From: an uncultured Colwellia sp.
GTDB taxonomy: Bacteria > Pseudomonadota > Gammaproteobacteria > Enterobacterales > Alteromonadaceae
DNA: 64,000 nucleotides
Assembly (NCBI GenBank): GCA_913062815.1
Contig: CAJXWZ010000011.1
Location: forward strand, 1-64,000
Direction: 5' to 3'
The notes under the pieces were generated by a model. The model did not search any database. It worked only from the letters and a program-made list of their open reading frames with translations, and had not been told where the DNA came from. Shown here in pieces: positions 1 to 64,000 of the stretch. Every line of letters starts with the position of its first letter. The first letter of the stretch is position 1. A program made the translations under genes and the position numbers.

Positions 1-1976
1 GGGTAAGTGATCATGATACAAGAAAGGTTTTCGGCTAACTCTTCAGCTTTCGCTTTTAAGTCTTCCATATCAACGTTGCCTTGCTTGTCACATGCAACAA
101 CCACAACTTTCATACCAACCATTTGAGCTGACGCAGGGTTTGTACCGTGGGCAGAAGCAGGGATTAAACAAATATTACGGTGCGAATCACCACGGCTTTC
201 ATGGTATTTATGAATAGCAATTAGGCCTGCATATTCACCTTGTGCACCCGAGTTAGGCTGCATTGAAACTTTGTCGTAACCGGTTAATTCAACTAACCAG
301 TCGGCTAGTTCATTAATCATTTTTGTGTAGCCAACAGCTTGATCTAGTGGCGCAAAAGGATGCATATTGGCAAACTCAGGCCAGCTTACTGGCATCATTT
401 GCGCAGTAGCATTAAGCTTCATCGTACACGAGCCTAATGAAATCATTGAGTGATTCAAGGCTAAATCTTTATTTTCAAGACGCTTTATATAACGCAACAT
501 TTCTGTTTCGCTGTGATACGAATTAAATACAGGATGCGTTAGAATTTCAGTTTCACGTACCAGTGTTTCAGGAATAGAGCTTGAACCTTGGGTGACAATT
601 TGTGCGTCAAGCCCAGCTACATCTAAACCATGATCAGCGCCCAGTAAAATAGTAAACAGTTGTGCGATGTCTGCACGTGTTGTGGTTTCATCAATTGAAA
701 TGCTAATTTGACCTTCAACATCTGTACGTAAATTAGCACCAGAAATTAATGCACGCTCAACAATTTCGCTTTTATTGGCTACGTTAAAGGTTAAGGTATC
801 AAAATAGCTATTATGTATCGGTGCTAAACCTTTTACTCGCGTACCTGTTGCTAAAATATCAGCAAAACGGTGTATACGTGAGGCAATAGTTTTTAAGCCT
901 TTAGGACCATGATAAACCGCGTAGAAAGCGGCCATGTTGGCAAGTAAAACTTGTGCGGTACAAATGTTTGAATTAGCTTTTTCACGGCGAATATGTTGTT
1001 CACGTGTTTGCATAGCCATACGTAAGGCGTTGTTACCGCGAGTATCTTTAGAAACACCAATAATTCTGCCCGGCAATGAACGTTTGTATTTATCGCTAGT
1101 AGTGAAAAAAGCGGCATGTGGACCACCATAGCCCATAGGCACACCAAAACGCTGGCTTGACCCAATAACGGCATCAGCGCCTAATTCGCCTGGCGCTTTT
1201 AATAACACTAAGCTCATAATATCAGCAGCAACGGCAACAATACCTTTTTTGGCGTGAATTTTTTCAATTAGCTCACTAACGTCGGTTACTTCACCTGTTG
1301 CACTTGGGTATTGAATTAAGGCACCAAAAATATCATGCTCTGGTGCTTCATTTGCAGGTGCAATAATTACGTCGAAACCAAACATATCAGCACGTTGTTT
1401 AACTAAGTCGATAGTTTGTGGGTAAACATCACTTGAAATAAAGAATAAATTAGATTTTTTGTTTTTAGAAACACGCTTAGCAAGTGCCATCGCTTCTGCT
1501 GCTGCAGTACCTTCATCTAATAATGAAGCACTCGCTAACGGTAAGCCAGTAAGGTCAATACACATTTGCTGGTAATTAAGCAGAGACTCTAATCGACCTT
1601 GTGCAATTTCAGGTTGGTATGGCGTGTAAGCAGTATACCAGCCTGGGTTTTCTAGTACGTTACGCGCTATAACATTTGGTGTTAATGTACCGTAGTATCC
1701 TAAACCTATATAAGTTGTATTCACTTTATTTAAGCTAGCAACTGCTTTTAAGTCAGCTAATGCTTGAACTTCTGTTTTACTTTCACCAATGTCAGGCAGC
1801 TCAGACAAACGAATATCGTCAGGCACAATTTCATCAATTAACGCATCAATAGATTCTGCGCCAATATCATTTAGCATGGTTTGAGTTTGCGCTTCACTTG
1901 GTCCAATATGGCGGCGGATAAAATCTTGAGTTTGTTCTAACTCAACAAGTGAGTTAACAGGCGATTGAGAAGTCAT
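1..1976 (-). CDS. gcvP: glycine dehydrogenase (aminomethyl-transferring), GcvP, N-terminal part; truncated by window edge
   Basis: Open minus-strand frame from ATG at 1976 ([30 protein letters not shown]...) to the window edge; follows gcvT and gcvH in the same direction. Confidence 0.93.
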
Positions 1977-2005
1977 AACAGTTTCACTTAAATAATTTTA
2001 CTAAT

Positions 2006-2039
2006 AAAAAGAAAGCCCCGAACAGTTTGTCAGAGGCTT
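2006..2039 (-). terminator. intrinsic terminator-like hairpin between gcvH and gcvP
   Basis: Minus strand AAGCCTCTGAC-AAACT-GTTCGGGGCTT (11-bp stem with two G-U pairs) followed by TCTTTTTATT. Confidence 0.7.
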
Positions 2040-2090
2040 AATAGTAGTTTGTTAAGTCGCTTGGCGGCTTAACAGAGGTGCTTGCCAGAA

Positions 2091-2477
2091 TTACTCTTCA
2101 ATAGAGTTAGCGTAGCCTTCTGCATCGAGTAAGTCGTCTAACTCACGCGCATCTTCAAGTTTAATCTTGAATAACCAACCGTCACCAAAGGCATCAGAGT
2201 TAACTAGCTCTGGTGAATCTTCTAAATCTTCATTCACTTCAACAACTTTACCTGATACTGGTGCATAGATGTCTGAGGCCGCTTTTACTGACTCGGCTAC
2301 ACAAATATCGTCGCCTGTGCTTACTTCGTCGTCAACATCTGGTAGTTCAACAAATACCATATCGCCTAAAAGATCTTGTGCATGCTCTGTAATACCTACA
2401 GTAACGGTACCGTCACCTTCATTACGTACCCATTCGTGAGACGTTGCATATTTTAATTCTGAAGGAATATTGCTCAT
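2091..2477 (-). CDS. gcvH: glycine cleavage system H protein
   Basis: ORF 128 aa; [46 protein letters not shown]; lipoyl region [17 protein letters not shown]. Confidence 0.97.
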
Positions 2478-2563
2478 TTTTATTTTCCTATTGGTTAAAT
2501 TCTTAAATAATAATTATTAGGTTAGCTGCTCACTTAATATAGAACATCTAAATATATTTTCAA

Positions 2564-3652
2564 TTAGAATACTTTTTTGCCGTTACGAACAAAACTTGGC
2601 TTAGTAACTTGAACTTTCACCAATTTTTTACGCATTTCAACTTCAACAATATCGCCAACTTTCACGCTACGAGGAACTCTAGCGAGTGCAACAGTGTGAC
2701 CTAATGTAGGTGAAAAAGTACCTGAAGTGATTTCACCTTCACCAAATGCTGTTACCACTTTTTGATGTGAGCGCAATACGCCTTTTGCTTCCATGACTAA
2801 GCCAACTAACTTAGGCTGGTCACCCGCGGCTTTTTGCGCGGTTAACACTTCTCGGCCAATAAAGTCGCGCTCTGTCGGTTCCCAGCTAATAGTCCACGCC
2901 ATGTTAGCCGCTATAGGAGAAACAGTTTCATCCATATCTAAACCATAAAGGTTCATACCGGCTTCTAAACGCAAGGTGTCACGGGCACCTAAACCACAAG
3001 GTGCAACACCGGCATCAAGTAATTTTTGCCAGAAGTCTTCAGCAGCAGTGTCTGGCACAATAACTTCATAGCCATCTTCACCGGTGTAACCTGTAGTAGC
3101 AATGAATAGTTCACCAACTTGCACACCAAAAAATGGCTTCATGCCTTCAACAGCAGCATTTTGTTCAGTTGTTAATAAAGTCGCTACTTTTGCTTTTGCT
3201 TGTGGGCCTTGTACGGCAATCATGCCAAATTCAGGGCGTTCTGTAATAGTAATATCAAAACCTGTTGATTGTTTCGTCATCCAAGCGAGGTCTTTTTCAC
3301 GTGTGGCTGAGTTCACAACTAAACGGTAATTAGTGTCAGAAAAGAAGTAAATAATTAAATCATCAATTACGCCACCCGCTTCATTTAACATACCGGTATA
3401 AAGTGCTTTACCTGCAACCTTCAACTTCTCTACATCATTAATAACTAAACGACGTAAAAAAGATTTAGCGTCTGTACCTTGTACATCAACAATGGTCATG
3501 TGAGAAACATCAAACATGCCCGCGTTTTGGCGAACAGCATTATGCTCTTCTATTTGCGAGCCATAATTAATTGGCATTTCCCAGCCGTGAAAATCAACCA
3601 TTTTAGCGCCAGAGGCGAGGTGCTTTGCATGTAGTACGGTTTTATTAGTCAT
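2564..3652 (-). CDS. gcvT: glycine cleavage system aminomethyltransferase T
   Basis: [41 protein letters not shown]...; ORF extends to 3694 but internal Met at 3652 fits the family N-terminus. Confidence 0.95.
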
Positions 3653-3899
3653 AATTCTACCTAAAGGGTGACAAACAGATAACATTTGCGGCAATTATAG
3701 CCGTTGAAGTCTGCTGATTCAACAAGTATGAAAGCCATTATACAAATATAAAACCGACTTAAAGGAAAAATCAGAATTTAATTTTCAAATCACCAGAAAA
3801 TTAAAATTTTAACCTAATCGCCCCTCTTTATTCGTTAAATAGCTGAGAAAAATTTTATAATTTTTTTCGCTATTAATTATGACTTAAACGTTGAAAGCG

Positions 3900-5147
3900 C
3901 TATTTCAACGCGGGCTTTGCTAATACAGGTAAGTCGCTTTTAAGCCCAAGCGCTTGTTCTATCATGAGTTTCTTAGCAGGTTTAATGTTATCGAGTAAAC
4001 TCATGCCAATACCACGAAGTAAGGTAAAGCCACTTTGCTGAATAGTAAAAGTTTGTTTTATTGCTTCCATTGCAACAATCATTTCTGTTGCTTCAGACTT
4101 TCGAAAGCGGGCGAAGGCTTTTAAGACTTTTTGATCAGCCAAGTCTTGCTCAGCTGACAAACTTGCTAAACTTTCAGCCAGCGCTGCCGCATCAAGCAAG
4201 CCTAAATTAACGCCCTGCCCCGCAAGAGGGTGAATAGTATGAGCCGCATCACCTATAAGCACCATTCGCTCTTTAACAAAGTCTTGTGCTAAGCGCATTG
4301 ATAATGGGTGAGTGAGGCGCTCACTTACAAGCTCAACAGTACCTAGCTTACCGTCAGTAGCTGCAGTAAGTGCTTTAGCAAAATCTACCGGGGCAAGTTC
4401 AATTAAGCGTTGAGCCTCTTCTGGGCTGGTTGAATAAACAATAGAACATACGTCGCCAGTGGCTGGAAACAACGGTAAAAAAGCTAAAGGCCCTGTGGGG
4501 AGAAACACTTGCCAAGCGGTATTTTTATGTCCTTGTGCGCATTTTACAGTGGCTACAATGGCATGATGATCATAATCTCTGGTGATCATAGGCATATCCA
4601 TTTGCTTTCTCAGCCACGAGTTAGCACCATCTGCGCCCACCACTAATTTAGCAATGAGTGGCATAGGTGCAGGCGAGTTTTCTGCTGCTGCAAAACTGGC
4701 AAAAACTTCACTATCGCCTGTGGCAATATTAGCTAAACGGCTTTGGGTAAAAAAGCTTATGCCTTCATCTAACTGCGCTTTTTGCCATAGCGCATTGCGA
4801 ATAACGTTATTCTCAATTATCCAGCCCAACTGCTCGTTGTGCACAAAACTGGTTAAATCGTCTACAGAAAAATCAAGTTTACCGACGCCGGCTTTATCCC
4901 AAATATGCATGTGCTGATACGCTTGGCTTCGTGTTTCAAGAATAGTTGCCCAAACATCTAGTTGTTCAAAAATTGTTTTACTGGCAACATTAATTGCGCT
5001 AACGCGCAGTTCGGCATTATCAGTTAGCTCGGATATCGGTAAAGTATCAGCAATAGCTATGGTCAAATTAGTGGTTTTTCTCAAGGCAAGTGCTAAGGTT
5101 AAACCCACCATGCCCGCGCCAACAATTAATACATCAAACTTTTGCAT
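3900..5147 (-). CDS. ubiI: FAD-dependent ubiquinone biosynthesis hydroxylase (UbiI/VisC type)
   Basis: FAD Rossmann GAGMVGL; VLIGDAAHTIHPLAGQGVNLGLLD; directly downstream of ubiH and pepP. Confidence 0.85.
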   Translation of the reverse strand: MQKFDVLIVGAGMVGLTLALALRKTTNLTIAIADTLPISELTDNAELRVSAINVASKTIFEQLDVWATILETRSQAYQHMHIWDKAGVGKLDFSVDDLTSFVHNEQLGWIIENNVIRNALWQKAQLDEGISFFTQSRLANIATGDSEVFASFAAAENSPAPMPLIAKLVVGADGANSWLRKQMDMPMITRDYDHHAIVATVKCAQGHKNTAWQVFLPTGPLAFLPLFPATGDVCSIVYSTSPEEAQRLIELAPVDFAKALTAATDGKLGTVELVSERLTHPLSMRLAQDFVKERMVLIGDAAHTIHPLAGQGVNLGLLDAAALAESLASLSAEQDLADQKVLKAFARFRKSEATEMIVAMEAIKQTFTIQQSGFTLLRGIGMSLLDNIKPAKKLMIEQALGLKSDLPVLAKPALK

Positions 5148-5153
5148 GCTTGC

Positions 5154-6398
5154 TTAATATCCCATCAATTTATTTACTAAGGTATTTTTAAGGGGCGAAA
5201 AATAATTCATTACTTTTAGGCCTATATTTCTTCCGGCGATGAGTGGCGGCAAATCATTAGCAAACAAAGTCACAAGTGAATCTGTTAGCTCGATTACCTG
5301 CTTTTGGTCTAGCTGACGCAGCCTCGCATATTCATTTAGTAAGGCAAATTGACCAAGATCAATGTTTGCGCTTTCTTGGCTGTTTGCTAGCGACTCTTTC
5401 ACTAGCTTAGCCATTAATGCGACGTCACGTAAACCAAGATTAAAGCCTTGCCCGGCAATAGGATGAATGGTGTGAGCCGCATTGCCAATTAGCGCCATAC
5501 GATGATAGGTTTGCTGCTGAGCGAGCAATAACGACAAGGGGAATACGTCACGTTTACCTACCTGAGTAATTTCACCAAGCCAACTACCAAAAGCTTGTTC
5601 AAGTTGCTCACTAAATTGCGCGTCATCTAAGCCTTGCAATACTTCACTTTGCTGAGGTGTCATGGTCCAAACTAGTGAACATCTACTTTGACCATCTAAC
5701 GGTAACAGCGGCAACATTGCTAAGGGGCCAAACGCTGTGAATCGTTCAAATGCTTTGTTTTGATGGGGCTTTTGTGTGGCAACATTAGCAATTAACGCGA
5801 CTTGCTGATAATTACTTTGGCTACTTTGAATGCCGGCCATTTTTCTGCAAGGCGAATTTGCGCCATCACAAGCAAGCAATAAACTGGCAGCTATGCTTTG
5901 CCCTGAATTTAATTCAACCTTTACCTGATTAGCATGGTCTGGTGATTGCCAATGAATATGAGAAATTTGATCGGGATTAAACCACACAAGGTTACTTTGC
6001 TGTGCTAACTCTTTGAGTAAACCTCTACCTAGGGTCGCCATCTCAATAACGTAACCTAAGGCAGAAACACCCTGCTCATGAGCTTCAAGTCGTGCTTTAC
6101 CATAATGGCCGCGATCAGAAATATCTATTTTATCAATAGCACAGGCATATGCAGCCAAGTGTTGCCATGCGCCAAGTTCATGTAAGTAAGCAGCACTGCC
6201 ATGAGAAAGGGCTAGTACTCTATCGTCAAATAGCGATGGCTGGTCTTCTTGCTGTGTTGTTGGGTTTGCTTCAACAATAGCAATTGATAATAAGCTGCCG
6301 TCAGCTTTGGTTAATTTTGCTAGCCCTAATGCCATTAAGCAGCCTGATAAGCCACCACCAGATATTATTACGTCGACATTTTTAATACTGTTATCCAT
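5154..6398 (-). CDS. ubiH: FAD-dependent ubiquinone biosynthesis hydroxylase (UbiH type)
   Basis: SGGGLSGCLMALGLAKL; FDDRVLALSHGSAAYL; ALIGNAAHTIHPIAGQGFNLGLRD; pepP-ubiH-ubiI order. Confidence 0.88.
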   Translation of the reverse strand: MDNSIKNVDVIISGGGLSGCLMALGLAKLTKADGSLLSIAIVEANPTTQQEDQPSLFDDRVLALSHGSAAYLHELGAWQHLAAYACAIDKIDISDRGHYGKARLEAHEQGVSALGYVIEMATLGRGLLKELAQQSNLVWFNPDQISHIHWQSPDHANQVKVELNSGQSIAASLLLACDGANSPCRKMAGIQSSQSNYQQVALIANVATQKPHQNKAFERFTAFGPLAMLPLLPLDGQSRCSLVWTMTPQQSEVLQGLDDAQFSEQLEQAFGSWLGEITQVGKRDVFPLSLLLAQQQTYHRMALIGNAAHTIHPIAGQGFNLGLRDVALMAKLVKESLANSQESANIDLGQFALLNEYARLRQLDQKQVIELTDSLVTLFANDLPPLIAGRNIGLKVMNYFSPLKNTLVNKLMGY

Positions 6399-6431
6399 AG
6401 TTTTTCTTCATCAGCCCATTGAAGGTACTTG

Positions 6432-7784
6432 CTATTTTTTAGCCGCCATCAATGCTTCAATATCAGCAACGGTTTCAGGAGAGTTGGCTGTTAAATTTTC
6501 ATAACCTTGCTCAGTAACAACAATATTGTCTTCAATACGTATACCTATACCACGCCACTGCTCAGCAATACTTATATCGTCTAAGGGCATATATAAACCT
6601 GGTTCAATTGTTAATGTCATACCGGGCGAAAATGCCCGCTGTTGCTCTCTGTTTTCATTGGTTTGGTAATCACCCACATCGTGAACATCTAAGCCCAACC
6701 AATGACCCAAGCCATGAATGAAATATTTTTTACAGGCTTTATCTTTTATTAACTCATCAAGATCGCCCGATAGGATCTCTAACTCAAATAAACCGGTTGT
6801 TAAGCTTTCATTAGCAATATCATTTAACTGCGCAAAAGTAACGCCTGGTTTAATCGCTGTAATTACGCGACTCTTAGCTGTTAACACCAATTGATATAAA
6901 GTTTTCTGCGGCTCGGTAAATTTACCACTTACTGGAAAAGTACGGGTAATATCTGCGGCATAGCCTGATAGCTCGCCACCAGCATCAATCAATAATAGTT
7001 CGTTATTAACTAACGGGGCATCGTTGTTGGTGTAATGCAAAATATTAGCGTTGTCTCCACCTGCTACTATGGTGGCGTAAGCTGCATAACGTGCGCCGTG
7101 GCGGGTAAACTCATGCAATATTTCGTTTTCTATTTGATACTCAAACACCCCTGCCGACGTTTTCTGCATCGCTCTTTGGTGCGCTAAACCTGAAATGTAA
7201 TTCACCTGACGCATTAATTCGATTTCATTGGCACTTTTAATTAGGCGCAAGTCATCAATAATAGGGCTGGCATCACAAACATGCGCAGGAGCTTTTAACC
7301 CTTGTCGACTTTTTGCTCGCACACTTGCTAAGAAGCTAAAAACTGTTGCCGACATTTTTTCATCGTTGAAACTAAAATATACCTTATCTATACCCGCTAA
7401 ATATTTTGCAACGCGTTCATTTTTTTCATCAAGGGTAAAGCATTGATCAAGCTGATACTGTTGGCAGGCTTTTTCCTGCCCTATTCTACGACCGTGCCAA
7501 ATTTCATGCATTTTATCTTTGGGTAGTGAAAATAGAATACTTTGCTGCTCGCCTGCCGCTTTGATTAAAAGCAACATAGCATCGGGTTCATTGAAACCGG
7601 TTAAATAATAAAAGTTCTTATTTTGGCAAAAGGCAAATTCAGTGTCGTTGCTACGAGTAACTTCATTGGCAGCACTAAAAAACGCAACACTATTATCAGC
7701 CATTTGATTGAAAAACTTGTTTCTGTGGCTAACAAATTCACTGATTGGCAGCGCCGAAATACCCGGTATATTCTGAATTGTCAT
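6432..7784 (-). CDS. pepP: Xaa-Pro aminopeptidase
   Basis: M24 metallopeptidase motifs LLIDAGGELSGYAADITRTFPVSG, HGLGHWLGLDVHDVG, TIEPGLY. Confidence 0.95.
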   Translation of the reverse strand: MTIQNIPGISALPISEFVSHRNKFFNQMADNSVAFFSAANEVTRSNDTEFAFCQNKNFYYLTGFNEPDAMLLLIKAAGEQQSILFSLPKDKMHEIWHGRRIGQEKACQQYQLDQCFTLDEKNERVAKYLAGIDKVYFSFNDEKMSATVFSFLASVRAKSRQGLKAPAHVCDASPIIDDLRLIKSANEIELMRQVNYISGLAHQRAMQKTSAGVFEYQIENEILHEFTRHGARYAAYATIVAGGDNANILHYTNNDAPLVNNELLLIDAGGELSGYAADITRTFPVSGKFTEPQKTLYQLVLTAKSRVITAIKPGVTFAQLNDIANESLTTGLFELEILSGDLDELIKDKACKKYFIHGLGHWLGLDVHDVGDYQTNENREQQRAFSPGMTLTIEPGLYMPLDDISIAEQWRGIGIRIEDNIVVTEQGYENLTANSPETVADIEALMAAKK

Positions 7785-7793
7785 TGCTAGCCT

Positions 7794-8405
7794 CTAGTGA
7801 ATAGTATTATTGGAATCAATATTTGGTGTAGCACTAGTGCCTGTAGGTAATGTGCCTAATTCGCTGAAGCACAACAATGCTGAAATACGTACATATTCAC
7901 TGATTTCAAAAAATGCTTGTTCGGTGTCCTCATCTTCTTCCAATTCGTTTGACAGGTTAGCAATTTCGGCAAAATCCGTAATAACTTCTTTGACTTCACT
8001 TGAACTGACAGCATTATCTTTTTGTTGAATTCCAAAGCCTAAATTAAAACCTTGTACCCAATGGCCTAATGCATTACCTCGCTCAACAAGTGAATCGTCA
8101 TCATCAGGTACCATTAATTGAAAAGTGTAAGCATCATCTAAAATGTCTGTCCAAAGTTCACTAAACATTTGTTTGATCACTGCTTTAACCGCTTTGGGAA
8201 AGTCTTCATTGTTCTGAGTGGTAAAATCTAACATGTCATCTAGCAAGGCTACATAGCTTTGATCTTCAAAAGTAAAGCCGGCACAAACCAACCCAGTTAA
8301 CACACCATGAGCTTCACTGGCATGTACCTTAACGTTTTCAGAGGTAATGATGGCTTGTACACTAGCAAAGTCTAGCTTGTTATCGTTTGACGAGATATTG
8401 GTCAT
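7794..8405 (-). CDS. ygfB: UPF0149 family protein YgfB
   Basis: EAHGVLTGLVCAG...; GNALGHWVQGFNLGFG; upstream of pepP. Confidence 0.88.
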   Translation of the reverse strand: MTNISSNDNKLDFASVQAIITSENVKVHASEAHGVLTGLVCAGFTFEDQSYVALLDDMLDFTTQNNEDFPKAVKAVIKQMFSELWTDILDDAYTFQLMVPDDDDSLVERGNALGHWVQGFNLGFGIQQKDNAVSSSEVKEVITDFAEIANLSNELEEDEDTEQAFFEISEYVRISALLCFSELGTLPTGTSATPNIDSNNTIH

Positions 8406-8572
8406 GGTGAGACTCTATTTTGAAAAATTCTTTGTTGCTATCCTAACATTGCCCTCGTTAAAAGGCATGAAAATTCATAGAAAAATTGCCATTTGCTTGC
8501 AACAAGAAAGCAGCACAGTTATAGTGCGAATAATTATTGTATATTATTAATTATACTTGGAATTTTCTGCAA

Positions 8573-8881
8573 ATGCCTCAACGTACTGTTGAAATCAATG
8601 TTATTGATCGTAAACTAAAAGTTGCTTGTCCTATTGGCCAAGAAAGCGCTTTACTTAGTGCTGCCGCAGAATTGAGTGCGCGTTTAGCAAAAGTGAGCTC
8701 AAGTAAATCAATCGGTACGCCCGAACAAGCTATGTTAATGACCGCTCTCAATTTAACTAACGAGTTACTTGCTGCAAAACAACAACTCAAAGCAGAGCAA
8801 AAAGAAAACAAGCAAAAAATTGCATTATTGCAATCCACAATTGAGCAAGCACTGTCTCCTGCTAGTAAAAAACAAGCCTAG
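8573..8881 (+). CDS. zapA: cell division protein ZapA
   Basis: MPQRTVEINVIDRKLKVACPIGQESALLSAAAELSARLAKV; divergent from ygfB; start reassigned from the listed 8537. Confidence 0.9.
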   Translation: MPQRTVEINVIDRKLKVACPIGQESALLSAAAELSARLAKVSSSKSIGTPEQAMLMTALNLTNELLAAKQQLKAEQKENKQKIALLQSTIEQALSPASKKQA

Positions 8882-8883
8882 AA

Positions 8884-10041
8884 TTGTTGTTAAACAATAA
8901 ATTTAAAATCCTGTTTGTTGTTACCATTATAGCGATAGCATTCGTTGTAGTGATTAATTACTTACCGGTACACCCGCAACATATAAGCACTAAGCATAAA
9001 GACAGTGATGTTGTTACGGTAGCTCATGAAAATGTAGAGCAACCCGTACATGACAATGCACAATTCATTACCTCAACAACTGAAAAGCATCTTTTGCTGG
9101 CAAAGCAAAATAGGCTCAAAGACATGCTAAGCAGCTGCGAAAAAAACAATATTGAAGCGCAATACTCGCTCATTGAAAAAAAATTGAGCAATATTGCTAG
9201 TGCATTACAAAACAGTGACAAGCTTAAGGCTCGCTTCAATTCAACTATAATCACCGGCACTATTACCGATAAAAACAGATCCGCATTGTTTGATTATGTT
9301 GTTGAAAACCCTTATGACAAAGTTGCTTATAAATCGGCACTGAAAGAATGTGATAAACATATAAATTTACCACAATGTAAAAGCACACTATTTTCGTTAA
9401 ATAATATGCCTGATACGCAAAACGCAGCGACACTACTTGATATTGCCAGTATTGCTCTTAAGCAAGGCAACGAAGAAAAAGCTCATTTAGCTATTGAATT
9501 GGCAGCTAAAACCGCCAACTTTAACGAGTATTTTTTTGAGTATATTCAACGCTCTCAAGAAATTATCGCTAGCAACGCTTTTATTGGTTTTAATCAAAGC
9601 TTAATTATTTCTATTGGTAGGGCTGCGGCTGTGCCATCCAGCTTTTCAACCATTTTTAAATTTTGTAAAGATAGCCATAATGTAAGCGATATTTTAGTAG
9701 ATGCTTGTGGGAAAATAGGTGAGATCATGGAGCATCATAGCCATTCCTATATATCACAAGCACTAGGACAAGCTTTACAAGAAAATTATTTCAGGCAAAC
9801 AAATAATCAAAAAGCCTTAGAACAAACACAGCAAAGAAGGAAGCGACTTAACAATGCTTATAATACTTCTCTTTTCAATCAAGTATCTCAGCTAATACAA
9901 TTTGATGAAAAACTTGCCCGTTTATGGTTAACAACAGGTCTTGCGCTTGGTGAGAGTCAATCACAAGAAATTATTATTAAAGAAATTGATACGCTTATAG
10001 AAAACCCTGATTACAGCCCATGTCAGATCACTTTTCATTGA
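8884..10041 (+). CDS. hypothetical protein, N-terminal membrane anchor, helix-rich (TPR-like?)
   Basis: ORF 385 aa starting at TTG 2 nt after the zapA stop; hydrophobic N-terminus FKILFVVTIIAIAFVVVINYL. Confidence 0.7.
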   Translation: MLLNNKFKILFVVTIIAIAFVVVINYLPVHPQHISTKHKDSDVVTVAHENVEQPVHDNAQFITSTTEKHLLLAKQNRLKDMLSSCEKNNIEAQYSLIEKKLSNIASALQNSDKLKARFNSTIITGTITDKNRSALFDYVVENPYDKVAYKSALKECDKHINLPQCKSTLFSLNNMPDTQNAATLLDIASIALKQGNEEKAHLAIELAAKTANFNEYFFEYIQRSQEIIASNAFIGFNQSLIISIGRAAAVPSSFSTIFKFCKDSHNVSDILVDACGKIGEIMEHHSHSYISQALGQALQENYFRQTNNQKALEQTQQRRKRLNNAYNTSLFNQVSQLIQFDEKLARLWLTTGLALGESQSQEIIIKEIDTLIENPDYSPCQITFH

Positions 10042-10075
10042 GGAAAACGGTCTCATAAATAGTACTCAAGCCCGC

Positions 10076-10966
10076 TTAATTATTTTCAAGCATACTCATT
10101 TTTTCCCATAACTTGTTCGCCACCGGCCCAAGCATTCTAGCTTTCATCTTTATCGCCTGATAATTTAGTGCAATACGCGTATCAAAATCATCTAAACTCA
10201 CTGCCACTAATGATTTAGCTTGAATTTCATCTCTCACCATATAGTCAGGTAAGCGTCCCCAACCTATACCACTCATAATGAGCGTTTTCTTGGTACTAAA
10301 GTCATTTACATACCAGCATCGCTGACCTGTTTGCACACTATAATTGACGCCTTGACTACTTTGCCCTGAATCTTGCACAACAATTTGATATTCGTCTTTT
10401 AGTTCGACTACTGAGTTTAACTGTGGATGGCGGTCTAGTAGTTTTGGTGAAGCAACATTGCAAAGGTTACCTTGATATAACATGTTGGCATCATATTGAC
10501 CTGATTGTAGTGCCAAATTATCAATGGTTGTTAAGGCCAAATCGGCTTGTTTGGATTTAACTGCCTCAAGTGCACCATTAATGTATTCTTGCTTTAAAAT
10601 AATTTGAGTATGGGGGAATTCATTTTGGGTTTTTTCCAGCACTGGCAGAATATTTTCCAAGTCATAAGACGCTTCAATAGCAATAGTAACACTGGCTTCA
10701 TTGCCTGCAGTTAAGAAGCTTGCTAGTTGCTTTATTTGCTCTTCTTCATTTAATAACCGTAATGCCTGTTGATAAATTTGCTTGCCGTTATCTGTTAGTA
10801 ATAATCGATAACCTTGTCGACTAAACAGATGCAAGCCCAGCTGGCTTTCAAGCTGTTTAATACCTTGACTGATCGCTGGTTGGGTTTTAAATAACACCTC
10901 GCTCGCGGCTTTTAAACTACCGAGTTCAGCAACTTTCACTAACATTTTTAATTGTTCAAGTGTCAT
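10076..10966 (-). CDS. LysR family transcriptional regulator
   Basis: MTLEQLKMLVKVAELGSLKAASEVLFKTQPAISQGIKQLESQLGLHLFSRQGYRLLLTDNG. Confidence 0.93.
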   Translation of the reverse strand: MTLEQLKMLVKVAELGSLKAASEVLFKTQPAISQGIKQLESQLGLHLFSRQGYRLLLTDNGKQIYQQALRLLNEEEQIKQLASFLTAGNEASVTIAIEASYDLENILPVLEKTQNEFPHTQIILKQEYINGALEAVKSKQADLALTTIDNLALQSGQYDANMLYQGNLCNVASPKLLDRHPQLNSVVELKDEYQIVVQDSGQSSQGVNYSVQTGQRCWYVNDFSTKKTLIMSGIGWGRLPDYMVRDEIQAKSLVAVSLDDFDTRIALNYQAIKMKARMLGPVANKLWEKMSMLENN

Positions 10967-11003
10967 TTTCTCCCTCCAATGCATATTAACTAATAGAACC
11001 ACA

Positions 11004-11030
11004 AACTTATTAAGTAAAACTTAACAAGTT
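11004..11030. promoter_or_regulatory. inverted repeat in the LysR / cytochrome b561 divergent region
   Basis: AACTTATTAAG-TAAAA-CTTAACAAGTT, 11-bp arms with one mismatch. Confidence 0.5.
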
Positions 11031-11113
11031 ATAAACAAAGCTTCAATATTAATTTACTTATACTTTACTCATAATACGTAAAAACACAAACCAGACAATT
11101 TGGAAAAGCAGCA

Positions 11114-11692
11114 GTGAACAACACAAGTTCAAAATATGGCCTTGTCAGTATATTTTTACACTGGCTCAGCGCATTGACCATTATTGGTTTATTCGCATTA
11201 GGTTATTACATGGTAGATTTGACGTATTATCATGAATGGTACAAAACTGCGCCTGAGCTTCACAAAAGCATAGGTTTAGTATTCTTTTTACTGATGGTAA
11301 TGAGGCTTGCATGGCGTGTTACGCAAATTACACCGAGCCACTTGCCTAGTCATAGTGCTGTTGAACGAAAATTAGGAAAAATAATTCACTCTTTGCTTTA
11401 TTTGTTAATTTTCATCATTATGATCTCTGGCTACTTAATTTCAACAGCAGATGGTCGAGGTATTGCCGTTTTCGAATTGTTTGATGTGCCTGCCTTGGGT
11501 AGTAGCATTGAAAATCAAGAAGATATTGCCGGATTAGTACACAAATGGCTTGCTTATTTATTAATTGCATTATCTGCATTACATGCATTAGCAGCACTTA
11601 AACATCATTTTATTGATAAAGATAACACCCTAAATAGAATCATTGGCAAAGGCCAAACATTGGAGAACATTAATGAAAAAACAGTTAATTAA
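11114..11692 (+). CDS. cytochrome b561 family protein
   Basis: YGLVSIFLHWLSALTIIGLFALGYYM; ...APELHKSIGLVFFLLMVMRLAWR; VHKWLAYLLIALSALHALAALKHHFID. Confidence 0.9.
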   Translation: MNNTSSKYGLVSIFLHWLSALTIIGLFALGYYMVDLTYYHEWYKTAPELHKSIGLVFFLLMVMRLAWRVTQITPSHLPSHSAVERKLGKIIHSLLYLLIFIIMISGYLISTADGRGIAVFELFDVPALGSSIENQEDIAGLVHKWLAYLLIALSALHALAALKHHFIDKDNTLNRIIGKGQTLENINEKTVN

Positions 11693-12257
11693 ATTAGTAT
11701 TAGCATCAGCACTTGTCGCTGGCTCATTTTTACCAGCAGCAAATGCTGCCGACTATGTTATTGATAACAAAGGTGCGCATGCCTCAATTAACTTTAAAAT
11801 ACAGCATTTAGGTTATAGCTGGTTAACTGGTCGTTTTGATAAATTTTCTGGTAACTTTAGCTATGATGCTGCGAATGTTTCAGCGTCAAAAATTGAAGTA
11901 AACATTGATACCAGTAGTATTAATTCAAATCATGGTGAACGTGATAAGCATTTAAAAAGTGATGACTTTCTTGACGTAAGTGCTTTTGCTAATGCTAAAT
12001 TTGTTAGTGATTCTGTTACCGATAAAGGCGATGGTAAACTAGCAGTTTCAGGCACACTAACCTTACACGGTGTTAGTAAGAAAATAGTAATTGACACACA
12101 AAAAATTGGTGAAGGTAAAGACCCATGGGGCGGCTACCGTGTTGGTTTTAGTGGCACAACTACCATTGCCTTAACTGATTTTGCCATTAAAATGAATTTG
12201 GGACCCGCTTCTAACAATGTGGAACTCGAACTTCATATTGAAGGAAAGAAACAGTAA
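11673..12257 (+). CDS. YceI family periplasmic lipid-binding-like protein
   Basis: Signal peptide MKKQLIKLVLASALVAGSFLPAANAA; YVIDNKGAHASINFKIQHLGYSWLTGRFDKFSG; overlaps the b561 stop. Confidence 0.93.
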   Translation: MKKQLIKLVLASALVAGSFLPAANAADYVIDNKGAHASINFKIQHLGYSWLTGRFDKFSGNFSYDAANVSASKIEVNIDTSSINSNHGERDKHLKSDDFLDVSAFANAKFVSDSVTDKGDGKLAVSGTLTLHGVSKKIVIDTQKIGEGKDPWGGYRVGFSGTTTIALTDFAIKMNLGPASNNVELELHIEGKKQ

Positions 12258-12267
12258 AGAAAACAAT

Positions 12268-12297
12268 GCAGCTCATGCAATTTTGAGCTGCAGTTTA
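12268..12297 (+). terminator. hairpin after yceI
   Basis: TGCAGCTCA-TGCAATTT-TGAGCTGCA perfect 9-bp stem; weak T tract (GTTT). Confidence 0.5.
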
Positions 12298-12374
12298 ACA
12301 GGGTAACTGTTAGACAAATTAAAATTTTGCATTAATATACAAGCACTCTTTTAGGTTTGTTTGGGAACAACTTA

Positions 12375-13187
12375 ATGCAAAACTTTTCAATTCGATATAA
12401 ATTCTTCTTTGCCATTACACTCGTTTTCATCAGCGCTTGTGCGCATTTACCTCATGATAAGCATGACGCACCCGTTCTACCTGAATTTATGTTCAAACCG
12501 ACAACTCAACTTGCTAGCCAAGTAAAACAGACCCTATTAGCCGCCAAAACTGAAAACAAAAAAGCCTTATTTGTGTTGGGAGCACAGTGGTGTCATGACA
12601 GTAAAGGCTTAGCTAAAAATTTCTCTACACCACAAATGCAAACCATTCTTCAAGAAAATTACCACGTTTTATTTGTTGATGCCGGCTATTTAGAAAATGG
12701 TTTTAATCTTGTTAAACAATTTAACCTACCCATTTATTACGGCACGCCTACTGTGATGATTGTTGAGCCAAGCTCAAAGGAGATTATAAATCGCGCTAGT
12801 ATGCAAAAGTGGCTCAGTGCCGACAAAGTCCCCTTAAATGAGTATGAAACATATTTTTCTGATTACGCTGCTAGCACCGATAAAACAGAAAAAGTAAGCG
12901 CTACAATGCAGCACCATTTTAATACCATCAATCAGTTTGAGCAACAACAAGCAGATCGACTTAAAGCGGCTTACAAAGTAATTGGGCCTTTATTAGCAGC
13001 GTATATGCAAAGTGAAAATAAAAAAGCGTCGGATGAATTCTCACATAAATGGGGACAAGTGGCTGATATACGTTTTCGATTGCAAGATGACATTCAAACA
13101 TTAATTGCCCAAGCCAAAAATAATGTTAACAATGGAGTGACTACACCGCTAGATATGCCAAAGTATGAGGTATTTGATTGGGAGTAA
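12375..13187 (+). CDS. thioredoxin-fold lipoprotein-like protein
   Basis: Lipobox-like ITLVFISAC; KKALFVLGAQWCHDSKGLAKNFSTPQMQTILQENYHVLFVDAGY. Confidence 0.7.
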   Translation: MQNFSIRYKFFFAITLVFISACAHLPHDKHDAPVLPEFMFKPTTQLASQVKQTLLAAKTENKKALFVLGAQWCHDSKGLAKNFSTPQMQTILQENYHVLFVDAGYLENGFNLVKQFNLPIYYGTPTVMIVEPSSKEIINRASMQKWLSADKVPLNEYETYFSDYAASTDKTEKVSATMQHHFNTINQFEQQQADRLKAAYKVIGPLLAAYMQSENKKASDEFSHKWGQVADIRFRLQDDIQTLIAQAKNNVNNGVTTPLDMPKYEVFDWE

Positions 13188-13394
13188 GTGCAGCAAAAGC
13201 TTAAATCCAAGTTACAAGTTAACTATACTAGCCAATAAAGATTGTAACTAAACGGACTATATATTCAGGTTATTTTAAGTAAGGCTAGGTTAGGCGTATC
13301 ACTAAAAACAAAAATAGATTCTTGGTATTTTGCATGAAATTTGGCCACAACTAGCCATAGCCTGACTTCAGCCATAAATTACCTCTCCCCTGTT

Positions 13395-13655
13395 TTAATG
13401 GCTTAACGCAATGATAGCGCCATCTAAAACATCTATATTGAAGGTGTAATTTTTTTGATGATATAAAATTTCAACTTGGTTGTTCTTGAGCACGCCGGTT
13501 ATATCAAACTCATCACCAAAAGCTATATTCAAATTGCTATCACGTAGATGAATATTGGTCTTAGACATATAATGACCAATCTCTACTTTATTTCGATTGT
13601 ATTTCATACTAGCCCCCATTTTAATAATAGTCGCTAAAATGACAAAGCCAAGCAT
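13395..13655 (-). CDS. small hypothetical protein
   Basis: ORF 86 aa; no family recognised. Confidence 0.4.
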   Translation of the reverse strand: MLGFVILATIIKMGASMKYNRNKVEIGHYMSKTNIHLRDSNLNIAFGDEFDITGVLKNNQVEILYHQKNYTFNIDVLDGAIIALSH

Positions 13656-13692
13656 AAGCCTGCATATTTTTGGCTAAATAAACGCAGGAAAA

Positions 13693-13971
13693 ATGCTGTT
13701 ATTTACACTAAACTTGTTAATGAATCGCTACGGTAATATGAGGGCAGTAACAATGAAAATGACAGACATCCACAGTGAAATTCAATCAGGTATTATCAAT
13801 TACCTTTCTGTACACCCTGATGCATCGGGTTCAGTTCAGCGTATATGTGAGCAATGGCTTACCAATGAGAAATGCGCTCACAATATTTTTCAAGTGCAAA
13901 CGGCTGTTAATAGCTTACTTAAGCGAGGTGAAATTCATAAACACTCAGATGCTGATATATATACGCTATAA
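13693..13971 (+). CDS. small hypothetical protein, possible winged-helix-like
   Basis: ORF 92 aa; MTDIHSEIQSGIINYLSVHPDASGSVQRICEQWL...; a more natural start may be internal (13753 or 13759). Confidence 0.55.
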   Translation: MLLFTLNLLMNRYGNMRAVTMKMTDIHSEIQSGIINYLSVHPDASGSVQRICEQWLTNEKCAHNIFQVQTAVNSLLKRGEIHKHSDADIYTL

Positions 13972-14046
13972 CAATTAAGATTTAGTTTAGTTAACTCTAA
14001 GGTTGTCAAAAATTACTCTCGACTCTTTAAAATGAGCCTCTTACAC

Positions 14047-14074
14047 GCCAGAGTATTCGCCAATAAGCTCTGGC
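14047..14074. other. hairpin in intergenic region
   Basis: GCCAGAG (14047-14053) / CTCTGGC (14068-14074) perfect 7-bp arms. Confidence 0.4.
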
Positions 14075-14146
14075 TCTAGTGTGACAATAAGAAACAGCCT
14101 GTAGAAATAACGTTATGACATGCGTCATTATAGAAACACATCTAAT

Positions 14147-14190
14147 TCAACCTGTTCGAGTAGTATAAATAGTGATTCGGACAGGTTGAA
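14147..14190. repeat. inverted repeat, 13-bp arms
   Basis: TTCAACCTGTTCG (14147-14159) / CGGACAGGTTGAA (14178-14190), one mismatch. Confidence 0.6.
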
Positions 14191-14327
14191 CTTAAAGTTA
14201 ACAAACTAATTTATTCAGAAAAGGCTTATATCAATTATTATTAGTCGTTAATGGCAATATTAACGATAATTAACGATATAGTTCCATGCTCATTAGCTTT
14301 GCTATTTCGACAACTAAAACTCATACC

Positions 14328-14507
14328 TTATGCTAAGGCACGAGACCTAGGTATTGAGTGGTTCTTTAATCCCGCTAGCTTTAAATCTAACATTTCCATA
14401 AAGGATAATGGGGTTACTTCTATATGTTCATTACCGTCTTCACCAACTTCCTTTGCCTCAGGCAGTGCTTCATTTAACGCAGTCAAACGCGCTCATGTAC
14501 CTGCCAT
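14328..14507 (-). pseudogene. possible relic of a small ORF with an in-frame TGA at codon 5
   Basis: Minus-strand frame MAGT*ARLTALNEALPEAKEVGEDGNEHIEVTPLSFMEMLDLKLAGLKNHSIPRSRALA*; the same frame stays open another 28 codons after the TAA. Confidence 0.35.
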
Positions 14508-14643
14508 TTCAAAAGATTATTTTGAATAAAGCTCTAATAGTGCTAATTTATTCTTAACCAAAAAACTATGATTCACCCAATTTAATTGATACCTATTGTT
14601 TAACTTAATAACCTGAAAAACATCCATTTTTGTAGGAGTTTAT

Positions 14644-17061
14644 ATGTTTAGAAAAGTAGTTCTATCTGTTCTGGCTATTTCACTTATCGCTTTTACTTTA
14701 GGTTATTTTTACCTGATGAATAAAATGCCAGTAAGGAAAGGAGAGCTCGTATTAGCAGGGTTATCTAGCAGCGTTACTGTTTCGTATGATCATTATGGTG
14801 TACCCCACATAGTAGCAAAAAATGATAACGATCTTTATCGCGCTTTAGGCTATGTTCATGCCCAAGATCGACTTTTTCAAATGGAGATGATACGACGCTT
14901 ATCACAAGGGAAACTTGCAGAGATTTATGGTGAAAAATTAGTAAAAATTGATAAATTATTTAGAACCTTAGGGTTAGAAGCCTATGCGGAAAAATGGATT
15001 AAAGCCATGAAAGCGCGAGGTAATGAAAAACTGTTTGAAACAATGAATGCTTATCTTGCAGGGGTAAATGCATTCGTTAAAGATGGGACTAAACCTATCG
15101 AGTTTGATTTAGTTAAATTTCCACAACATATTTACACTCAACAAGACATTGCCTCTATTGCTGGTTATATGGCTTTTTCTTTTGCCTTTGCAATTAAAGA
15201 TGATCCACTAGTCACTCACCTTTCAAATACCTTAGGTGAAAAATATTTAAAAGATTTAGGCATTTCTTATACTCCTGGTTTTGAAACAATTCCTGTTGAT
15301 GGCATAAAAGATAAAGGCAATATAGCAAAACATATCTCCCAAACGGTCATGGATATTCTAGAAGAGCAGATTTCAGCCCCCTTATTTCATGGTAGTAATA
15401 GTTGGATTGTTTCACCTCAACGCAGTGTTTCAGGTAAAGCAATGTTAGTGAATGATCCGCACATTGGTTACAGCCAACCAAGTGTTTGGTATGAAGCGCA
15501 ATTAACCTCAGATAACACTGATATTTATGGGCACTTTTTAGCCTTAACCCCTTTCCCTCAGCTAGGTTTTAATCAAGACATGGCTTGGGGATTAACCATG
15601 TTTGAAAACGATGACATGGATTTTTACGCCGAAACAGTAAACCCTAACAATAACGAGCAATATTGGGCTATTGACCATTGGGAGAACTTTGAGTCTCGAC
15701 TAGAAACTATTCATGTGAAAGATGGTAAAGACATCCGTTATGAGGTCAAAACAACGCGACATGGCCCTATTATGAACTCAGTTTATAAAGGTAGTAATAG
15801 TTTAGTCAGTGCAAGTGCTGAAGTAGAACAACCAATCGCTCTTTGGTGGGTTTTTAAAAATACTGAAAACAAAATTATGGAAGCTTTTTATCAGTTGCCA
15901 CATATCAAAACCATTGACGAGGCTGCCGAGGTGGCGGCAAAAATACATGCTCCTGGCTTAAATTTAATGTTTGCAAATGCGCAAGGAGATATTGGCTGGT
16001 GGGCGGCAGCAAAACTCCCTATTAGACCTAAACATGTTAATAGTAAGATGATTTTAGATGGCGCAAGCGGCAAAGATGATGTATTGGGTTTTTATGACTT
16101 TTCATATAATCCAAAACAGATAAACCCTAAAAGTGGTGTGCTTTACTCTGCCAACAATCAACCTGAAAACATGGGGATTGGCTTAGTGCCCGGCTATTAT
16201 GCTCCAACCGATAGAGCCAGCCGTATAACAGAGTTATTAGCCAGTAAAGAAAAATTATCGGTTGAGTTTATGAAAGAAATGCTGATAGATAGTCAGTCAA
16301 AAACGGCATTATTATTCCAACGAGTATCTTTGCCTATTCTAATAAAAAATAGCCATCAGTTGTCTGAAATTGAACAAAAAGCGCTGTCTATTTATACTAA
16401 ATGGAATGCTAAGCATCTACCACAGCAACAAGGTGCGGCTATTAATAATCGCTTCAGAATGAGTTTAATGAGACTTACTATGCAAGATGAATTAGGCGAG
16501 AAATACTATCCTAATTTTCAGTTTTCATTTTTAATGGCGAGAACTATTTGGCGTTTATTACCTAATGAGCAATCGCCTTGGTGGGATAATATAGCGACGG
16601 AAACTATTGAAACGCGTGCTCAATTAATTCAACAAGCTTGGCAAGAAAGTATTCAGTTTTTAGCGGAAAAATATGGTGATGATTTAACACAGTGGACATG
16701 GGAAAATGAAGCATCTGTTGTATATGAACATCCTTTAGGTAAACAAAAGCCATTGGATAAACTATTTAATGTTGGGCCATTGCCTACTAGCCAAGGAATG
16801 GAAGTAATTAACAATACTCGATTAAAGCAGGATGGGAAAAACCTAAAAATCACTATGGGGCCATCAACACGTAGAGTAATAGACTTCGGTGATATTGAAA
16901 ATTCTTGGGGAATCTTACCAACAGGGCAATCAGGTGTAGTGTTAGATAAACATTACGATGATCAAGCTATTGCTTATTCGTTTGGAAAATTTAGACATCA
17001 ATATATTACCGATAACAAAATACAAGAAAACCTAGCAAGTGAACTAGTACTCGTGCCATAA
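14644..17061 (+). CDS. penicillin acylase family (Ntn-hydrolase) protein
   Basis: VSYDHYGVPHIVAKNDNDLYRALGYVHAQDRLFQMEMIRRLSQGKLAEIYG; HGSNSWIVSPQRSVSGKAMLVNDPHI (catalytic Ser at GSNSW). Confidence 0.93.
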   Translation: MFRKVVLSVLAISLIAFTLGYFYLMNKMPVRKGELVLAGLSSSVTVSYDHYGVPHIVAKNDNDLYRALGYVHAQDRLFQMEMIRRLSQGKLAEIYGEKLVKIDKLFRTLGLEAYAEKWIKAMKARGNEKLFETMNAYLAGVNAFVKDGTKPIEFDLVKFPQHIYTQQDIASIAGYMAFSFAFAIKDDPLVTHLSNTLGEKYLKDLGISYTPGFETIPVDGIKDKGNIAKHISQTVMDILEEQISAPLFHGSNSWIVSPQRSVSGKAMLVNDPHIGYSQPSVWYEAQLTSDNTDIYGHFLALTPFPQLGFNQDMAWGLTMFENDDMDFYAETVNPNNNEQYWAIDHWENFESRLETIHVKDGKDIRYEVKTTRHGPIMNSVYKGSNSLVSASAEVEQPIALWWVFKNTENKIMEAFYQLPHIKTIDEAAEVAAKIHAPGLNLMFANAQGDIGWWAAAKLPIRPKHVNSKMILDGASGKDDVLGFYDFSYNPKQINPKSGVLYSANNQPENMGIGLVPGYYAPTDRASRITELLASKEKLSVEFMKEMLIDSQSKTALLFQRVSLPILIKNSHQLSEIEQKALSIYTKWNAKHLPQQQGAAINNRFRMSLMRLTMQDELGEKYYPNFQFSFLMARTIWRLLPNEQSPWWDNIATETIETRAQLIQQAWQESIQFLAEKYGDDLTQWTWENEASVVYEHPLGKQKPLDKLFNVGPLPTSQGMEVINNTRLKQDGKNLKITMGPSTRRVIDFGDIENSWGILPTGQSGVVLDKHYDDQAIAYSFGKFRHQYITDNKIQENLASELVLVP

Positions 17062-17160
17062 CGAATTGATAGGGTTATAGCTCGATCAGTTTTTTAAATA
17101 CAATGGTAACTATGATAAAGTGAATAAATACAGAACGATAATACTTGTTTACGTGTATCT

Positions 17161-17191
17161 GAGAGCTCTATAAGCAAGAACTAGAGCTCTC
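17161..17191. terminator. hairpin between convergent acylase gene and hemF
   Basis: GAGAGCTCT / AGAGCTCTC perfect 9-bp arms, 13-nt loop; no strong T tract. Confidence 0.45.
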
Positions 17192-17211
17192 CAACAAATG
17201 ACATTTAACCG

Positions 17212-18189
<978 letters not shown>

Positions 18190-18252
18190 TCATATTGTAC
18201 CACTTCCTATTAGCAAGCTCTTAGGATTTGGATAGAGAATTGAAGATAAATT

Positions 18253-19290
18253 TTAATCTAAACTGACAATACCGAATTGTATCTCGCCAATATTCCCTTG
18301 TTCATCCATAAGTCGAAAAGACCTATTCCTCAACGAATAAGGCCTATATACAGGCACTTGCTTGAATCGATTGGCGACGGTGTGATGAATGATAGGTGCA
18401 TGTTCAGATTTTGCGTCAGCCACATTTACACGCACTAATCGAGGCGATAAAGTAGCAGAGTTCGTATTAGTTCGCTGCTGACTATGCAACTTACCATCTA
18501 CCAAAGGTTTTATATTTAGGTCATCAATGCAAATACTGTCTTGAGCGCCACTAATACTAAGGCTGGCATAATCAATCTCAGCAACATTCAAAATAGACAG
18601 GTCACTGCCAACACTATCAAGCATGAATTTCAAAGTAATATCAGATAAACCATCAAACCAATAACTACCACCAATATCAGAGTGTACACCGGCAAACCAT
18701 ACTTCGGTAACACGTTCATCATGGTTAAATAGGGTTGGTTGAAAGAGAATGCGTTTTTCGTCTAACGAGACTAAATGAACGGCCTTTTCAACATGATTAG
18801 CCAGAGTGCCATTTTCAAATACGATGCCACTGGCGGGAAAGGTATCAGGATTTAAATCTAGAGAGCCACGTGTTGCAGCTACGGTATCGAAAACGCCTAA
18901 GAACTTAACTTTGTAAGGCAAATGTGCAGCAAACATACGAGCAATGGCGGCACCACGGCTAAAGCCAAAAATAGTTATTTCATCGCCCTTATTATAATTT
19001 GACTTTAAGTCGTTATGCGCTTCATCAAGAATGTCATCCATATCACCGTAGGGCGGCGCAAATAATGCGTTGAATTTACGCTTGAGCCAATTCCCCCGTG
19101 TGCCCACACCACTATAATAAAAACTATGCTGATCAGTTAATCTAACATTAGCTCCATTCATTGGGTTTAGTTTACCGCCCAAAAAAACGTGCAGTTTTAG
19201 CACATTGCTGATGCTCGAATCTTCAAAAAAATCATCTGAGTCTTGTGGTGAATTGCAGGTACCATCAAAACAAAAAATTAATTTTTTCAT
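18253..19290 (-). CDS. DUF2235 domain protein (T6SS phospholipase/alpha-beta hydrolase-like)
   Basis: MKKLIFCFDGTCNSPQD; ITIFGFSRGAAIARMFA; VWFAGVHSDIGGSY. Confidence 0.85.
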   Translation of the reverse strand: MKKLIFCFDGTCNSPQDSDDFFEDSSISNVLKLHVFLGGKLNPMNGANVRLTDQHSFYYSGVGTRGNWLKRKFNALFAPPYGDMDDILDEAHNDLKSNYNKGDEITIFGFSRGAAIARMFAAHLPYKVKFLGVFDTVAATRGSLDLNPDTFPASGIVFENGTLANHVEKAVHLVSLDEKRILFQPTLFNHDERVTEVWFAGVHSDIGGSYWFDGLSDITLKFMLDSVGSDLSILNVAEIDYASLSISGAQDSICIDDLNIKPLVDGKLHSQQRTNTNSATLSPRLVRVNVADAKSEHAPIIHHTVANRFKQVPVYRPYSLRNRSFRLMDEQGNIGEIQFGIVSLD

Positions 19291-19310
19291 CCTATGCTCT
19301 TTAGATTTAG

Positions 19311-19709
19311 TTACGGGTGTTGAGTGAATTGCTTTAACAGTTTTTTCATCAATTGATTGTTGTATTGATAGATTACTTTTTCACTGTTAAATAATTGTGG
19401 CAACTCAATGACAAATACAAATAAAATGAGTCCTGCACCAACTAAAGTAAAAAAACCAGTAAAATAGAAAAATAGTCCAATTGACATCAAAGCTAAATTC
19501 ACTAAACCTCGTTGCCAATTACCTAAATAGAAGTGATGTAACCCCGCAACAAACGCCCAATTTAATGCCGCATAAGTATCAGGGTCTTTAATTTGTTTAA
19601 GCTCTTGTGCGTAGTATTGTCTTTTTTGCTCTACCGAAAGCGAAGCTACTTGCTCCCTTAGTTCATTCTCTTCAGCGCGTAACTGTTCTTTATCAAGCGT
19701 GAGTACCAT
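19311..19709 (-). CDS. small membrane protein, TM2-domain-like
   Basis: NWAFVAGLHHFYLGNWQRGLVNLALMSIGLFFYFTGFF. Confidence 0.6.
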   Translation of the reverse strand: MVLTLDKEQLRAEENELREQVASLSVEQKRQYYAQELKQIKDPDTYAALNWAFVAGLHHFYLGNWQRGLVNLALMSIGLFFYFTGFFTLVGAGLILFVFVIELPQLFNSEKVIYQYNNQLMKKLLKQFTQHP

Positions 19710-19737
19710 GACATAAATCCTTTTTTATTATTATCCC

Positions 19738-20001
19738 CTACTTCTTTTTCATAGGTAAAAACAACGGTACGGGGTCATCTATAATAGTCACACAATCTCT
19801 ATCATTACAACGTCTAATACGTTTAATTCCTAATCGAACTCCCTGGTAAATACCAAACTCTTCAATTGCTTGATAAGTATAGTGTGAACAGCTAGGGATA
19901 AAATTACACGAGATGGCAAAGTGCGTTACTGAGCCACCCGTATATTGATAATGACGAATGGATTTTAATAAGGCTTTCTTAATCAGCCTTTTCATATGCA
20001 T
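19738..20001 (-). CDS. YidD family protein (membrane protein insertion efficiency factor-like paralogue)
   Basis: CNFIPSCSHYTYQAIEEFGIYQGVRLGIKRIRRCN, the YidD cysteine signature. Confidence 0.85.
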   Translation of the reverse strand: MHMKRLIKKALLKSIRHYQYTGGSVTHFAISCNFIPSCSHYTYQAIEEFGIYQGVRLGIKRIRRCNDRDCVTIIDDPVPLFLPMKKK

Positions 20002-20222
20002 TAACCTCGGCTACGACCTAAGGTTAAAATTACTGCCTCACGAGACCAAAATAACCAAAAGCGCTTTTGCTCAATTACTTGAAATACTAGCTGCCAACCA
20101 TCACTTGCTTCTTGGTTTAATGTTGCTTCTAAGCGTTTTAATGGTAAACCACTCGAACCAAGCAATAGAGTGCCACAACCACCTTCGGTGACATAGATTA
20201 CTTTATATTCGTCATATTGCAT
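20001..20222 (-). CDS. small DUF4177-like protein
   Basis: YDEYKVIYVTEGGCGTLLLGSSGLPLKRLEATLNQEASDGWQLVFQVIEQKRFWLFWSREAVILTLGR; stop overlaps yidD-like ATG by 1 nt. Confidence 0.6.
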   Translation of the reverse strand: MQYDEYKVIYVTEGGCGTLLLGSSGLPLKRLEATLNQEASDGWQLVFQVIEQKRFWLFWSREAVILTLGRSRG

Positions 20223-20402
20223 CAGATTACTTCCTTGATATTATTATTAATTATATAAAACTAAGCCTTTAAAGTATTAAAAATGACTGACTTTTTCAAG
20301 CATTTTTTTTACCGATTACTATCCTTTACCTCTAGTAAACAGGCTATTTGGAATGTAGAATCTAAAGCAATATTATTTAGGCAATATAAGAAGCATTTAA
20401 AG

Positions 20403-21131
20403 ATGGGCAGAGCTTACCAAAACCGTAAATTATCAATGGCCAAAACCGCTGGCGCAAAAACTAAAGTTTATTCAAAATATGGTAAAGCAATTTATGTTTG
20501 TGCTAAAAATGGTGGTATAGACCCCGACGGTAACCTTGCTTTGCGTGGTTTAATAGACAAAGCAAAAAAAGACCAAGTGCCTACACACGTCATCGATAAT
20601 GCTATTAAAAAAGCTTCTGGTAGTGGTGGTGAAGATTTTGTTGAAGCACGCTACGAAGGTTTTGGCCCAGGTAACTGCATGGTTATCATTGATTGTTTAA
20701 CCGACAACGGTAACCGTACCATTAAAGATGTACGTCAATGTTTTACTAAAACTCATTCAAAAATTGGCTCTTCTGGCACCGTATCACACATGTTTGATCA
20801 CCAAGCTATTTTTGCATTTAAAGGTGAAGATGATGAAACCGTGTTAGAAAACTTGATGATGGCAGATATTGACGTAACCGATGTTGAATTAGAAGACGGC
20901 ATTATTACCGTTTACGCACCACATACTGAGTTCTTCAAAATCAAAACTGAGTTTGCCAACTCAATGCCTGAATTTGAATTAGAAGTGGAAGAGATCACTT
21001 GGGTTCCTCAAACTTATATTGATGTTGAAGGTGAAGAAGACCTTGCAAACTTTGAAAAATTTATTGCGATGCTAGATGACTGTGATGATGTGCAAAATGT
21101 ATATCACAATGCTGAAATCAGCGGTGAATAA
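20403..21131 (+). CDS. YebC/PmpR family transcriptional/translation factor
   Basis: [66 protein letters not shown]; start moved from the listed 20283. Confidence 0.93.
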
Positions 21132-21166
21132 TAGTAGCCATTAGCATTATTGATGATGAAATAAAC

Positions 21167-21192
21167 AGCCCGTCTCGATGACGGGCTTTTTT
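21167..21192 (+). terminator. intrinsic terminator after the yebC-family gene
   Basis: AGCCCGTC-TCGAT-GACGGGCT followed by TTTTT. Confidence 0.88.
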
Positions 21193-21203
21193 ATTGACTC
21201 ATC

Positions 21204-21581
21204 TTATACGATTTGTGTTTCTTCTTTTATCCAATCTAAGTGTTTTCTCAGCACATTAATGTTAAAAGGCTTAACAATAAAGTCAGTTACTTGGGCTGCT
21301 ATTAAATCTTTAATTTGTTTTTTATCATCTTCACAAGACACCATTAGTACAGGCAAGTTTGCTAACTTTTCATCATGCCGTACTTTCTCAAGTAATTGCC
21401 GGCCATCTAAATTCGGCATGTGAAGATCAGTGATGAGCAAATCATAATCTTGCGATCTCAACTTTTTTAATGCCTCAACACCATTTTCAGCTTCATCCAA
21501 ATTACTATGACCTAAGCTACGTAGCATTTGCATCATTACTCGACGCATAGTACGCATATCGTCAACTACCAATACTTTCAT
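21204..21581 (-). CDS. CheY-like single-domain response regulator
   Basis: MKVLVVDDMRTMRRVMMQMLRSLGH; DLLITDLHMPNLDG; FIVKPFN. Confidence 0.93.
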   Translation of the reverse strand: MKVLVVDDMRTMRRVMMQMLRSLGHSNLDEAENGVEALKKLRSQDYDLLITDLHMPNLDGRQLLEKVRHDEKLANLPVLMVSCEDDKKQIKDLIAAQVTDFIVKPFNINVLRKHLDWIKEETQIV

Positions 21582-21779
21582 TTCAAATCCCTTTGTTAAA
21601 TGGGTACAGCTAACACTAAATTATAGTCACTAATATAAAACTTGCCATCTTCATTTCTATTTTCTCAAAAGCAATTAACACTAGACTTTTTGTAAAGCAC
21701 ACTTGACAAACAAATCAGCCGATCGCACACTAAAAGTCAAACAAACTTTACATAAAGTAAAACACACATACATCTATTC

Positions 21780-22226
21780 GTGCATAAAAAGGAGAAACCG
21801 ATGAATAAACTTAAACAAATGAACGCGGATCAGTATAAAGACCGAAATTATCAAAACACCCGTAGTTTACGGAACTGGACCATGGCTTGGACTTTATCTA
21901 TGGCTATCGCTGCTTTTGCGCCTAAGTACCTCTGGGATTTCAATATAATTATTAGTATGGCTGCTATAATCATCAGTCTTGTTTTTGGTGTTGGCATGCT
22001 ACTTTCAAATAGGCGCTATTTACGTGGGTTGGATGAAATGCAGCAACGTATTATGTATGATGCTATGGGATTATCTTTAGGCGTTGGCTTAGTGGTTGGC
22101 CTCACTTATGATTTATTAGAAGACATTAAACTGATTAGTTTTCAGCCAGAGATTGCTCACCTCGTTATCATTATGTGTTTAACTTACCTAGGTGGCATAA
22201 TCGCAGGGCATAGGAAGTTCCAATGA
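21780..22226 (+). CDS. small membrane protein paired with an XRE regulator
   Basis: ORF 148 aa with several hydrophobic segments; stop overlaps next ATG (ATGA). Confidence 0.7.
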   Translation: MHKKEKPMNKLKQMNADQYKDRNYQNTRSLRNWTMAWTLSMAIAAFAPKYLWDFNIIISMAAIIISLVFGVGMLLSNRRYLRGLDEMQQRIMYDAMGLSLGVGLVVGLTYDLLEDIKLISFQPEIAHLVIIMCLTYLGGIIAGHRKFQ

Positions 22227-22417
22227 AAAATCGCTTAAAAGTACTGCGGGCAGAGCGTGATTGGACACAAGCTCAGTTGGCTTCTGCACTAGAAGTTTCA
22301 CGGCAAACAATTAATGCCATTGAAAAAGGGAAGTTTGATCCAAGTTTACCTTTAGCATTTAAAGCCGCGAGGTTATTTGATATGGCTATAGAAGATATAT
22401 TCCAAGATGAACATTAG
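22223..22417 (+). CDS. XRE family HTH regulator (short, YgzD-like)
   Basis: MKNRLKVLRAERDWTQAQLASALEVSRQTINAIEKGKFDPSLPLAFKAARLFDMAIEDIF. Confidence 0.93.
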   Translation: MKNRLKVLRAERDWTQAQLASALEVSRQTINAIEKGKFDPSLPLAFKAARLFDMAIEDIFQDEH

Positions 22418-24135
22418 AATTCGCAATCAACTTCAAATGTCATCAGCTCTTTTGTGATCGGGTGGCTTAAGGTTAATTTTTGTGCATGCAGGTGTAAGCG
22501 TTGAGCTATGTTTTCTTTATTCGTACTGTGGCTATCAAAACATTCGCTACCATACAAATCATCCCCTAATATCGGTATATTTAAACCTTGGGCATGTGCA
22601 CAATGCACACGTAATTGGTGAGTACGTCCACTTTCTGGATACAAATATAATTTAGTTTTTCCTGAACCTCTCGAGATGACTTCCCAGTGAGTTTTTGCTG
22701 TTTTGCCATGTTCAAAACAAACCAGTTGCCTGGGCCTGTCTGTTAGGTCGCCTCGTAAAGGTAAGTTTATTTCACCACTATCTTGCTTAATATTATTACT
22801 GAGATCACCTTCTAACATTGCTACGTAGCGTTTTTTTATTGAACGATTAATAAATTGCTGCTGCAAATGTTTTTGCGCTCTTTTTGTTAAAGCTAACACC
22901 ATAATGCCAGAGGTAGACATATCTAATCTATGCACAATCAAAGAGCCTGTAGCATTAGGAAACTGTTGTTTGATACGTAAGTAAACTGAATCTTCAATAT
23001 TTTTACCCGGTACTGACAAAAATTCACTCGGCTTATTAACAACGACAATATCGCCATCTTGATAAACAATCTCCAGTGTTTTTCCTGATGCGGGGTTCAC
23101 CAGCAATGGGTTATCATCAATTTTTATGCCTGCTAACATATGCGTTAGAATAGGTTGGCATTTTCCCGAACATGCACCATAAAACTTTTTATGTTGTCGT
23201 ATTTCTGATTGCGGTGCTTTTCCCCACCAAAATTCTGCCAGAGCAAGGGGCTTTAAACCATGCTTAAATGCATATTGCAACAGCTTCGGCGCTGCACAAT
23301 CTCCCGTTCCAGCGGGTGGTATAGGAAAAGGTGTAGACTGAAATATTTCCATTAAATCTTTTTCTGTACCAGCACTGTTTAGCAAGCGATACTGTTTAAA
23401 TAGTTGCTTTTGTAATCGCGTTGATAATTGCTTGCGCTGCTTTTTAATAGCATCTATCTCATCGGTTAAAGCACTTAACTTTGTTTGAGTTTGGGCAATT
23501 AGAGCAGTCCAATAATGTTTTAAATCGCGTAGTTGATTTTTATCTGCAACACTTTCTTGAGCAAGTTTTTTTAAACATTGAGCAAGTGAGTTATCGGTTA
23601 ACGTCTCTTTTACTTGATTTCGTTTATCTTTTCTAGCCTGTTTATTAACCTTCATTAAGCTGCGTTGTTGCATTAGCTGTTCGTCTTGCTGTTCACACAA
23701 AGATTTTAACTCTCGCTTAAAATCATTGAGTTGAGGAGCTAAACACAGTTGCTCTACTTCACTATTTAACTGATTAATGATTTGACTTCGTGTTTGGAAG
23801 AATTCATTTTGTAGGTCAAGGTCGACAACACCAGGGACAAAATTAATATCTATTTGCCTCGTAAGTTCATGACCTGATTGTTTGCCTGAAAACGCATTTA
23901 AGTAGCCTATTTGCCCTCGCTTATTCTCGACCAAAAGAACACCTAGCATCTTGCCTGTTTGAGCAAACTCTCGTTGTAGTAACTCGTTATTTTCAAGCTG
24001 TTGCTGTAGTTCCTTAGTTGCTAATAAACATAAAGGATGAGGTTGATAACAAAAAGGAAAAGTGAAACGCTCTGGCAAAGCTAATTCAGCAACCGAGTGC
24101 TTAAAAGAAGTAAAACATTTTTCGACAGTATGCAT
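22414..24135 (-). CDS. RluA family pseudouridine synthase with long N-terminal extension
   Basis: VVNKPSEFLSVPGK; LIVHRLDMSTSGIMVLAL; LYLYPESGRTHQLRVHCAH. Confidence 0.92.
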   Translation of the reverse strand: MHTVEKCFTSFKHSVAELALPERFTFPFCYQPHPLCLLATKELQQQLENNELLQREFAQTGKMLGVLLVENKRGQIGYLNAFSGKQSGHELTRQIDINFVPGVVDLDLQNEFFQTRSQIINQLNSEVEQLCLAPQLNDFKRELKSLCEQQDEQLMQQRSLMKVNKQARKDKRNQVKETLTDNSLAQCLKKLAQESVADKNQLRDLKHYWTALIAQTQTKLSALTDEIDAIKKQRKQLSTRLQKQLFKQYRLLNSAGTEKDLMEIFQSTPFPIPPAGTGDCAAPKLLQYAFKHGLKPLALAEFWWGKAPQSEIRQHKKFYGACSGKCQPILTHMLAGIKIDDNPLLVNPASGKTLEIVYQDGDIVVVNKPSEFLSVPGKNIEDSVYLRIKQQFPNATGSLIVHRLDMSTSGIMVLALTKRAQKHLQQQFINRSIKKRYVAMLEGDLSNNIKQDSGEINLPLRGDLTDRPRQLVCFEHGKTAKTHWEVISRGSGKTKLYLYPESGRTHQLRVHCAHAQGLNIPILGDDLYGSECFDSHSTNKENIAQRLHLHAQKLTLSHPITKELMTFEVDCEF

Positions 24136-24264
24136 AAATTGAAAGTTTGAACAGGGACTTTAATGACAATTAAACTTGATAGTTTTACATTATAGCATTG
24201 TAAAAAGTTTATTAGTCAACAATCGCTGAGTGCACACTTATACTTATTTCATTAAGCTTGATAA

Positions 24265-25803
24265 TTAACCAAATCGACTAATTATCTGACTTATTTGTGC
24301 AATACCTACCGGTTTTTGCACAATATACGAAAATTTGCTATCGCTTTTCATATTAGCGTTTAATTTTTCAAAATAGCCAGTAACCAGTATTACTGGGCAA
24401 TCCGGTCTTGCTTGATAAACCGAGTTTAAGATATGCTCCCCTCCGCATTCCTCATCGCCGAGTATGTAATCAGTAAGGACTAAGTCAAAGCTATCAGGGC
24501 TTTCATTAATGTGTTGTACCGCGCTTGCTAGTGAAGAGAAACTTGTAACTTTATGACCAATATTTTGCAGCATTTCTCGCATAGCGCTCTGCGTATTTAG
24601 ATCATCTTCTATATATAATATATCCGCAGCGCCACGTACTACTTCATTAGAAAACGATTGATGAATAGCATTTTGATTTTCCGCTTTTGATAGGGGTAAC
24701 AATATCGTGAAGGTGCTTCCTTGTCCTAATGCTGACTCTACTATTATTGATCCTTTGTGACTTTCAACAATAGATAAACAAGAGCTCAAACCTAGGCCAT
24801 TGCCGCTCTCTTTGGTAGTAAAATAAGGCTTAAATATAGATTGTATGCATTCCTCACTCATACCAATACCCGCGTCGATAACCGATATAGCAATATAAGG
24901 CCCAGGAATGAGTCCTCGTTCATCTAAGACATCAATATTATGGTTGGTTACATCGACCATAATAGTTTCATGCTGACTTGATGCTTGTGAGGCGTTGAGA
25001 ATTAAATTATTTAACACCTGATGAAGTTGATCTATGTCTGCAAACAGTAGGCTATTAACATCGGTGGTCTTATGCATAATAGGAGATTTGATACTTGGTT
25101 GCATAAACGATATTACATCTTCAATCATTTCAGAATTATTAAACACAGTTTTGGTGACTTCTCCTTGTTTTGAGTAGCTCATAAACTTACCGGTCAGTTT
25201 GGAGGCTCTCTCGGTTGCTTTTTCAATTCGGTCCAAATATTTGAGTACGTCAGCAGGTTCACAGCCTTTCTCAATTTTCATCGCTGCTAATTGAGAAGAT
25301 CCTAAAATCATCGATAATACATTATTAAAGTCATGCGCTAAGCCTGCTGCCAGTGCTGCTAAATTTTCGAGCTTCTGATTGGCTATATGAGCATCTTCTG
25401 CCTTTTTTCGCTCAGTAATGTCATGAAAGGCGCCGAGTATGCCAATTACTGTTCCTTGGTGATCCAGTAAAGGAATTTTACTGGTCTCTAACCAAGCAAC
25501 TCGGCCATCCGCTTGTTTCTGACTTTCAATAATATTTAACTCAGCTTTATTTGAACTAATTATCCGTCGATCGCACTCAACAAAAAAATCAGCTTCTGCT
25601 GTTGTCCACGGCATATCGTAATCAGTTTTGCCGATATACTCTGCAGGTGAAGCAAGGCCTGCGACTTCAGCAAGTGCTTGATTACACCCTAAGCCGACAC
25701 TATTTCTATCCTTCCAAAAAACGCAAAATGGCAACGCATCAATAACGGCTTGAAACATTGCTATTGAAGGTTGGTATTGCTCAGTTTTCTTGCTCAAAAT
25801 CAC
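24265..25803 (-). CDS. PAS sensor hybrid histidine kinase with C-terminal receiver domain
   Basis: PAS segment; LAAGLAHDFNNVLSMILG; GNGLGLSSCLSIVESHKG; receiver LYIEDDLNTQSAMREML / LVLTDYILGDEECGG. Confidence 0.92.
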   Translation of the reverse strand: MILSKKTEQYQPSIAMFQAVIDALPFCVFWKDRNSVGLGCNQALAEVAGLASPAEYIGKTDYDMPWTTAEADFFVECDRRIISSNKAELNIIESQKQADGRVAWLETSKIPLLDHQGTVIGILGAFHDITERKKAEDAHIANQKLENLAALAAGLAHDFNNVLSMILGSSQLAAMKIEKGCEPADVLKYLDRIEKATERASKLTGKFMSYSKQGEVTKTVFNNSEMIEDVISFMQPSIKSPIMHKTTDVNSLLFADIDQLHQVLNNLILNASQASSQHETIMVDVTNHNIDVLDERGLIPGPYIAISVIDAGIGMSEECIQSIFKPYFTTKESGNGLGLSSCLSIVESHKGSIIVESALGQGSTFTILLPLSKAENQNAIHQSFSNEVVRGAADILYIEDDLNTQSAMREMLQNIGHKVTSFSSLASAVQHINESPDSFDLVLTDYILGDEECGGEHILNSVYQARPDCPVILVTGYFEKLNANMKSDSKFSYIVQKPVGIAQISQIISRFG

Positions 25804-25903
25804 TGTTCCTAAATTAGCCCTGCAGATAAAATCGCAGAGATTCTATCTTGTTTTAACTCCATGATAGTTTTGAGTATAGATTAGGTTGAGCAAGTTCAAG
25901 TGA

Positions 25904-26596
25904 TTATTTTCTTGATTGATTGATATCAGCGTAATGAATCGTTGCAGTATCATCTAATTCAGCCCAAAGCGGGCGTTTAGTCATGACCTTACTGAACATT
26001 GAACTTTGCAAGTAATTATTAAGCCAGTTTCTTAGATTTGGATAAGGCGATTGTAGGTACCACTGCCGTTCTACCCGAGAAAATTGGCGAATAAACGGGA
26101 GTAGCGCAATATCTACAATAGTAGGACTTGATGACATAATAAATGCTGTGTTTGATAAACGCATTTCAAGATCGCTGATATACACCTCACATGCTTTGCG
26201 ATGTTCTACAATATTTTCTTCATGATATCGCTTGGCGCACTTGTATGTTTCTAAACGCGTTTTAAACTCACTGTCAAACTTGGCAATTACTTCCAACATT
26301 CTTGGTAAGGCGTCACTATTATGTTGTTGCAAGTAGCTATCTGGGTCATTCTTTGAAAATGCCCACACCATTATTTCTAAGCTTTCCTCAATGACTTCAT
26401 AGTTAGGTTTAATTTCAACTAATACCGGCACTGTACCTTTTGGAGAAGCCGTTAACATGGCTTTTGGCTTATCACTTAATACCACGTCTCGTAGAATAAC
26501 AGGTAGTTGTGCATAAAATATTGCCATACGCGCACGCATAGCAAAAGGACAATTGCGAAGTGAGTAAATAACGGGTAAATCTTTGTTGTCAGTCAT
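25904..26596 (-). CDS. glutathione S-transferase family protein
   Basis: PVIYSLRNCPFAMRARMAIFYAQLPVILRDVVLSDKPKAMLTASPKGTVPVL. Confidence 0.88.
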   Translation of the reverse strand: MTDNKDLPVIYSLRNCPFAMRARMAIFYAQLPVILRDVVLSDKPKAMLTASPKGTVPVLVEIKPNYEVIEESLEIMVWAFSKNDPDSYLQQHNSDALPRMLEVIAKFDSEFKTRLETYKCAKRYHEENIVEHRKACEVYISDLEMRLSNTAFIMSSSPTIVDIALLPFIRQFSRVERQWYLQSPYPNLRNWLNNYLQSSMFSKVMTKRPLWAELDDTATIHYADINQSRK

Positions 26597-26731
26597 GTTT
26601 ATTACTTAGAATTCATCTTTCTCTGAGGTTAAGAATAATAGTTTCGATTAAAGGATAATTTTAACGCTATTCATTAGTCAATTATATGGGTAAAATCCTT
26701 TCTTTTTAAATTTCTAAAGTAAGCAGTATAG

Positions 26732-28990
26732 ATGAAACCTGACATTGAATTATTAGCCCCTGGTGGGGATGTTGACGCCATAAAAGCCGCGATTATTGCG
26801 GGCGCTGATGCTGTTTATTGCGGCTTAGACACTTTCAATGCTAGAAACCGTGCTTCAAACATATATTTTGATGAGTTAGTGGGAATTATTCGTTTAGCTC
26901 ACCAATACCAGTGTCAGATCTTTCTGACATTGAACATTGTTATCTTAGAGCGAGAGTTTAAATCATTAGCAAAATTACTAAGCAAATTAGTAAACACCAC
27001 CCTCGATGCTGTTATTGTACAAGACATTGGCCTATTCAATTTCATCAAGAAGCATTTTCCTAGTTTAGATATTCATGCTTCTACCCAGCTAACTACGCAC
27101 AATGAAGGGCAAATTCCTTTTTTGAAAAAACTGGGTGCTTCACGCGTTAATTTATCTAGAGAGTTAAACTTACGTGAAATAACGGCCATCACAAAAGTCG
27201 CTCAAGCACACGATACGTTAGTGGAAGTGTTTGTGCATGGCTCATTGTGCGTTGCCTTTTCTGGACTGTGCTATTCAACATCGGCCAGTGTTGGTAATTC
27301 AGGTAATCGAGGCCGTTGTAGTCAAGCTTGTCGAGAAGAATACCAAACCACGCCATCAGGTAATAATTTTCCCTTGAATTTGAAAGACAATTCGGCCTTT
27401 TTTGATTTACCTGCGCTTATTGATGCTGGTGTGCATTCATTTAAAATTGAAGGCCGCATTAAAGGGGCAAATTACGTTCATACCGTAGTTGATAGCTTTC
27501 GTAAACAGATTGACGGCTATATCGATACCGGTGAATTAACACAAGATGGTGAGCGGTTATATCAAGTGTTTAACCGTGATTTCTCCAATGCCTTTTTAAA
27601 AGGGGATTTAAATCAATCAATGTTTATTGATAACCCTCGCGATAATTCAACCAAGCATGCTATCGACAAAGAGAATGCCATCTCAGTGGTACAAATTCAT
27701 GAGGTAGAGCAAAACTTACATCAACAGAACAAAGAAATTAAAGCGACAGTATTTGATAAGATAAAATATTTAAGTATTGAGAAGTTACCGTTAACGCTGC
27801 ATTTTTCTGGAGAGTGTAATAAGCCATTTATCATTACTGCCCAAGTTACCCATGATTCTGATAGTACTGAGTTCATCGTTAAATCAACAACACTATTGGC
27901 TAAAAGCGATCAAGCGAGTATTGATGAAAGTGTTATCAACAAACGCTTTAAAAGCTTTAATAACAGCAATTTTGATCTGGTAAACATAAATATCGACAAG
28001 CTAGCCGCAGGTTTGAGTATTCCTTTCAAAGAGCTTACCGCATTGAAAAAGCAACTGGCTCTATTATTAAATAATAACAAAGCCATACTGCCTGAAGTTA
28101 TTTTGCCTGCACTGAAAAATCATCCTAAAGCAGTTGATAGCCAAGCGAAATTATCAATACTCATTTGTGATGAAGCTGACATAGCTTTATGTCAGGTGAC
28201 TACTGCTGATGTGTATTTTAAATTACCCGACGCCTTCAAGCGTGGTTGTACCAAGTATATTGATTTTTTCAAAAATAACCCACGACTGATTCCATGGTTT
28301 CCGGCGGTGTTGATTGGCAAAGACTATGACGTCGCTGTTAATATTTTACGTGAAGTTAAGCCTAACTTAATTGTCACCAATAATACTGGCATAGCCTATG
28401 AAGCAAATCTTTTGGGCGTAAAGTGGATAGCCGGGCCATTTTTAAATACCACCAACTCATACGCTTTAATGGCATTTAAAGAATCGCTTGATTGTAGTGG
28501 CGCTTTTATTTCTAACGAAATAAATAAACAGCAAATACGTAATATTGCTAGACCTGAAAATTTTAAACTTTTCTACAGCATTTATCACCCTATCCTTTTG
28601 ATGACCAGTAGACAGTGTTTTTTCCAACAAAGTGTTGGCTGTGAAAAACCACGAATAGATAACGGCTGCATGCTTTCATGCGATAAATCTACCACTATCA
28701 CCAATCTTAAAGGTGATGACTTTGCTATTGATAAGCAAAAAGCGGGTTATCCAAGTATTTACAATCAAGATCAATTTTTGAACATGGAGATCATCGATGA
28801 TCTCAGTGATTTATTTGATAGCTTTATGATTGACTTAACCAATATTGGTGCAGGCGATAAAGTATCACCTGATAAGGCGACTTTGATTAACTATTTTGAA
28901 AAGTTGTTAAGTGGCGAAGCGACAGTAGTATCAACAATCAATAACCTAGTACCTAAATCGACCGTGAGCCAATATCACACTGGCTTGTGA
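26732..28990 (+). CDS. U32 family peptidase (RlhA/YdcP-like)
   Basis: MKPDIELLAPGGDVDAIKAAIIAGADAVYCGLDTFNARNRASN; EVFVHGSLCVAFSGLCYSTSASVGNSGNRGRCSQACREEY. Confidence 0.88.
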   Translation: MKPDIELLAPGGDVDAIKAAIIAGADAVYCGLDTFNARNRASNIYFDELVGIIRLAHQYQCQIFLTLNIVILEREFKSLAKLLSKLVNTTLDAVIVQDIGLFNFIKKHFPSLDIHASTQLTTHNEGQIPFLKKLGASRVNLSRELNLREITAITKVAQAHDTLVEVFVHGSLCVAFSGLCYSTSASVGNSGNRGRCSQACREEYQTTPSGNNFPLNLKDNSAFFDLPALIDAGVHSFKIEGRIKGANYVHTVVDSFRKQIDGYIDTGELTQDGERLYQVFNRDFSNAFLKGDLNQSMFIDNPRDNSTKHAIDKENAISVVQIHEVEQNLHQQNKEIKATVFDKIKYLSIEKLPLTLHFSGECNKPFIITAQVTHDSDSTEFIVKSTTLLAKSDQASIDESVINKRFKSFNNSNFDLVNINIDKLAAGLSIPFKELTALKKQLALLLNNNKAILPEVILPALKNHPKAVDSQAKLSILICDEADIALCQVTTADVYFKLPDAFKRGCTKYIDFFKNNPRLIPWFPAVLIGKDYDVAVNILREVKPNLIVTNNTGIAYEANLLGVKWIAGPFLNTTNSYALMAFKESLDCSGAFISNEINKQQIRNIARPENFKLFYSIYHPILLMTSRQCFFQQSVGCEKPRIDNGCMLSCDKSTTITNLKGDDFAIDKQKAGYPSIYNQDQFLNMEIIDDLSDLFDSFMIDLTNIGAGDKVSPDKATLINYFEKLLSGEATVVSTINNLVPKSTVSQYHTGL

Positions 28991-28994
28991 CATC

Positions 28995-29375
28995 TTATGA
29001 TGGAACATCGTTCAACCAAGTAAGTGCGCTATCTCGGCAGGTGAAAACTTGAATATTTAGCGTTGATGAACTCGGAATATCAGCAGAAAAATCCGCACTC
29101 AATTTAGCTAATTTATTGGGTGCAAATACGGCTATTTGATCAAGGCCAGGATGCGCACCAAATTTTATCAGCGCATCTAACTCTGTTGAGTAAGCATTCG
29201 ATTTATTGATTAACAGTGAAAAAACGCCAGCAAACATATCATTAAAAGTACTGTGAATTTCATCTATCATTGTTAGATTTATACTCACGCCTTCATCAAC
29301 AATAACTTCACCAAGATCGTCTCTTAAATGATATATTTTCGCGAATGATAGCCGGTACAACTTCATCAATAACAA
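28995..29375 (-). CDS. hypothetical STAS/SpoIIAA-like protein
   Basis: ORF 126 aa; weak resemblance only. Confidence 0.5.
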   Translation of the reverse strand: MLLMKLYRLSFAKIYHLRDDLGEVIVDEGVSINLTMIDEIHSTFNDMFAGVFSLLINKSNAYSTELDALIKFGAHPGLDQIAVFAPNKLAKLSADFSADIPSSSTLNIQVFTCRDSALTWLNDVPS

Positions 29376-29597
29376 CCTACAACTTTTACTACTTATTAAT
29401 TTATACTAGCCAGATGGGCGTAAGACTGCAAGCTTTCTTAAATGAGCGACTGAATCATTATTAAAGCTCGTTTTAATTGGAATCTTTTAGTTTATTCGCG
29501 TATTCAATACTTTAGTAAATAGCACAAGATCCACAACCTAAAATTCAAACCTAATAAATAAAAGGGCAATTAATCTAATTATTATTACCTTGCACTC

Positions 29598-31589
29598 TTA
29601 TTTAAACAGCACTATGTCGCTGTCATATTGCTCTCTTGTGGTTAACAAAAGTGATTTATCATGAACATCTTGCAATCTAAAATGCTGTTCAGCTAATTCA
29701 AATATCAAGCTACTTTGGTTATTTGAGTACTGCCAAATTTGACTACCTTTTTGGCTTTGTGTTTGATAAAAAACACGATCCTTATCAAGGGTAAATCGAA
29801 GTAAAGTTTCTTTAGGTGCTACTAACACATTGTTAATACCTTCACCGCCTCTTAGCAACTTATTACCTTTTAACATCAGCAAATTATCATCGTTGTCTAA
29901 ATGTGCCCAGTCAACTTTTGCTGGTAATATTTGCTGCTGCCCTGAATCGAGGGCCAATTTAGCCAAAGAGAGTTGCTGACCATCGTTAAAACCTATCAAC
30001 AATGCATTTTCATGGTGATACCAATCTAGAATCGCATAAGCATTTTCCGCAACAGCATCTTGTTGGATGACAGTACCTTTCAAATCAATAACAAGTACCT
30101 CCTTATCAATGACAAAAGCGATAAACTCACTATTATGAGACCATGCAGGTGCTGCAAATATAGGTTTTTTAGCTGCGTTTTCAAAAACAACTTTCTCCCC
30201 TAACGGAGTTTTAATAAAGACTTGGGCATATCCGGCACGATATGACACAAAAACAACCATTTGATTATTCGGGCTATATTGAGCAAAAGTATCTTTTGAA
30301 CTGCTATTAATGACTGTTCTTTGCTGAGTATCATTAAGATTAACTTCTACAATATCTTGATCAATCTTTGATAAGGTTAAGGTAAGTTCATTGCCATCCG
30401 GATTGTAGTTTGAATAATACACGTTGAGATAATTATTAAATTCAATATCATGGCTTTGCCCTGATAATGAAACAAGCTCAAGTTGATTACTATGAGTTAT
30501 CAGTAAATGCTGCCCATCTGGATGCCAGTTAACTTCTAAGCTTTCATCATCATAGACTTTAATGGTTTGACGTTGCTTTGATGCTAAGTTCAACACTTGC
30601 ACTTGAGCCTGATTATTTTTTCTAATAGACATGACAATACTTTCTGCATTGGGTGATACTGCCATTTGTTCAATATAACTTTCGCTATCAGCGCTAAAAA
30701 TTCGTTGCGATTGTTGTGCTACCCAATTGTATTGGTAAAGTCCCTTACACCCTTTTTTAAAGGCTGCGGGTAAATCGCATAGGTAGTAAAATTGTTGAGG
30801 TTTTTTCCATTGCAAATTACTGATAAAACCAGCGCTATTATTGCTGATTAAATGACTCGCTTTTTTATTGGTTAGATGTATAAAACCCAGTGAATCCTGT
30901 TGCTCTCTCCCTACCGCATAGAGGATTCCTTGCCCACTAGGGTGCCAAGCTAAGGCATGATAGTTATCAAGTACTGCTGACACCTTCTTTTCCATACCTG
31001 TTGTTAAGTTTTTCACCCAAAGGCGGTGCAGACCAATTGCAGTAGCTCTTATAAACGCAATGTCTTCACCTGAAGGTGAAAAGGTTGAATAAAACTCATA
31101 TTCTTCTGTCGATGTTATGGGGGTAAGCTCAGTGAAGTTTGTTTTGACTATTCGAGGCTGTGGTTTTTGTTGGGAGATAAAAACGACACTAGCCAATATC
31201 ACCAAAATAGTCAGTGAACTGAAAATCACCTTTCTGACGTTGCTAGGTTGTTGCTTTCTTACCTTAGCCTCTAAGCTATAACCACGCTTAGCATGAGTAA
31301 GAATTAATTGAGCATTTTGAGCATTTTCGCCTAGCGCCTTTCGCAATTGAAGAATACATCGTTGTAGTGAGCCTGGGCTATAAACACTCTTTGGCCATAC
31401 CGCTGCAAATATCTCTTCCTGACTGAGTACTTTCCCCTGATGTTTAGCAAGAAAATACAGCACATCCATCACCTTAGGCTCTAGTTGAATTACTCTTTTG
31501 CCGTTAATTATCTGACAACGAGTTACATCTACTTGCCAGTTATTCAGGGTAAAGACTGAAGTCTTATCTAAGTCCATATACGTACACAA
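29598..31589 (-). CDS. CadC-like transmembrane regulator: winged helix + TM + TolB-like beta-propeller
   Basis: VMDVLYFLAKHQGKVLSQEEIFAAVWPKSVYSPGSLQRCILQLRKALGE; TM VIFSSLTILVILASVVFI; repeated TolB-like WHPSGQ/SHNSEFIAF. Confidence 0.87.
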   Translation of the reverse strand: MCTYMDLDKTSVFTLNNWQVDVTRCQIINGKRVIQLEPKVMDVLYFLAKHQGKVLSQEEIFAAVWPKSVYSPGSLQRCILQLRKALGENAQNAQLILTHAKRGYSLEAKVRKQQPSNVRKVIFSSLTILVILASVVFISQQKPQPRIVKTNFTELTPITSTEEYEFYSTFSPSGEDIAFIRATAIGLHRLWVKNLTTGMEKKVSAVLDNYHALAWHPSGQGILYAVGREQQDSLGFIHLTNKKASHLISNNSAGFISNLQWKKPQQFYYLCDLPAAFKKGCKGLYQYNWVAQQSQRIFSADSESYIEQMAVSPNAESIVMSIRKNNQAQVQVLNLASKQRQTIKVYDDESLEVNWHPDGQHLLITHSNQLELVSLSGQSHDIEFNNYLNVYYSNYNPDGNELTLTLSKIDQDIVEVNLNDTQQRTVINSSSKDTFAQYSPNNQMVVFVSYRAGYAQVFIKTPLGEKVVFENAAKKPIFAAPAWSHNSEFIAFVIDKEVLVIDLKGTVIQQDAVAENAYAILDWYHHENALLIGFNDGQQLSLAKLALDSGQQQILPAKVDWAHLDNDDNLLMLKGNKLLRGGEGINNVLVAPKETLLRFTLDKDRVFYQTQSQKGSQIWQYSNNQSSLIFELAEQHFRLQDVHDKSLLLTTREQYDSDIVLFK

Positions 31590-31712
31590 TTACCGTAACA
31601 CGTTAAATATTAATAACATCAGTGAAAAATCAGCCAAAAATAACCTCACCAACATTGCCATATCATTACATAAAATTAAGATGCGGATTCTATCACATAA
31701 GGAATATTAAAC

Positions 31713-33206
31713 ATGAAAGATCTGGTCATTAACAAGTTAACATACCCATTGCTCGTTTTACTTTGTCTCTGCACTTTTTTTGACACTAGCGCAGCAGAGT
31801 ATATAGATAATAAGAAAGCGCCTAATTCAAAACTCATAACAACAGTCACGCCGTTTATAGCTGCAATAAACTCGGGCAACAAAAAGAACATAAAACACTT
31901 TATAGAGCAACATTTTTCGACTTCCTTTATGCCTGAAGGAAACTCAGATGAATTAGTCAACTATCTGCTCAGCTTATATTTTGGCTACGGGGAATTACAG
32001 TTCCATAGTTATCGTCATTATTCGCCTACTTTTCCCAATGAGCTGTTAGTTGTAGTTTACTCACCACTTACCGAGTCTTATCAAATGCTGAGTTTAATGA
32101 ACACTGAAAATAACACCAACAAAATAAGCAACTTTGATTTCTCTCCTGCTCGTTGGCCGAGTAATGTAAAAAAGCTGAAGCGTCTTTCTGAGGCAAAGGC
32201 AATGAATGAATTGCAAAGCTATATCCATAGAATGTCGCAGCATGACATATTCACTGGCAGCGTTTTAATCGCTAGAGGCGAGCAGGTATTACTAAAAATG
32301 GCCACCGGTGAAGCCAATAAATCTTTGCAAGTAGACAATACAATCAACACTCGCTTTGACCTTGCCTCGATGGGGAAAATGTTTACTGCTGTGGCAATTA
32401 ATCAACTCTTTCAATCAGCAACATTAACCCCAACAGATACGCTAGATAAATATTTAGATAGTTCATGGTTGCCAATCTCCATAAGTCAAAAAATCCAAAT
32501 TCAGCATTTGCTCACTCATACGTCTGGCTTGGGCAATTATGCTGCAAGAATGGACGACGTCATTAAGAGTAAACTTGTTAACTTAATTGATTATAAGCCC
32601 TTATTTAAAGGAGAGTCGTTAGCTTTCGAACCAGGAACCAGACAACAATATAGTAATTCAGGCATGTTTTTACTGGGTGTGGTTATAGAAAAGTTAACCT
32701 CGCTTAGTTATTTTGATTACATTGAGCAAAAAATATTTAAGCCGTCCAATATGAAACTATCAGGTTTTTTAGAACGTAACCAACCCCATAACAATGTTGC
32801 TATTGGATATGAGCGCACTAATGATAATACAACGGGCTGGTTCGATAATTCAGGGGTATTTGGTATTAAAGGAACGCCTGACGGTGGTAGCTTTTCTACC
32901 GTTGTAGATATGCATCAATTTGCTTTGGCACTCGCTAAAAATAAGTTATTAACGAAAAGTACCACAAAGCAAATGCTAACAAACAAGCCGGCGCTAAATT
33001 CTCATTATTACGGCTATGGTTTTAATGTGTCTGGCAAGAACAAAAACCATAATGTCGGTCATGAAGGTGGCCATTATGGTATTAGTACCTCATTTAGCTG
33101 GTACCCTAAAACCGACTATACGGTAATTGTTTTATCAAATTTAACGGAAGGTGCCGCTAGTATAAATAATAAAGCTAAAGCACTCCTTGAAAGAATAGCG
33201 CACTAA
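31713..33206 (+). CDS. serine hydrolase (class C beta-lactamase-like fold), secreted
   Basis: FDLASMGKMFTAVAINQL (SxxK); YSNSGMFLLGVVIEKL (YxN); signal peptide. Confidence 0.88.
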   Translation: MKDLVINKLTYPLLVLLCLCTFFDTSAAEYIDNKKAPNSKLITTVTPFIAAINSGNKKNIKHFIEQHFSTSFMPEGNSDELVNYLLSLYFGYGELQFHSYRHYSPTFPNELLVVVYSPLTESYQMLSLMNTENNTNKISNFDFSPARWPSNVKKLKRLSEAKAMNELQSYIHRMSQHDIFTGSVLIARGEQVLLKMATGEANKSLQVDNTINTRFDLASMGKMFTAVAINQLFQSATLTPTDTLDKYLDSSWLPISISQKIQIQHLLTHTSGLGNYAARMDDVIKSKLVNLIDYKPLFKGESLAFEPGTRQQYSNSGMFLLGVVIEKLTSLSYFDYIEQKIFKPSNMKLSGFLERNQPHNNVAIGYERTNDNTTGWFDNSGVFGIKGTPDGGSFSTVVDMHQFALALAKNKLLTKSTTKQMLTNKPALNSHYYGYGFNVSGKNKNHNVGHEGGHYGISTSFSWYPKTDYTVIVLSNLTEGAASINNKAKALLERIAH

Positions 33207-33437
33207 ATAATGTTTGCTATTAGCAATCATATCTATCAGATAAAGTTAATAGCAATCACTATCCTATACTCAGTAAAATGGAACTGAAAAGCCATTATGA
33301 TTGTTAATTAGGTTATAAATCTTTTTAAAGAAGGGATATCATTATTATAAAGAATGATAATGATCCCCCTCTTTGCTTAGTCGCTATCAATACCTTTTTC
33401 CAGCTCGCTTCAATATATTATAAGGAAATGAAAATAC

Positions 33438-34532
33438 TTAAGGCTTTACAATAATTCCTTTTTCAGGGGATATTTGACCATTACACACTTGGGAGAATAT
33501 TTCAGTCATGCCTTCAACACCTTCTACATAGGTATAGTCCAACCAGGCAGCACTGCGTTGTGTACTTTTTGTCATAAATTCTCTAGATTGACGTTCAAAT
33601 TCTTTTCCGCCCCACGCTGCAATACGTTTTTGAATATGCCCTGGTGCGAAAAACATTTCACTTGGCGCTTTCTCCAATGGAGACTCGGTTGAAGCAGCGT
33701 CCCAATGGGTTAATCCCACTTGGATACAATATTGCAAATTACCATTTAAATGTTGCTCTATTGACTGAAGTTGCGCCGCATTGCCTGCCATATCGACAAT
33801 AACTGTTTTTAGACTTGCGTTAAGTGTTGTTAGGTCGTCGTACTGAATGACTTGCTCATATACGCCAAGCCCTTCAACAAAGTCACTATTACGTTTACTG
33901 GTCATGCCAATTAATGTTGGGGCATGCTCATGATCATCAATGCCGTAAGCTAGACCGATACTTGTTTTACTCGAAGCACTGATAATAATTATTTGTTCAG
34001 CTTCAAACCAGTTTTTACTTTGCAGGTAATCCCACAAGCAAAACGAGGTGATATGCAATGGAAACAACAACATACGATGACTATCAAAACGTTCATCATA
34101 ACCTGATTCAGCCAGAACCCGACGATATACATTATAGCCTTGAGGCAATAAAGCTCGATGAGCCGTACCATCGATAAAGCGCTGTGATGAAACGTGCGTT
34201 GCCTTCATCTTAAGTAATGATGTTGGCGGGAAATAGCCGAAGATTTTTTCACCAATAGGCATGTCTACACTATTTGAGCTGACAACCGTTGCAAAGCCCC
34301 ACACAGGAATGATACCCCATTGATTGTCAGCATTTTCGCAAGCTGGAAAAAATTGCCAATATCCTAACTGTTCACCTAATACGGCATAAGTGATATTGTT
34401 TGCCGTTAAGGCGAAGCTTTCAATCCGTACTATTACTTCGTCTGCTAATAACGGACTGTCTTCATTAAGTTCATTATTTTCAACCAAACGTATTTGAGTA
34501 AAATCTTTTTTGTTTACTTGAAACTCATACAT
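33438..34532 (-). CDS. DUF2855 family protein
   Basis: ADEVIVRIESFALTANNITYAVLGEQLGYWQFFPA; overlaps upstream monooxygenase gene by 8 bp. Confidence 0.78.
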   Translation of the reverse strand: MYEFQVNKKDFTQIRLVENNELNEDSPLLADEVIVRIESFALTANNITYAVLGEQLGYWQFFPACENADNQWGIIPVWGFATVVSSNSVDMPIGEKIFGYFPPTSLLKMKATHVSSQRFIDGTAHRALLPQGYNVYRRVLAESGYDERFDSHRMLLFPLHITSFCLWDYLQSKNWFEAEQIIIISASSKTSIGLAYGIDDHEHAPTLIGMTSKRNSDFVEGLGVYEQVIQYDDLTTLNASLKTVIVDMAGNAAQLQSIEQHLNGNLQYCIQVGLTHWDAASTESPLEKAPSEMFFAPGHIQKRIAAWGGKEFERQSREFMTKSTQRSAAWLDYTYVEGVEGMTEIFSQVCNGQISPEKGIIVKP

Positions 34533-35985
34533 GGCTTAACTCCTTTTCCTTAGTTTCAAGGCTGGCAATTAAGCGCATCATGTTTTCCATTGCTTTGGGT
34601 ACATTACCGCGCAACCGCTTAAGTAAAGCTTGTTTATCTTCATCGTTAGGAGAGACATCAGCAACCATTTTACTAAAACCATCCAGTCTATTGAAATACA
34701 ACCATTTTTGTAATGATTTGTCTTGTGACCAAATATATTGATTCTTCATAAAGGCAGCATTCACGGTTAGCCAATCTGTTGACTTATTCGGCAGTGGTAC
34801 CACTTGACTAAGTGCATTTTTCTGATGATCATTTTCATACGCCGCTTCAATATGCGCAATGAGTGCGGCACTGAAAACCGGCTGTATGATGCGAATGGTT
34901 TGCAAAGTAATCTTATCGTCATTAAAAACAGGCAATGATTTGCGATCGCCAATCGCACTGGCCGAACAATCAATAAATAAAGCGTTCTCGGCTACCTCTT
35001 GACTGCCCTGCTCTAAAGTTATTTCCCCTTTAGCAAGGTGCGTCACTCGGCCTTGGCGAATAACGTGTTTTATGCGACGCAATTGCGTCAATTCTTGTTG
35101 CGATATCGTTGCACCATGATACATTTCAGGTTCAATTTGGGTGTCTAAGCGCACCAGTACGCCGGTACTTTCGAGTTTATTGAATAAATCGCTTACCGAT
35201 GAAGCCTGTGCAAGTGCTTCCATTTGATTAGCTTGAGCGCCTATGGTGTCAAAGAAAAACTCTTGTGTAGGCTGAGTATTACGTCGGTCCATCAACCAGG
35301 CATCTCGCGGCATAACCCAACTAATATTGTCTGGATTAACTTGTTTTTCTAATAACCATAAACACGCATCTATGCCTGTTTTTCCACCGCCTACCACCAC
35401 ATACTGTTCTGGTGCTTTTGCAACTCTTGGTAAGTCATTAAGGGCGATAAAATCAATATCATCAGCCATTGTAAAATTGGGTTTGTGTGTAGAAGGCACC
35501 GATGTATTTAAATAGGTCGCATCGACTAAACGTTTATTCACCTTAACACTAAAGGTTTGCTCGCTAGTTAGGGAGGTAAATTGGTTGTTTCCTGTGTATT
35601 TGCACATGGGGAAATACTGTACTCGCCCTGAGGTTAAAAAGTGATGATTCATTACCTCGTCAAAATATGCGCTAACTTCAGCACCACTAGCAAGTTCATT
35701 CAATCCAATATTGAGGCCAATTTCATCTTTTCTTCCTTTACTCAACTCTTTTGAGCCAACCCCATAAAAGTTAGATGGTTGATGCAAGGTAACAAATGGG
35801 TAGGCATTGTTCCAATGCCCTCCGGGCTTTCCATGCATATCGACCATAATAATGGTAGCGTCGGTCTCTGTTAGCAAGGTATCAACAAATGCCATGCCCA
35901 TGGCGCCGCTACCTATCACTAAGTAATCAGCTTCTAATATTTGAACTTCCATTTTATCTCCTACGTAAACGAATGAATTAACCAA
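34525..35985 (-). CDS. FAD/NAD(P)-binding monooxygenase-like oxidoreductase
   Basis: ADYLVIGSGAMGMAFVDTLL; second dinucleotide site YVVVGGGKTGIDACLWLL; likely start 35952 (MEVQILEADYLVIG). Confidence 0.82.
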   Translation of the reverse strand: MVNSFVYVGDKMEVQILEADYLVIGSGAMGMAFVDTLLTETDATIIMVDMHGKPGGHWNNAYPFVTLHQPSNFYGVGSKELSKGRKDEIGLNIGLNELASGAEVSAYFDEVMNHHFLTSGRVQYFPMCKYTGNNQFTSLTSEQTFSVKVNKRLVDATYLNTSVPSTHKPNFTMADDIDFIALNDLPRVAKAPEQYVVVGGGKTGIDACLWLLEKQVNPDNISWVMPRDAWLMDRRNTQPTQEFFFDTIGAQANQMEALAQASSVSDLFNKLESTGVLVRLDTQIEPEMYHGATISQQELTQLRRIKHVIRQGRVTHLAKGEITLEQGSQEVAENALFIDCSASAIGDRKSLPVFNDDKITLQTIRIIQPVFSAALIAHIEAAYENDHQKNALSQVVPLPNKSTDWLTVNAAFMKNQYIWSQDKSLQKWLYFNRLDGFSKMVADVSPNDEDKQALLKRLRGNVPKAMENMMRLIASLETKEKELSHV

Positions 35986-36013
35986 GTTATAAAAACCAAC
36001 AACCCCTGTTCAA

Positions 36014-36050
36014 TATAACAGCGTTATATTTAAAATATAACACTGTTATA
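36014..36050. promoter_or_regulatory. tandem palindromic operators, predicted TetR binding sites
   Basis: TATAAC-AGC-GTTATA (36014-36028) and TATAAC-ACT-GTTATA (36036-36050), centre-to-centre 22 bp. Confidence 0.75.
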
Positions 36051-36125
36051 TTTTGTCAAGATAATTATCTTATTCTATGTTAAATTATCGATATTGAAGC
36101 TTTGAGGTTATGTCACGGTCTGTTG

Positions 36126-36710
36126 ATGAAAAATACTAAAGAAAAGATTTTAATAGCGGCATCTAAACTATTTTTAGCTGGTGGATTATCAGCTTTGAGT
36201 GTTAGGGCTATTGCTCGTGAATCTAACTTATCAACCATTGGGATATACAAATATTTTCAAGGTAAACAAGGCATATTAGATGCGCTGTATATTGAAGGCT
36301 TTGAACGCCTACTTGACGCATTAGATGTGCCCATAAATATTCATGATCCAAAAGGTAATATCATTGCAGCAGCAAAAGGTTACATCAAAACAGCCTTTGA
36401 TTATCAAGGACATTACCGTTTGATTTTTGGCGAGCATGTTGCTGAATATGTGCCATCAGCTGAAGCCAAAAAAGTGAGCGAAAAGGCATTTATGCATACC
36501 ACCAAAATTATTGCTGGTATATTGCCTAATGACTCAACATTTGAGCAAAAACAGCAGGCATCATTACAAATTTGGTCACTTATTCATGGCTATATAGGGC
36601 TGAAGCAGCATGCAATTGCCGACGAAATAGAGCCAAACTTGTGGGAAGGATTAATTCTAGCTGCGGTGAGATTACACCTTGATGCTTTGGAACAGCATAG
36701 TCACACTTAA
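36126..36710 (+). CDS. TetR family transcriptional regulator
   Basis: MKNTKEKILIAASKLFLAGGLSALSVRAIARESNLSTIGIYKYFQGKQGILDALY. Confidence 0.93.
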   Translation: MKNTKEKILIAASKLFLAGGLSALSVRAIARESNLSTIGIYKYFQGKQGILDALYIEGFERLLDALDVPINIHDPKGNIIAAAKGYIKTAFDYQGHYRLIFGEHVAEYVPSAEAKKVSEKAFMHTTKIIAGILPNDSTFEQKQQASLQIWSLIHGYIGLKQHAIADEIEPNLWEGLILAAVRLHLDALEQHSHT

Positions 36711-36758
36711 AAAATACTATAGGTACTTTTTTGAACTGATAGCTCTGCAGTCAAAATA

Positions 36759-37631
36759 TTAAGAACAATAAGCCCGATAAATAGCAGGGGTTAGTCCTGT
36801 CATTTTCTTAAATTGCTGAGTCATGTGGCTTTGCTGGTTATAACCGGTTGCCACACTAATCTCTGAAATTGTACGCTTGGTTTTTAAAAATTCTTTAACT
36901 TTATCTATTCTAAGATGATTAATAAAACTCGCCGGCGATTCACCGAAACTCTCTTTAAACATTTTGGCAAAATGAAAATGACTTAAACTCACTTCATTTG
37001 CCAGCCTGTCTATTGTTAACTTTTCATGTAAACAATCATAAATTATGGCTTTGGTTTTTCTAATATGAACAGGTGAAAGACCACCTCGTATGTTATGGCC
37101 TTTTATATGATAGCCATTATAGTTTTTGATGAGGTGATGAAAAATATCATAAAGTTTTTGTTCGGAAAACAAGGGAGAAATGCCATGATAATTATCATAA
37201 ACTTGGCAATAATCAAGAAATAATTTTTCTAATTGGCTATCTTGTTGATAGGTAAGATCCTGTAAATCAACATGTCTTACATCACAATCAAAATTGATCG
37301 CGGCATATTGCTTTAAAATCACATCGGTGAAATAAAGATGCACAAATTCTATTTCGCCATTAATATTCCAGTTCGACTCGTGCCTTTGCGGCATCAATAT
37401 CATTTTACCTGGCGCGCCCTTATTTGTCGGTTGATCAGCCCTAAAACTCGTTTCTCCGCCATTAAGATACATGCTCAGCGTATGACTGTCTTGTTTGTTA
37501 TAGTTCACCTTATTCTTGGCTATTTTCCAGCGAGATGTTGCCACATTCGATTGTAATTGAATTTGCTCCACTATTTCGGCATTCGCGGAAAGTAGCATAG
37601 CGCTGTTAATTTTTCGATGTTCTTTTGGCAT
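36759..37631 (-). CDS. AraC family transcriptional regulator
   Basis: LTIDRLANEVSLSHFHFAKMFKESFGESPASFINHLRIDKVKEFLKTKRTISEISVATGYNQQSHMTQQFKKMTGLTPAIYR. Confidence 0.94.
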   Translation of the reverse strand: MPKEHRKINSAMLLSANAEIVEQIQLQSNVATSRWKIAKNKVNYNKQDSHTLSMYLNGGETSFRADQPTNKGAPGKMILMPQRHESNWNINGEIEFVHLYFTDVILKQYAAINFDCDVRHVDLQDLTYQQDSQLEKLFLDYCQVYDNYHGISPLFSEQKLYDIFHHLIKNYNGYHIKGHNIRGGLSPVHIRKTKAIIYDCLHEKLTIDRLANEVSLSHFHFAKMFKESFGESPASFINHLRIDKVKEFLKTKRTISEISVATGYNQQSHMTQQFKKMTGLTPAIYRAYCS

Positions 37632-37808
37632 AACTCATAATACTAATTGTGTGTTAGAAAGTATGGTGAATTTCAAACTAGAATGTAAGCAAGTATATTT
37701 AGCTTTAGGCTGATATAAAACCCCAAGATTTTGATATCAACCAAGCTACAACTATTCAATACTGCTACAAACGTGTCAACACGCCGATTCGGCAATGTAG
37801 GAATATTA

Positions 37809-38648
37809 ATGATTCAAATAACAACGTCAGCTAAAACCTTTTTCAACGTTATAAAACAAATCCTGCTAGCCGTTTCAAGCTGTGCTATTGCTTTTCTGCT
37901 AATGAAATTTACTGCCTTATCGTTACTACTTTCTTCTATTGAAATGAATGAGATACAGACTCATGCGGTAAAAGGAGTGGCAGGTCTACTGTCATTTAGC
38001 TTTGGTTATGTAATTTACGTTAGCTATATCGAAAAAAGAGCCGCTATAGAGCTTAGCTTTCGCGGCTGGCAAATGTTCTACGGATTAATGGCTGGTGCAA
38101 TGATAATATCAATAACAACTTTACCTTTGTTTGCATTGGGCTACTATCAAGTGATGAGCTATCAGCCCTTTAATGAAATACCCTTCGCAATAATTGGCCT
38201 GACTACTCAAGCGGTTTTTGGTGCCATTCTATTTACTGGAATATTTTTCCGCATAATTGAGCAACATATTGGTACCAAACAATCTTTATTATCGCTTTCT
38301 ATTGCTCTTGGGCTGCTAAATATATTAGTGGATGGCCCTGATTTACTGGTATTTATCTCAAGCATATTAATCAGTGCTTTATGGTTTAGTATTTATGTTT
38401 TGTCACGTAATTTATGGGTTGTAGGGTTAACGAATGGTGCTTGGTTATCTGCAGTTTTTGCAACGGGAATTCTAGATGAGCACTGGCGCGCTAGTGCTCC
38501 AGTGATTAGTAGCTATGATGGACCTACATTACTTACTGGAGGGCAGTTTGGTCCTGAGCATTCAATTATTACTATGGCCATAGTCTCCATGTGTATATGT
38601 TTACTTTTATCTGCGGCAAAAAGCAAAGGACTTTGGCTTAAAAATTAA
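37809..38648 (+). CDS. CPBP-like polytopic membrane protein, apparently without catalytic residues
   Basis: AVFGAILFTGIFFRIIEQHIGT...LGLLNILVDG...LSRNLWVVGLTNGAWL; start chosen at internal ATG 37809. Confidence 0.65.
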   Translation: MIQITTSAKTFFNVIKQILLAVSSCAIAFLLMKFTALSLLLSSIEMNEIQTHAVKGVAGLLSFSFGYVIYVSYIEKRAAIELSFRGWQMFYGLMAGAMIISITTLPLFALGYYQVMSYQPFNEIPFAIIGLTTQAVFGAILFTGIFFRIIEQHIGTKQSLLSLSIALGLLNILVDGPDLLVFISSILISALWFSIYVLSRNLWVVGLTNGAWLSAVFATGILDEHWRASAPVISSYDGPTLLTGGQFGPEHSIITMAIVSMCICLLLSAAKSKGLWLKN

Positions 38649-38707
38649 AATCCTCCGCTTGTAATGATGCGACCATAAATTTTTCACTCAATATGAACAC
38701 ATTAAAA

Positions 38708-39757
38708 TCAATCAATTACTCTTTGGTATAGTAAGGAAGAAGAAAGCATAGGAGAGCCTTGACGTGCTTGTTCTGCCTGTTTAATCAGCTCCGTAATACC
38801 GCTGTTAATTGGTGTTTTTACGTTGATTTTTTGACCAAGCTTTACAATTTCACCGTTAATGTAATCAATCTCTGTTTTGCGTTGTAGAGTCAAATCTTCA
38901 TACATTGATGAACGCGCTTGAGGATCCATTTTCAGCATAGAAGCGGCGACTAACTTAAAAATACCATTGGGCAATGACAAAATTGACGGTAATAGTACTG
39001 GTACCACTTTACCGGTTTTAACTGGTTTAATACCTGCCACTTTAAAAACAGCAAGGGCTTCTTTAATCGCTAAGGCGAGTACCTTACGATATTGCTTATC
39101 TTGCAATTGCGCTTGCAATGGCATACCTGACAGTGCATTAATAGCATTATTGAGGTTCATCAATAATTTACTCCACTGAACCCCTTGTAAATCATCATAT
39201 ATATCGACGGTTAAGCCACACGCATTCAATACCGCAATTAAATCGGTGGAAGATGTTCCCATGTCTTCAATGGCCAAATTTCCTTCCGTGCCACAATGAA
39301 AATGTCCGTTGCCCTTGCTAAGCACATTAAACGGCACCATACCTTTTAGCACACTATGATCGGGTAAATACGCTTTCAAGGTATCCACATTTCTGACACC
39401 ATTTTGAAAACTAACAATAACAGCAGATGGTTTAGCGTGCTGAGCAATGCTTTGCGCCGCCTCTGCTGTATCACCACTCTTTACCGTTACAAGTATATAA
39501 TCAGCTTCGGCAATATCGGCGACATTAAGCGAAAATACCACTTGCTCGCTATAGATATGAAGATCTCTACCACGCCAATCAGTAAGCTTTAAGCCAAACT
39601 CACTAATTTGTTGTTGAATACGAGGCCGACCAATCAAAGTTACCTGTGTTTGACTAGTCGCTAAACATCCGCCAAGGTAACAACCTATACTACCCGCGCC
39701 AACGATTGCGACAGCGACACTTTGCTTACTAGCATGATTCATCAATTTTTGTTCCAC
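38708..39757 (-). CDS. ketopantoate reductase family (2-dehydropantoate 2-reductase-like)
   Basis: VAVAIVGAGSIGCYLGGCLA; VTVKSGDT; SFQNGVRNVDTL; WSKLLMNLNNAINALSGMPL. Confidence 0.88.
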   Translation of the reverse strand: MEQKLMNHASKQSVAVAIVGAGSIGCYLGGCLATSQTQVTLIGRPRIQQQISEFGLKLTDWRGRDLHIYSEQVVFSLNVADIAEADYILVTVKSGDTAEAAQSIAQHAKPSAVIVSFQNGVRNVDTLKAYLPDHSVLKGMVPFNVLSKGNGHFHCGTEGNLAIEDMGTSSTDLIAVLNACGLTVDIYDDLQGVQWSKLLMNLNNAINALSGMPLQAQLQDKQYRKVLALAIKEALAVFKVAGIKPVKTGKVVPVLLPSILSLPNGIFKLVAASMLKMDPQARSSMYEDLTLQRKTEIDYINGEIVKLGQKINVKTPINSGITELIKQAEQARQGSPMLSSSLLYQRVID

Positions 39758-39842
39758 TTGGTAGCCGTTATTTTGATAGCACCACTCTAGCTTGATTTAA
39801 TGGCTCAAACAAATATCTCAATGTCTTTGTTCACGACTAAAA

Positions 39843-41114
39843 TCATGCAAAAGAAACTGAAATAATAGCGCCTTTATTACTTGTTACCGATATTTGCCAG
39901 TTCTGGTGTTCACATAAACGTTTAACAATAGATAAACCAAAACCATAGCCCGTACTTTGGCTACCTTTAACCGCTGGCTCTGTAATATGGCTTGAAATAA
40001 GCTGTTCAATGCCTGGGCCGGTATCTTCAATAGTAAGCTTATTATCATTAAAACTAATGCTCACTTCACCTAGTTCAGTATATTGAAAGGCGTTACTTAA
40101 CAAATTGTCTAACAGTACTTTCAACATGCCTGCTTGCGCAAAGACTGCGTCGTTGCAATTATCATTAACTGTTACTTCAACCATTTTCCCTTCAAGCAAA
40201 TAACTATGATCAAGTATCGACTGTTCTATTAAAGGCAATAACTTCACCGACGACTTTTCAATTGAAATATGCTCTTCTCTTGCTAAGACCAATAAAGTCG
40301 TTACTGTTTGTTCCATCTGAATTGTGGCATCAGCTATACGATTAATAATAGTTTTCGCTTCATCGTTTATCAGGTTTTTTTCTTGGTAAACTTCAACGGC
40401 ATTTTTAATAATAGCCACAGGTGTTCTTAATTCGTGGCTAACATCACGAGTAAAACTTTTCTCTCTGGTTAAGGCTTTACTTATTTGCTGCATAGAGTTT
40501 TCTAAGGTGCGAGCCAAAATGCCAATTTCATTTTTAGGAAACTGATCAGCAAAAGTATTCGGAATATTTTCAGGAGCCACACCGTCGACTAAATCCGCTA
40601 ATGTCTTTAACGGTTTTGCCGTTTTTCGTCCAAGCAGCCAAGCAATAATAAACGCGATAAAAGTAATCGCCGTTGCACTAATTAAGAACAACTTTAATAT
40701 GCCACCGCTAACTGGCCGAACTAATAATCGTTGACTAACTTCAGCCACAAGAAACACGTTCTTATGCTCTGGCATCGAATAAAGATGATAATGACGTCCT
40801 TGTAAGCCATAAAACTCTATTTGCTGAGGTTCATCAATAAATTGCTGTTGCATATCAGTAGGTAAGCTAATTTTAGAAAAATACAGTGTCATATGCGGGC
40901 TTTTAACTTGCGGCCATTGCGCTGTTTGTTGATATTGTTCAGTTAAATAATTTGCTTCTTGCTGTACTTCACGCTCAATAAATCTGTCTTCTAGGTTGTA
41001 AAGCAGCATGAAAGTTAAAAAAGCATAAATGGCCGAAAAAAATAGGGTAAAAAGACAAAACTGCGTAACGATGCGCCGACTCAAACTGTGAAATTTTACC
41101 GTTTTACTCATCAT
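39843..41114 (-). CDS. two-component sensor histidine kinase
   Basis: FTRDVSHELRTPVAIIKNAVEVY; GYGFGLSIVKRLCEHQNW. Confidence 0.94.
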   Translation of the reverse strand: MMSKTVKFHSLSRRIVTQFCLFTLFFSAIYAFLTFMLLYNLEDRFIEREVQQEANYLTEQYQQTAQWPQVKSPHMTLYFSKISLPTDMQQQFIDEPQQIEFYGLQGRHYHLYSMPEHKNVFLVAEVSQRLLVRPVSGGILKLFLISATAITFIAFIIAWLLGRKTAKPLKTLADLVDGVAPENIPNTFADQFPKNEIGILARTLENSMQQISKALTREKSFTRDVSHELRTPVAIIKNAVEVYQEKNLINDEAKTIINRIADATIQMEQTVTTLLVLAREEHISIEKSSVKLLPLIEQSILDHSYLLEGKMVEVTVNDNCNDAVFAQAGMLKVLLDNLLSNAFQYTELGEVSISFNDNKLTIEDTGPGIEQLISSHITEPAVKGSQSTGYGFGLSIVKRLCEHQNWQISVTSNKGAIISVSFA

Positions 41115-41814
41115 TTTTTATTTCCAAAACAAAACCGACACCATGAACAGTTTTCAACATGGGGTAGTTAAAAGGTTTATCTAATACATTGCGTAATTGA
41201 TAAATATGAGAACGCATGGCATCTGACTCAGTAGGGTCGTCGCCCCAAATTTTTTGAGATAGCTGTGAACGACTAACGACTTGCGGGTAAGATTCCGCCA
41301 ACACAGTTAAAATTCTAACACCCATAGCATGTAAATCGAGCGTTTCTCCCTCTCTTGTTACTTGCTTTCCTTTCCTGTCGATACTTAAAGAGCCTAACGT
41401 CAATATATTACTGGTTTGCAATAAATATCGCCTTGATAAGGCTAAGCAACGCACTTCTAATTCTTGCAATAAAAACGGCTTGGTTAAATAGTCATCGGTG
41501 CCAACAGTAAAGCCGGTAACTTTATCTTCAATGCTGTCGCGTGCGGTAAGCATGAGAATTGGAATATGGCGATTAGACTTTTCTCGTATGTGACGACAAA
41601 TCTCCAAACCATCCATTGCTGGTAAATTTAGGTCGAGAATAATTAAGTCATAATGATGCGTCAATGCCAGTTCTAGGCCTTGCTTGCCGTTAGTAGCAAA
41701 ATCAAAAACATGACCTTTAGCTTCCATATAATCGGCAATGTTCTGAGCAATACTCAGCTGATCTTCTACAAGCAGTACATTAAGCGATGCTTTTTGATTG
41801 TCCATAATACTCAC
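41104..41814 (-). CDS. OmpR-family response regulator
   Basis: NVLLVEDQLSIAQNIADYMEAKGH; LIILDLNLPAMDG; winged-helix LRNVLDKPFNYPMLKTVHGVGFVLE; overlaps the kinase gene. Confidence 0.95.
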   Translation of the reverse strand: MSIMDNQKASLNVLLVEDQLSIAQNIADYMEAKGHVFDFATNGKQGLELALTHHYDLIILDLNLPAMDGLEICRHIREKSNRHIPILMLTARDSIEDKVTGFTVGTDDYLTKPFLLQELEVRCLALSRRYLLQTSNILTLGSLSIDRKGKQVTREGETLDLHAMGVRILTVLAESYPQVVSRSQLSQKIWGDDPTESDAMRSHIYQLRNVLDKPFNYPMLKTVHGVGFVLEIKNDE

Positions 41815-41875
41815 CTAAGATGAAATGAACGCCTAACATAAGTTACAAGACGTTCATGCAAGTGTTTTTAGCTCA

Positions 41876-42994
41876 TTATAAAGATAAAGTTTTCAATATG
41901 TCTATTGCTGGTTGATAATCTGGCTTAGAAGCTAATAAGTGTTCAATAGTGCTCTTTGCCTCTTGCTCTTTACCCAATTTAATTTGGGTAGAAGCAATTT
42001 TCATATCTAGCATAGGATTGTTAATAGCGTCTTGAGCGATTAGCATTAACGTTAATGCATTTTCAAAATGATTATTATTTTCAGCTACTTTTAAATAGTA
42101 AAAACCGTACATCCCCGCTAATGCAATATGATATTGCTCTTGATTACTGGCCAATTCATCTGCTACAGACTTATCACCAGCTAAGAGCTTTGCAATCATT
42201 GCCATAGTTTTATCTTCCAGATCTTGCTCAGCACTTACAGGCTTCAACCCTAATGATTTAACAAGCTCTGTGGCAACAGCAACAGTTGAGGTTGGGTTTT
42301 GTCCGGTAATCAAACGCTCATCAATGGCTACATGACTTAGCATAATTTCACTAGATTGAAAGATGGCACCGCGCTCAGCTAATTTATCTTCAAGCATAAA
42401 TTCAAAGTGTTTAAGCCATTTTTGACCAAATAGCTTTTCTTCTTTATTGGTAAAACCATTGATTGCTTTATTGGCAATTAAATAACTACCGTCTTTGAGT
42501 TTCACATCCACTAAAGCTGCCGGACCATGACACACAGCAGCAACCGTGCCTTGTGCTTGGTATACATTCGCAATGAATGATTGCAGCGCTTCATCTTTTG
42601 GCAAATCGAACATGGCTCCTTTACCGCCAACGATAAATATTCCGTCGTAGGTTTTAGCATCAAGATTTTCGGTTGCTATAGTATTATTTAACTTTGCCAT
42701 AATAGCGTCATCTGCTAACACACTGGCATTGTAAGATTTACTGGGATCGTACTTATCAGCTTCAACAGCTCCGCCCTTTGGACTCGCTATGTCTACAGCA
42801 ATGCCATTTGACTTAAATATTGCGTAGGCTTTAGCAAATTCGTCAAATTCATACCCTGGTTTCTCTTGACCTTGCTGCTGACCATAGCTACTAACAATCA
42901 TGACAACTTTCTTGTTTGCACTATCAGCACTGACTTGCACCGACACTAGCAGTAAAACGACTAAAGTAATAAATTTATGTAAACTATTTTTCAT
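41876..42994 (-). CDS. secreted DJ-1/PfpI (Hsp31-like) protein with C-terminal helical/TPR-like extension
   Basis: Signal peptide MKNSLHKFITLVVLLLVSVQVSA; GIFIVGGKGAMFDLP; VAAVCHGPAALV (nucleophile elbow Cys). Confidence 0.88.
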   Translation of the reverse strand: MKNSLHKFITLVVLLLVSVQVSADSANKKVVMIVSSYGQQQGQEKPGYEFDEFAKAYAIFKSNGIAVDIASPKGGAVEADKYDPSKSYNASVLADDAIMAKLNNTIATENLDAKTYDGIFIVGGKGAMFDLPKDEALQSFIANVYQAQGTVAAVCHGPAALVDVKLKDGSYLIANKAINGFTNKEEKLFGQKWLKHFEFMLEDKLAERGAIFQSSEIMLSHVAIDERLITGQNPTSTVAVATELVKSLGLKPVSAEQDLEDKTMAMIAKLLAGDKSVADELASNQEQYHIALAGMYGFYYLKVAENNNHFENALTLMLIAQDAINNPMLDMKIASTQIKLGKEQEAKSTIEHLLASKPDYQPAIDILKTLSL

Positions 42995-43032
42995 TGTTAT
43001 TCTCCTTAATAATTGCATTTATAATGTCAAAT

Positions 43033-43056
43033 CAGTTGTGAAACGAATGTGAAAAA
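43033..43056 (+). promoter_or_regulatory. predicted response regulator site A
   Basis: CAGTTGTGAAACGAATGTGAAAAA: TGTGAA-N5-TGTGAA direct repeat. Confidence 0.65.
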
Positions 43057-43070
43057 TCAAACGATAAATA

Positions 43071-45554
43071 TTAAGTACTCGACATTAACTCTCTCACTGA
43101 GCTACGTAGATTGGCTCTACTTGCGTACACGCCTAAACCTGTAATTACCGATAAAATAAGCGCTAAGGTTAGCGTCAGCCAAACAAAGTTGGGCTGATAC
43201 GTTAATGAAAACTGAGATTGATAGATCAACAACCCAGCAATATAGGTACCTAAAATAGCGCCTATAGCGGTAATGCTTGCGGTGACCAACCACTCAATAA
43301 CATTAAGCTTTAAGCAAGTCGCTCGAGAAAAACCAAAACTCATAATGATACTATTTTTTTTCTTCTCTTTAGACTCTAATGCATTGATAGAGGCCAGAAT
43401 AACAACGCCCGCAAGTAAAACGATCATCAATGAAAAGCCGCTAATCACTTTAGTTATCATGGCCAAAGTATTATCAAATAACTGCGTAATTTCCTTTAAC
43501 GACACCATGCGAAGCGTTGGGTACTTTTGCCATAAAGGCGCTAGCAATGACCATTGGTCATCATCAATTTCTAAGCTGGCCATATTATATTGTGGCGCTT
43601 GAATATGCGTTAGCGCTGTTGCCGGCATTTGCACCCAAAAGGTAATTGAACCAGCTCCCGGTTTAAATTCATGACTCGCCGTAATTTCAAACTTATAGCG
43701 TTGATGATTGATGAAAAATGTTAACCAATCACCTAGCTTTAACCCTAAATCTGTCATCACTTCTTGCTCTACTGATATTTGTTGCCACTGTACGCTATCT
43801 TGCTGCCACCATTGGCCATCAACTAGCGCATTATTTTCTGGTATTGACTGACTCCAATGAAGTCGTATCGCTTGACTAAAGGTTGATAAACTATCACTTG
43901 GCTTTTCACTAAATTCAGTTAACGATTGTTCGTTCACCTCAACCAACTTAGCGTGCATATAAGGTTTTATTTGGCGTACATTGACATCCTCCTCTATCGC
44001 CCAACGCTCAACATAGTCCATTTGTGTTTTGCTGGCTTGAGAGATAAAGACATTCCCATCGTGTTGACGTTGATACGAAGACATAGTGGCGCCAAGATCT
44101 TTAAGTAACATTAAAGTAAAAAGTAGTAAAAACGCACATAACCCTACACCCAATATTTGTGTGCTTTTACTGATCAGCCGTTGTTTCATCATAAACAGCG
44201 TAAAAGGAATCAGTCCAGACACCTGCTGGGTCATTTTTTCTCCCAATGTTAAACCAGCCCAACTGATAAATATCATGAGGGCAATAGTAAGTGCGACGGC
44301 GGTTACCATCATAAAAGTTAATAAGCCATTGTCTGAATAGCCAAATGCAATACCAAACAGTACTAACACACTACTGAGTTTGCTTAGCCAATGATTCAGC
44401 CCTTTATTATTGCCGGAAAATTGTTTTGCCACGGAGCTATTGTATAAAGCCAACCAGACCGGCATATGAAAAATGGCAAAAATTCCAACAACAGCACATA
44501 TAGGTTTAATTGCCGAAAAGATATCCCATTGCCAAGTCAACTCAGTAAAAGTTTCACTCAAAAAATTAATGACAGCATAGTGAAACACTGTCGAAAGTAC
44601 TAAAACAACAGGAAGCAGCAATACAATGCCAATAAACCACTTGAATATAGATACTTGAATACCCGTGCGTTTAGATGCACCTAAACTCATGCATACCGCA
44701 GTGAAGTATTGATCTTTTTTCATATGGACTTGAGCGAGCTGTTCTATTGCAATTGCCGCCATGAAAAATAAGATAATGGACGCTAGTCCCATGAAATTTT
44801 CAGTTCTTTGCCAAAAAAGTGCTAAAGGATGCTTACCTTGTTTATGCAATACTTGTGCAGCAGGTAAGTGTTGTTGCTGCCAGTTAATCAGTGCCGCTAT
44901 TTGCTCTGGGTCAGCAGCAAGTAGATAGCGATATTGGATAAGATCTGCAGCAAAATTAAGCGCTTGCATATCCTTTGTATTTATCATTGCACGCATAGCA
45001 ACACTATGCCCTTCCATTAGTCTGTCGGGCTCATGCTGTAATACTCGAGTGACTAAAAAATACTGATCACCTACGAGTAATGTCTCGCCCACAGTGATTG
45101 ATAAACTTGCCAGTAGCCTAGCATCTAACCAAATGTGCCCTAGCTCAGGGCCAGACTTTGTTACCTGTCCTTCATCTTGTATTGCCTTTGAGGTCAATAA
45201 TTCGCCTTGCAAAGGATAGCGGCTATCAACGGCTTTAAGTTGTGCTTCTTGCCATTGACCTTGATGAGTAAACATGGTTTTAATTTGCTGAGTCACCACA
45301 ATGTTACTTGCTAAGGTTGTAACCACACTATATTGCTGAGCTGATAATGCTTGTTTCTGACTGATAACAGCATCTGCGCCTAATAGCCCTTGTAAATTAT
45401 GCTGTAAGTAATTTTGAATGCTATCGCTTGATTGGCTTAACGTCACAATAAATAGTAATAATACCCCTTGAACCCAGCGTAATAGTCTTTGGTGTGCCTG
45501 TTTATGTTCTTGCTGATAAAATTGCCATGCAAGTTTGCTATTATTTATGAACAT
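43071..45554 (-). CDS. ABC transporter permease, FtsX/MacB-like (large)
   Basis: Many hydrophobic segments; VVILASINALESKEKKKNSIIMSFGFSRATCLKLNVIEWLVTASITAIGAILG; adjacent ATPase. Confidence 0.9.
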   Translation of the reverse strand: MFINNSKLAWQFYQQEHKQAHQRLLRWVQGVLLLFIVTLSQSSDSIQNYLQHNLQGLLGADAVISQKQALSAQQYSVVTTLASNIVVTQQIKTMFTHQGQWQEAQLKAVDSRYPLQGELLTSKAIQDEGQVTKSGPELGHIWLDARLLASLSITVGETLLVGDQYFLVTRVLQHEPDRLMEGHSVAMRAMINTKDMQALNFAADLIQYRYLLAADPEQIAALINWQQQHLPAAQVLHKQGKHPLALFWQRTENFMGLASIILFFMAAIAIEQLAQVHMKKDQYFTAVCMSLGASKRTGIQVSIFKWFIGIVLLLPVVLVLSTVFHYAVINFLSETFTELTWQWDIFSAIKPICAVVGIFAIFHMPVWLALYNSSVAKQFSGNNKGLNHWLSKLSSVLVLFGIAFGYSDNGLLTFMMVTAVALTIALMIFISWAGLTLGEKMTQQVSGLIPFTLFMMKQRLISKSTQILGVGLCAFLLLFTLMLLKDLGATMSSYQRQHDGNVFISQASKTQMDYVERWAIEEDVNVRQIKPYMHAKLVEVNEQSLTEFSEKPSDSLSTFSQAIRLHWSQSIPENNALVDGQWWQQDSVQWQQISVEQEVMTDLGLKLGDWLTFFINHQRYKFEITASHEFKPGAGSITFWVQMPATALTHIQAPQYNMASLEIDDDQWSLLAPLWQKYPTLRMVSLKEITQLFDNTLAMITKVISGFSLMIVLLAGVVILASINALESKEKKKNSIIMSFGFSRATCLKLNVIEWLVTASITAIGAILGTYIAGLLIYQSQFSLTYQPNFVWLTLTLALILSVITGLGVYASRANLRSSVRELMSST

Positions 45555-46240
45555 AACATCACCTTAGGGTTGCTATTATTAGGTTGGGTCAGTTTGCCAT
45601 CAGCTAAGGAAAATATTTGTTGCGCTCGACTTGCGAGTTTCTCACTATGAGTCACCATGACCAAACCGGCATTATTCTCGTGGCAGCAGTTTATTAAGAT
45701 ACTGGCAACTTCATTGGCGCTTTTTTGATCAAGGTTCCCTGTCGGTTCATCGGCAAAGATGAATTTTGGTTCAAAGACCAATGCTCTCGCTATGGCAACG
45801 CGTTGTTGCTCTCCACCACTTAATTCACTTGGCTTGTGATTTTTTCTGTGATTTAAACCAACCTTAGCCAACCAATTTTCGGCTTTTACTATCGCCAGCT
45901 TATCGCCGCGTAACTTTAATGGCAAAGCCACATTATGTAGCGCTGTTAACTCTGGTAATAAATGAAATTGTTGAAAGATAAAACCAATATCAGTTCTTAA
46001 ATCATCTAGCGATTTAATTTGATCATTTTTAACGTACTGCCCCTGCCCTGTTGTTGGTTGCTCTAATCCAGACGCCAACATCAGTAAACTTGATTTTCCG
46101 GCGCCAGAAGGGCCAGTTATCGCATAAGACTCCCCTTGATAAATAGAGAGGTTTAACTTGTCGAACAAAGTGATTGTTGAGTCGTTAACTTGAAACGATT
46201 GGCTGATATTTTTTAATTCAATGTAACTAGGCATGAGCAA
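45545..46240 (-). CDS. ABC transporter ATP-binding protein (LolD/MacB-like)
   Basis: [57 protein letters not shown]. Confidence 0.96.
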
Positions 46241-46277
46241 TACTCGTTATGAACAATTGTCAGCAAGTGTAAAGTCA

Positions 46278-46300
46278 CAGTTGTGAAATGGATGTGAAAT
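46278..46300 (+). promoter_or_regulatory. predicted response regulator site B
   Basis: CAGTTGTGAAATGGATGTGAAAT: TGTGAA-N5-TGTGAA. Confidence 0.65.
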
Positions 46301-46336
46301 TATTAGGAACCTTTAAATCAACGCTATCAAAAACGA

Positions 46337-46355
46337 ATTCACAAAGATTTCACAT
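46337..46355 (-). promoter_or_regulatory. predicted response regulator site C (reverse orientation)
   Basis: Minus strand TGTGAAATCTTTGTGAATT: TGTGAA-N5-TGTGAA. Confidence 0.6.
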
Positions 46356-46416
46356 TGCTAGCGTTACGCTAAGTGTTATTCAATTTGGTTACACTCACCC
46401 CATAAAGAGAAAAAAG

Positions 46417-47145
46417 ATGACATATAAACCTTGGTTACTGTTGACTTGCCTTGCTTGCTTTTATAATGCAGAAGTACATGCTAACTCCTCTACAACTAAT
46501 ACACAGCTAAAACAAAAAGTATCTCAAGCAATTACAAAACTTGAGCAAACAAAGAGAAAAAGTTGGAGCTATCAAGTGTCACGTTACGAAAATGAAGAAG
46601 GCGACATAACCAGCAGTATTGAACAATTCATGCCGTTTGATAAAGATAAACAGCAATGGGCTTTAATACGTATCAATGGCGAATCACCAACCAACAAGCA
46701 ATCTAGGAAATTTGCTGAAAAAAAACAAGCACAAGCACAAGAGAGAGAAAAAGGCAGTAATTATTCAGTAAAGTTACGCGAAATAATTCAACAAGACAGT
46801 CTGCAATTGACGTCAGAAAGTAACAGCCACATGCAGATGAGTTTTAATGTGTTCCTAGAAAAACTAGGAAAAGACTCTGTTGGTAAATTACAAGGTAGCT
46901 TGACTTATAATAAGGAATTAGCCTTCATTGAAAATATTACCATAGTCAACAATGACGAATTTTCTCCTATGTTTAGCGCTAATATTACCGATTTAACATT
47001 AACACTCACTTTTATAAATATTAACAATACCGTATTACCACATCGACAAGACATGGAAATGAAAGGAACCTTTGCCTACTTTACCGAAATAGATGAAGTT
47101 TCTACTGATAGTTACTCAAACTACCAATATAAAGGCGATCAATAA
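46417..47145 (+). CDS. hypothetical secreted protein
   Basis: MTYKPWLLLTCLACFYNAEVHANSSTTNTQLKQ; start moved from the listed 46288 because that reading runs through sites B and C. Confidence 0.7.
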   Translation: MTYKPWLLLTCLACFYNAEVHANSSTTNTQLKQKVSQAITKLEQTKRKSWSYQVSRYENEEGDITSSIEQFMPFDKDKQQWALIRINGESPTNKQSRKFAEKKQAQAQEREKGSNYSVKLREIIQQDSLQLTSESNSHMQMSFNVFLEKLGKDSVGKLQGSLTYNKELAFIENITIVNNDEFSPMFSANITDLTLTLTFININNTVLPHRQDMEMKGTFAYFTEIDEVSTDSYSNYQYKGDQ

Positions 47146-47179
47146 AACTCGCGATTGGCTGAGTAGCAGCATAGCGCTG

Positions 47180-48157
47180 CTACTGCTGTTTTTTGTACAT
47201 CATTTGAACTAGATAGCTGCTACTTGAATCGAAATCTTTGTATAGTGGGCTATATTTTCCTGCTAGTTCAGCAGTAACTTGGGACAAAATATTATCGACG
47301 CTCTTACCTTCTTTGTTGCCATTCTCTACTAATTTCCATACTGAGCTCAATAAATTGACATCGCGTATTACCGATTGCACTGTAGTCCCTTTACCGTGAC
47401 CTGTTAAGACAATGGCAGGATCTAGCTTGATAATCGCATTGAGCGTATCAATAAGATGTGGAACATTTCCTCGAGGCGTCATAATGGGTATCCAATCGGA
47501 GTTTACTACATCGCCACCCAATATAATTTTTTGCTTTGGCAACCACATCAATACATCACCAGGCGAATGTCCGTCATTAGCAAAAATAAACTCAACTTCT
47601 ACCTCACCGAACATTCTTTTTTCGCGTTTGGTTAACAGCGTTGTCGGATAAGCAATACTGCTGTTACCTGTTGCACCTTCTGTCATGCGTTCAAAAGCAT
47701 CGACAACTCCTTGTCCGTCCTCTTTCATTGCCGATGTTGATGAAGCTGTCGCTAAAATTTTTGCACCAATATTTGAAAAAGCAGCATTTCCAAGCCAATG
47801 ATCTGCATGGCTGTGCGAATTCACCACCCAGCGAATAGGTTGCTCGGTAACCGACTTTATCGCTTTGATAATTCCTTTACCAATTATCTCCGAAGAGCCA
47901 GTGTCAAATACCAGCACACCGCTTTTAGTTACAACAAAATGACTATTAGAATTCCAACCTTTATTTTCTGCACTAGGTCGACCATAGGAAGGTGAGATAA
48001 TGCTATAAACATTGTCAGCAATGGGTGTCACTGAAAAATTGAACTCTGAACTAACTGCCAATGCGCTACTAATGAATAATGTAAAGAGACCGAAATATTG
48101 CAAAACTCGTTTTGTTATTTTTAACATGACTTTCTTAAACTCTGATTTAGAAAACAT
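47180..48157 (-). CDS. secreted MBL-fold metallohydrolase
   Basis: WVVNSHSHADHWLGNAAF; ANDGHSPGDVLMWLPKQKIILGGDVV; ALTGHGK-like VLTGHGKGT. Confidence 0.88.
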   Translation of the reverse strand: MFSKSEFKKVMLKITKRVLQYFGLFTLFISSALAVSSEFNFSVTPIADNVYSIISPSYGRPSAENKGWNSNSHFVVTKSGVLVFDTGSSEIIGKGIIKAIKSVTEQPIRWVVNSHSHADHWLGNAAFSNIGAKILATASSTSAMKEDGQGVVDAFERMTEGATGNSSIAYPTTLLTKREKRMFGEVEVEFIFANDGHSPGDVLMWLPKQKIILGGDVVNSDWIPIMTPRGNVPHLIDTLNAIIKLDPAIVLTGHGKGTTVQSVIRDVNLLSSVWKLVENGNKEGKSVDNILSQVTAELAGKYSPLYKDFDSSSSYLVQMMYKKQQ

Positions 48158-48318
48158 TAAATCACCAAAACATACTTTGGTGATGAATTTTCCCTTTTAT
48201 AGCAAAGCATGATTTTAAAATGAACGCCTTTGAGATGAATTGTTGAATTATTAGGTTGAAACATAAGTTACCCCCTGACTTCTTCTTTACTAATTAAAAT
48301 TGTCGCTAAGTAAAAAAA

Positions 48319-49257
48319 CTATGGTTGATGACTTTTTTGATAAAACCCCAATAACTGTTGATGTAAAATGTCATTATGAAAGTCTGGGCCGTGATCTGAA
48401 CCAGCAATAACAGTGAAATCGGTCGGTGCATCGCAGTTTTGATAGAAGTAACTAATGGACTCATCGCCAACTTCATCACTGGTAAGATCAAAAGGTAGTG
48501 TTATAAACGGGGTTAGCTCACACCGATTAAACGCTACCCAGCGAGCGATAGCCTCATCGGCTGAAATATAGCCATGTGACTCGTCTCCTTCGAAAGGTAC
48601 GGTTGTATCGCCGGTAGCATGTAAATGATGAATAGCGACATTTCCGGCTAAAGAACAACTGTTAAGTTCAGATCTAAGGTTTCCTGCTAAAGTATATATG
48701 GCAGTAACATGTTCGGGTATTTCACACGCTAACCTATTAGCCATAAAACCACCATTTGACCAGCCAAATATAAAGACATTATTAGCATCCACTTTATAAT
48801 CCGATACTACTTTAGCGATTAATGCGCTAATAAAACTCACATCATCAATATGTGGTATTGCATAAGTTTCATCATGTGCATTCCAAGTTGACACCCCATC
48901 ATCTCGAATAATCGCATTTGGAAAAGCACCAATAAAACCATGTTGTTTGATGAAGTCTCTAAAGTTAAACCGATCTACTGTTTCGTCCGCTCGCCTGCCG
49001 CTACCATGCAGAACTATAAACAAAGGTGAATTTTCTTCAATTAGCGCGGGTGCGTTTAAAATAAAATGACGCTCGTTTGAATAGTTATCAGGCATATCTA
49101 GCGCAATACATGTTTCATTAACCGCAAGTAGTCCACAGGTATAAGCTATTGGAGGGGGTAAATTGGATTCAGTAGTAGGCGAATCACTGCCTCCACAAGC
49201 AGATATAAACGATATTATAATAAAAATAATTAGTGGCTTGCGGCTATAATCTGTCAT
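48319..49257 (-). CDS. PHB depolymerase/feruloyl esterase-like alpha/beta hydrolase lipoprotein
   Basis: Lipobox IIISFISACGG; FIVLHGSGRRADETVDRF; FGWSNGGFMANRLACEIPE; HLHATGDTTVPFEG. Confidence 0.82.
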   Translation of the reverse strand: MTDYSRKPLIIFIIISFISACGGSDSPTTESNLPPPIAYTCGLLAVNETCIALDMPDNYSNERHFILNAPALIEENSPLFIVLHGSGRRADETVDRFNFRDFIKQHGFIGAFPNAIIRDDGVSTWNAHDETYAIPHIDDVSFISALIAKVVSDYKVDANNVFIFGWSNGGFMANRLACEIPEHVTAIYTLAGNLRSELNSCSLAGNVAIHHLHATGDTTVPFEGDESHGYISADEAIARWVAFNRCELTPFITLPFDLTSDEVGDESISYFYQNCDAPTDFTVIAGSDHGPDFHNDILHQQLLGFYQKSHQP

Positions 49258-49430
49258 CTCAATTACCTACTATTGTTTATATTTCAAGCATATTAATTGA
49301 AGTGTAAACTTAGCATGGTGTCAATAGTTTAGAAAATAACATGCCAAATATTCAATATTGAGCATCGCATACAATCATCAACATAGTTTGCTCGTGTCTA
49401 ACTATTAGACACGAGCACTTTGACAAACCG

Positions 49431-50231
49431 TTATATTGTAAATATCTGCTTTGATGATGCTAATTGATATTTAAGTAAATAGTCAGCTATAGCGCCAAAT
49501 GAAGTCGTTCTAATCTTGCCTTTATGATCTTTAGTACGAATGCCCTCTGCAAACATACTACCTAACGCTAATTTGAATCGACTAACCTTGACTGTCTGTG
49601 GCTCAAAGTAAGCTTTGGCATTCGCTTTCAGCTGTTTCATGTTTGTAGTTTGATAAATTGCTGAATTAATAATATTCAGGGTATGCTCAGTGCAATTTTG
49701 ATATTCATTGTTAAATGGATTAGCTACCAACGAATATCTAGGGTTATGAAGTAATTCACTTTTACCACTAGCGATCACTTCAATAATTTTATTTTGTAAT
49801 GCCGGTGTAGGGATAATAATTCCCGCTTTTAACTCGTGTACTCCCCAAAAGAAATCTACTGGATAGTCGACGACTAACGAACTGACATCACCATCTTTCG
49901 CATCTTGATAAAGATTATGAATTGCATACCCCTTAACTTTTCTGCCATCGTTTAAAGTGATTTCTGAATAGACGGCAATGGCAGTATGGGTAAACTCAAT
50001 CCCTTTGGGCAACTTATCTTTTGGTTGCCCTACTCTGGCAATAATAAAGGCTCTAGCACCATGTTTGGCAGCATACTTTTCAACATTTTTAGCGAAAACT
50101 TTTACTTCTTCTGCGGTGAATTTAGACTCCGTTGCTTGGTTACTCCCTGCAGTGGAAATATTTGAAACTAAACACAATAAAAATATTAATATGAACTTTT
50201 GCATTTTGAACTCCTTAATTATTATTCCCAA
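49431..50231 (-). CDS. DUF2145 family secreted protein
   Basis: ARAFIIARVGQPKDKLPKGIEFTHTAIAVYSEITLNDGRKVKGYAIHNLYQD; NEYQNCTEHTLNIINSA. Confidence 0.78.
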   Translation of the reverse strand: MGIIIKEFKMQKFILIFLLCLVSNISTAGSNQATESKFTAEEVKVFAKNVEKYAAKHGARAFIIARVGQPKDKLPKGIEFTHTAIAVYSEITLNDGRKVKGYAIHNLYQDAKDGDVSSLVVDYPVDFFWGVHELKAGIIIPTPALQNKIIEVIASGKSELLHNPRYSLVANPFNNEYQNCTEHTLNIINSAIYQTTNMKQLKANAKAYFEPQTVKVSRFKLALGSMFAEGIRTKDHKGKIRTTSFGAIADYLLKYQLASSKQIFTI

Positions 50232-50246
50232 TGGTAAACAAGTGAT

Positions 50247-50609
50247 CTACTGCTTATCTTTCATCACTTGGTCTGGCGCTCTGTCTACCGTAATGGTAAT
50301 TTCAGTTACTTCTAGTTCAATTTTTTTCGCATGCTTAACTTGCGTTGCTTTGCTTGATGCTACTTTTGATAAGCCTTCGCTCATTTCAATACTCGCTGCG
50401 CCTGCACTCAATGCAACACTCCCTGCAACAACTAATGGCACGGCAACCGCTGCGCTCGCAACTTGAGCACTTCCTTTAACGCCATGAGATAGCGCTAAAG
50501 CTGAATGCTTACTCGCTTTGCCTGAGTGATTTGTTGATGGCTCTGCAAACGTTGTCATTGAAGTTAATAGAACGCTTACACAAGTTAAATAAGATAATGT
50601 TTTCATAAT
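50247..50609 (-). CDS. small secreted Ala/Ser/Val-rich hypothetical protein
   Basis: MKTLSYLTCVSVLLTSMTTFAEPSTNHSGKASKHSALALSHGVKGSAQVASAAVAVPLVVAGS. Confidence 0.65.
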   Translation of the reverse strand: MMKTLSYLTCVSVLLTSMTTFAEPSTNHSGKASKHSALALSHGVKGSAQVASAAVAVPLVVAGSVALSAGAASIEMSEGLSKVASSKATQVKHAKKIELEVTEITITVDRAPDQVMKDKQ

Positions 50610-50734
50610 ATTTTCCTTAATAGTTAATTCGCTATCTACAATATTACCAAGCATCTAAATTGTAAACCAAATCGTTTGATGTATCAGGAAAAACAACTTA
50701 AAGTATTACATATTAATACTTAACGGTTAGATTA

Positions 50735-51472
50735 ATGAGCCAAATAAAACAAATTACCAATACTTTAAAGCAGCTGCTAAAACAACATAAGGTAACTTAC
50801 CGTATGATTGCCAATGAGCTAGCCATGAGTGAAGCAAACATCAAACGCGTATTTGCCACTAATAGCTTCTCTTTAGAGCGATTAGAGCAAGTGTGTAACA
50901 TTCTTAATTTAACCTTATCCGATTTGTTTTCGCTTTCAGAAAAACAGCAACAACAATTAACAGAGTTAACCTTAGAGCAAGAAAACGAACTCATAGACAA
51001 CCCTAAGCTGTTATTAGTTGCCGTATGCGTAAGAGACTATTGGCGATTCGAAGAAATTATCGAGCACTATGATATTGAAATTCATGAATGCATTCGCTTA
51101 ATGGCGAAGCTTGATAAAATAAAGCTTATTCAATTGTTGCCTAATAACAATTACAAGTTACTAATTGCCCAAGATTTTCGATGGATTAAGAATGGGCCGC
51201 TAGAACGCTTCATGGAAAAAGAAGTATTAAACCGTTTTATGGCAAGTAGTTTTGATGGCGAAGATTGCTTTCGTTTTTATTTGCGGGGTAGATATTCAAA
51301 CGCTTCTATAGGCATAATTCAAAGAAAGTTAAACCAAATTACCAAAGAAGCCGCCGAATTAAATATTGAAGATAGTGACTTACCACTGGTAAAAAGAAAA
51401 CATATGGGTATGCTGTTTGCTATGAGGCCATGGGAACTCTCACTTTTTGAACAGTTCAGAAAACAACAATAA
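50735..51472 (+). CDS. XRE-type HTH transcriptional regulator
   Basis: LLKQHKVTYRMIANELAMSEANIKRVFATNSFSLERLEQVCNILNLTLSDLFSL. Confidence 0.88.
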   Translation: MSQIKQITNTLKQLLKQHKVTYRMIANELAMSEANIKRVFATNSFSLERLEQVCNILNLTLSDLFSLSEKQQQQLTELTLEQENELIDNPKLLLVAVCVRDYWRFEEIIEHYDIEIHECIRLMAKLDKIKLIQLLPNNNYKLLIAQDFRWIKNGPLERFMEKEVLNRFMASSFDGEDCFRFYLRGRYSNASIGIIQRKLNQITKEAAELNIEDSDLPLVKRKHMGMLFAMRPWELSLFEQFRKQQ

Positions 51473-51481
51473 GGAAAAGGA

Positions 51482-52825
51482 ATGCGCATTTTTATTATTT
51501 ATGCTTCACTCATGTTGGCATGTACTACACAAAACAGTTATGCAAATGAACATAACTGCATCAATATCAGCTCAGATTTAGCGCTAATTCAAACGCTAAC
51601 TGAAAGCGGTCAATACCGTAATTTAGCCGAACAAAGTAAAAACCTTACTTTTGATTATCAAACTACGAGCAGCTACCCAGAATACTTAGCTTTTGCACGT
51701 AAAAAAATTGATACTGAAAACCCAAAAGCTACGCTAAAGTGCCCAATTGAGACAGGCGTGACGGTAGCACTAAAAAAATCAAAAAAAGATTTAGTCATTG
51801 CCGATCTTGTCGCTCCTTTTGAATTAAAGGCTACCAATAATAAACAAGCCATTTTATTAATTCACGGCCTTACTGATTCACCTTATCTATTCCACGATTT
51901 AGCTGCTTTTTATCATGCAAACGGAATGACAGTCAGAACCTTGTTACTGCCAGGCCATGGTACGGCGCCAGAAGCACTGACTCAAGTTGACTATAAAGCA
52001 TGGCAACTAGCCACACAATATGCCATTGACAGAACATTACAAGACTTTGAACAAGTATATTTAGGGGGCTTTTCGACCGGAGGTGCCTTAGTATTAGACA
52101 ACTTGATTTCATCTTCGCAAAACTTAGCAAAAGTAAAAGGGGTTATTTTGTGGTCACCGGCAAGTAGAGCCAAATCAACCATAGCCTGGGCCGCTCAATA
52201 TGTTGACTGGTTGCCTTTTGTTGACTACACCCACAAAGGGGCCGATGTTGACTTTGCCAAGTACGAATCTTTCCCTTTGAATGCAGGCGCTCAAGTTCAT
52301 GACCTAATGAACAATTTAACTGATAGCTTAAATAAAATTGAAGCGATACCTGACATTCCCTTGTTGACGTTTAGCTCAGAAGTTGATTCAACCATTGAAA
52401 CACAAGCAACCATTGACCTACTCAATGTGTGGCACAATTCAAAAAACAGATTAACAAAACAACAAGATACCCTTTTTTATTTTGGTGAAGAGGCATCATT
52501 AGCTAACTTACCTACCACTGTTAACCGCATATTGCCGACTTGTAACAAGCAAGACTTCTGCACAAGTATTTTAAATGTTGCGCATACTGCAATGACCTCT
52601 GCTCCTTTTAACCCTCATTATGGCTGGCAAGGTAATTATAGAAATTGTGAAACAGCCTTTGGCAGTGAACATTATCAGACTTGTAAAACGACCAACAAAG
52701 CCACTTTGGGTGAAACGACAAGCGAAAACTTAAAACAGTACCCAAGTTTGCAGCGATTAACATTTAATCCAAACTTTGAACAAATGACAACAGCCATTAC
52801 AGGTTTTCTTGCTAAAACCCAATAA
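51482..52825 (+). CDS. alpha/beta hydrolase, secreted/lipoprotein-like
   Basis: AILLIHGLTDSPYLFHDLAAFYHANGMTVRTLLLPGHGTAPE; YLGGFSTGGALVLD. Confidence 0.88.
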   Translation: MRIFIIYASLMLACTTQNSYANEHNCINISSDLALIQTLTESGQYRNLAEQSKNLTFDYQTTSSYPEYLAFARKKIDTENPKATLKCPIETGVTVALKKSKKDLVIADLVAPFELKATNNKQAILLIHGLTDSPYLFHDLAAFYHANGMTVRTLLLPGHGTAPEALTQVDYKAWQLATQYAIDRTLQDFEQVYLGGFSTGGALVLDNLISSSQNLAKVKGVILWSPASRAKSTIAWAAQYVDWLPFVDYTHKGADVDFAKYESFPLNAGAQVHDLMNNLTDSLNKIEAIPDIPLLTFSSEVDSTIETQATIDLLNVWHNSKNRLTKQQDTLFYFGEEASLANLPTTVNRILPTCNKQDFCTSILNVAHTAMTSAPFNPHYGWQGNYRNCETAFGSEHYQTCKTTNKATLGETTSENLKQYPSLQRLTFNPNFEQMTTAITGFLAKTQ

Positions 52826-52928
52826 GGTCTACTATTAATATACTTTTAGTTTAAACAAGATAAGCTTTTCACAGTTTAGTTTACATAACTATACTAAAGA
52901 GCAATACTCATTTTCGTAACGCTACAAG

Positions 52929-53345
52929 GTGGTAGCACAAACAATAAGGAACACCAAAATGAATACTAAACCAACTAAAGCTTTTACCTTAACTTCAATC
53001 ACTATGTTAATTGCGGGCATTTCTGCATTTTGTCTCGGTTTGATGAACGCTGACATGGCCCTTAATGAAAAAGGCTATTACTTCGCCATACTAGTTTTTG
53101 GGCTATTTTCATTTGTCTCTCTTCAAAAAAACGTGCGTGACAAATTAGAAGGACAAACTATTTCAAAGCCATACAGCATCATGTGTTGGATTTCTTCAGG
53201 AACCGCAATAGCATTGCTAACTATTGGGTTAATCAATGCTGACCTATTATTAAGTGAGAAAGGCTTTTATGCGATGGCCTATTTATTAAGTGGCTTTGCC
53301 GCGATAACTGTGCAAAAAAATGTGCGAGATAGTCAGTTAAGCTAG
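52929..53345 (+). CDS. YiaA/YiaB-type inner membrane protein (two repeated units)
   Basis: Repeated unit: GLMNADMALNEKGYYFAILVFGLFSFVSLQKNVRD / GLINADLLLSEKGFYAMAYLLSGFAAITVQKNVRD. Confidence 0.88.
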   Translation: MVAQTIRNTKMNTKPTKAFTLTSITMLIAGISAFCLGLMNADMALNEKGYYFAILVFGLFSFVSLQKNVRDKLEGQTISKPYSIMCWISSGTAIALLTIGLINADLLLSEKGFYAMAYLLSGFAAITVQKNVRDSQLS

Positions 53346-53391
53346 TCGCCTTGTTTTTATAAGAGGCGACAGGATGTCGCTTCTTTATTTT
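53345..53391 (+). terminator. terminator with overlapping alternative hairpin
   Basis: AAGAGGCGAC-AGGAT-GTCGCTTCTT + TTATTTT; alternative GTCGCCT(53345-53351)/AGGCGAC(53364-53370). Confidence 0.65.
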
Positions 53392-53555
53392 GTAGGCTTT
53401 AAAAGCCTCCGTACTTTCTTTTCTTATACCTCTACCCTACTGTTCTATAAACATTATTTCTCTAGAAAAGAGCGCCACTATGATTATTATTATCATAGTG
53501 CTTTAATGAGTTATACTTAAAAGGTCTCAAATACTTAAATGTTGAAAGCTGTGGA

Positions 53556-56045
53556 GTGCAACAAGTAATGAGCAGTGCCATAAGCCCTCACTTAAAAAAG
53601 TTTGAAAAACAAATACTAAGTTTGGTGCCTTATGCAAGTAACGATAGACTTGGTTTTCTCGTTAAAAAACTCCTGCCCGAAGAAAGTGATGGTCGACACC
53701 TTGCCGTAAAGAATGAAATAAAAAAACTTGCGCAACAAACCACCAAGATTATTGACTTACGTGAGCTATTTTCAGATTGCCAAGCAGTTAAACATAATAG
53801 ACTTACCCACTACCTAGACACTGCAGGTAAAGAGTTTTTTAATCAAAAACTCTTAGAATATCAAAACTTATATGCCATGGCTGTCTATCACGAAGTTTAT
53901 AGTGATGCACAAGAGCGGGCTAACAACAAAGACAATATAAACAGTAACAGTAGTGAATTCACCGAGTTTGAAGTTGAAAAAACAGAGCAAAAACCCTTAG
54001 TTAATAAGAACATAATCATTAATGAAGAAAAAATACTTAACTCTTCTTGTAAAGTCTTTATAAATCCCATCATGGGCATGACATCTCAAGGCAAAAAAGA
54101 AGTTGGTATCACGGCCCATATTGAAAAAATGAATAACCATACCGTTGTTATTCAAACCTCAGGCGAAATAGCCGATATTAAAGCTAACAAAGTTTATTTA
54201 TGGCTATATGATCATCACAAAGAAATTGATTTTACTGAGGAGCTCGAATTAGGCTTTGTAGTGATTGATAGCCAAAGGTCGTCTACCAATAATAAATTTG
54301 AATACTTGTTAAAGTTCTCTAGCCCGATTACAGATAAGCAAATGCGTATCCTATTCTGGCATTACTTAAAGCAAAAAAGATTAGCAATAATAGGCCCTAA
54401 AAAACGATTTATTACTCCACTTTTCGACTCAATAACCTCTAAAGGTTACGAGCAATTATATATAAATAAAACCCATGACATCCCTTTACTTTGCTATAAA
54501 AAAGAAAAGGTGTGGCATGCAAAAGTTGCGCTAAAAACTCTAGGTAATGATGAGTTGTGGAATTTTTTTAGTGACAAAGACCAGAAGTTTCACCTGCCAG
54601 TAATACTTGGAAATAATACTATTCAACAGACATTAAATGAGCGTGAAACTGTTGATAAATATGCCTTAATATTAAAAGCGACTTATGAAGAGAATTTTAC
54701 CTATGCACTTATTTGGTATGACGAATTAATCAACGATATCAAAGTACAAAAAGTTTTTAATCGATATTTCAAAAAGAATCTCTTTAGAATGATTAAGATA
54801 TCATCATCGTATGTTAACACTAAACAAGATGCGCATGTTCCTTCACCTTTACCTTGTCATGTTCATCCTAAAATGGCGGTATTGAATAGACCGCCTCCCA
54901 AAGCCGCACTAGATATGTTGATTGATTGTGATCACATGATCACCGTTTCAGATATAACCAGTTTATACGAAACGATATATGCTCCCATTGGCGCTAACAT
55001 ACCTGAGTTGCAGAAGAAATTGCCTAAGAAATTTCAACTTAGCACAACCGATGAACTTGAAAATGTTGAAATAGTCACCGCTGAAAATGATGATTCGAGA
55101 AATGAAGATCGCTTTGTTCTATCGTTTAAAATGGCCGTGACGCGAAGTAATAATGTAGTGACAAATATTACCGGTAAAACTCAAAATATTTCAACCCAAG
55201 GCTTATTGGTAAACCTTGTAAAGAAGACTAAATTTAGAGCCGGAGAAGAAATTGAAATCGAGTTAACCGTTCCCTTTACCGGACAAGATCGTACCCTTAA
55301 AAAACAAAAATATGTTGTACTTGGTTATGATAATAAAGGTGCGGTGCGATTGCTAATGAACGCTATTGAAAGTAAACATTTAGCTTCCCGCGCTATACGA
55401 AAATACTTATATCAACACATTGATAGTTTAGAAGCATGTGGTAAAAGAGGTAGTCGAATTTATGGGCTTCAAAAAGCCATAAGAAACATTTATGCCCATA
55501 ATCACTTTTCAATTCCCTTTTACTTGAAAGCAACAAAACACCAGCAATATATTAATGCTGCCAGCTTTAGTGGCAACTCAGCGCTGAAGCACCTTATATA
55601 CAAGAATGACAGCAGCGAAGAAATTATTCTTAATTTGTTAAGTAATAAAAAGTTTAGAGATTCATGTTTATCAATCATTGCCGTGCTAGCAAGTAAAGAC
55701 TTACCAGCACGCTCATTCTATATTCTTGTGTTACCCAAAAATAAAGATAAAAATGAAATGTATTCATTTTGGTACCGTGACCTAGCAGTACTCAAGAAAT
55801 CTTCGCAACTACAAGAATATACCAACAAAGTAACTGATATTGGTCAGCCTGCAATTCTAAAGGTTGAGCTTAAAAAAAGCAGTAAAGTAAGAAACATGTA
55901 TTACCGTGATGAAATACACTATTTAAAAAGTTTAGATAAAGAGTTAGCTGATGATATTAATATTCAACTAGAAAACACTATCGGGATTGGCGAAGTGACT
56001 GATTTAACTGATATCGCCATCAAAATGATAAATAATGTTAACTAA
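53556..56045 (+). CDS. large PilZ-domain-containing protein
   Basis: ORF 829 aa; DSRNEDRFVLSFKMAVTRSNNVVTNITGKTQNISTQGLLVNLVKKTKFRAGEEIEIELTVPF resembles PilZ (RxxxR-like / N-S-x-x-G-like). Confidence 0.7.
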   Translation: MQQVMSSAISPHLKKFEKQILSLVPYASNDRLGFLVKKLLPEESDGRHLAVKNEIKKLAQQTTKIIDLRELFSDCQAVKHNRLTHYLDTAGKEFFNQKLLEYQNLYAMAVYHEVYSDAQERANNKDNINSNSSEFTEFEVEKTEQKPLVNKNIIINEEKILNSSCKVFINPIMGMTSQGKKEVGITAHIEKMNNHTVVIQTSGEIADIKANKVYLWLYDHHKEIDFTEELELGFVVIDSQRSSTNNKFEYLLKFSSPITDKQMRILFWHYLKQKRLAIIGPKKRFITPLFDSITSKGYEQLYINKTHDIPLLCYKKEKVWHAKVALKTLGNDELWNFFSDKDQKFHLPVILGNNTIQQTLNERETVDKYALILKATYEENFTYALIWYDELINDIKVQKVFNRYFKKNLFRMIKISSSYVNTKQDAHVPSPLPCHVHPKMAVLNRPPPKAALDMLIDCDHMITVSDITSLYETIYAPIGANIPELQKKLPKKFQLSTTDELENVEIVTAENDDSRNEDRFVLSFKMAVTRSNNVVTNITGKTQNISTQGLLVNLVKKTKFRAGEEIEIELTVPFTGQDRTLKKQKYVVLGYDNKGAVRLLMNAIESKHLASRAIRKYLYQHIDSLEACGKRGSRIYGLQKAIRNIYAHNHFSIPFYLKATKHQQYINAASFSGNSALKHLIYKNDSSEEIILNLLSNKKFRDSCLSIIAVLASKDLPARSFYILVLPKNKDKNEMYSFWYRDLAVLKKSSQLQEYTNKVTDIGQPAILKVELKKSSKVRNMYYRDEIHYLKSLDKELADDINIQLENTIGIGEVTDLTDIAIKMINNVN

Positions 56046-56322
56046 TAGCCTAGTCACTCAAACTAAAGCTGATTTTCTCAATTTCAAGGTGTACTTGTTC
56101 TGACTCACAACACTAAGCGGTCATTAAGCTTTTGTGAAACCATGATCATATTTAGGATAATATTGGCCGAAAATCACTACTCGCTTCTTTGGTAGGTTTA
56201 AGCTCATACCTGCCAATTGAATTCAATTTCGGAATATTAACTATTGACAAAGCAGTGAAGAAATCCATTCATCGATAGGTAAATAACGCCTTGTTAACGA
56301 CAACTAATTAAGTTACCGTAAA

Positions 56323-56340
56323 CCTGACTATGTAGTCAGG
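56323..56340. repeat. short perfect palindrome-like hairpin upstream of 56373 ORF
   Basis: CCTGACTA-TG-TAGTCAGG. Confidence 0.45.
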
Positions 56341-56372
56341 ATCTTAACTAGGGGACTTAGGTCACTTCTAAC

Positions 56373-56756
56373 ATGATAACTTCTTTTTTCCATGCGTTCA
56401 TTTTTATGTTTATCGGTCAGTCATTGGTTTTTATTTCTGTGACATTTACCAATGGTAAGCTTTTACCGTCTTTAATGGAGGGGGTCTATGATTCCATTCC
56501 TCACACCTGGGTACGAATTGGACTATGCCTTTTGACCACTTATGCGCTGGCCAACTACTGCATCCCTAAGGGGTATTCAGTATCCAATGCTGGCGTTGCG
56601 GGTGCTGCTTTTATGATTGCATCTTGTTTGTTGATGGTGATCACCGCATTACTAACAGAGAATGCTAAACTCAACAGCCACATCATCATTGGAACTATCG
56701 TGATGTCAGCAGGTGCGGTTTATATAGTTTTTGGTTTGAATGGAGGCCAATCCTAA
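56373..56756 (+). CDS. hypothetical four-helix membrane protein
   Basis: ORF 127 aa with repeated hydrophobic stretches. Confidence 0.65.
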   Translation: MITSFFHAFIFMFIGQSLVFISVTFTNGKLLPSLMEGVYDSIPHTWVRIGLCLLTTYALANYCIPKGYSVSNAGVAGAAFMIASCLLMVITALLTENAKLNSHIIIGTIVMSAGAVYIVFGLNGGQS

Positions 56757-57368
56757 TATTGTAGTATTGTTTCTAAGCTCTTATGGTCGCAGTTGGCTCT
56801 CGTTGTGGTGATCTACTAATGTTGGCCACACGCTTGTATTCAGCCAATATTTCTTATTTAGTTCATTTGGCGCCAGTTTAGCAGCAATTAATAGTATGAA
56901 AGATTTGATGATATATTCACATTAAGTTGAGCATTGAGCTGTAACATAAGCACTTAAGATCACTATCATCACTACTACTTTAAAATCGAACGTAAACATT
57001 TGAACATGCTATGTATATTACTCTCGTCAGCAGCAGTTATGAAAGTGTCCCAATAAATTAAAGCCCTATACACTAATAAGGCTTTTGTATTAGTTCGTAA
57101 GAACTCCCTTCAATAAAACTACCTTATGTCCTAGTTATTTCGTTTATGCATGATTTAAACCTCAACTTGTCTAGCGTTCAAAAAATTAATTACTTTTTAT
57201 TTTTAAATCAAAGCTGCTATACGACTGTTTTTTATGACTTGTTTAAATTGTGCTTATTTTAGTCAAAAATTAAAGCTTGAAACGTGATGTCAGCTTGTTA
57301 ATATAGCCAAATGAAATTACTTATTCCATTTAGCTATATTTAATTTGTTAAATATAAAGAGCCTGTAT

Positions 57369-59642
57369 ATGACCGCACAAAACTCATTAAACCAAATTTA
57401 TCTCGATGCCAATGCGACAACGCCTGTTTTGCCAAAAGCAGCTGCCGCAGCGCTGACAACAATGGAAACATTGTTTGGTAACCCAAGTAGTAGTCATATT
57501 TCAGGTCTGCAAGCTAAGCAAATTATGGATAATGCCCGCGAAAAGGCACAACAGGTTTTAGGCTCAGGTAATGGTTCGGTTATTTTTACTAGCGGTGCGA
57601 CTGAAGGTATTCAAACAGGCATCATATCTGCGCTTTATAATGCTAAGTCGCAGATGGAAGCAGGTAAAAAACATACACTTTTATACGGTGCAACTGAACA
57701 TAAAGCGGTTCCTGAATCGTTAAAGCATTGGAACAAAATTCTTGAAATCAATGCTGAAATAAAATCGATACCGGTTAATAGTGATGGTGATCTAGATTTA
57801 GACTTTATCGCTAATGAAGTACCAAATGCTTTAATGATTTGTACCATGGCGGTGAATAATGAAACTGGTGTATATCAAGACTTATCGCGTTTAGATCAAG
57901 TTATCCGTAAGCATAACGCCAATGTATATTGGATGGTTGATTGTGTGCAAGCGTTAGGTAAAACATCCCTTAGCTTAGCAACTACCAGTATTGATTATGC
58001 TCCCTTTAGTGGTCATAAATTATATGCCCCAAAAGGCATTGGTTTTGTTTATATTCGTGAAAATGCACCTTTTACACCTTTCATTGCCGGTGGCGGTCAA
58101 GAAGGTGGTTTACGTTCTGGCACTGAAAACTTACCAGGGCTTGCTGCACTCAATGTTATTTTTGATATGCTGCTTTCGAATGATGATGAATCGTTCGCTG
58201 ATGTTGAAGAGCTTCATAAATTTAGAGCGCAATTAGCGGCGGCATTAAAACAAGCATTTCCTGAGGTAGTATTTAATCATAACTTCAAAAATAGTGTACC
58301 GACTACATTGAACTTTGCCATTCCTGGTTTTAGCTCTAAAGAAATGATGGACTTGTTTGATGCTGCCAACATTCGGGTGAGCTCGGGCTCTGCCTGTAGC
58401 TCTAAAGTAACTCGTAGTTTTGTATTAGATGCTATGGGTTTACCTCAATGGCAAAGTGAATCGGCTATTCGTATGTCTTTTGGCCCTGCAATGACACAAG
58501 CACAAGTTGATGCAGCCTGTGAAGGTATTATATTTTCAGCTCAAGCTTTAGGCCAAAGCTGTTTAACTTTAGATGAAAATCCAGTTAACCCAAGAGCAGA
58601 GCTCAATGGTTTGGTTCAATTTAAAGTAGGTGGTAGTTGTACTTGGTTATATGTAGATCAAGTAAGTAAGTCTGCGGTTATTATTGATCCTTTAGTTGAA
58701 ATAACCGATCGTTTAGCAACAATGTTAAATTGTCAAAAATTAACATTAACCGCTGTAATTGACACTCATGGACATGCAGATCATATATCAGCCCGTGAGC
58801 AACTCGTTAACCAAATAACGAATGTGCAAAAAGTTGATGCGCTAGGTTGGCCCCTAGAGTGTGATTCACAAAGACTCAATAATCAGCATTACCCAATGAT
58901 ACAAATAGGTGAAAAGTACTTAGTAAAAGTAGCTACTCCTGGTCATACCGACGATAGCATTAGTTTAATTTTATGCTCTGATAACCAATCGTCTGGCGAA
59001 CTGACTACCGATTATGTATTTTGCGGTGATATGATTTTAATGGGCAGCTTAGGTCGAACGAACTTTGACACAAGTAGCGCTGAGAAAATGTATCACAGTA
59101 TTCAATTGCTTGGCAGTATCGTGGGCAATGAAAGTTTGATATGCGCAAGTCACGATTACCATAATGAATTTTTAACTACGATAGCGGCTGAAATGGATCG
59201 TAATACTTTACTAACGCAAGTCATCAATAATGAGCTTAAAGTTACAGAGTTCGTCATGCAAAAGGCCGCATTAGATAGCAATATCAATGATGAAGTCGGC
59301 ACCGAAATCATGTGTGGTGCTTTTGTGGATTCTTGCAGCAAAAAACAAGTAATTGACTATAACTCTCAAACTTTATCAGAGGCAATGTCGCAATCAAATG
59401 ACATGACTTTAATAGACATTAGAGAACCCCATGAATATGCATTAGGTCATAGTCAACAATTTGATTTAAATGTACCACTTACCCGTTTAGTTGATTTTAT
59501 TGGCGCACATCGAGATAAATCTGAACCGTTAGTTTTAGTTTGTCGTAGTGGTAGCCGCTCTCATATTGCAGCTCAAGCATTAGCCCGTTTAGGTTATAAC
59601 AATGTCGGCCACTTAAAAGGTGGTTATGCTTTAAATCATTAA
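57369..59642 (+). CDS. fusion protein: cysteine desulfurase-like aminotransferase V + ETHE1-like MBL (persulfide dioxygenase-like) + rhodanese
   Basis: Class V: IYLDANATTPVLP, FSGHKLYAPKGIGFVY, RVSSGSACSSKVTRS; MBL: VIDTHGHADHISAREQL, TPGHTDDSISL, YVFCGDMILMGSLGRTNFD, CASHDYHNE; rhodanese: LIDIREPHEYALGH, VLVCRSGSRSHIAAQALARLGY. Confidence 0.92.
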   Translation: MTAQNSLNQIYLDANATTPVLPKAAAAALTTMETLFGNPSSSHISGLQAKQIMDNAREKAQQVLGSGNGSVIFTSGATEGIQTGIISALYNAKSQMEAGKKHTLLYGATEHKAVPESLKHWNKILEINAEIKSIPVNSDGDLDLDFIANEVPNALMICTMAVNNETGVYQDLSRLDQVIRKHNANVYWMVDCVQALGKTSLSLATTSIDYAPFSGHKLYAPKGIGFVYIRENAPFTPFIAGGGQEGGLRSGTENLPGLAALNVIFDMLLSNDDESFADVEELHKFRAQLAAALKQAFPEVVFNHNFKNSVPTTLNFAIPGFSSKEMMDLFDAANIRVSSGSACSSKVTRSFVLDAMGLPQWQSESAIRMSFGPAMTQAQVDAACEGIIFSAQALGQSCLTLDENPVNPRAELNGLVQFKVGGSCTWLYVDQVSKSAVIIDPLVEITDRLATMLNCQKLTLTAVIDTHGHADHISAREQLVNQITNVQKVDALGWPLECDSQRLNNQHYPMIQIGEKYLVKVATPGHTDDSISLILCSDNQSSGELTTDYVFCGDMILMGSLGRTNFDTSSAEKMYHSIQLLGSIVGNESLICASHDYHNEFLTTIAAEMDRNTLLTQVINNELKVTEFVMQKAALDSNINDEVGTEIMCGAFVDSCSKKQVIDYNSQTLSEAMSQSNDMTLIDIREPHEYALGHSQQFDLNVPLTRLVDFIGAHRDKSEPLVLVCRSGSRSHIAAQALARLGYNNVGHLKGGYALNH

Positions 59643-59674
59643 GCAGATAGTTGCTCAATCCACTTAATAAATGA

Positions 59675-59707
59675 AGCCATCAATAGGTAAATGTTGATGG
59701 CTTTTTT
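59675..59707 (+). terminator. intrinsic terminator after the fusion gene
   Basis: AGCCATCAA-(10 nt)-TTGATGGCT followed by TTTTTG. Confidence 0.85.
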
Positions 59708-59861
59708 GTCGCTAATTCAGTTCTGCTAAATTTTATTTATACTTGTTTTAACTTGCTTTTTAATAGCCATTCTTCATCTATTTCAATAGTTAAAATATGA
59801 TGTTGAGCTGGTTTTATTTGACACCTCACGTTAAACTATCTTTTCTAAACAAGGAGTTATT

Positions 59862-60515
59862 GTGATTGAAGTTAAGGATTTATGTTTTAGTAGAAGTGAT
59901 GGCGATACGCAACACAAAATATTAAATCAACTAAACCTATCAGTACCTGCAGCACAACATCTGGCATTACTTGGTGATAGTGGCTCTGGTAAAACAACAC
60001 TGTTACATATCTTAGCCGGATTGTTACCAATAGACAGTGGCTCAGTAAATGTTAATAACCAAGAATTGTCATTACTAAATGACAAAAAACTCGCCTTCTA
60101 CCGCCGAAGAATTGGCTTAATATTTCAGCATTACCAATTGCTTGATTGCTTAACCGTAAAGCAAAATATTTTATTTCAACACAAGTTAAACTACGCCAAT
60201 CAGCCTGCGATTGAATTTGACCACCTGGTTGAAACATTAGGCCTGTACAATAAACTCGACGCTTTACCTCATCAGCTTTCTGGTGGTGAACAACAACGTG
60301 TTGGCATTGCCAGGGCATTACTAAACAAGCCACAAATTATTTTTGCCGATGAGCCAACCGGAAATTTAGACCAAAAACGCTCTCATCAAGTAGTCGAATT
60401 ACTAACAGGCTTATGCCGTGAGCGTGAAATTAACCTGGTAATGGTAACTCACAGCCAGCAATTAACAGATTATTTTGATCAAGTTAAAATTTTGAGGGAT
60501 GGCCGGTTTGAGTAA
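59862..60515 (+). CDS. ABC transporter ATP-binding protein (LolD-like)
   Basis: [54 protein letters not shown]. Confidence 0.95.
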
Positions 60516-62901
60516 TGAAATCAAACTGATCATTGCCAGCCATATGGCGTTTTATCGTCGTCACCCTTGGTTAATGATACTTTTTTTATTAGGTTTTAGC
60601 TTAGGAAGCGCACTATTAACCGCTATAGCCGGGCTTAATCAAGAAGCAAAGTCCCGTTACCAAGATTCATCCGCATTACTTAATAACCCCGTCACTCATC
60701 TCATTAAACCACCTACAGGTGAACAATATTTTCATGGCAATATCTGGCTAGAACTACGACAACATGGCTTTTTGAACACACAACCTGTTTTGCGGGGTAA
60801 AATAAAAACGAACACAGGAAAAACCTTGGCTATTCAAGGCGTTGACACTTTATTATGGCTTAACAAAAAACAGAATCAAAAGCGTAATAAAAATTCGACG
60901 AAAACATCTACAAGGTTTTCGTTAACGACTTTGTTAGTCGATTCACAGTTCACTGAGCGCCTCGTCAATAAAGCAGGTAAACAAATAAAGTTTGTGTTGG
61001 AAAGTAGTCAACAGCAACCTGAAATTCATTTCGTTGATGATATTGGACTTTGGGCAATGACTGATATTGCCCATGCCGATTATTTACTAGGCGCGAAGGG
61101 TCAACTTAGCTTCATAGAGCTTGTCAATGTTAGCAGCTCAGAGCTCGAAAAAATATCAGCATTACTCGCAGGTAGAGCTCAACTTGTCGATGCTACACAG
61201 CAAGAGTTCGATGTATTATCACAAGCCTTCTTTTTTAATCTCAGCGCACTTGCCCTACTTGGTTATATTGTTGCCGCATTTTTAAGCTTTAATGCGATAA
61301 AGCTCACCTTAACCGCAAGGAAAAAGTTGTTAACACAAATGCATTTACTCGGTTGTACTAAGTTAAGCATTCAGCTGAGTTTAACCATTGAACTTGTTTT
61401 GGTAAGTTTATGTACTGCATTGTTAGGCACCTTAGGGGGTTATGTCATTGCTAATGCGCTGGTACTTGATGTAAATCGCACACTAGTTGGTTTGTATCAA
61501 CTTGATAAAGCGCTAGTGATTAACTGGCAATGGAGTAATGTATTATTAGGGTTCTCCTTAAATATTTTTGCCTTAGCAGCCATATTATTAACACAAACAA
61601 AGCGACTAGCCCAAAAAAGTACTCGGGTATTCTATAGTTTATTGGTCACTACGGTTGTGGGATTAAGTTGGTTGCTTAATTACGCCACAAGCGAATATCA
61701 AGCCTTACTATTATGTTTTACTATTTTAGTCTTGTTTATTTTACTCGTACCTAAAGCGCTTTCGTTTTTAGTGGCATTACCGTTAAACATGACAAACCCA
61801 TTGGCTCAATGGTTACATGCTGACTCTCGTTTGCATTTAAAAGATTTGCACATCGCTATTATCGCGATTTTAGTTGCGCTTGGCAGCGCTATTGGTATGC
61901 AAATTATGGTGAAAAGTTTTAGTAATACCTTAAATGCGCACCTTGAAAAACAGCTAAGTGCTGATATTTATTTACGCACAGCAAAGTATGATAATACGTT
62001 AAGAGAGTCACTCTCGGCTTTACCACAAGTAAAGCAATTGAGCATTTATATGCAAAGTGAGGGCAAGGTCAACAATCTCCCAGCAAGGCTTACCAGCTTT
62101 GGTGAAACTTACCGGCATTATCAGCATATTTCACTCGTGTCCGGACAGTTACTTAGTCAAAAAAACTTTGAACACCAAGGCTGTTTAGCGAACGAGCAGA
62201 GTAAAATAAAATTTGGCATTGTACTCGGAGATAACGTTGAATTTAAGCAAAACTCGTTAACTTTCAACTGCCGTATTACCGGGTTTTTCTACGACTATGG
62301 CAATCCGAGCATGTTACTTCTAACGTTAGAAAACAGGCAAAATGCAGCCAAGTTGAATACCGAATATGTGGGTTATAGCATTCGCCTAAACGACAATAGT
62401 AGTGTTGCTCACTTTAGCGAACTTTTAGTTAATAAATTCAAACAAGACAGCACCCGTATTTTGCCAAACAAACAGTTTAAGCAATATGCTAACACATTAT
62501 TTAATGATACTTTTGTCGTCACTAAAGCGCTTAATGGTTTTATTCTCGCGATTGCACTGTTGAGTTTATGTACTAGCTTGTTAAGTTTGAGTGCTAATCA
62601 GTTGAAACAACTAATTATTTTACGAAATCTAGGCGTAACACAACAACAATTATTGATAATGAAATTATTACAAACCGCAGGGGTAGTTCTATTCACGGCA
62701 TTGTTTGCTATTCCCCTTGGCTTGGCGCTTGGCTTTGCCTTATTGAAATTTGTTATGCCTATCGCTTTTGGTTGGACTATACACTTTAGTTTAGATTTAC
62801 CAACACTCATATTAACTTGCTCTACGCTAGTGGTTGTTTCAATTGTCTGTGCGTATTTACCTATTAGAAAGTTAACGGCGCTAGTCGCTAAGGGATCGTA
62901 A
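60499..62901 (+). CDS. ABC transporter permease, FtsX-like
   Basis: 800-aa polytopic ORF overlapping the ATPase gene by 17 bp. Confidence 0.9.
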   Translation: MAGLSNEIKLIIASHMAFYRRHPWLMILFLLGFSLGSALLTAIAGLNQEAKSRYQDSSALLNNPVTHLIKPPTGEQYFHGNIWLELRQHGFLNTQPVLRGKIKTNTGKTLAIQGVDTLLWLNKKQNQKRNKNSTKTSTRFSLTTLLVDSQFTERLVNKAGKQIKFVLESSQQQPEIHFVDDIGLWAMTDIAHADYLLGAKGQLSFIELVNVSSSELEKISALLAGRAQLVDATQQEFDVLSQAFFFNLSALALLGYIVAAFLSFNAIKLTLTARKKLLTQMHLLGCTKLSIQLSLTIELVLVSLCTALLGTLGGYVIANALVLDVNRTLVGLYQLDKALVINWQWSNVLLGFSLNIFALAAILLTQTKRLAQKSTRVFYSLLVTTVVGLSWLLNYATSEYQALLLCFTILVLFILLVPKALSFLVALPLNMTNPLAQWLHADSRLHLKDLHIAIIAILVALGSAIGMQIMVKSFSNTLNAHLEKQLSADIYLRTAKYDNTLRESLSALPQVKQLSIYMQSEGKVNNLPARLTSFGETYRHYQHISLVSGQLLSQKNFEHQGCLANEQSKIKFGIVLGDNVEFKQNSLTFNCRITGFFYDYGNPSMLLLTLENRQNAAKLNTEYVGYSIRLNDNSSVAHFSELLVNKFKQDSTRILPNKQFKQYANTLFNDTFVVTKALNGFILAIALLSLCTSLLSLSANQLKQLIILRNLGVTQQQLLIMKLLQTAGVVLFTALFAIPLGLALGFALLKFVMPIAFGWTIHFSLDLPTLILTCSTLVVVSIVCAYLPIRKLTALVAKGS

Positions 62902-62904
62902 TTA

Positions 62905-63954
62905 ATGTTCACAAGGTTATGGATGGTCTTTTGCTTTTTCACTTTGTGCGCCTGCCAACCTGTCGTGCAAGAACCAAGCTCATCAGCTTTTAACATGACA
63001 AGTGGCAAGCCAGTAGTAAAAGGCACAAAACTCCTCTTTCCCCAAGATCATGGAAGTCATAGTGAACAGGGGATTGAATGGTGGTATTTAACCGCTAACT
63101 TGCAAGGTGATACTGGTGAAAGCTTTGGTGTTCAATGGACGCTTTTTCGCGCTTTAATGCCTAGTGGCATTGAGTCAACATGGTGGGATAATAATATTTA
63201 TTTTGCTCACTTTGCCGTGCAGCATAATCAAGAACATGTTGCCTTTGAACGTTTTGCTAGAGCTAGCCAAGCATCAATTAATAGCTCGCCATTTCATGCT
63301 GTTATTGATAACTGGCAATTACAAAGTATCCAAGACGAATTTTTACCGCTTAAGCTAAAAGCTAGCCATGATAACTATACAGTTGACATCACATTGAGTG
63401 ATAGCCCAATGACGTTACACGGCAATAATGGTTACAGTCAGAAAACTCAGAGTGGTCATGCTTCCTATTACTATAGCTATCCCTTCTTAAAGGTTGATGG
63501 AAAACTGACTTTTGCAGGAAATGAGTATGAAGTAACAGGCAATGCGTGGTACGACAGAGAATGGTCAGCAAGTTTACTTGATAAAAATCAACTAGGTTGG
63601 GACTGGTTTAGCCTAGTTGATTCACAAGCGAATAAAAACGGTTTAATGCTATTTTGTATTCGAGGCAGCGATCAAGGCTATGATTATTGCAGTGGCACCC
63701 GAATAGCGCCCGACGGCAAAGCAACTGAAATAGCAAAAGAAGACATTAATCTGACTATCATTGAAACAGTAACGTTAGGTGGCCAGCAATATCCAAGCAA
63801 ATGGCAGGTTGACCTGCCGGATATCGATGCAATCACGATAGAAACCGTTACTCGCGATTCACGCAATCAACTAACCGTGTCTTATTGGGAGGGCAGAATT
63901 CACGCATCTGGTGGCTTTAATGGTAAAGGCTACGCTGAATTAACCGGATATTAA
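62905..63954 (+). CDS. AttH/CrtC-like lipocalin-domain lipoprotein
   Basis: Lipobox FFTLCACQ; GIEWWYLTANLQGDTGESFGVQWTLFR; GNAWYDREWSASLLDKNQLGWDWFSLVD. Confidence 0.88.
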   Translation: MFTRLWMVFCFFTLCACQPVVQEPSSSAFNMTSGKPVVKGTKLLFPQDHGSHSEQGIEWWYLTANLQGDTGESFGVQWTLFRALMPSGIESTWWDNNIYFAHFAVQHNQEHVAFERFARASQASINSSPFHAVIDNWQLQSIQDEFLPLKLKASHDNYTVDITLSDSPMTLHGNNGYSQKTQSGHASYYYSYPFLKVDGKLTFAGNEYEVTGNAWYDREWSASLLDKNQLGWDWFSLVDSQANKNGLMLFCIRGSDQGYDYCSGTRIAPDGKATEIAKEDINLTIIETVTLGGQQYPSKWQVDLPDIDAITIETVTRDSRNQLTVSYWEGRIHASGGFNGKGYAELTGY

Positions 63955-64000
63955 ACGGTAAATTCATCAATATATTGCCGTTATCCCCTTAACTCTACAA

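Follow-up and report, generated by a model that had tools for sequence, protein, structure and literature searches.

A single gene of an uncultured Colwellia sp. encodes what, judged from its sequence, is a real, conserved and uncommon three-domain sulfur enzyme (termed here P0001), which unites in one polypeptide two known fusion types: the desulfurase-rhodanese chimera CD-Rhd and the persulfide dioxygenase-rhodanese fusion (PDO-Rhd). The gene occupies positions 57369-59642 of the forward strand of the window, that is, of the whole 64,000-nucleotide stretch of DNA analyzed. We consider it rather likely that P0001 functions as a stand-alone cysteine-sulfur processor, in which a persulfide relay from desulfurase to rhodanese is combined with an inserted persulfide dioxygenase that would serve as an O2-dependent sink.

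To our knowledge, desulfurase-rhodanese chimeras have so far been described without an origin; those found here close a series to which a three-domain enzyme with a persulfide dioxygenase also belongs, and a full-text search of part of the literature found no published account of desulfurase, PDO and rhodanese in one chain. P0001 thereby offers a candidate O2-dependent route from cysteine to sulfite that does without cysteine dioxygenase, as well as a ready test of persulfide passage along one chain and of its oxidation, for which natural intact, damaged and MBL-free versions are available for comparison. It may also be a source of parts for cysteine biosensors such as CyReB, which was built on CD-Rhd (PMC12319549).

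Gene and domain architecture

The open reading frame runs from an ATG at 57369 to a stop at 59640-59642 and specifies 757 residues with no internal stop. The initial annotation had described one uninterrupted frame with three domains and had suggested a Pfam architecture search, which indeed finds Aminotran_5, Lactamase_B and Rhodanese in this order; the motifs it had pointed out are likewise all present, namely SGHK (K217), SSGSACSS (C343), THGHADH (H467-H472), SHDYH (H595) and CRSGSRS (C725). The same single frame occurs in many independent genomes, which rules out an assembly error joining separate genes; given this recurrence and the conserved catalytic residues, the three-domain frame is far beyond chance.

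Residues 10-382 (57396-58514, forward strand) form a cysteine desulfurase domain of the NifS/IscS type (Pfam PF00266 Aminotran_5, 5.2e-56; TIGR03402 NifS, 3.6e-79; PDB 1ecx, 4e-60). Like the NifS/IscS desulfurases, and as expected from sequence for a class V cysteine desulfurase, it combines the Aminotran_5 fold with the PLP lysine, K217 (58017-58019; conserved in 31/31 rows of one alignment and in 89/89 of a larger one), and with a catalytic Cys loop containing C343 (58395-58397; 86/86 tree rows). Unlike them, it falls below every equivalog cut-off (266 bits versus 530.75 for TIGR03402 NifS; 212 versus 643 for TIGR02006). The genome also encodes a separate housekeeping IscS, at 32% identity. 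At the other end of the chain, residues 672-753 (59382-59627, forward strand) match the rhodanese family above its cut-off (PF00581, 2.4e-11) and contain a CRSGxR active-site loop whose Cys, C725 (59541-59543), is invariant (86/86 tree rows), as expected of a catalytic rhodanese. The whole-chain structure was predicted with confidence (pLDDT 85.8, pTM 0.84), and in its desulfurase part it agrees with structures of IscS/NifS. Desulfurases are dimers.

The middle domain

Between these two lies an MBL domain (about residues 412-650; 58602-59318, forward strand), recognized both by Pfam (PF00753 Lactamase_B, residues 423-576, 6e-8) and by a PDB profile search in which the persulfide dioxygenases 4ysb, 2gcu, 5ve3 and 4chl scored 109-132 bits versus 53 for GloB. 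Profile comparison places it among the type I persulfide dioxygenases. Alignment identifies a 2-His-1-Asp iron triad consisting of H467 within the motif H467-G-H469-A-D471-H472 (58767-58784; T466-H472 with the preceding Thr), H526 (58944-58946) and D554 (59028-59030), which correspond to hETHE1 His79, His135 and Asp154 (ligand roles, PMC4383860). This ranking and the retained triad bear out the ETHE1-type assignment of the initial annotation. The equivalents of hETHE1 R163, H195 and Y197 are R563, H595 and Y597, retained in 58, 60 and 60, respectively, of the 60 triad-bearing members; equivalents of these three residues matter in PDOs (PMC4383860, PMC6060420).

Other positions have changed. 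The Arg that contacts glutathione (hETHE1 R214, AcPDO R190) is L614 in P0001 and Leu in 58/60 triad-bearing members, a mapping that is based on alignments and on a 17-residue distance to the Tyr that is the same in P0001, hETHE1 and AcPDO. Similarly, hETHE1 Asp165, the salt-bridge partner of R163, is N565 (Asn in 46/60 and Asp in 13/60 triad-bearing members). Asn is a milder replacement for Asp than is Ala. The D141A variant of AcPDO has 1.5% of its activity left (PMC6060420). Because the glutathione-binding residues of type I enzymes are partly replaced, the substrate of the iron site is uncertain, and these altered contacts may leave room for a different or in-chain substrate.

Two other readings of the chemistry bear on these assignments. 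It is very improbable that the PLP domain prefers selenocysteine or cysteine sulfinate over cysteine: its similarity to the selenocysteine lyase 3a9x is clear (7e-43), but the matches to NifS/IscS are stronger (as with 1ecx, above) and the Cys that is required for cysteine as a substrate is invariant. Equally little credence can be given to the MBL domain being a thioester hydrolase of the glyoxalase II type, even though its top NCBIfam MBL match is GSH_gloB (at 65.9 bits, with the cut-off well above, at 200.8): the PDB profile ranking disfavors this reading and, moreover, partly decayed members keep the mononuclear iron triad and lose D471/H472 first, that is, the residues whose equivalents are zinc-2 ligands in glyoxalase II (PMC4383860).

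Decay and deletion of the middle domain among relatives

The residue survey covered 89 distinct proteins, 86 of which are rows of the desulfurase-domain tree. Of the latter, 54 have the complete iron site with its hydrogen-bond network, 5 have the triad only and 5 have little or no MBL domain; another 22 have lost ligands. In five proteins (L049, L050, L108, L113 and L116) the mononuclear triad persists, whereas Asp471, His472 or both are gone from the second sphere, and in the three triad-only members examined Pfam already fails to detect Lactamase_B. Even so, homology between the ligand-free and the intact middle domain is still recognizable (hhalign 99.9%, E 1e-35), and the predicted fold of the ligand-free form best matches ETHE1 and BpPRF. 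At 70-80% desulfurase identity, the identity of the MBL domain is 35% for dead versus 54% for intact domains, whereas that of the rhodanese is 56% versus 63%, indicating faster evolution of the dead MBL domain.

At the far end of the series, four MBL-less proteins of 510-518 residues (L099-L102), all from a Burkholderiales-like family (f211), have the desulfurase joined straight to the rhodanese, and a 612-residue protein (L103:1733-3568) retains a 91-residue MBL remnant together with a divergent rhodanese that Pfam misses, in which CRSGGRS is present. The four MBL-less forms nest within the MBL-dead group, which implies that deletion is derived in f211, on a tree whose root lies on a very long branch and whose deeper order is unsure; the tree is compatible with either one or several MBL deletions (p-AU 0.055). 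In related lineages, then, the second-sphere residues go first, next the iron ligands and lastly the whole domain. By contrast, no member, not even one whose MBL domain is dead or deleted, has lost the desulfurase Lys or Cys or the rhodanese Cys. Because the MBL domain decays and then vanishes in relatives, the desulfurase and rhodanese appear to be the essential core, with the oxidation step dispensable where the domain is lost; the conserved machine of the family is, as far as its residues indicate, a cysteine-to-rhodanese persulfide relay.

Distribution and probable horizontal exchange

Besides P0001, 88 distinct relatives, each encoded by a single frame, were found in marine Gammaproteobacteria (Colwellia-like bacteria, Shewanella, Psychrobium and Pseudoalteromonas, including the genomes of Pseudoalteromonas denitrificans, Psychrobium, Colwellia marinimaniae and Shewanella gaetbuli) and in one Burkholderiales family, f211, whose placement in that order we infer, partly from composition and from its place in the class. 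Within non-exhaustive genome samples, the fusion is present in 20/61 sampled relatives (including 17/37 genomes of the same genus), in 44/395 genomes at the order level and in 27/116 genomes of f211; when the MBL-less form was used as query against 349 Burkholderiales genomes, members turned up only in f211 and f289. In an even sample of the class (369 genomes) the sole holder was the source genome itself. Thus the fusion is patchy and uncommon, just as the initial annotation had supposed of the three-way arrangement. One further gene (L056:11433-13463, genome G004) reaches the end of its contig, where its tail, SLIHISEPTRPY, resembles a translated sequencing adapter; this is an assembly end and not a loss of the rhodanese.

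P0001, compared with L008 and L009, is 83% identical to the fusion protein of P. denitrificans and at most 69% identical to those of its genus-mates, whereas IscS exhibits the opposite pattern (90-91% to genus-mates, 76% to P. denitrificans). Given this reversal, the fusion gene was probably exchanged horizontally with Pseudoalteromonas, and its solitary, shifting location is consistent with such an exchange.

Genomic context

The fusion gene stands alone. Directly 3' of its stop, at 59674-59707 (forward strand), the sequence can be read as a terminator-like hairpin consisting of AAGCCATCAA, a loop of 10, TTGATGGCTT and a T-run, an element omitted by the hairpin scan because its loop exceeds that scan's length; a promoter scan at the gene gave signals not above those of shuffled sequences. 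On the 5' side lie genes for a PilZ-like protein and for a small protein assigned to no family; on the 3' side, those for an ABC/FtsX transporter and a CrtC-type lipocalin. None has an evident link to sulfur. The 829-residue protein at 53556-56045 has a weak PilZ-domain match and no other Pfam family, and immediately downstream of the fusion gene the ABC ATPase, FtsX/MacB-type permease and CrtC/lipocalin lipoprotein genes at 59862-63954 appear to be a separate unit. A comparison of neighbors among relatives found no sulfite- or thiosulfate-handling gene conserved beside the locus, and conserved neighbors only among close relatives. An operon-based role was therefore set aside: context is uninformative where neighbor conservation stops at close relatives.

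Proposed mechanism and alternatives

In the favored reading, the PLP domain would take sulfur from L-cysteine, yielding alanine and a persulfide on C343, as its conserved residues suggest and as has been demonstrated for the CD-Rhd chimera (PMC8931425). By similarity to that assayed enzyme, the C343 persulfide would then pass to C725 of the rhodanese (PMC8931425), which would hand it on to a small thiol to form GSSH or a similar persulfide. Homology to ETHE1 suggests that the iron-bearing MBL domain, using O2, would oxidize this persulfide to sulfite and that the rhodanese may join sulfite with another persulfide to form thiosulfate, so that, on balance, cysteine and O2 would give alanine and sulfite or thiosulfate. 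Where the MBL domain of a relative is dead or absent, only the steps up to the small thiol would take place; dioxygenation would thus be an optional sink, one that is probably active in P0001, where all three active sites are intact. The pathway from cysteine to sulfite/thiosulfate that the initial annotation had put forward is accordingly plausible for P0001 itself but does not hold as a function of the whole family, in which the MBL domain becomes a pseudo-enzyme and, in a Burkholderiales clade, is deleted.

The genome contains the glutathione synthesis gene gshA, gives only weak other MBL matches to the P0001 query, and has no detectable cysteine dioxygenase (CDO). The idea that the fusion replaces CDO at the genome level was dropped: the anti-correlation is uninformative, CDO being absent from 60/61 relatives with or without the fusion. 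A bolder extension, which we regard as possible though doubtful, is that P0001 constitutes a single-chain cysteine oxidation pathway in marine bacteria that lack cysteine dioxygenase, that its dioxygenase takes a persulfide handed on within the protein, or else cysteine persulfide, in place of free GSSH, and that conversion of the dioxygenase into a pseudo-enzyme followed by its excision gave rise, along a traceable lineage, to a CD-Rhd.

Sulfur might instead flow differently. A rather unlikely alternative is that P0001 is essentially a persulfide donor of the CD-Rhd type, serving proteins, tRNA or cofactors, with the MBL domain acting as a scaffold or minor safety valve. This would fit the restriction of family-wide invariance to the desulfurase and rhodanese sites, the decay of the MBL domain at two or more places in the tree, its deletion in Burkholderiales, and the apparent retention of the fold by the dead domain in structural models, as expected of a scaffold; against it, the full iron site and network persist in 54/86 members, spanning desulfurase identities as low as 50-60%, implying that these lineages, that of P0001 included, are under selection for catalysis. 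Less plausible still is a reversed flow, as in BpPRF of Burkholderia phytofirmans, wherein the rhodanese uses thiosulfate to form GSSH for oxidation by the PDO while the desulfurase provides an independent second feed. Here the PDO-then-rhodanese order is that of BpPRF, which is also the best single-sequence PDB match across both domains, and CD-Rhd, too, accepts thiosulfate (PMC8931425); yet CD-Rhd favors cysteine about 8-fold by kcat/KM (PMC8931425), and it is the desulfurase and rhodanese that loss of the PDO leaves together.

Relation to known systems

The preferred reading, a relay with an inserted sink, can be set against several known enzymes. With ETHE1 and other type I PDOs (4chl, 4ysb, 2gcu) P0001 shares the iron triad, the second-sphere His/Asp/His and the HDY and GRT motifs, but it has Leu in place of Arg214, Asn in place of Asp165 and fusion partners on both sides. 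PDO-rhodanese fusions are already known in BpPRF and CstB. BpPRF (5ve3-5ve5) has the same order of PDO and rhodanese and is homologous in sequence over both domains; unlike P0001, it lacks a desulfurase and keeps the glutathione-contact Arg (NPRL) at the position of Leu614. CstB, a type III PDO-rhodanese (3r2u), likewise joins MBL and rhodanese in one chain as a PDO-sulfurtransferase, but it belongs to another PDO subtype, gives a much weaker profile match and also lacks a desulfurase.

The CD-Rhd protein from Pseudorhodoferax sp. Leaf274 (WP_056898193.1), a homodimeric PLP enzyme, acts both as a desulfurase and as a thiosulfate sulfurtransferase and passes sulfur from its Cys334 on to Cys466 (PMC8931425); among the desulfurases that its authors could compare, it is reported to be the most active (PMC8931425, PMC12319549). 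It shares with P0001 an N-terminal COG1104 desulfurase, a C-terminal catalytic rhodanese and both catalytic Cys residues in one chain; P0001 differs in its intact PDO/MBL insert of about 240 residues, which both CD-Rhd and the four MBL-less relatives lack. In layout and Cys positions these relatives resemble CD-Rhd: the counterparts of Cys334 and Cys466 are C338 and C479 in L099, and lie at 338-342 and 478-485 across the MBL-less forms.
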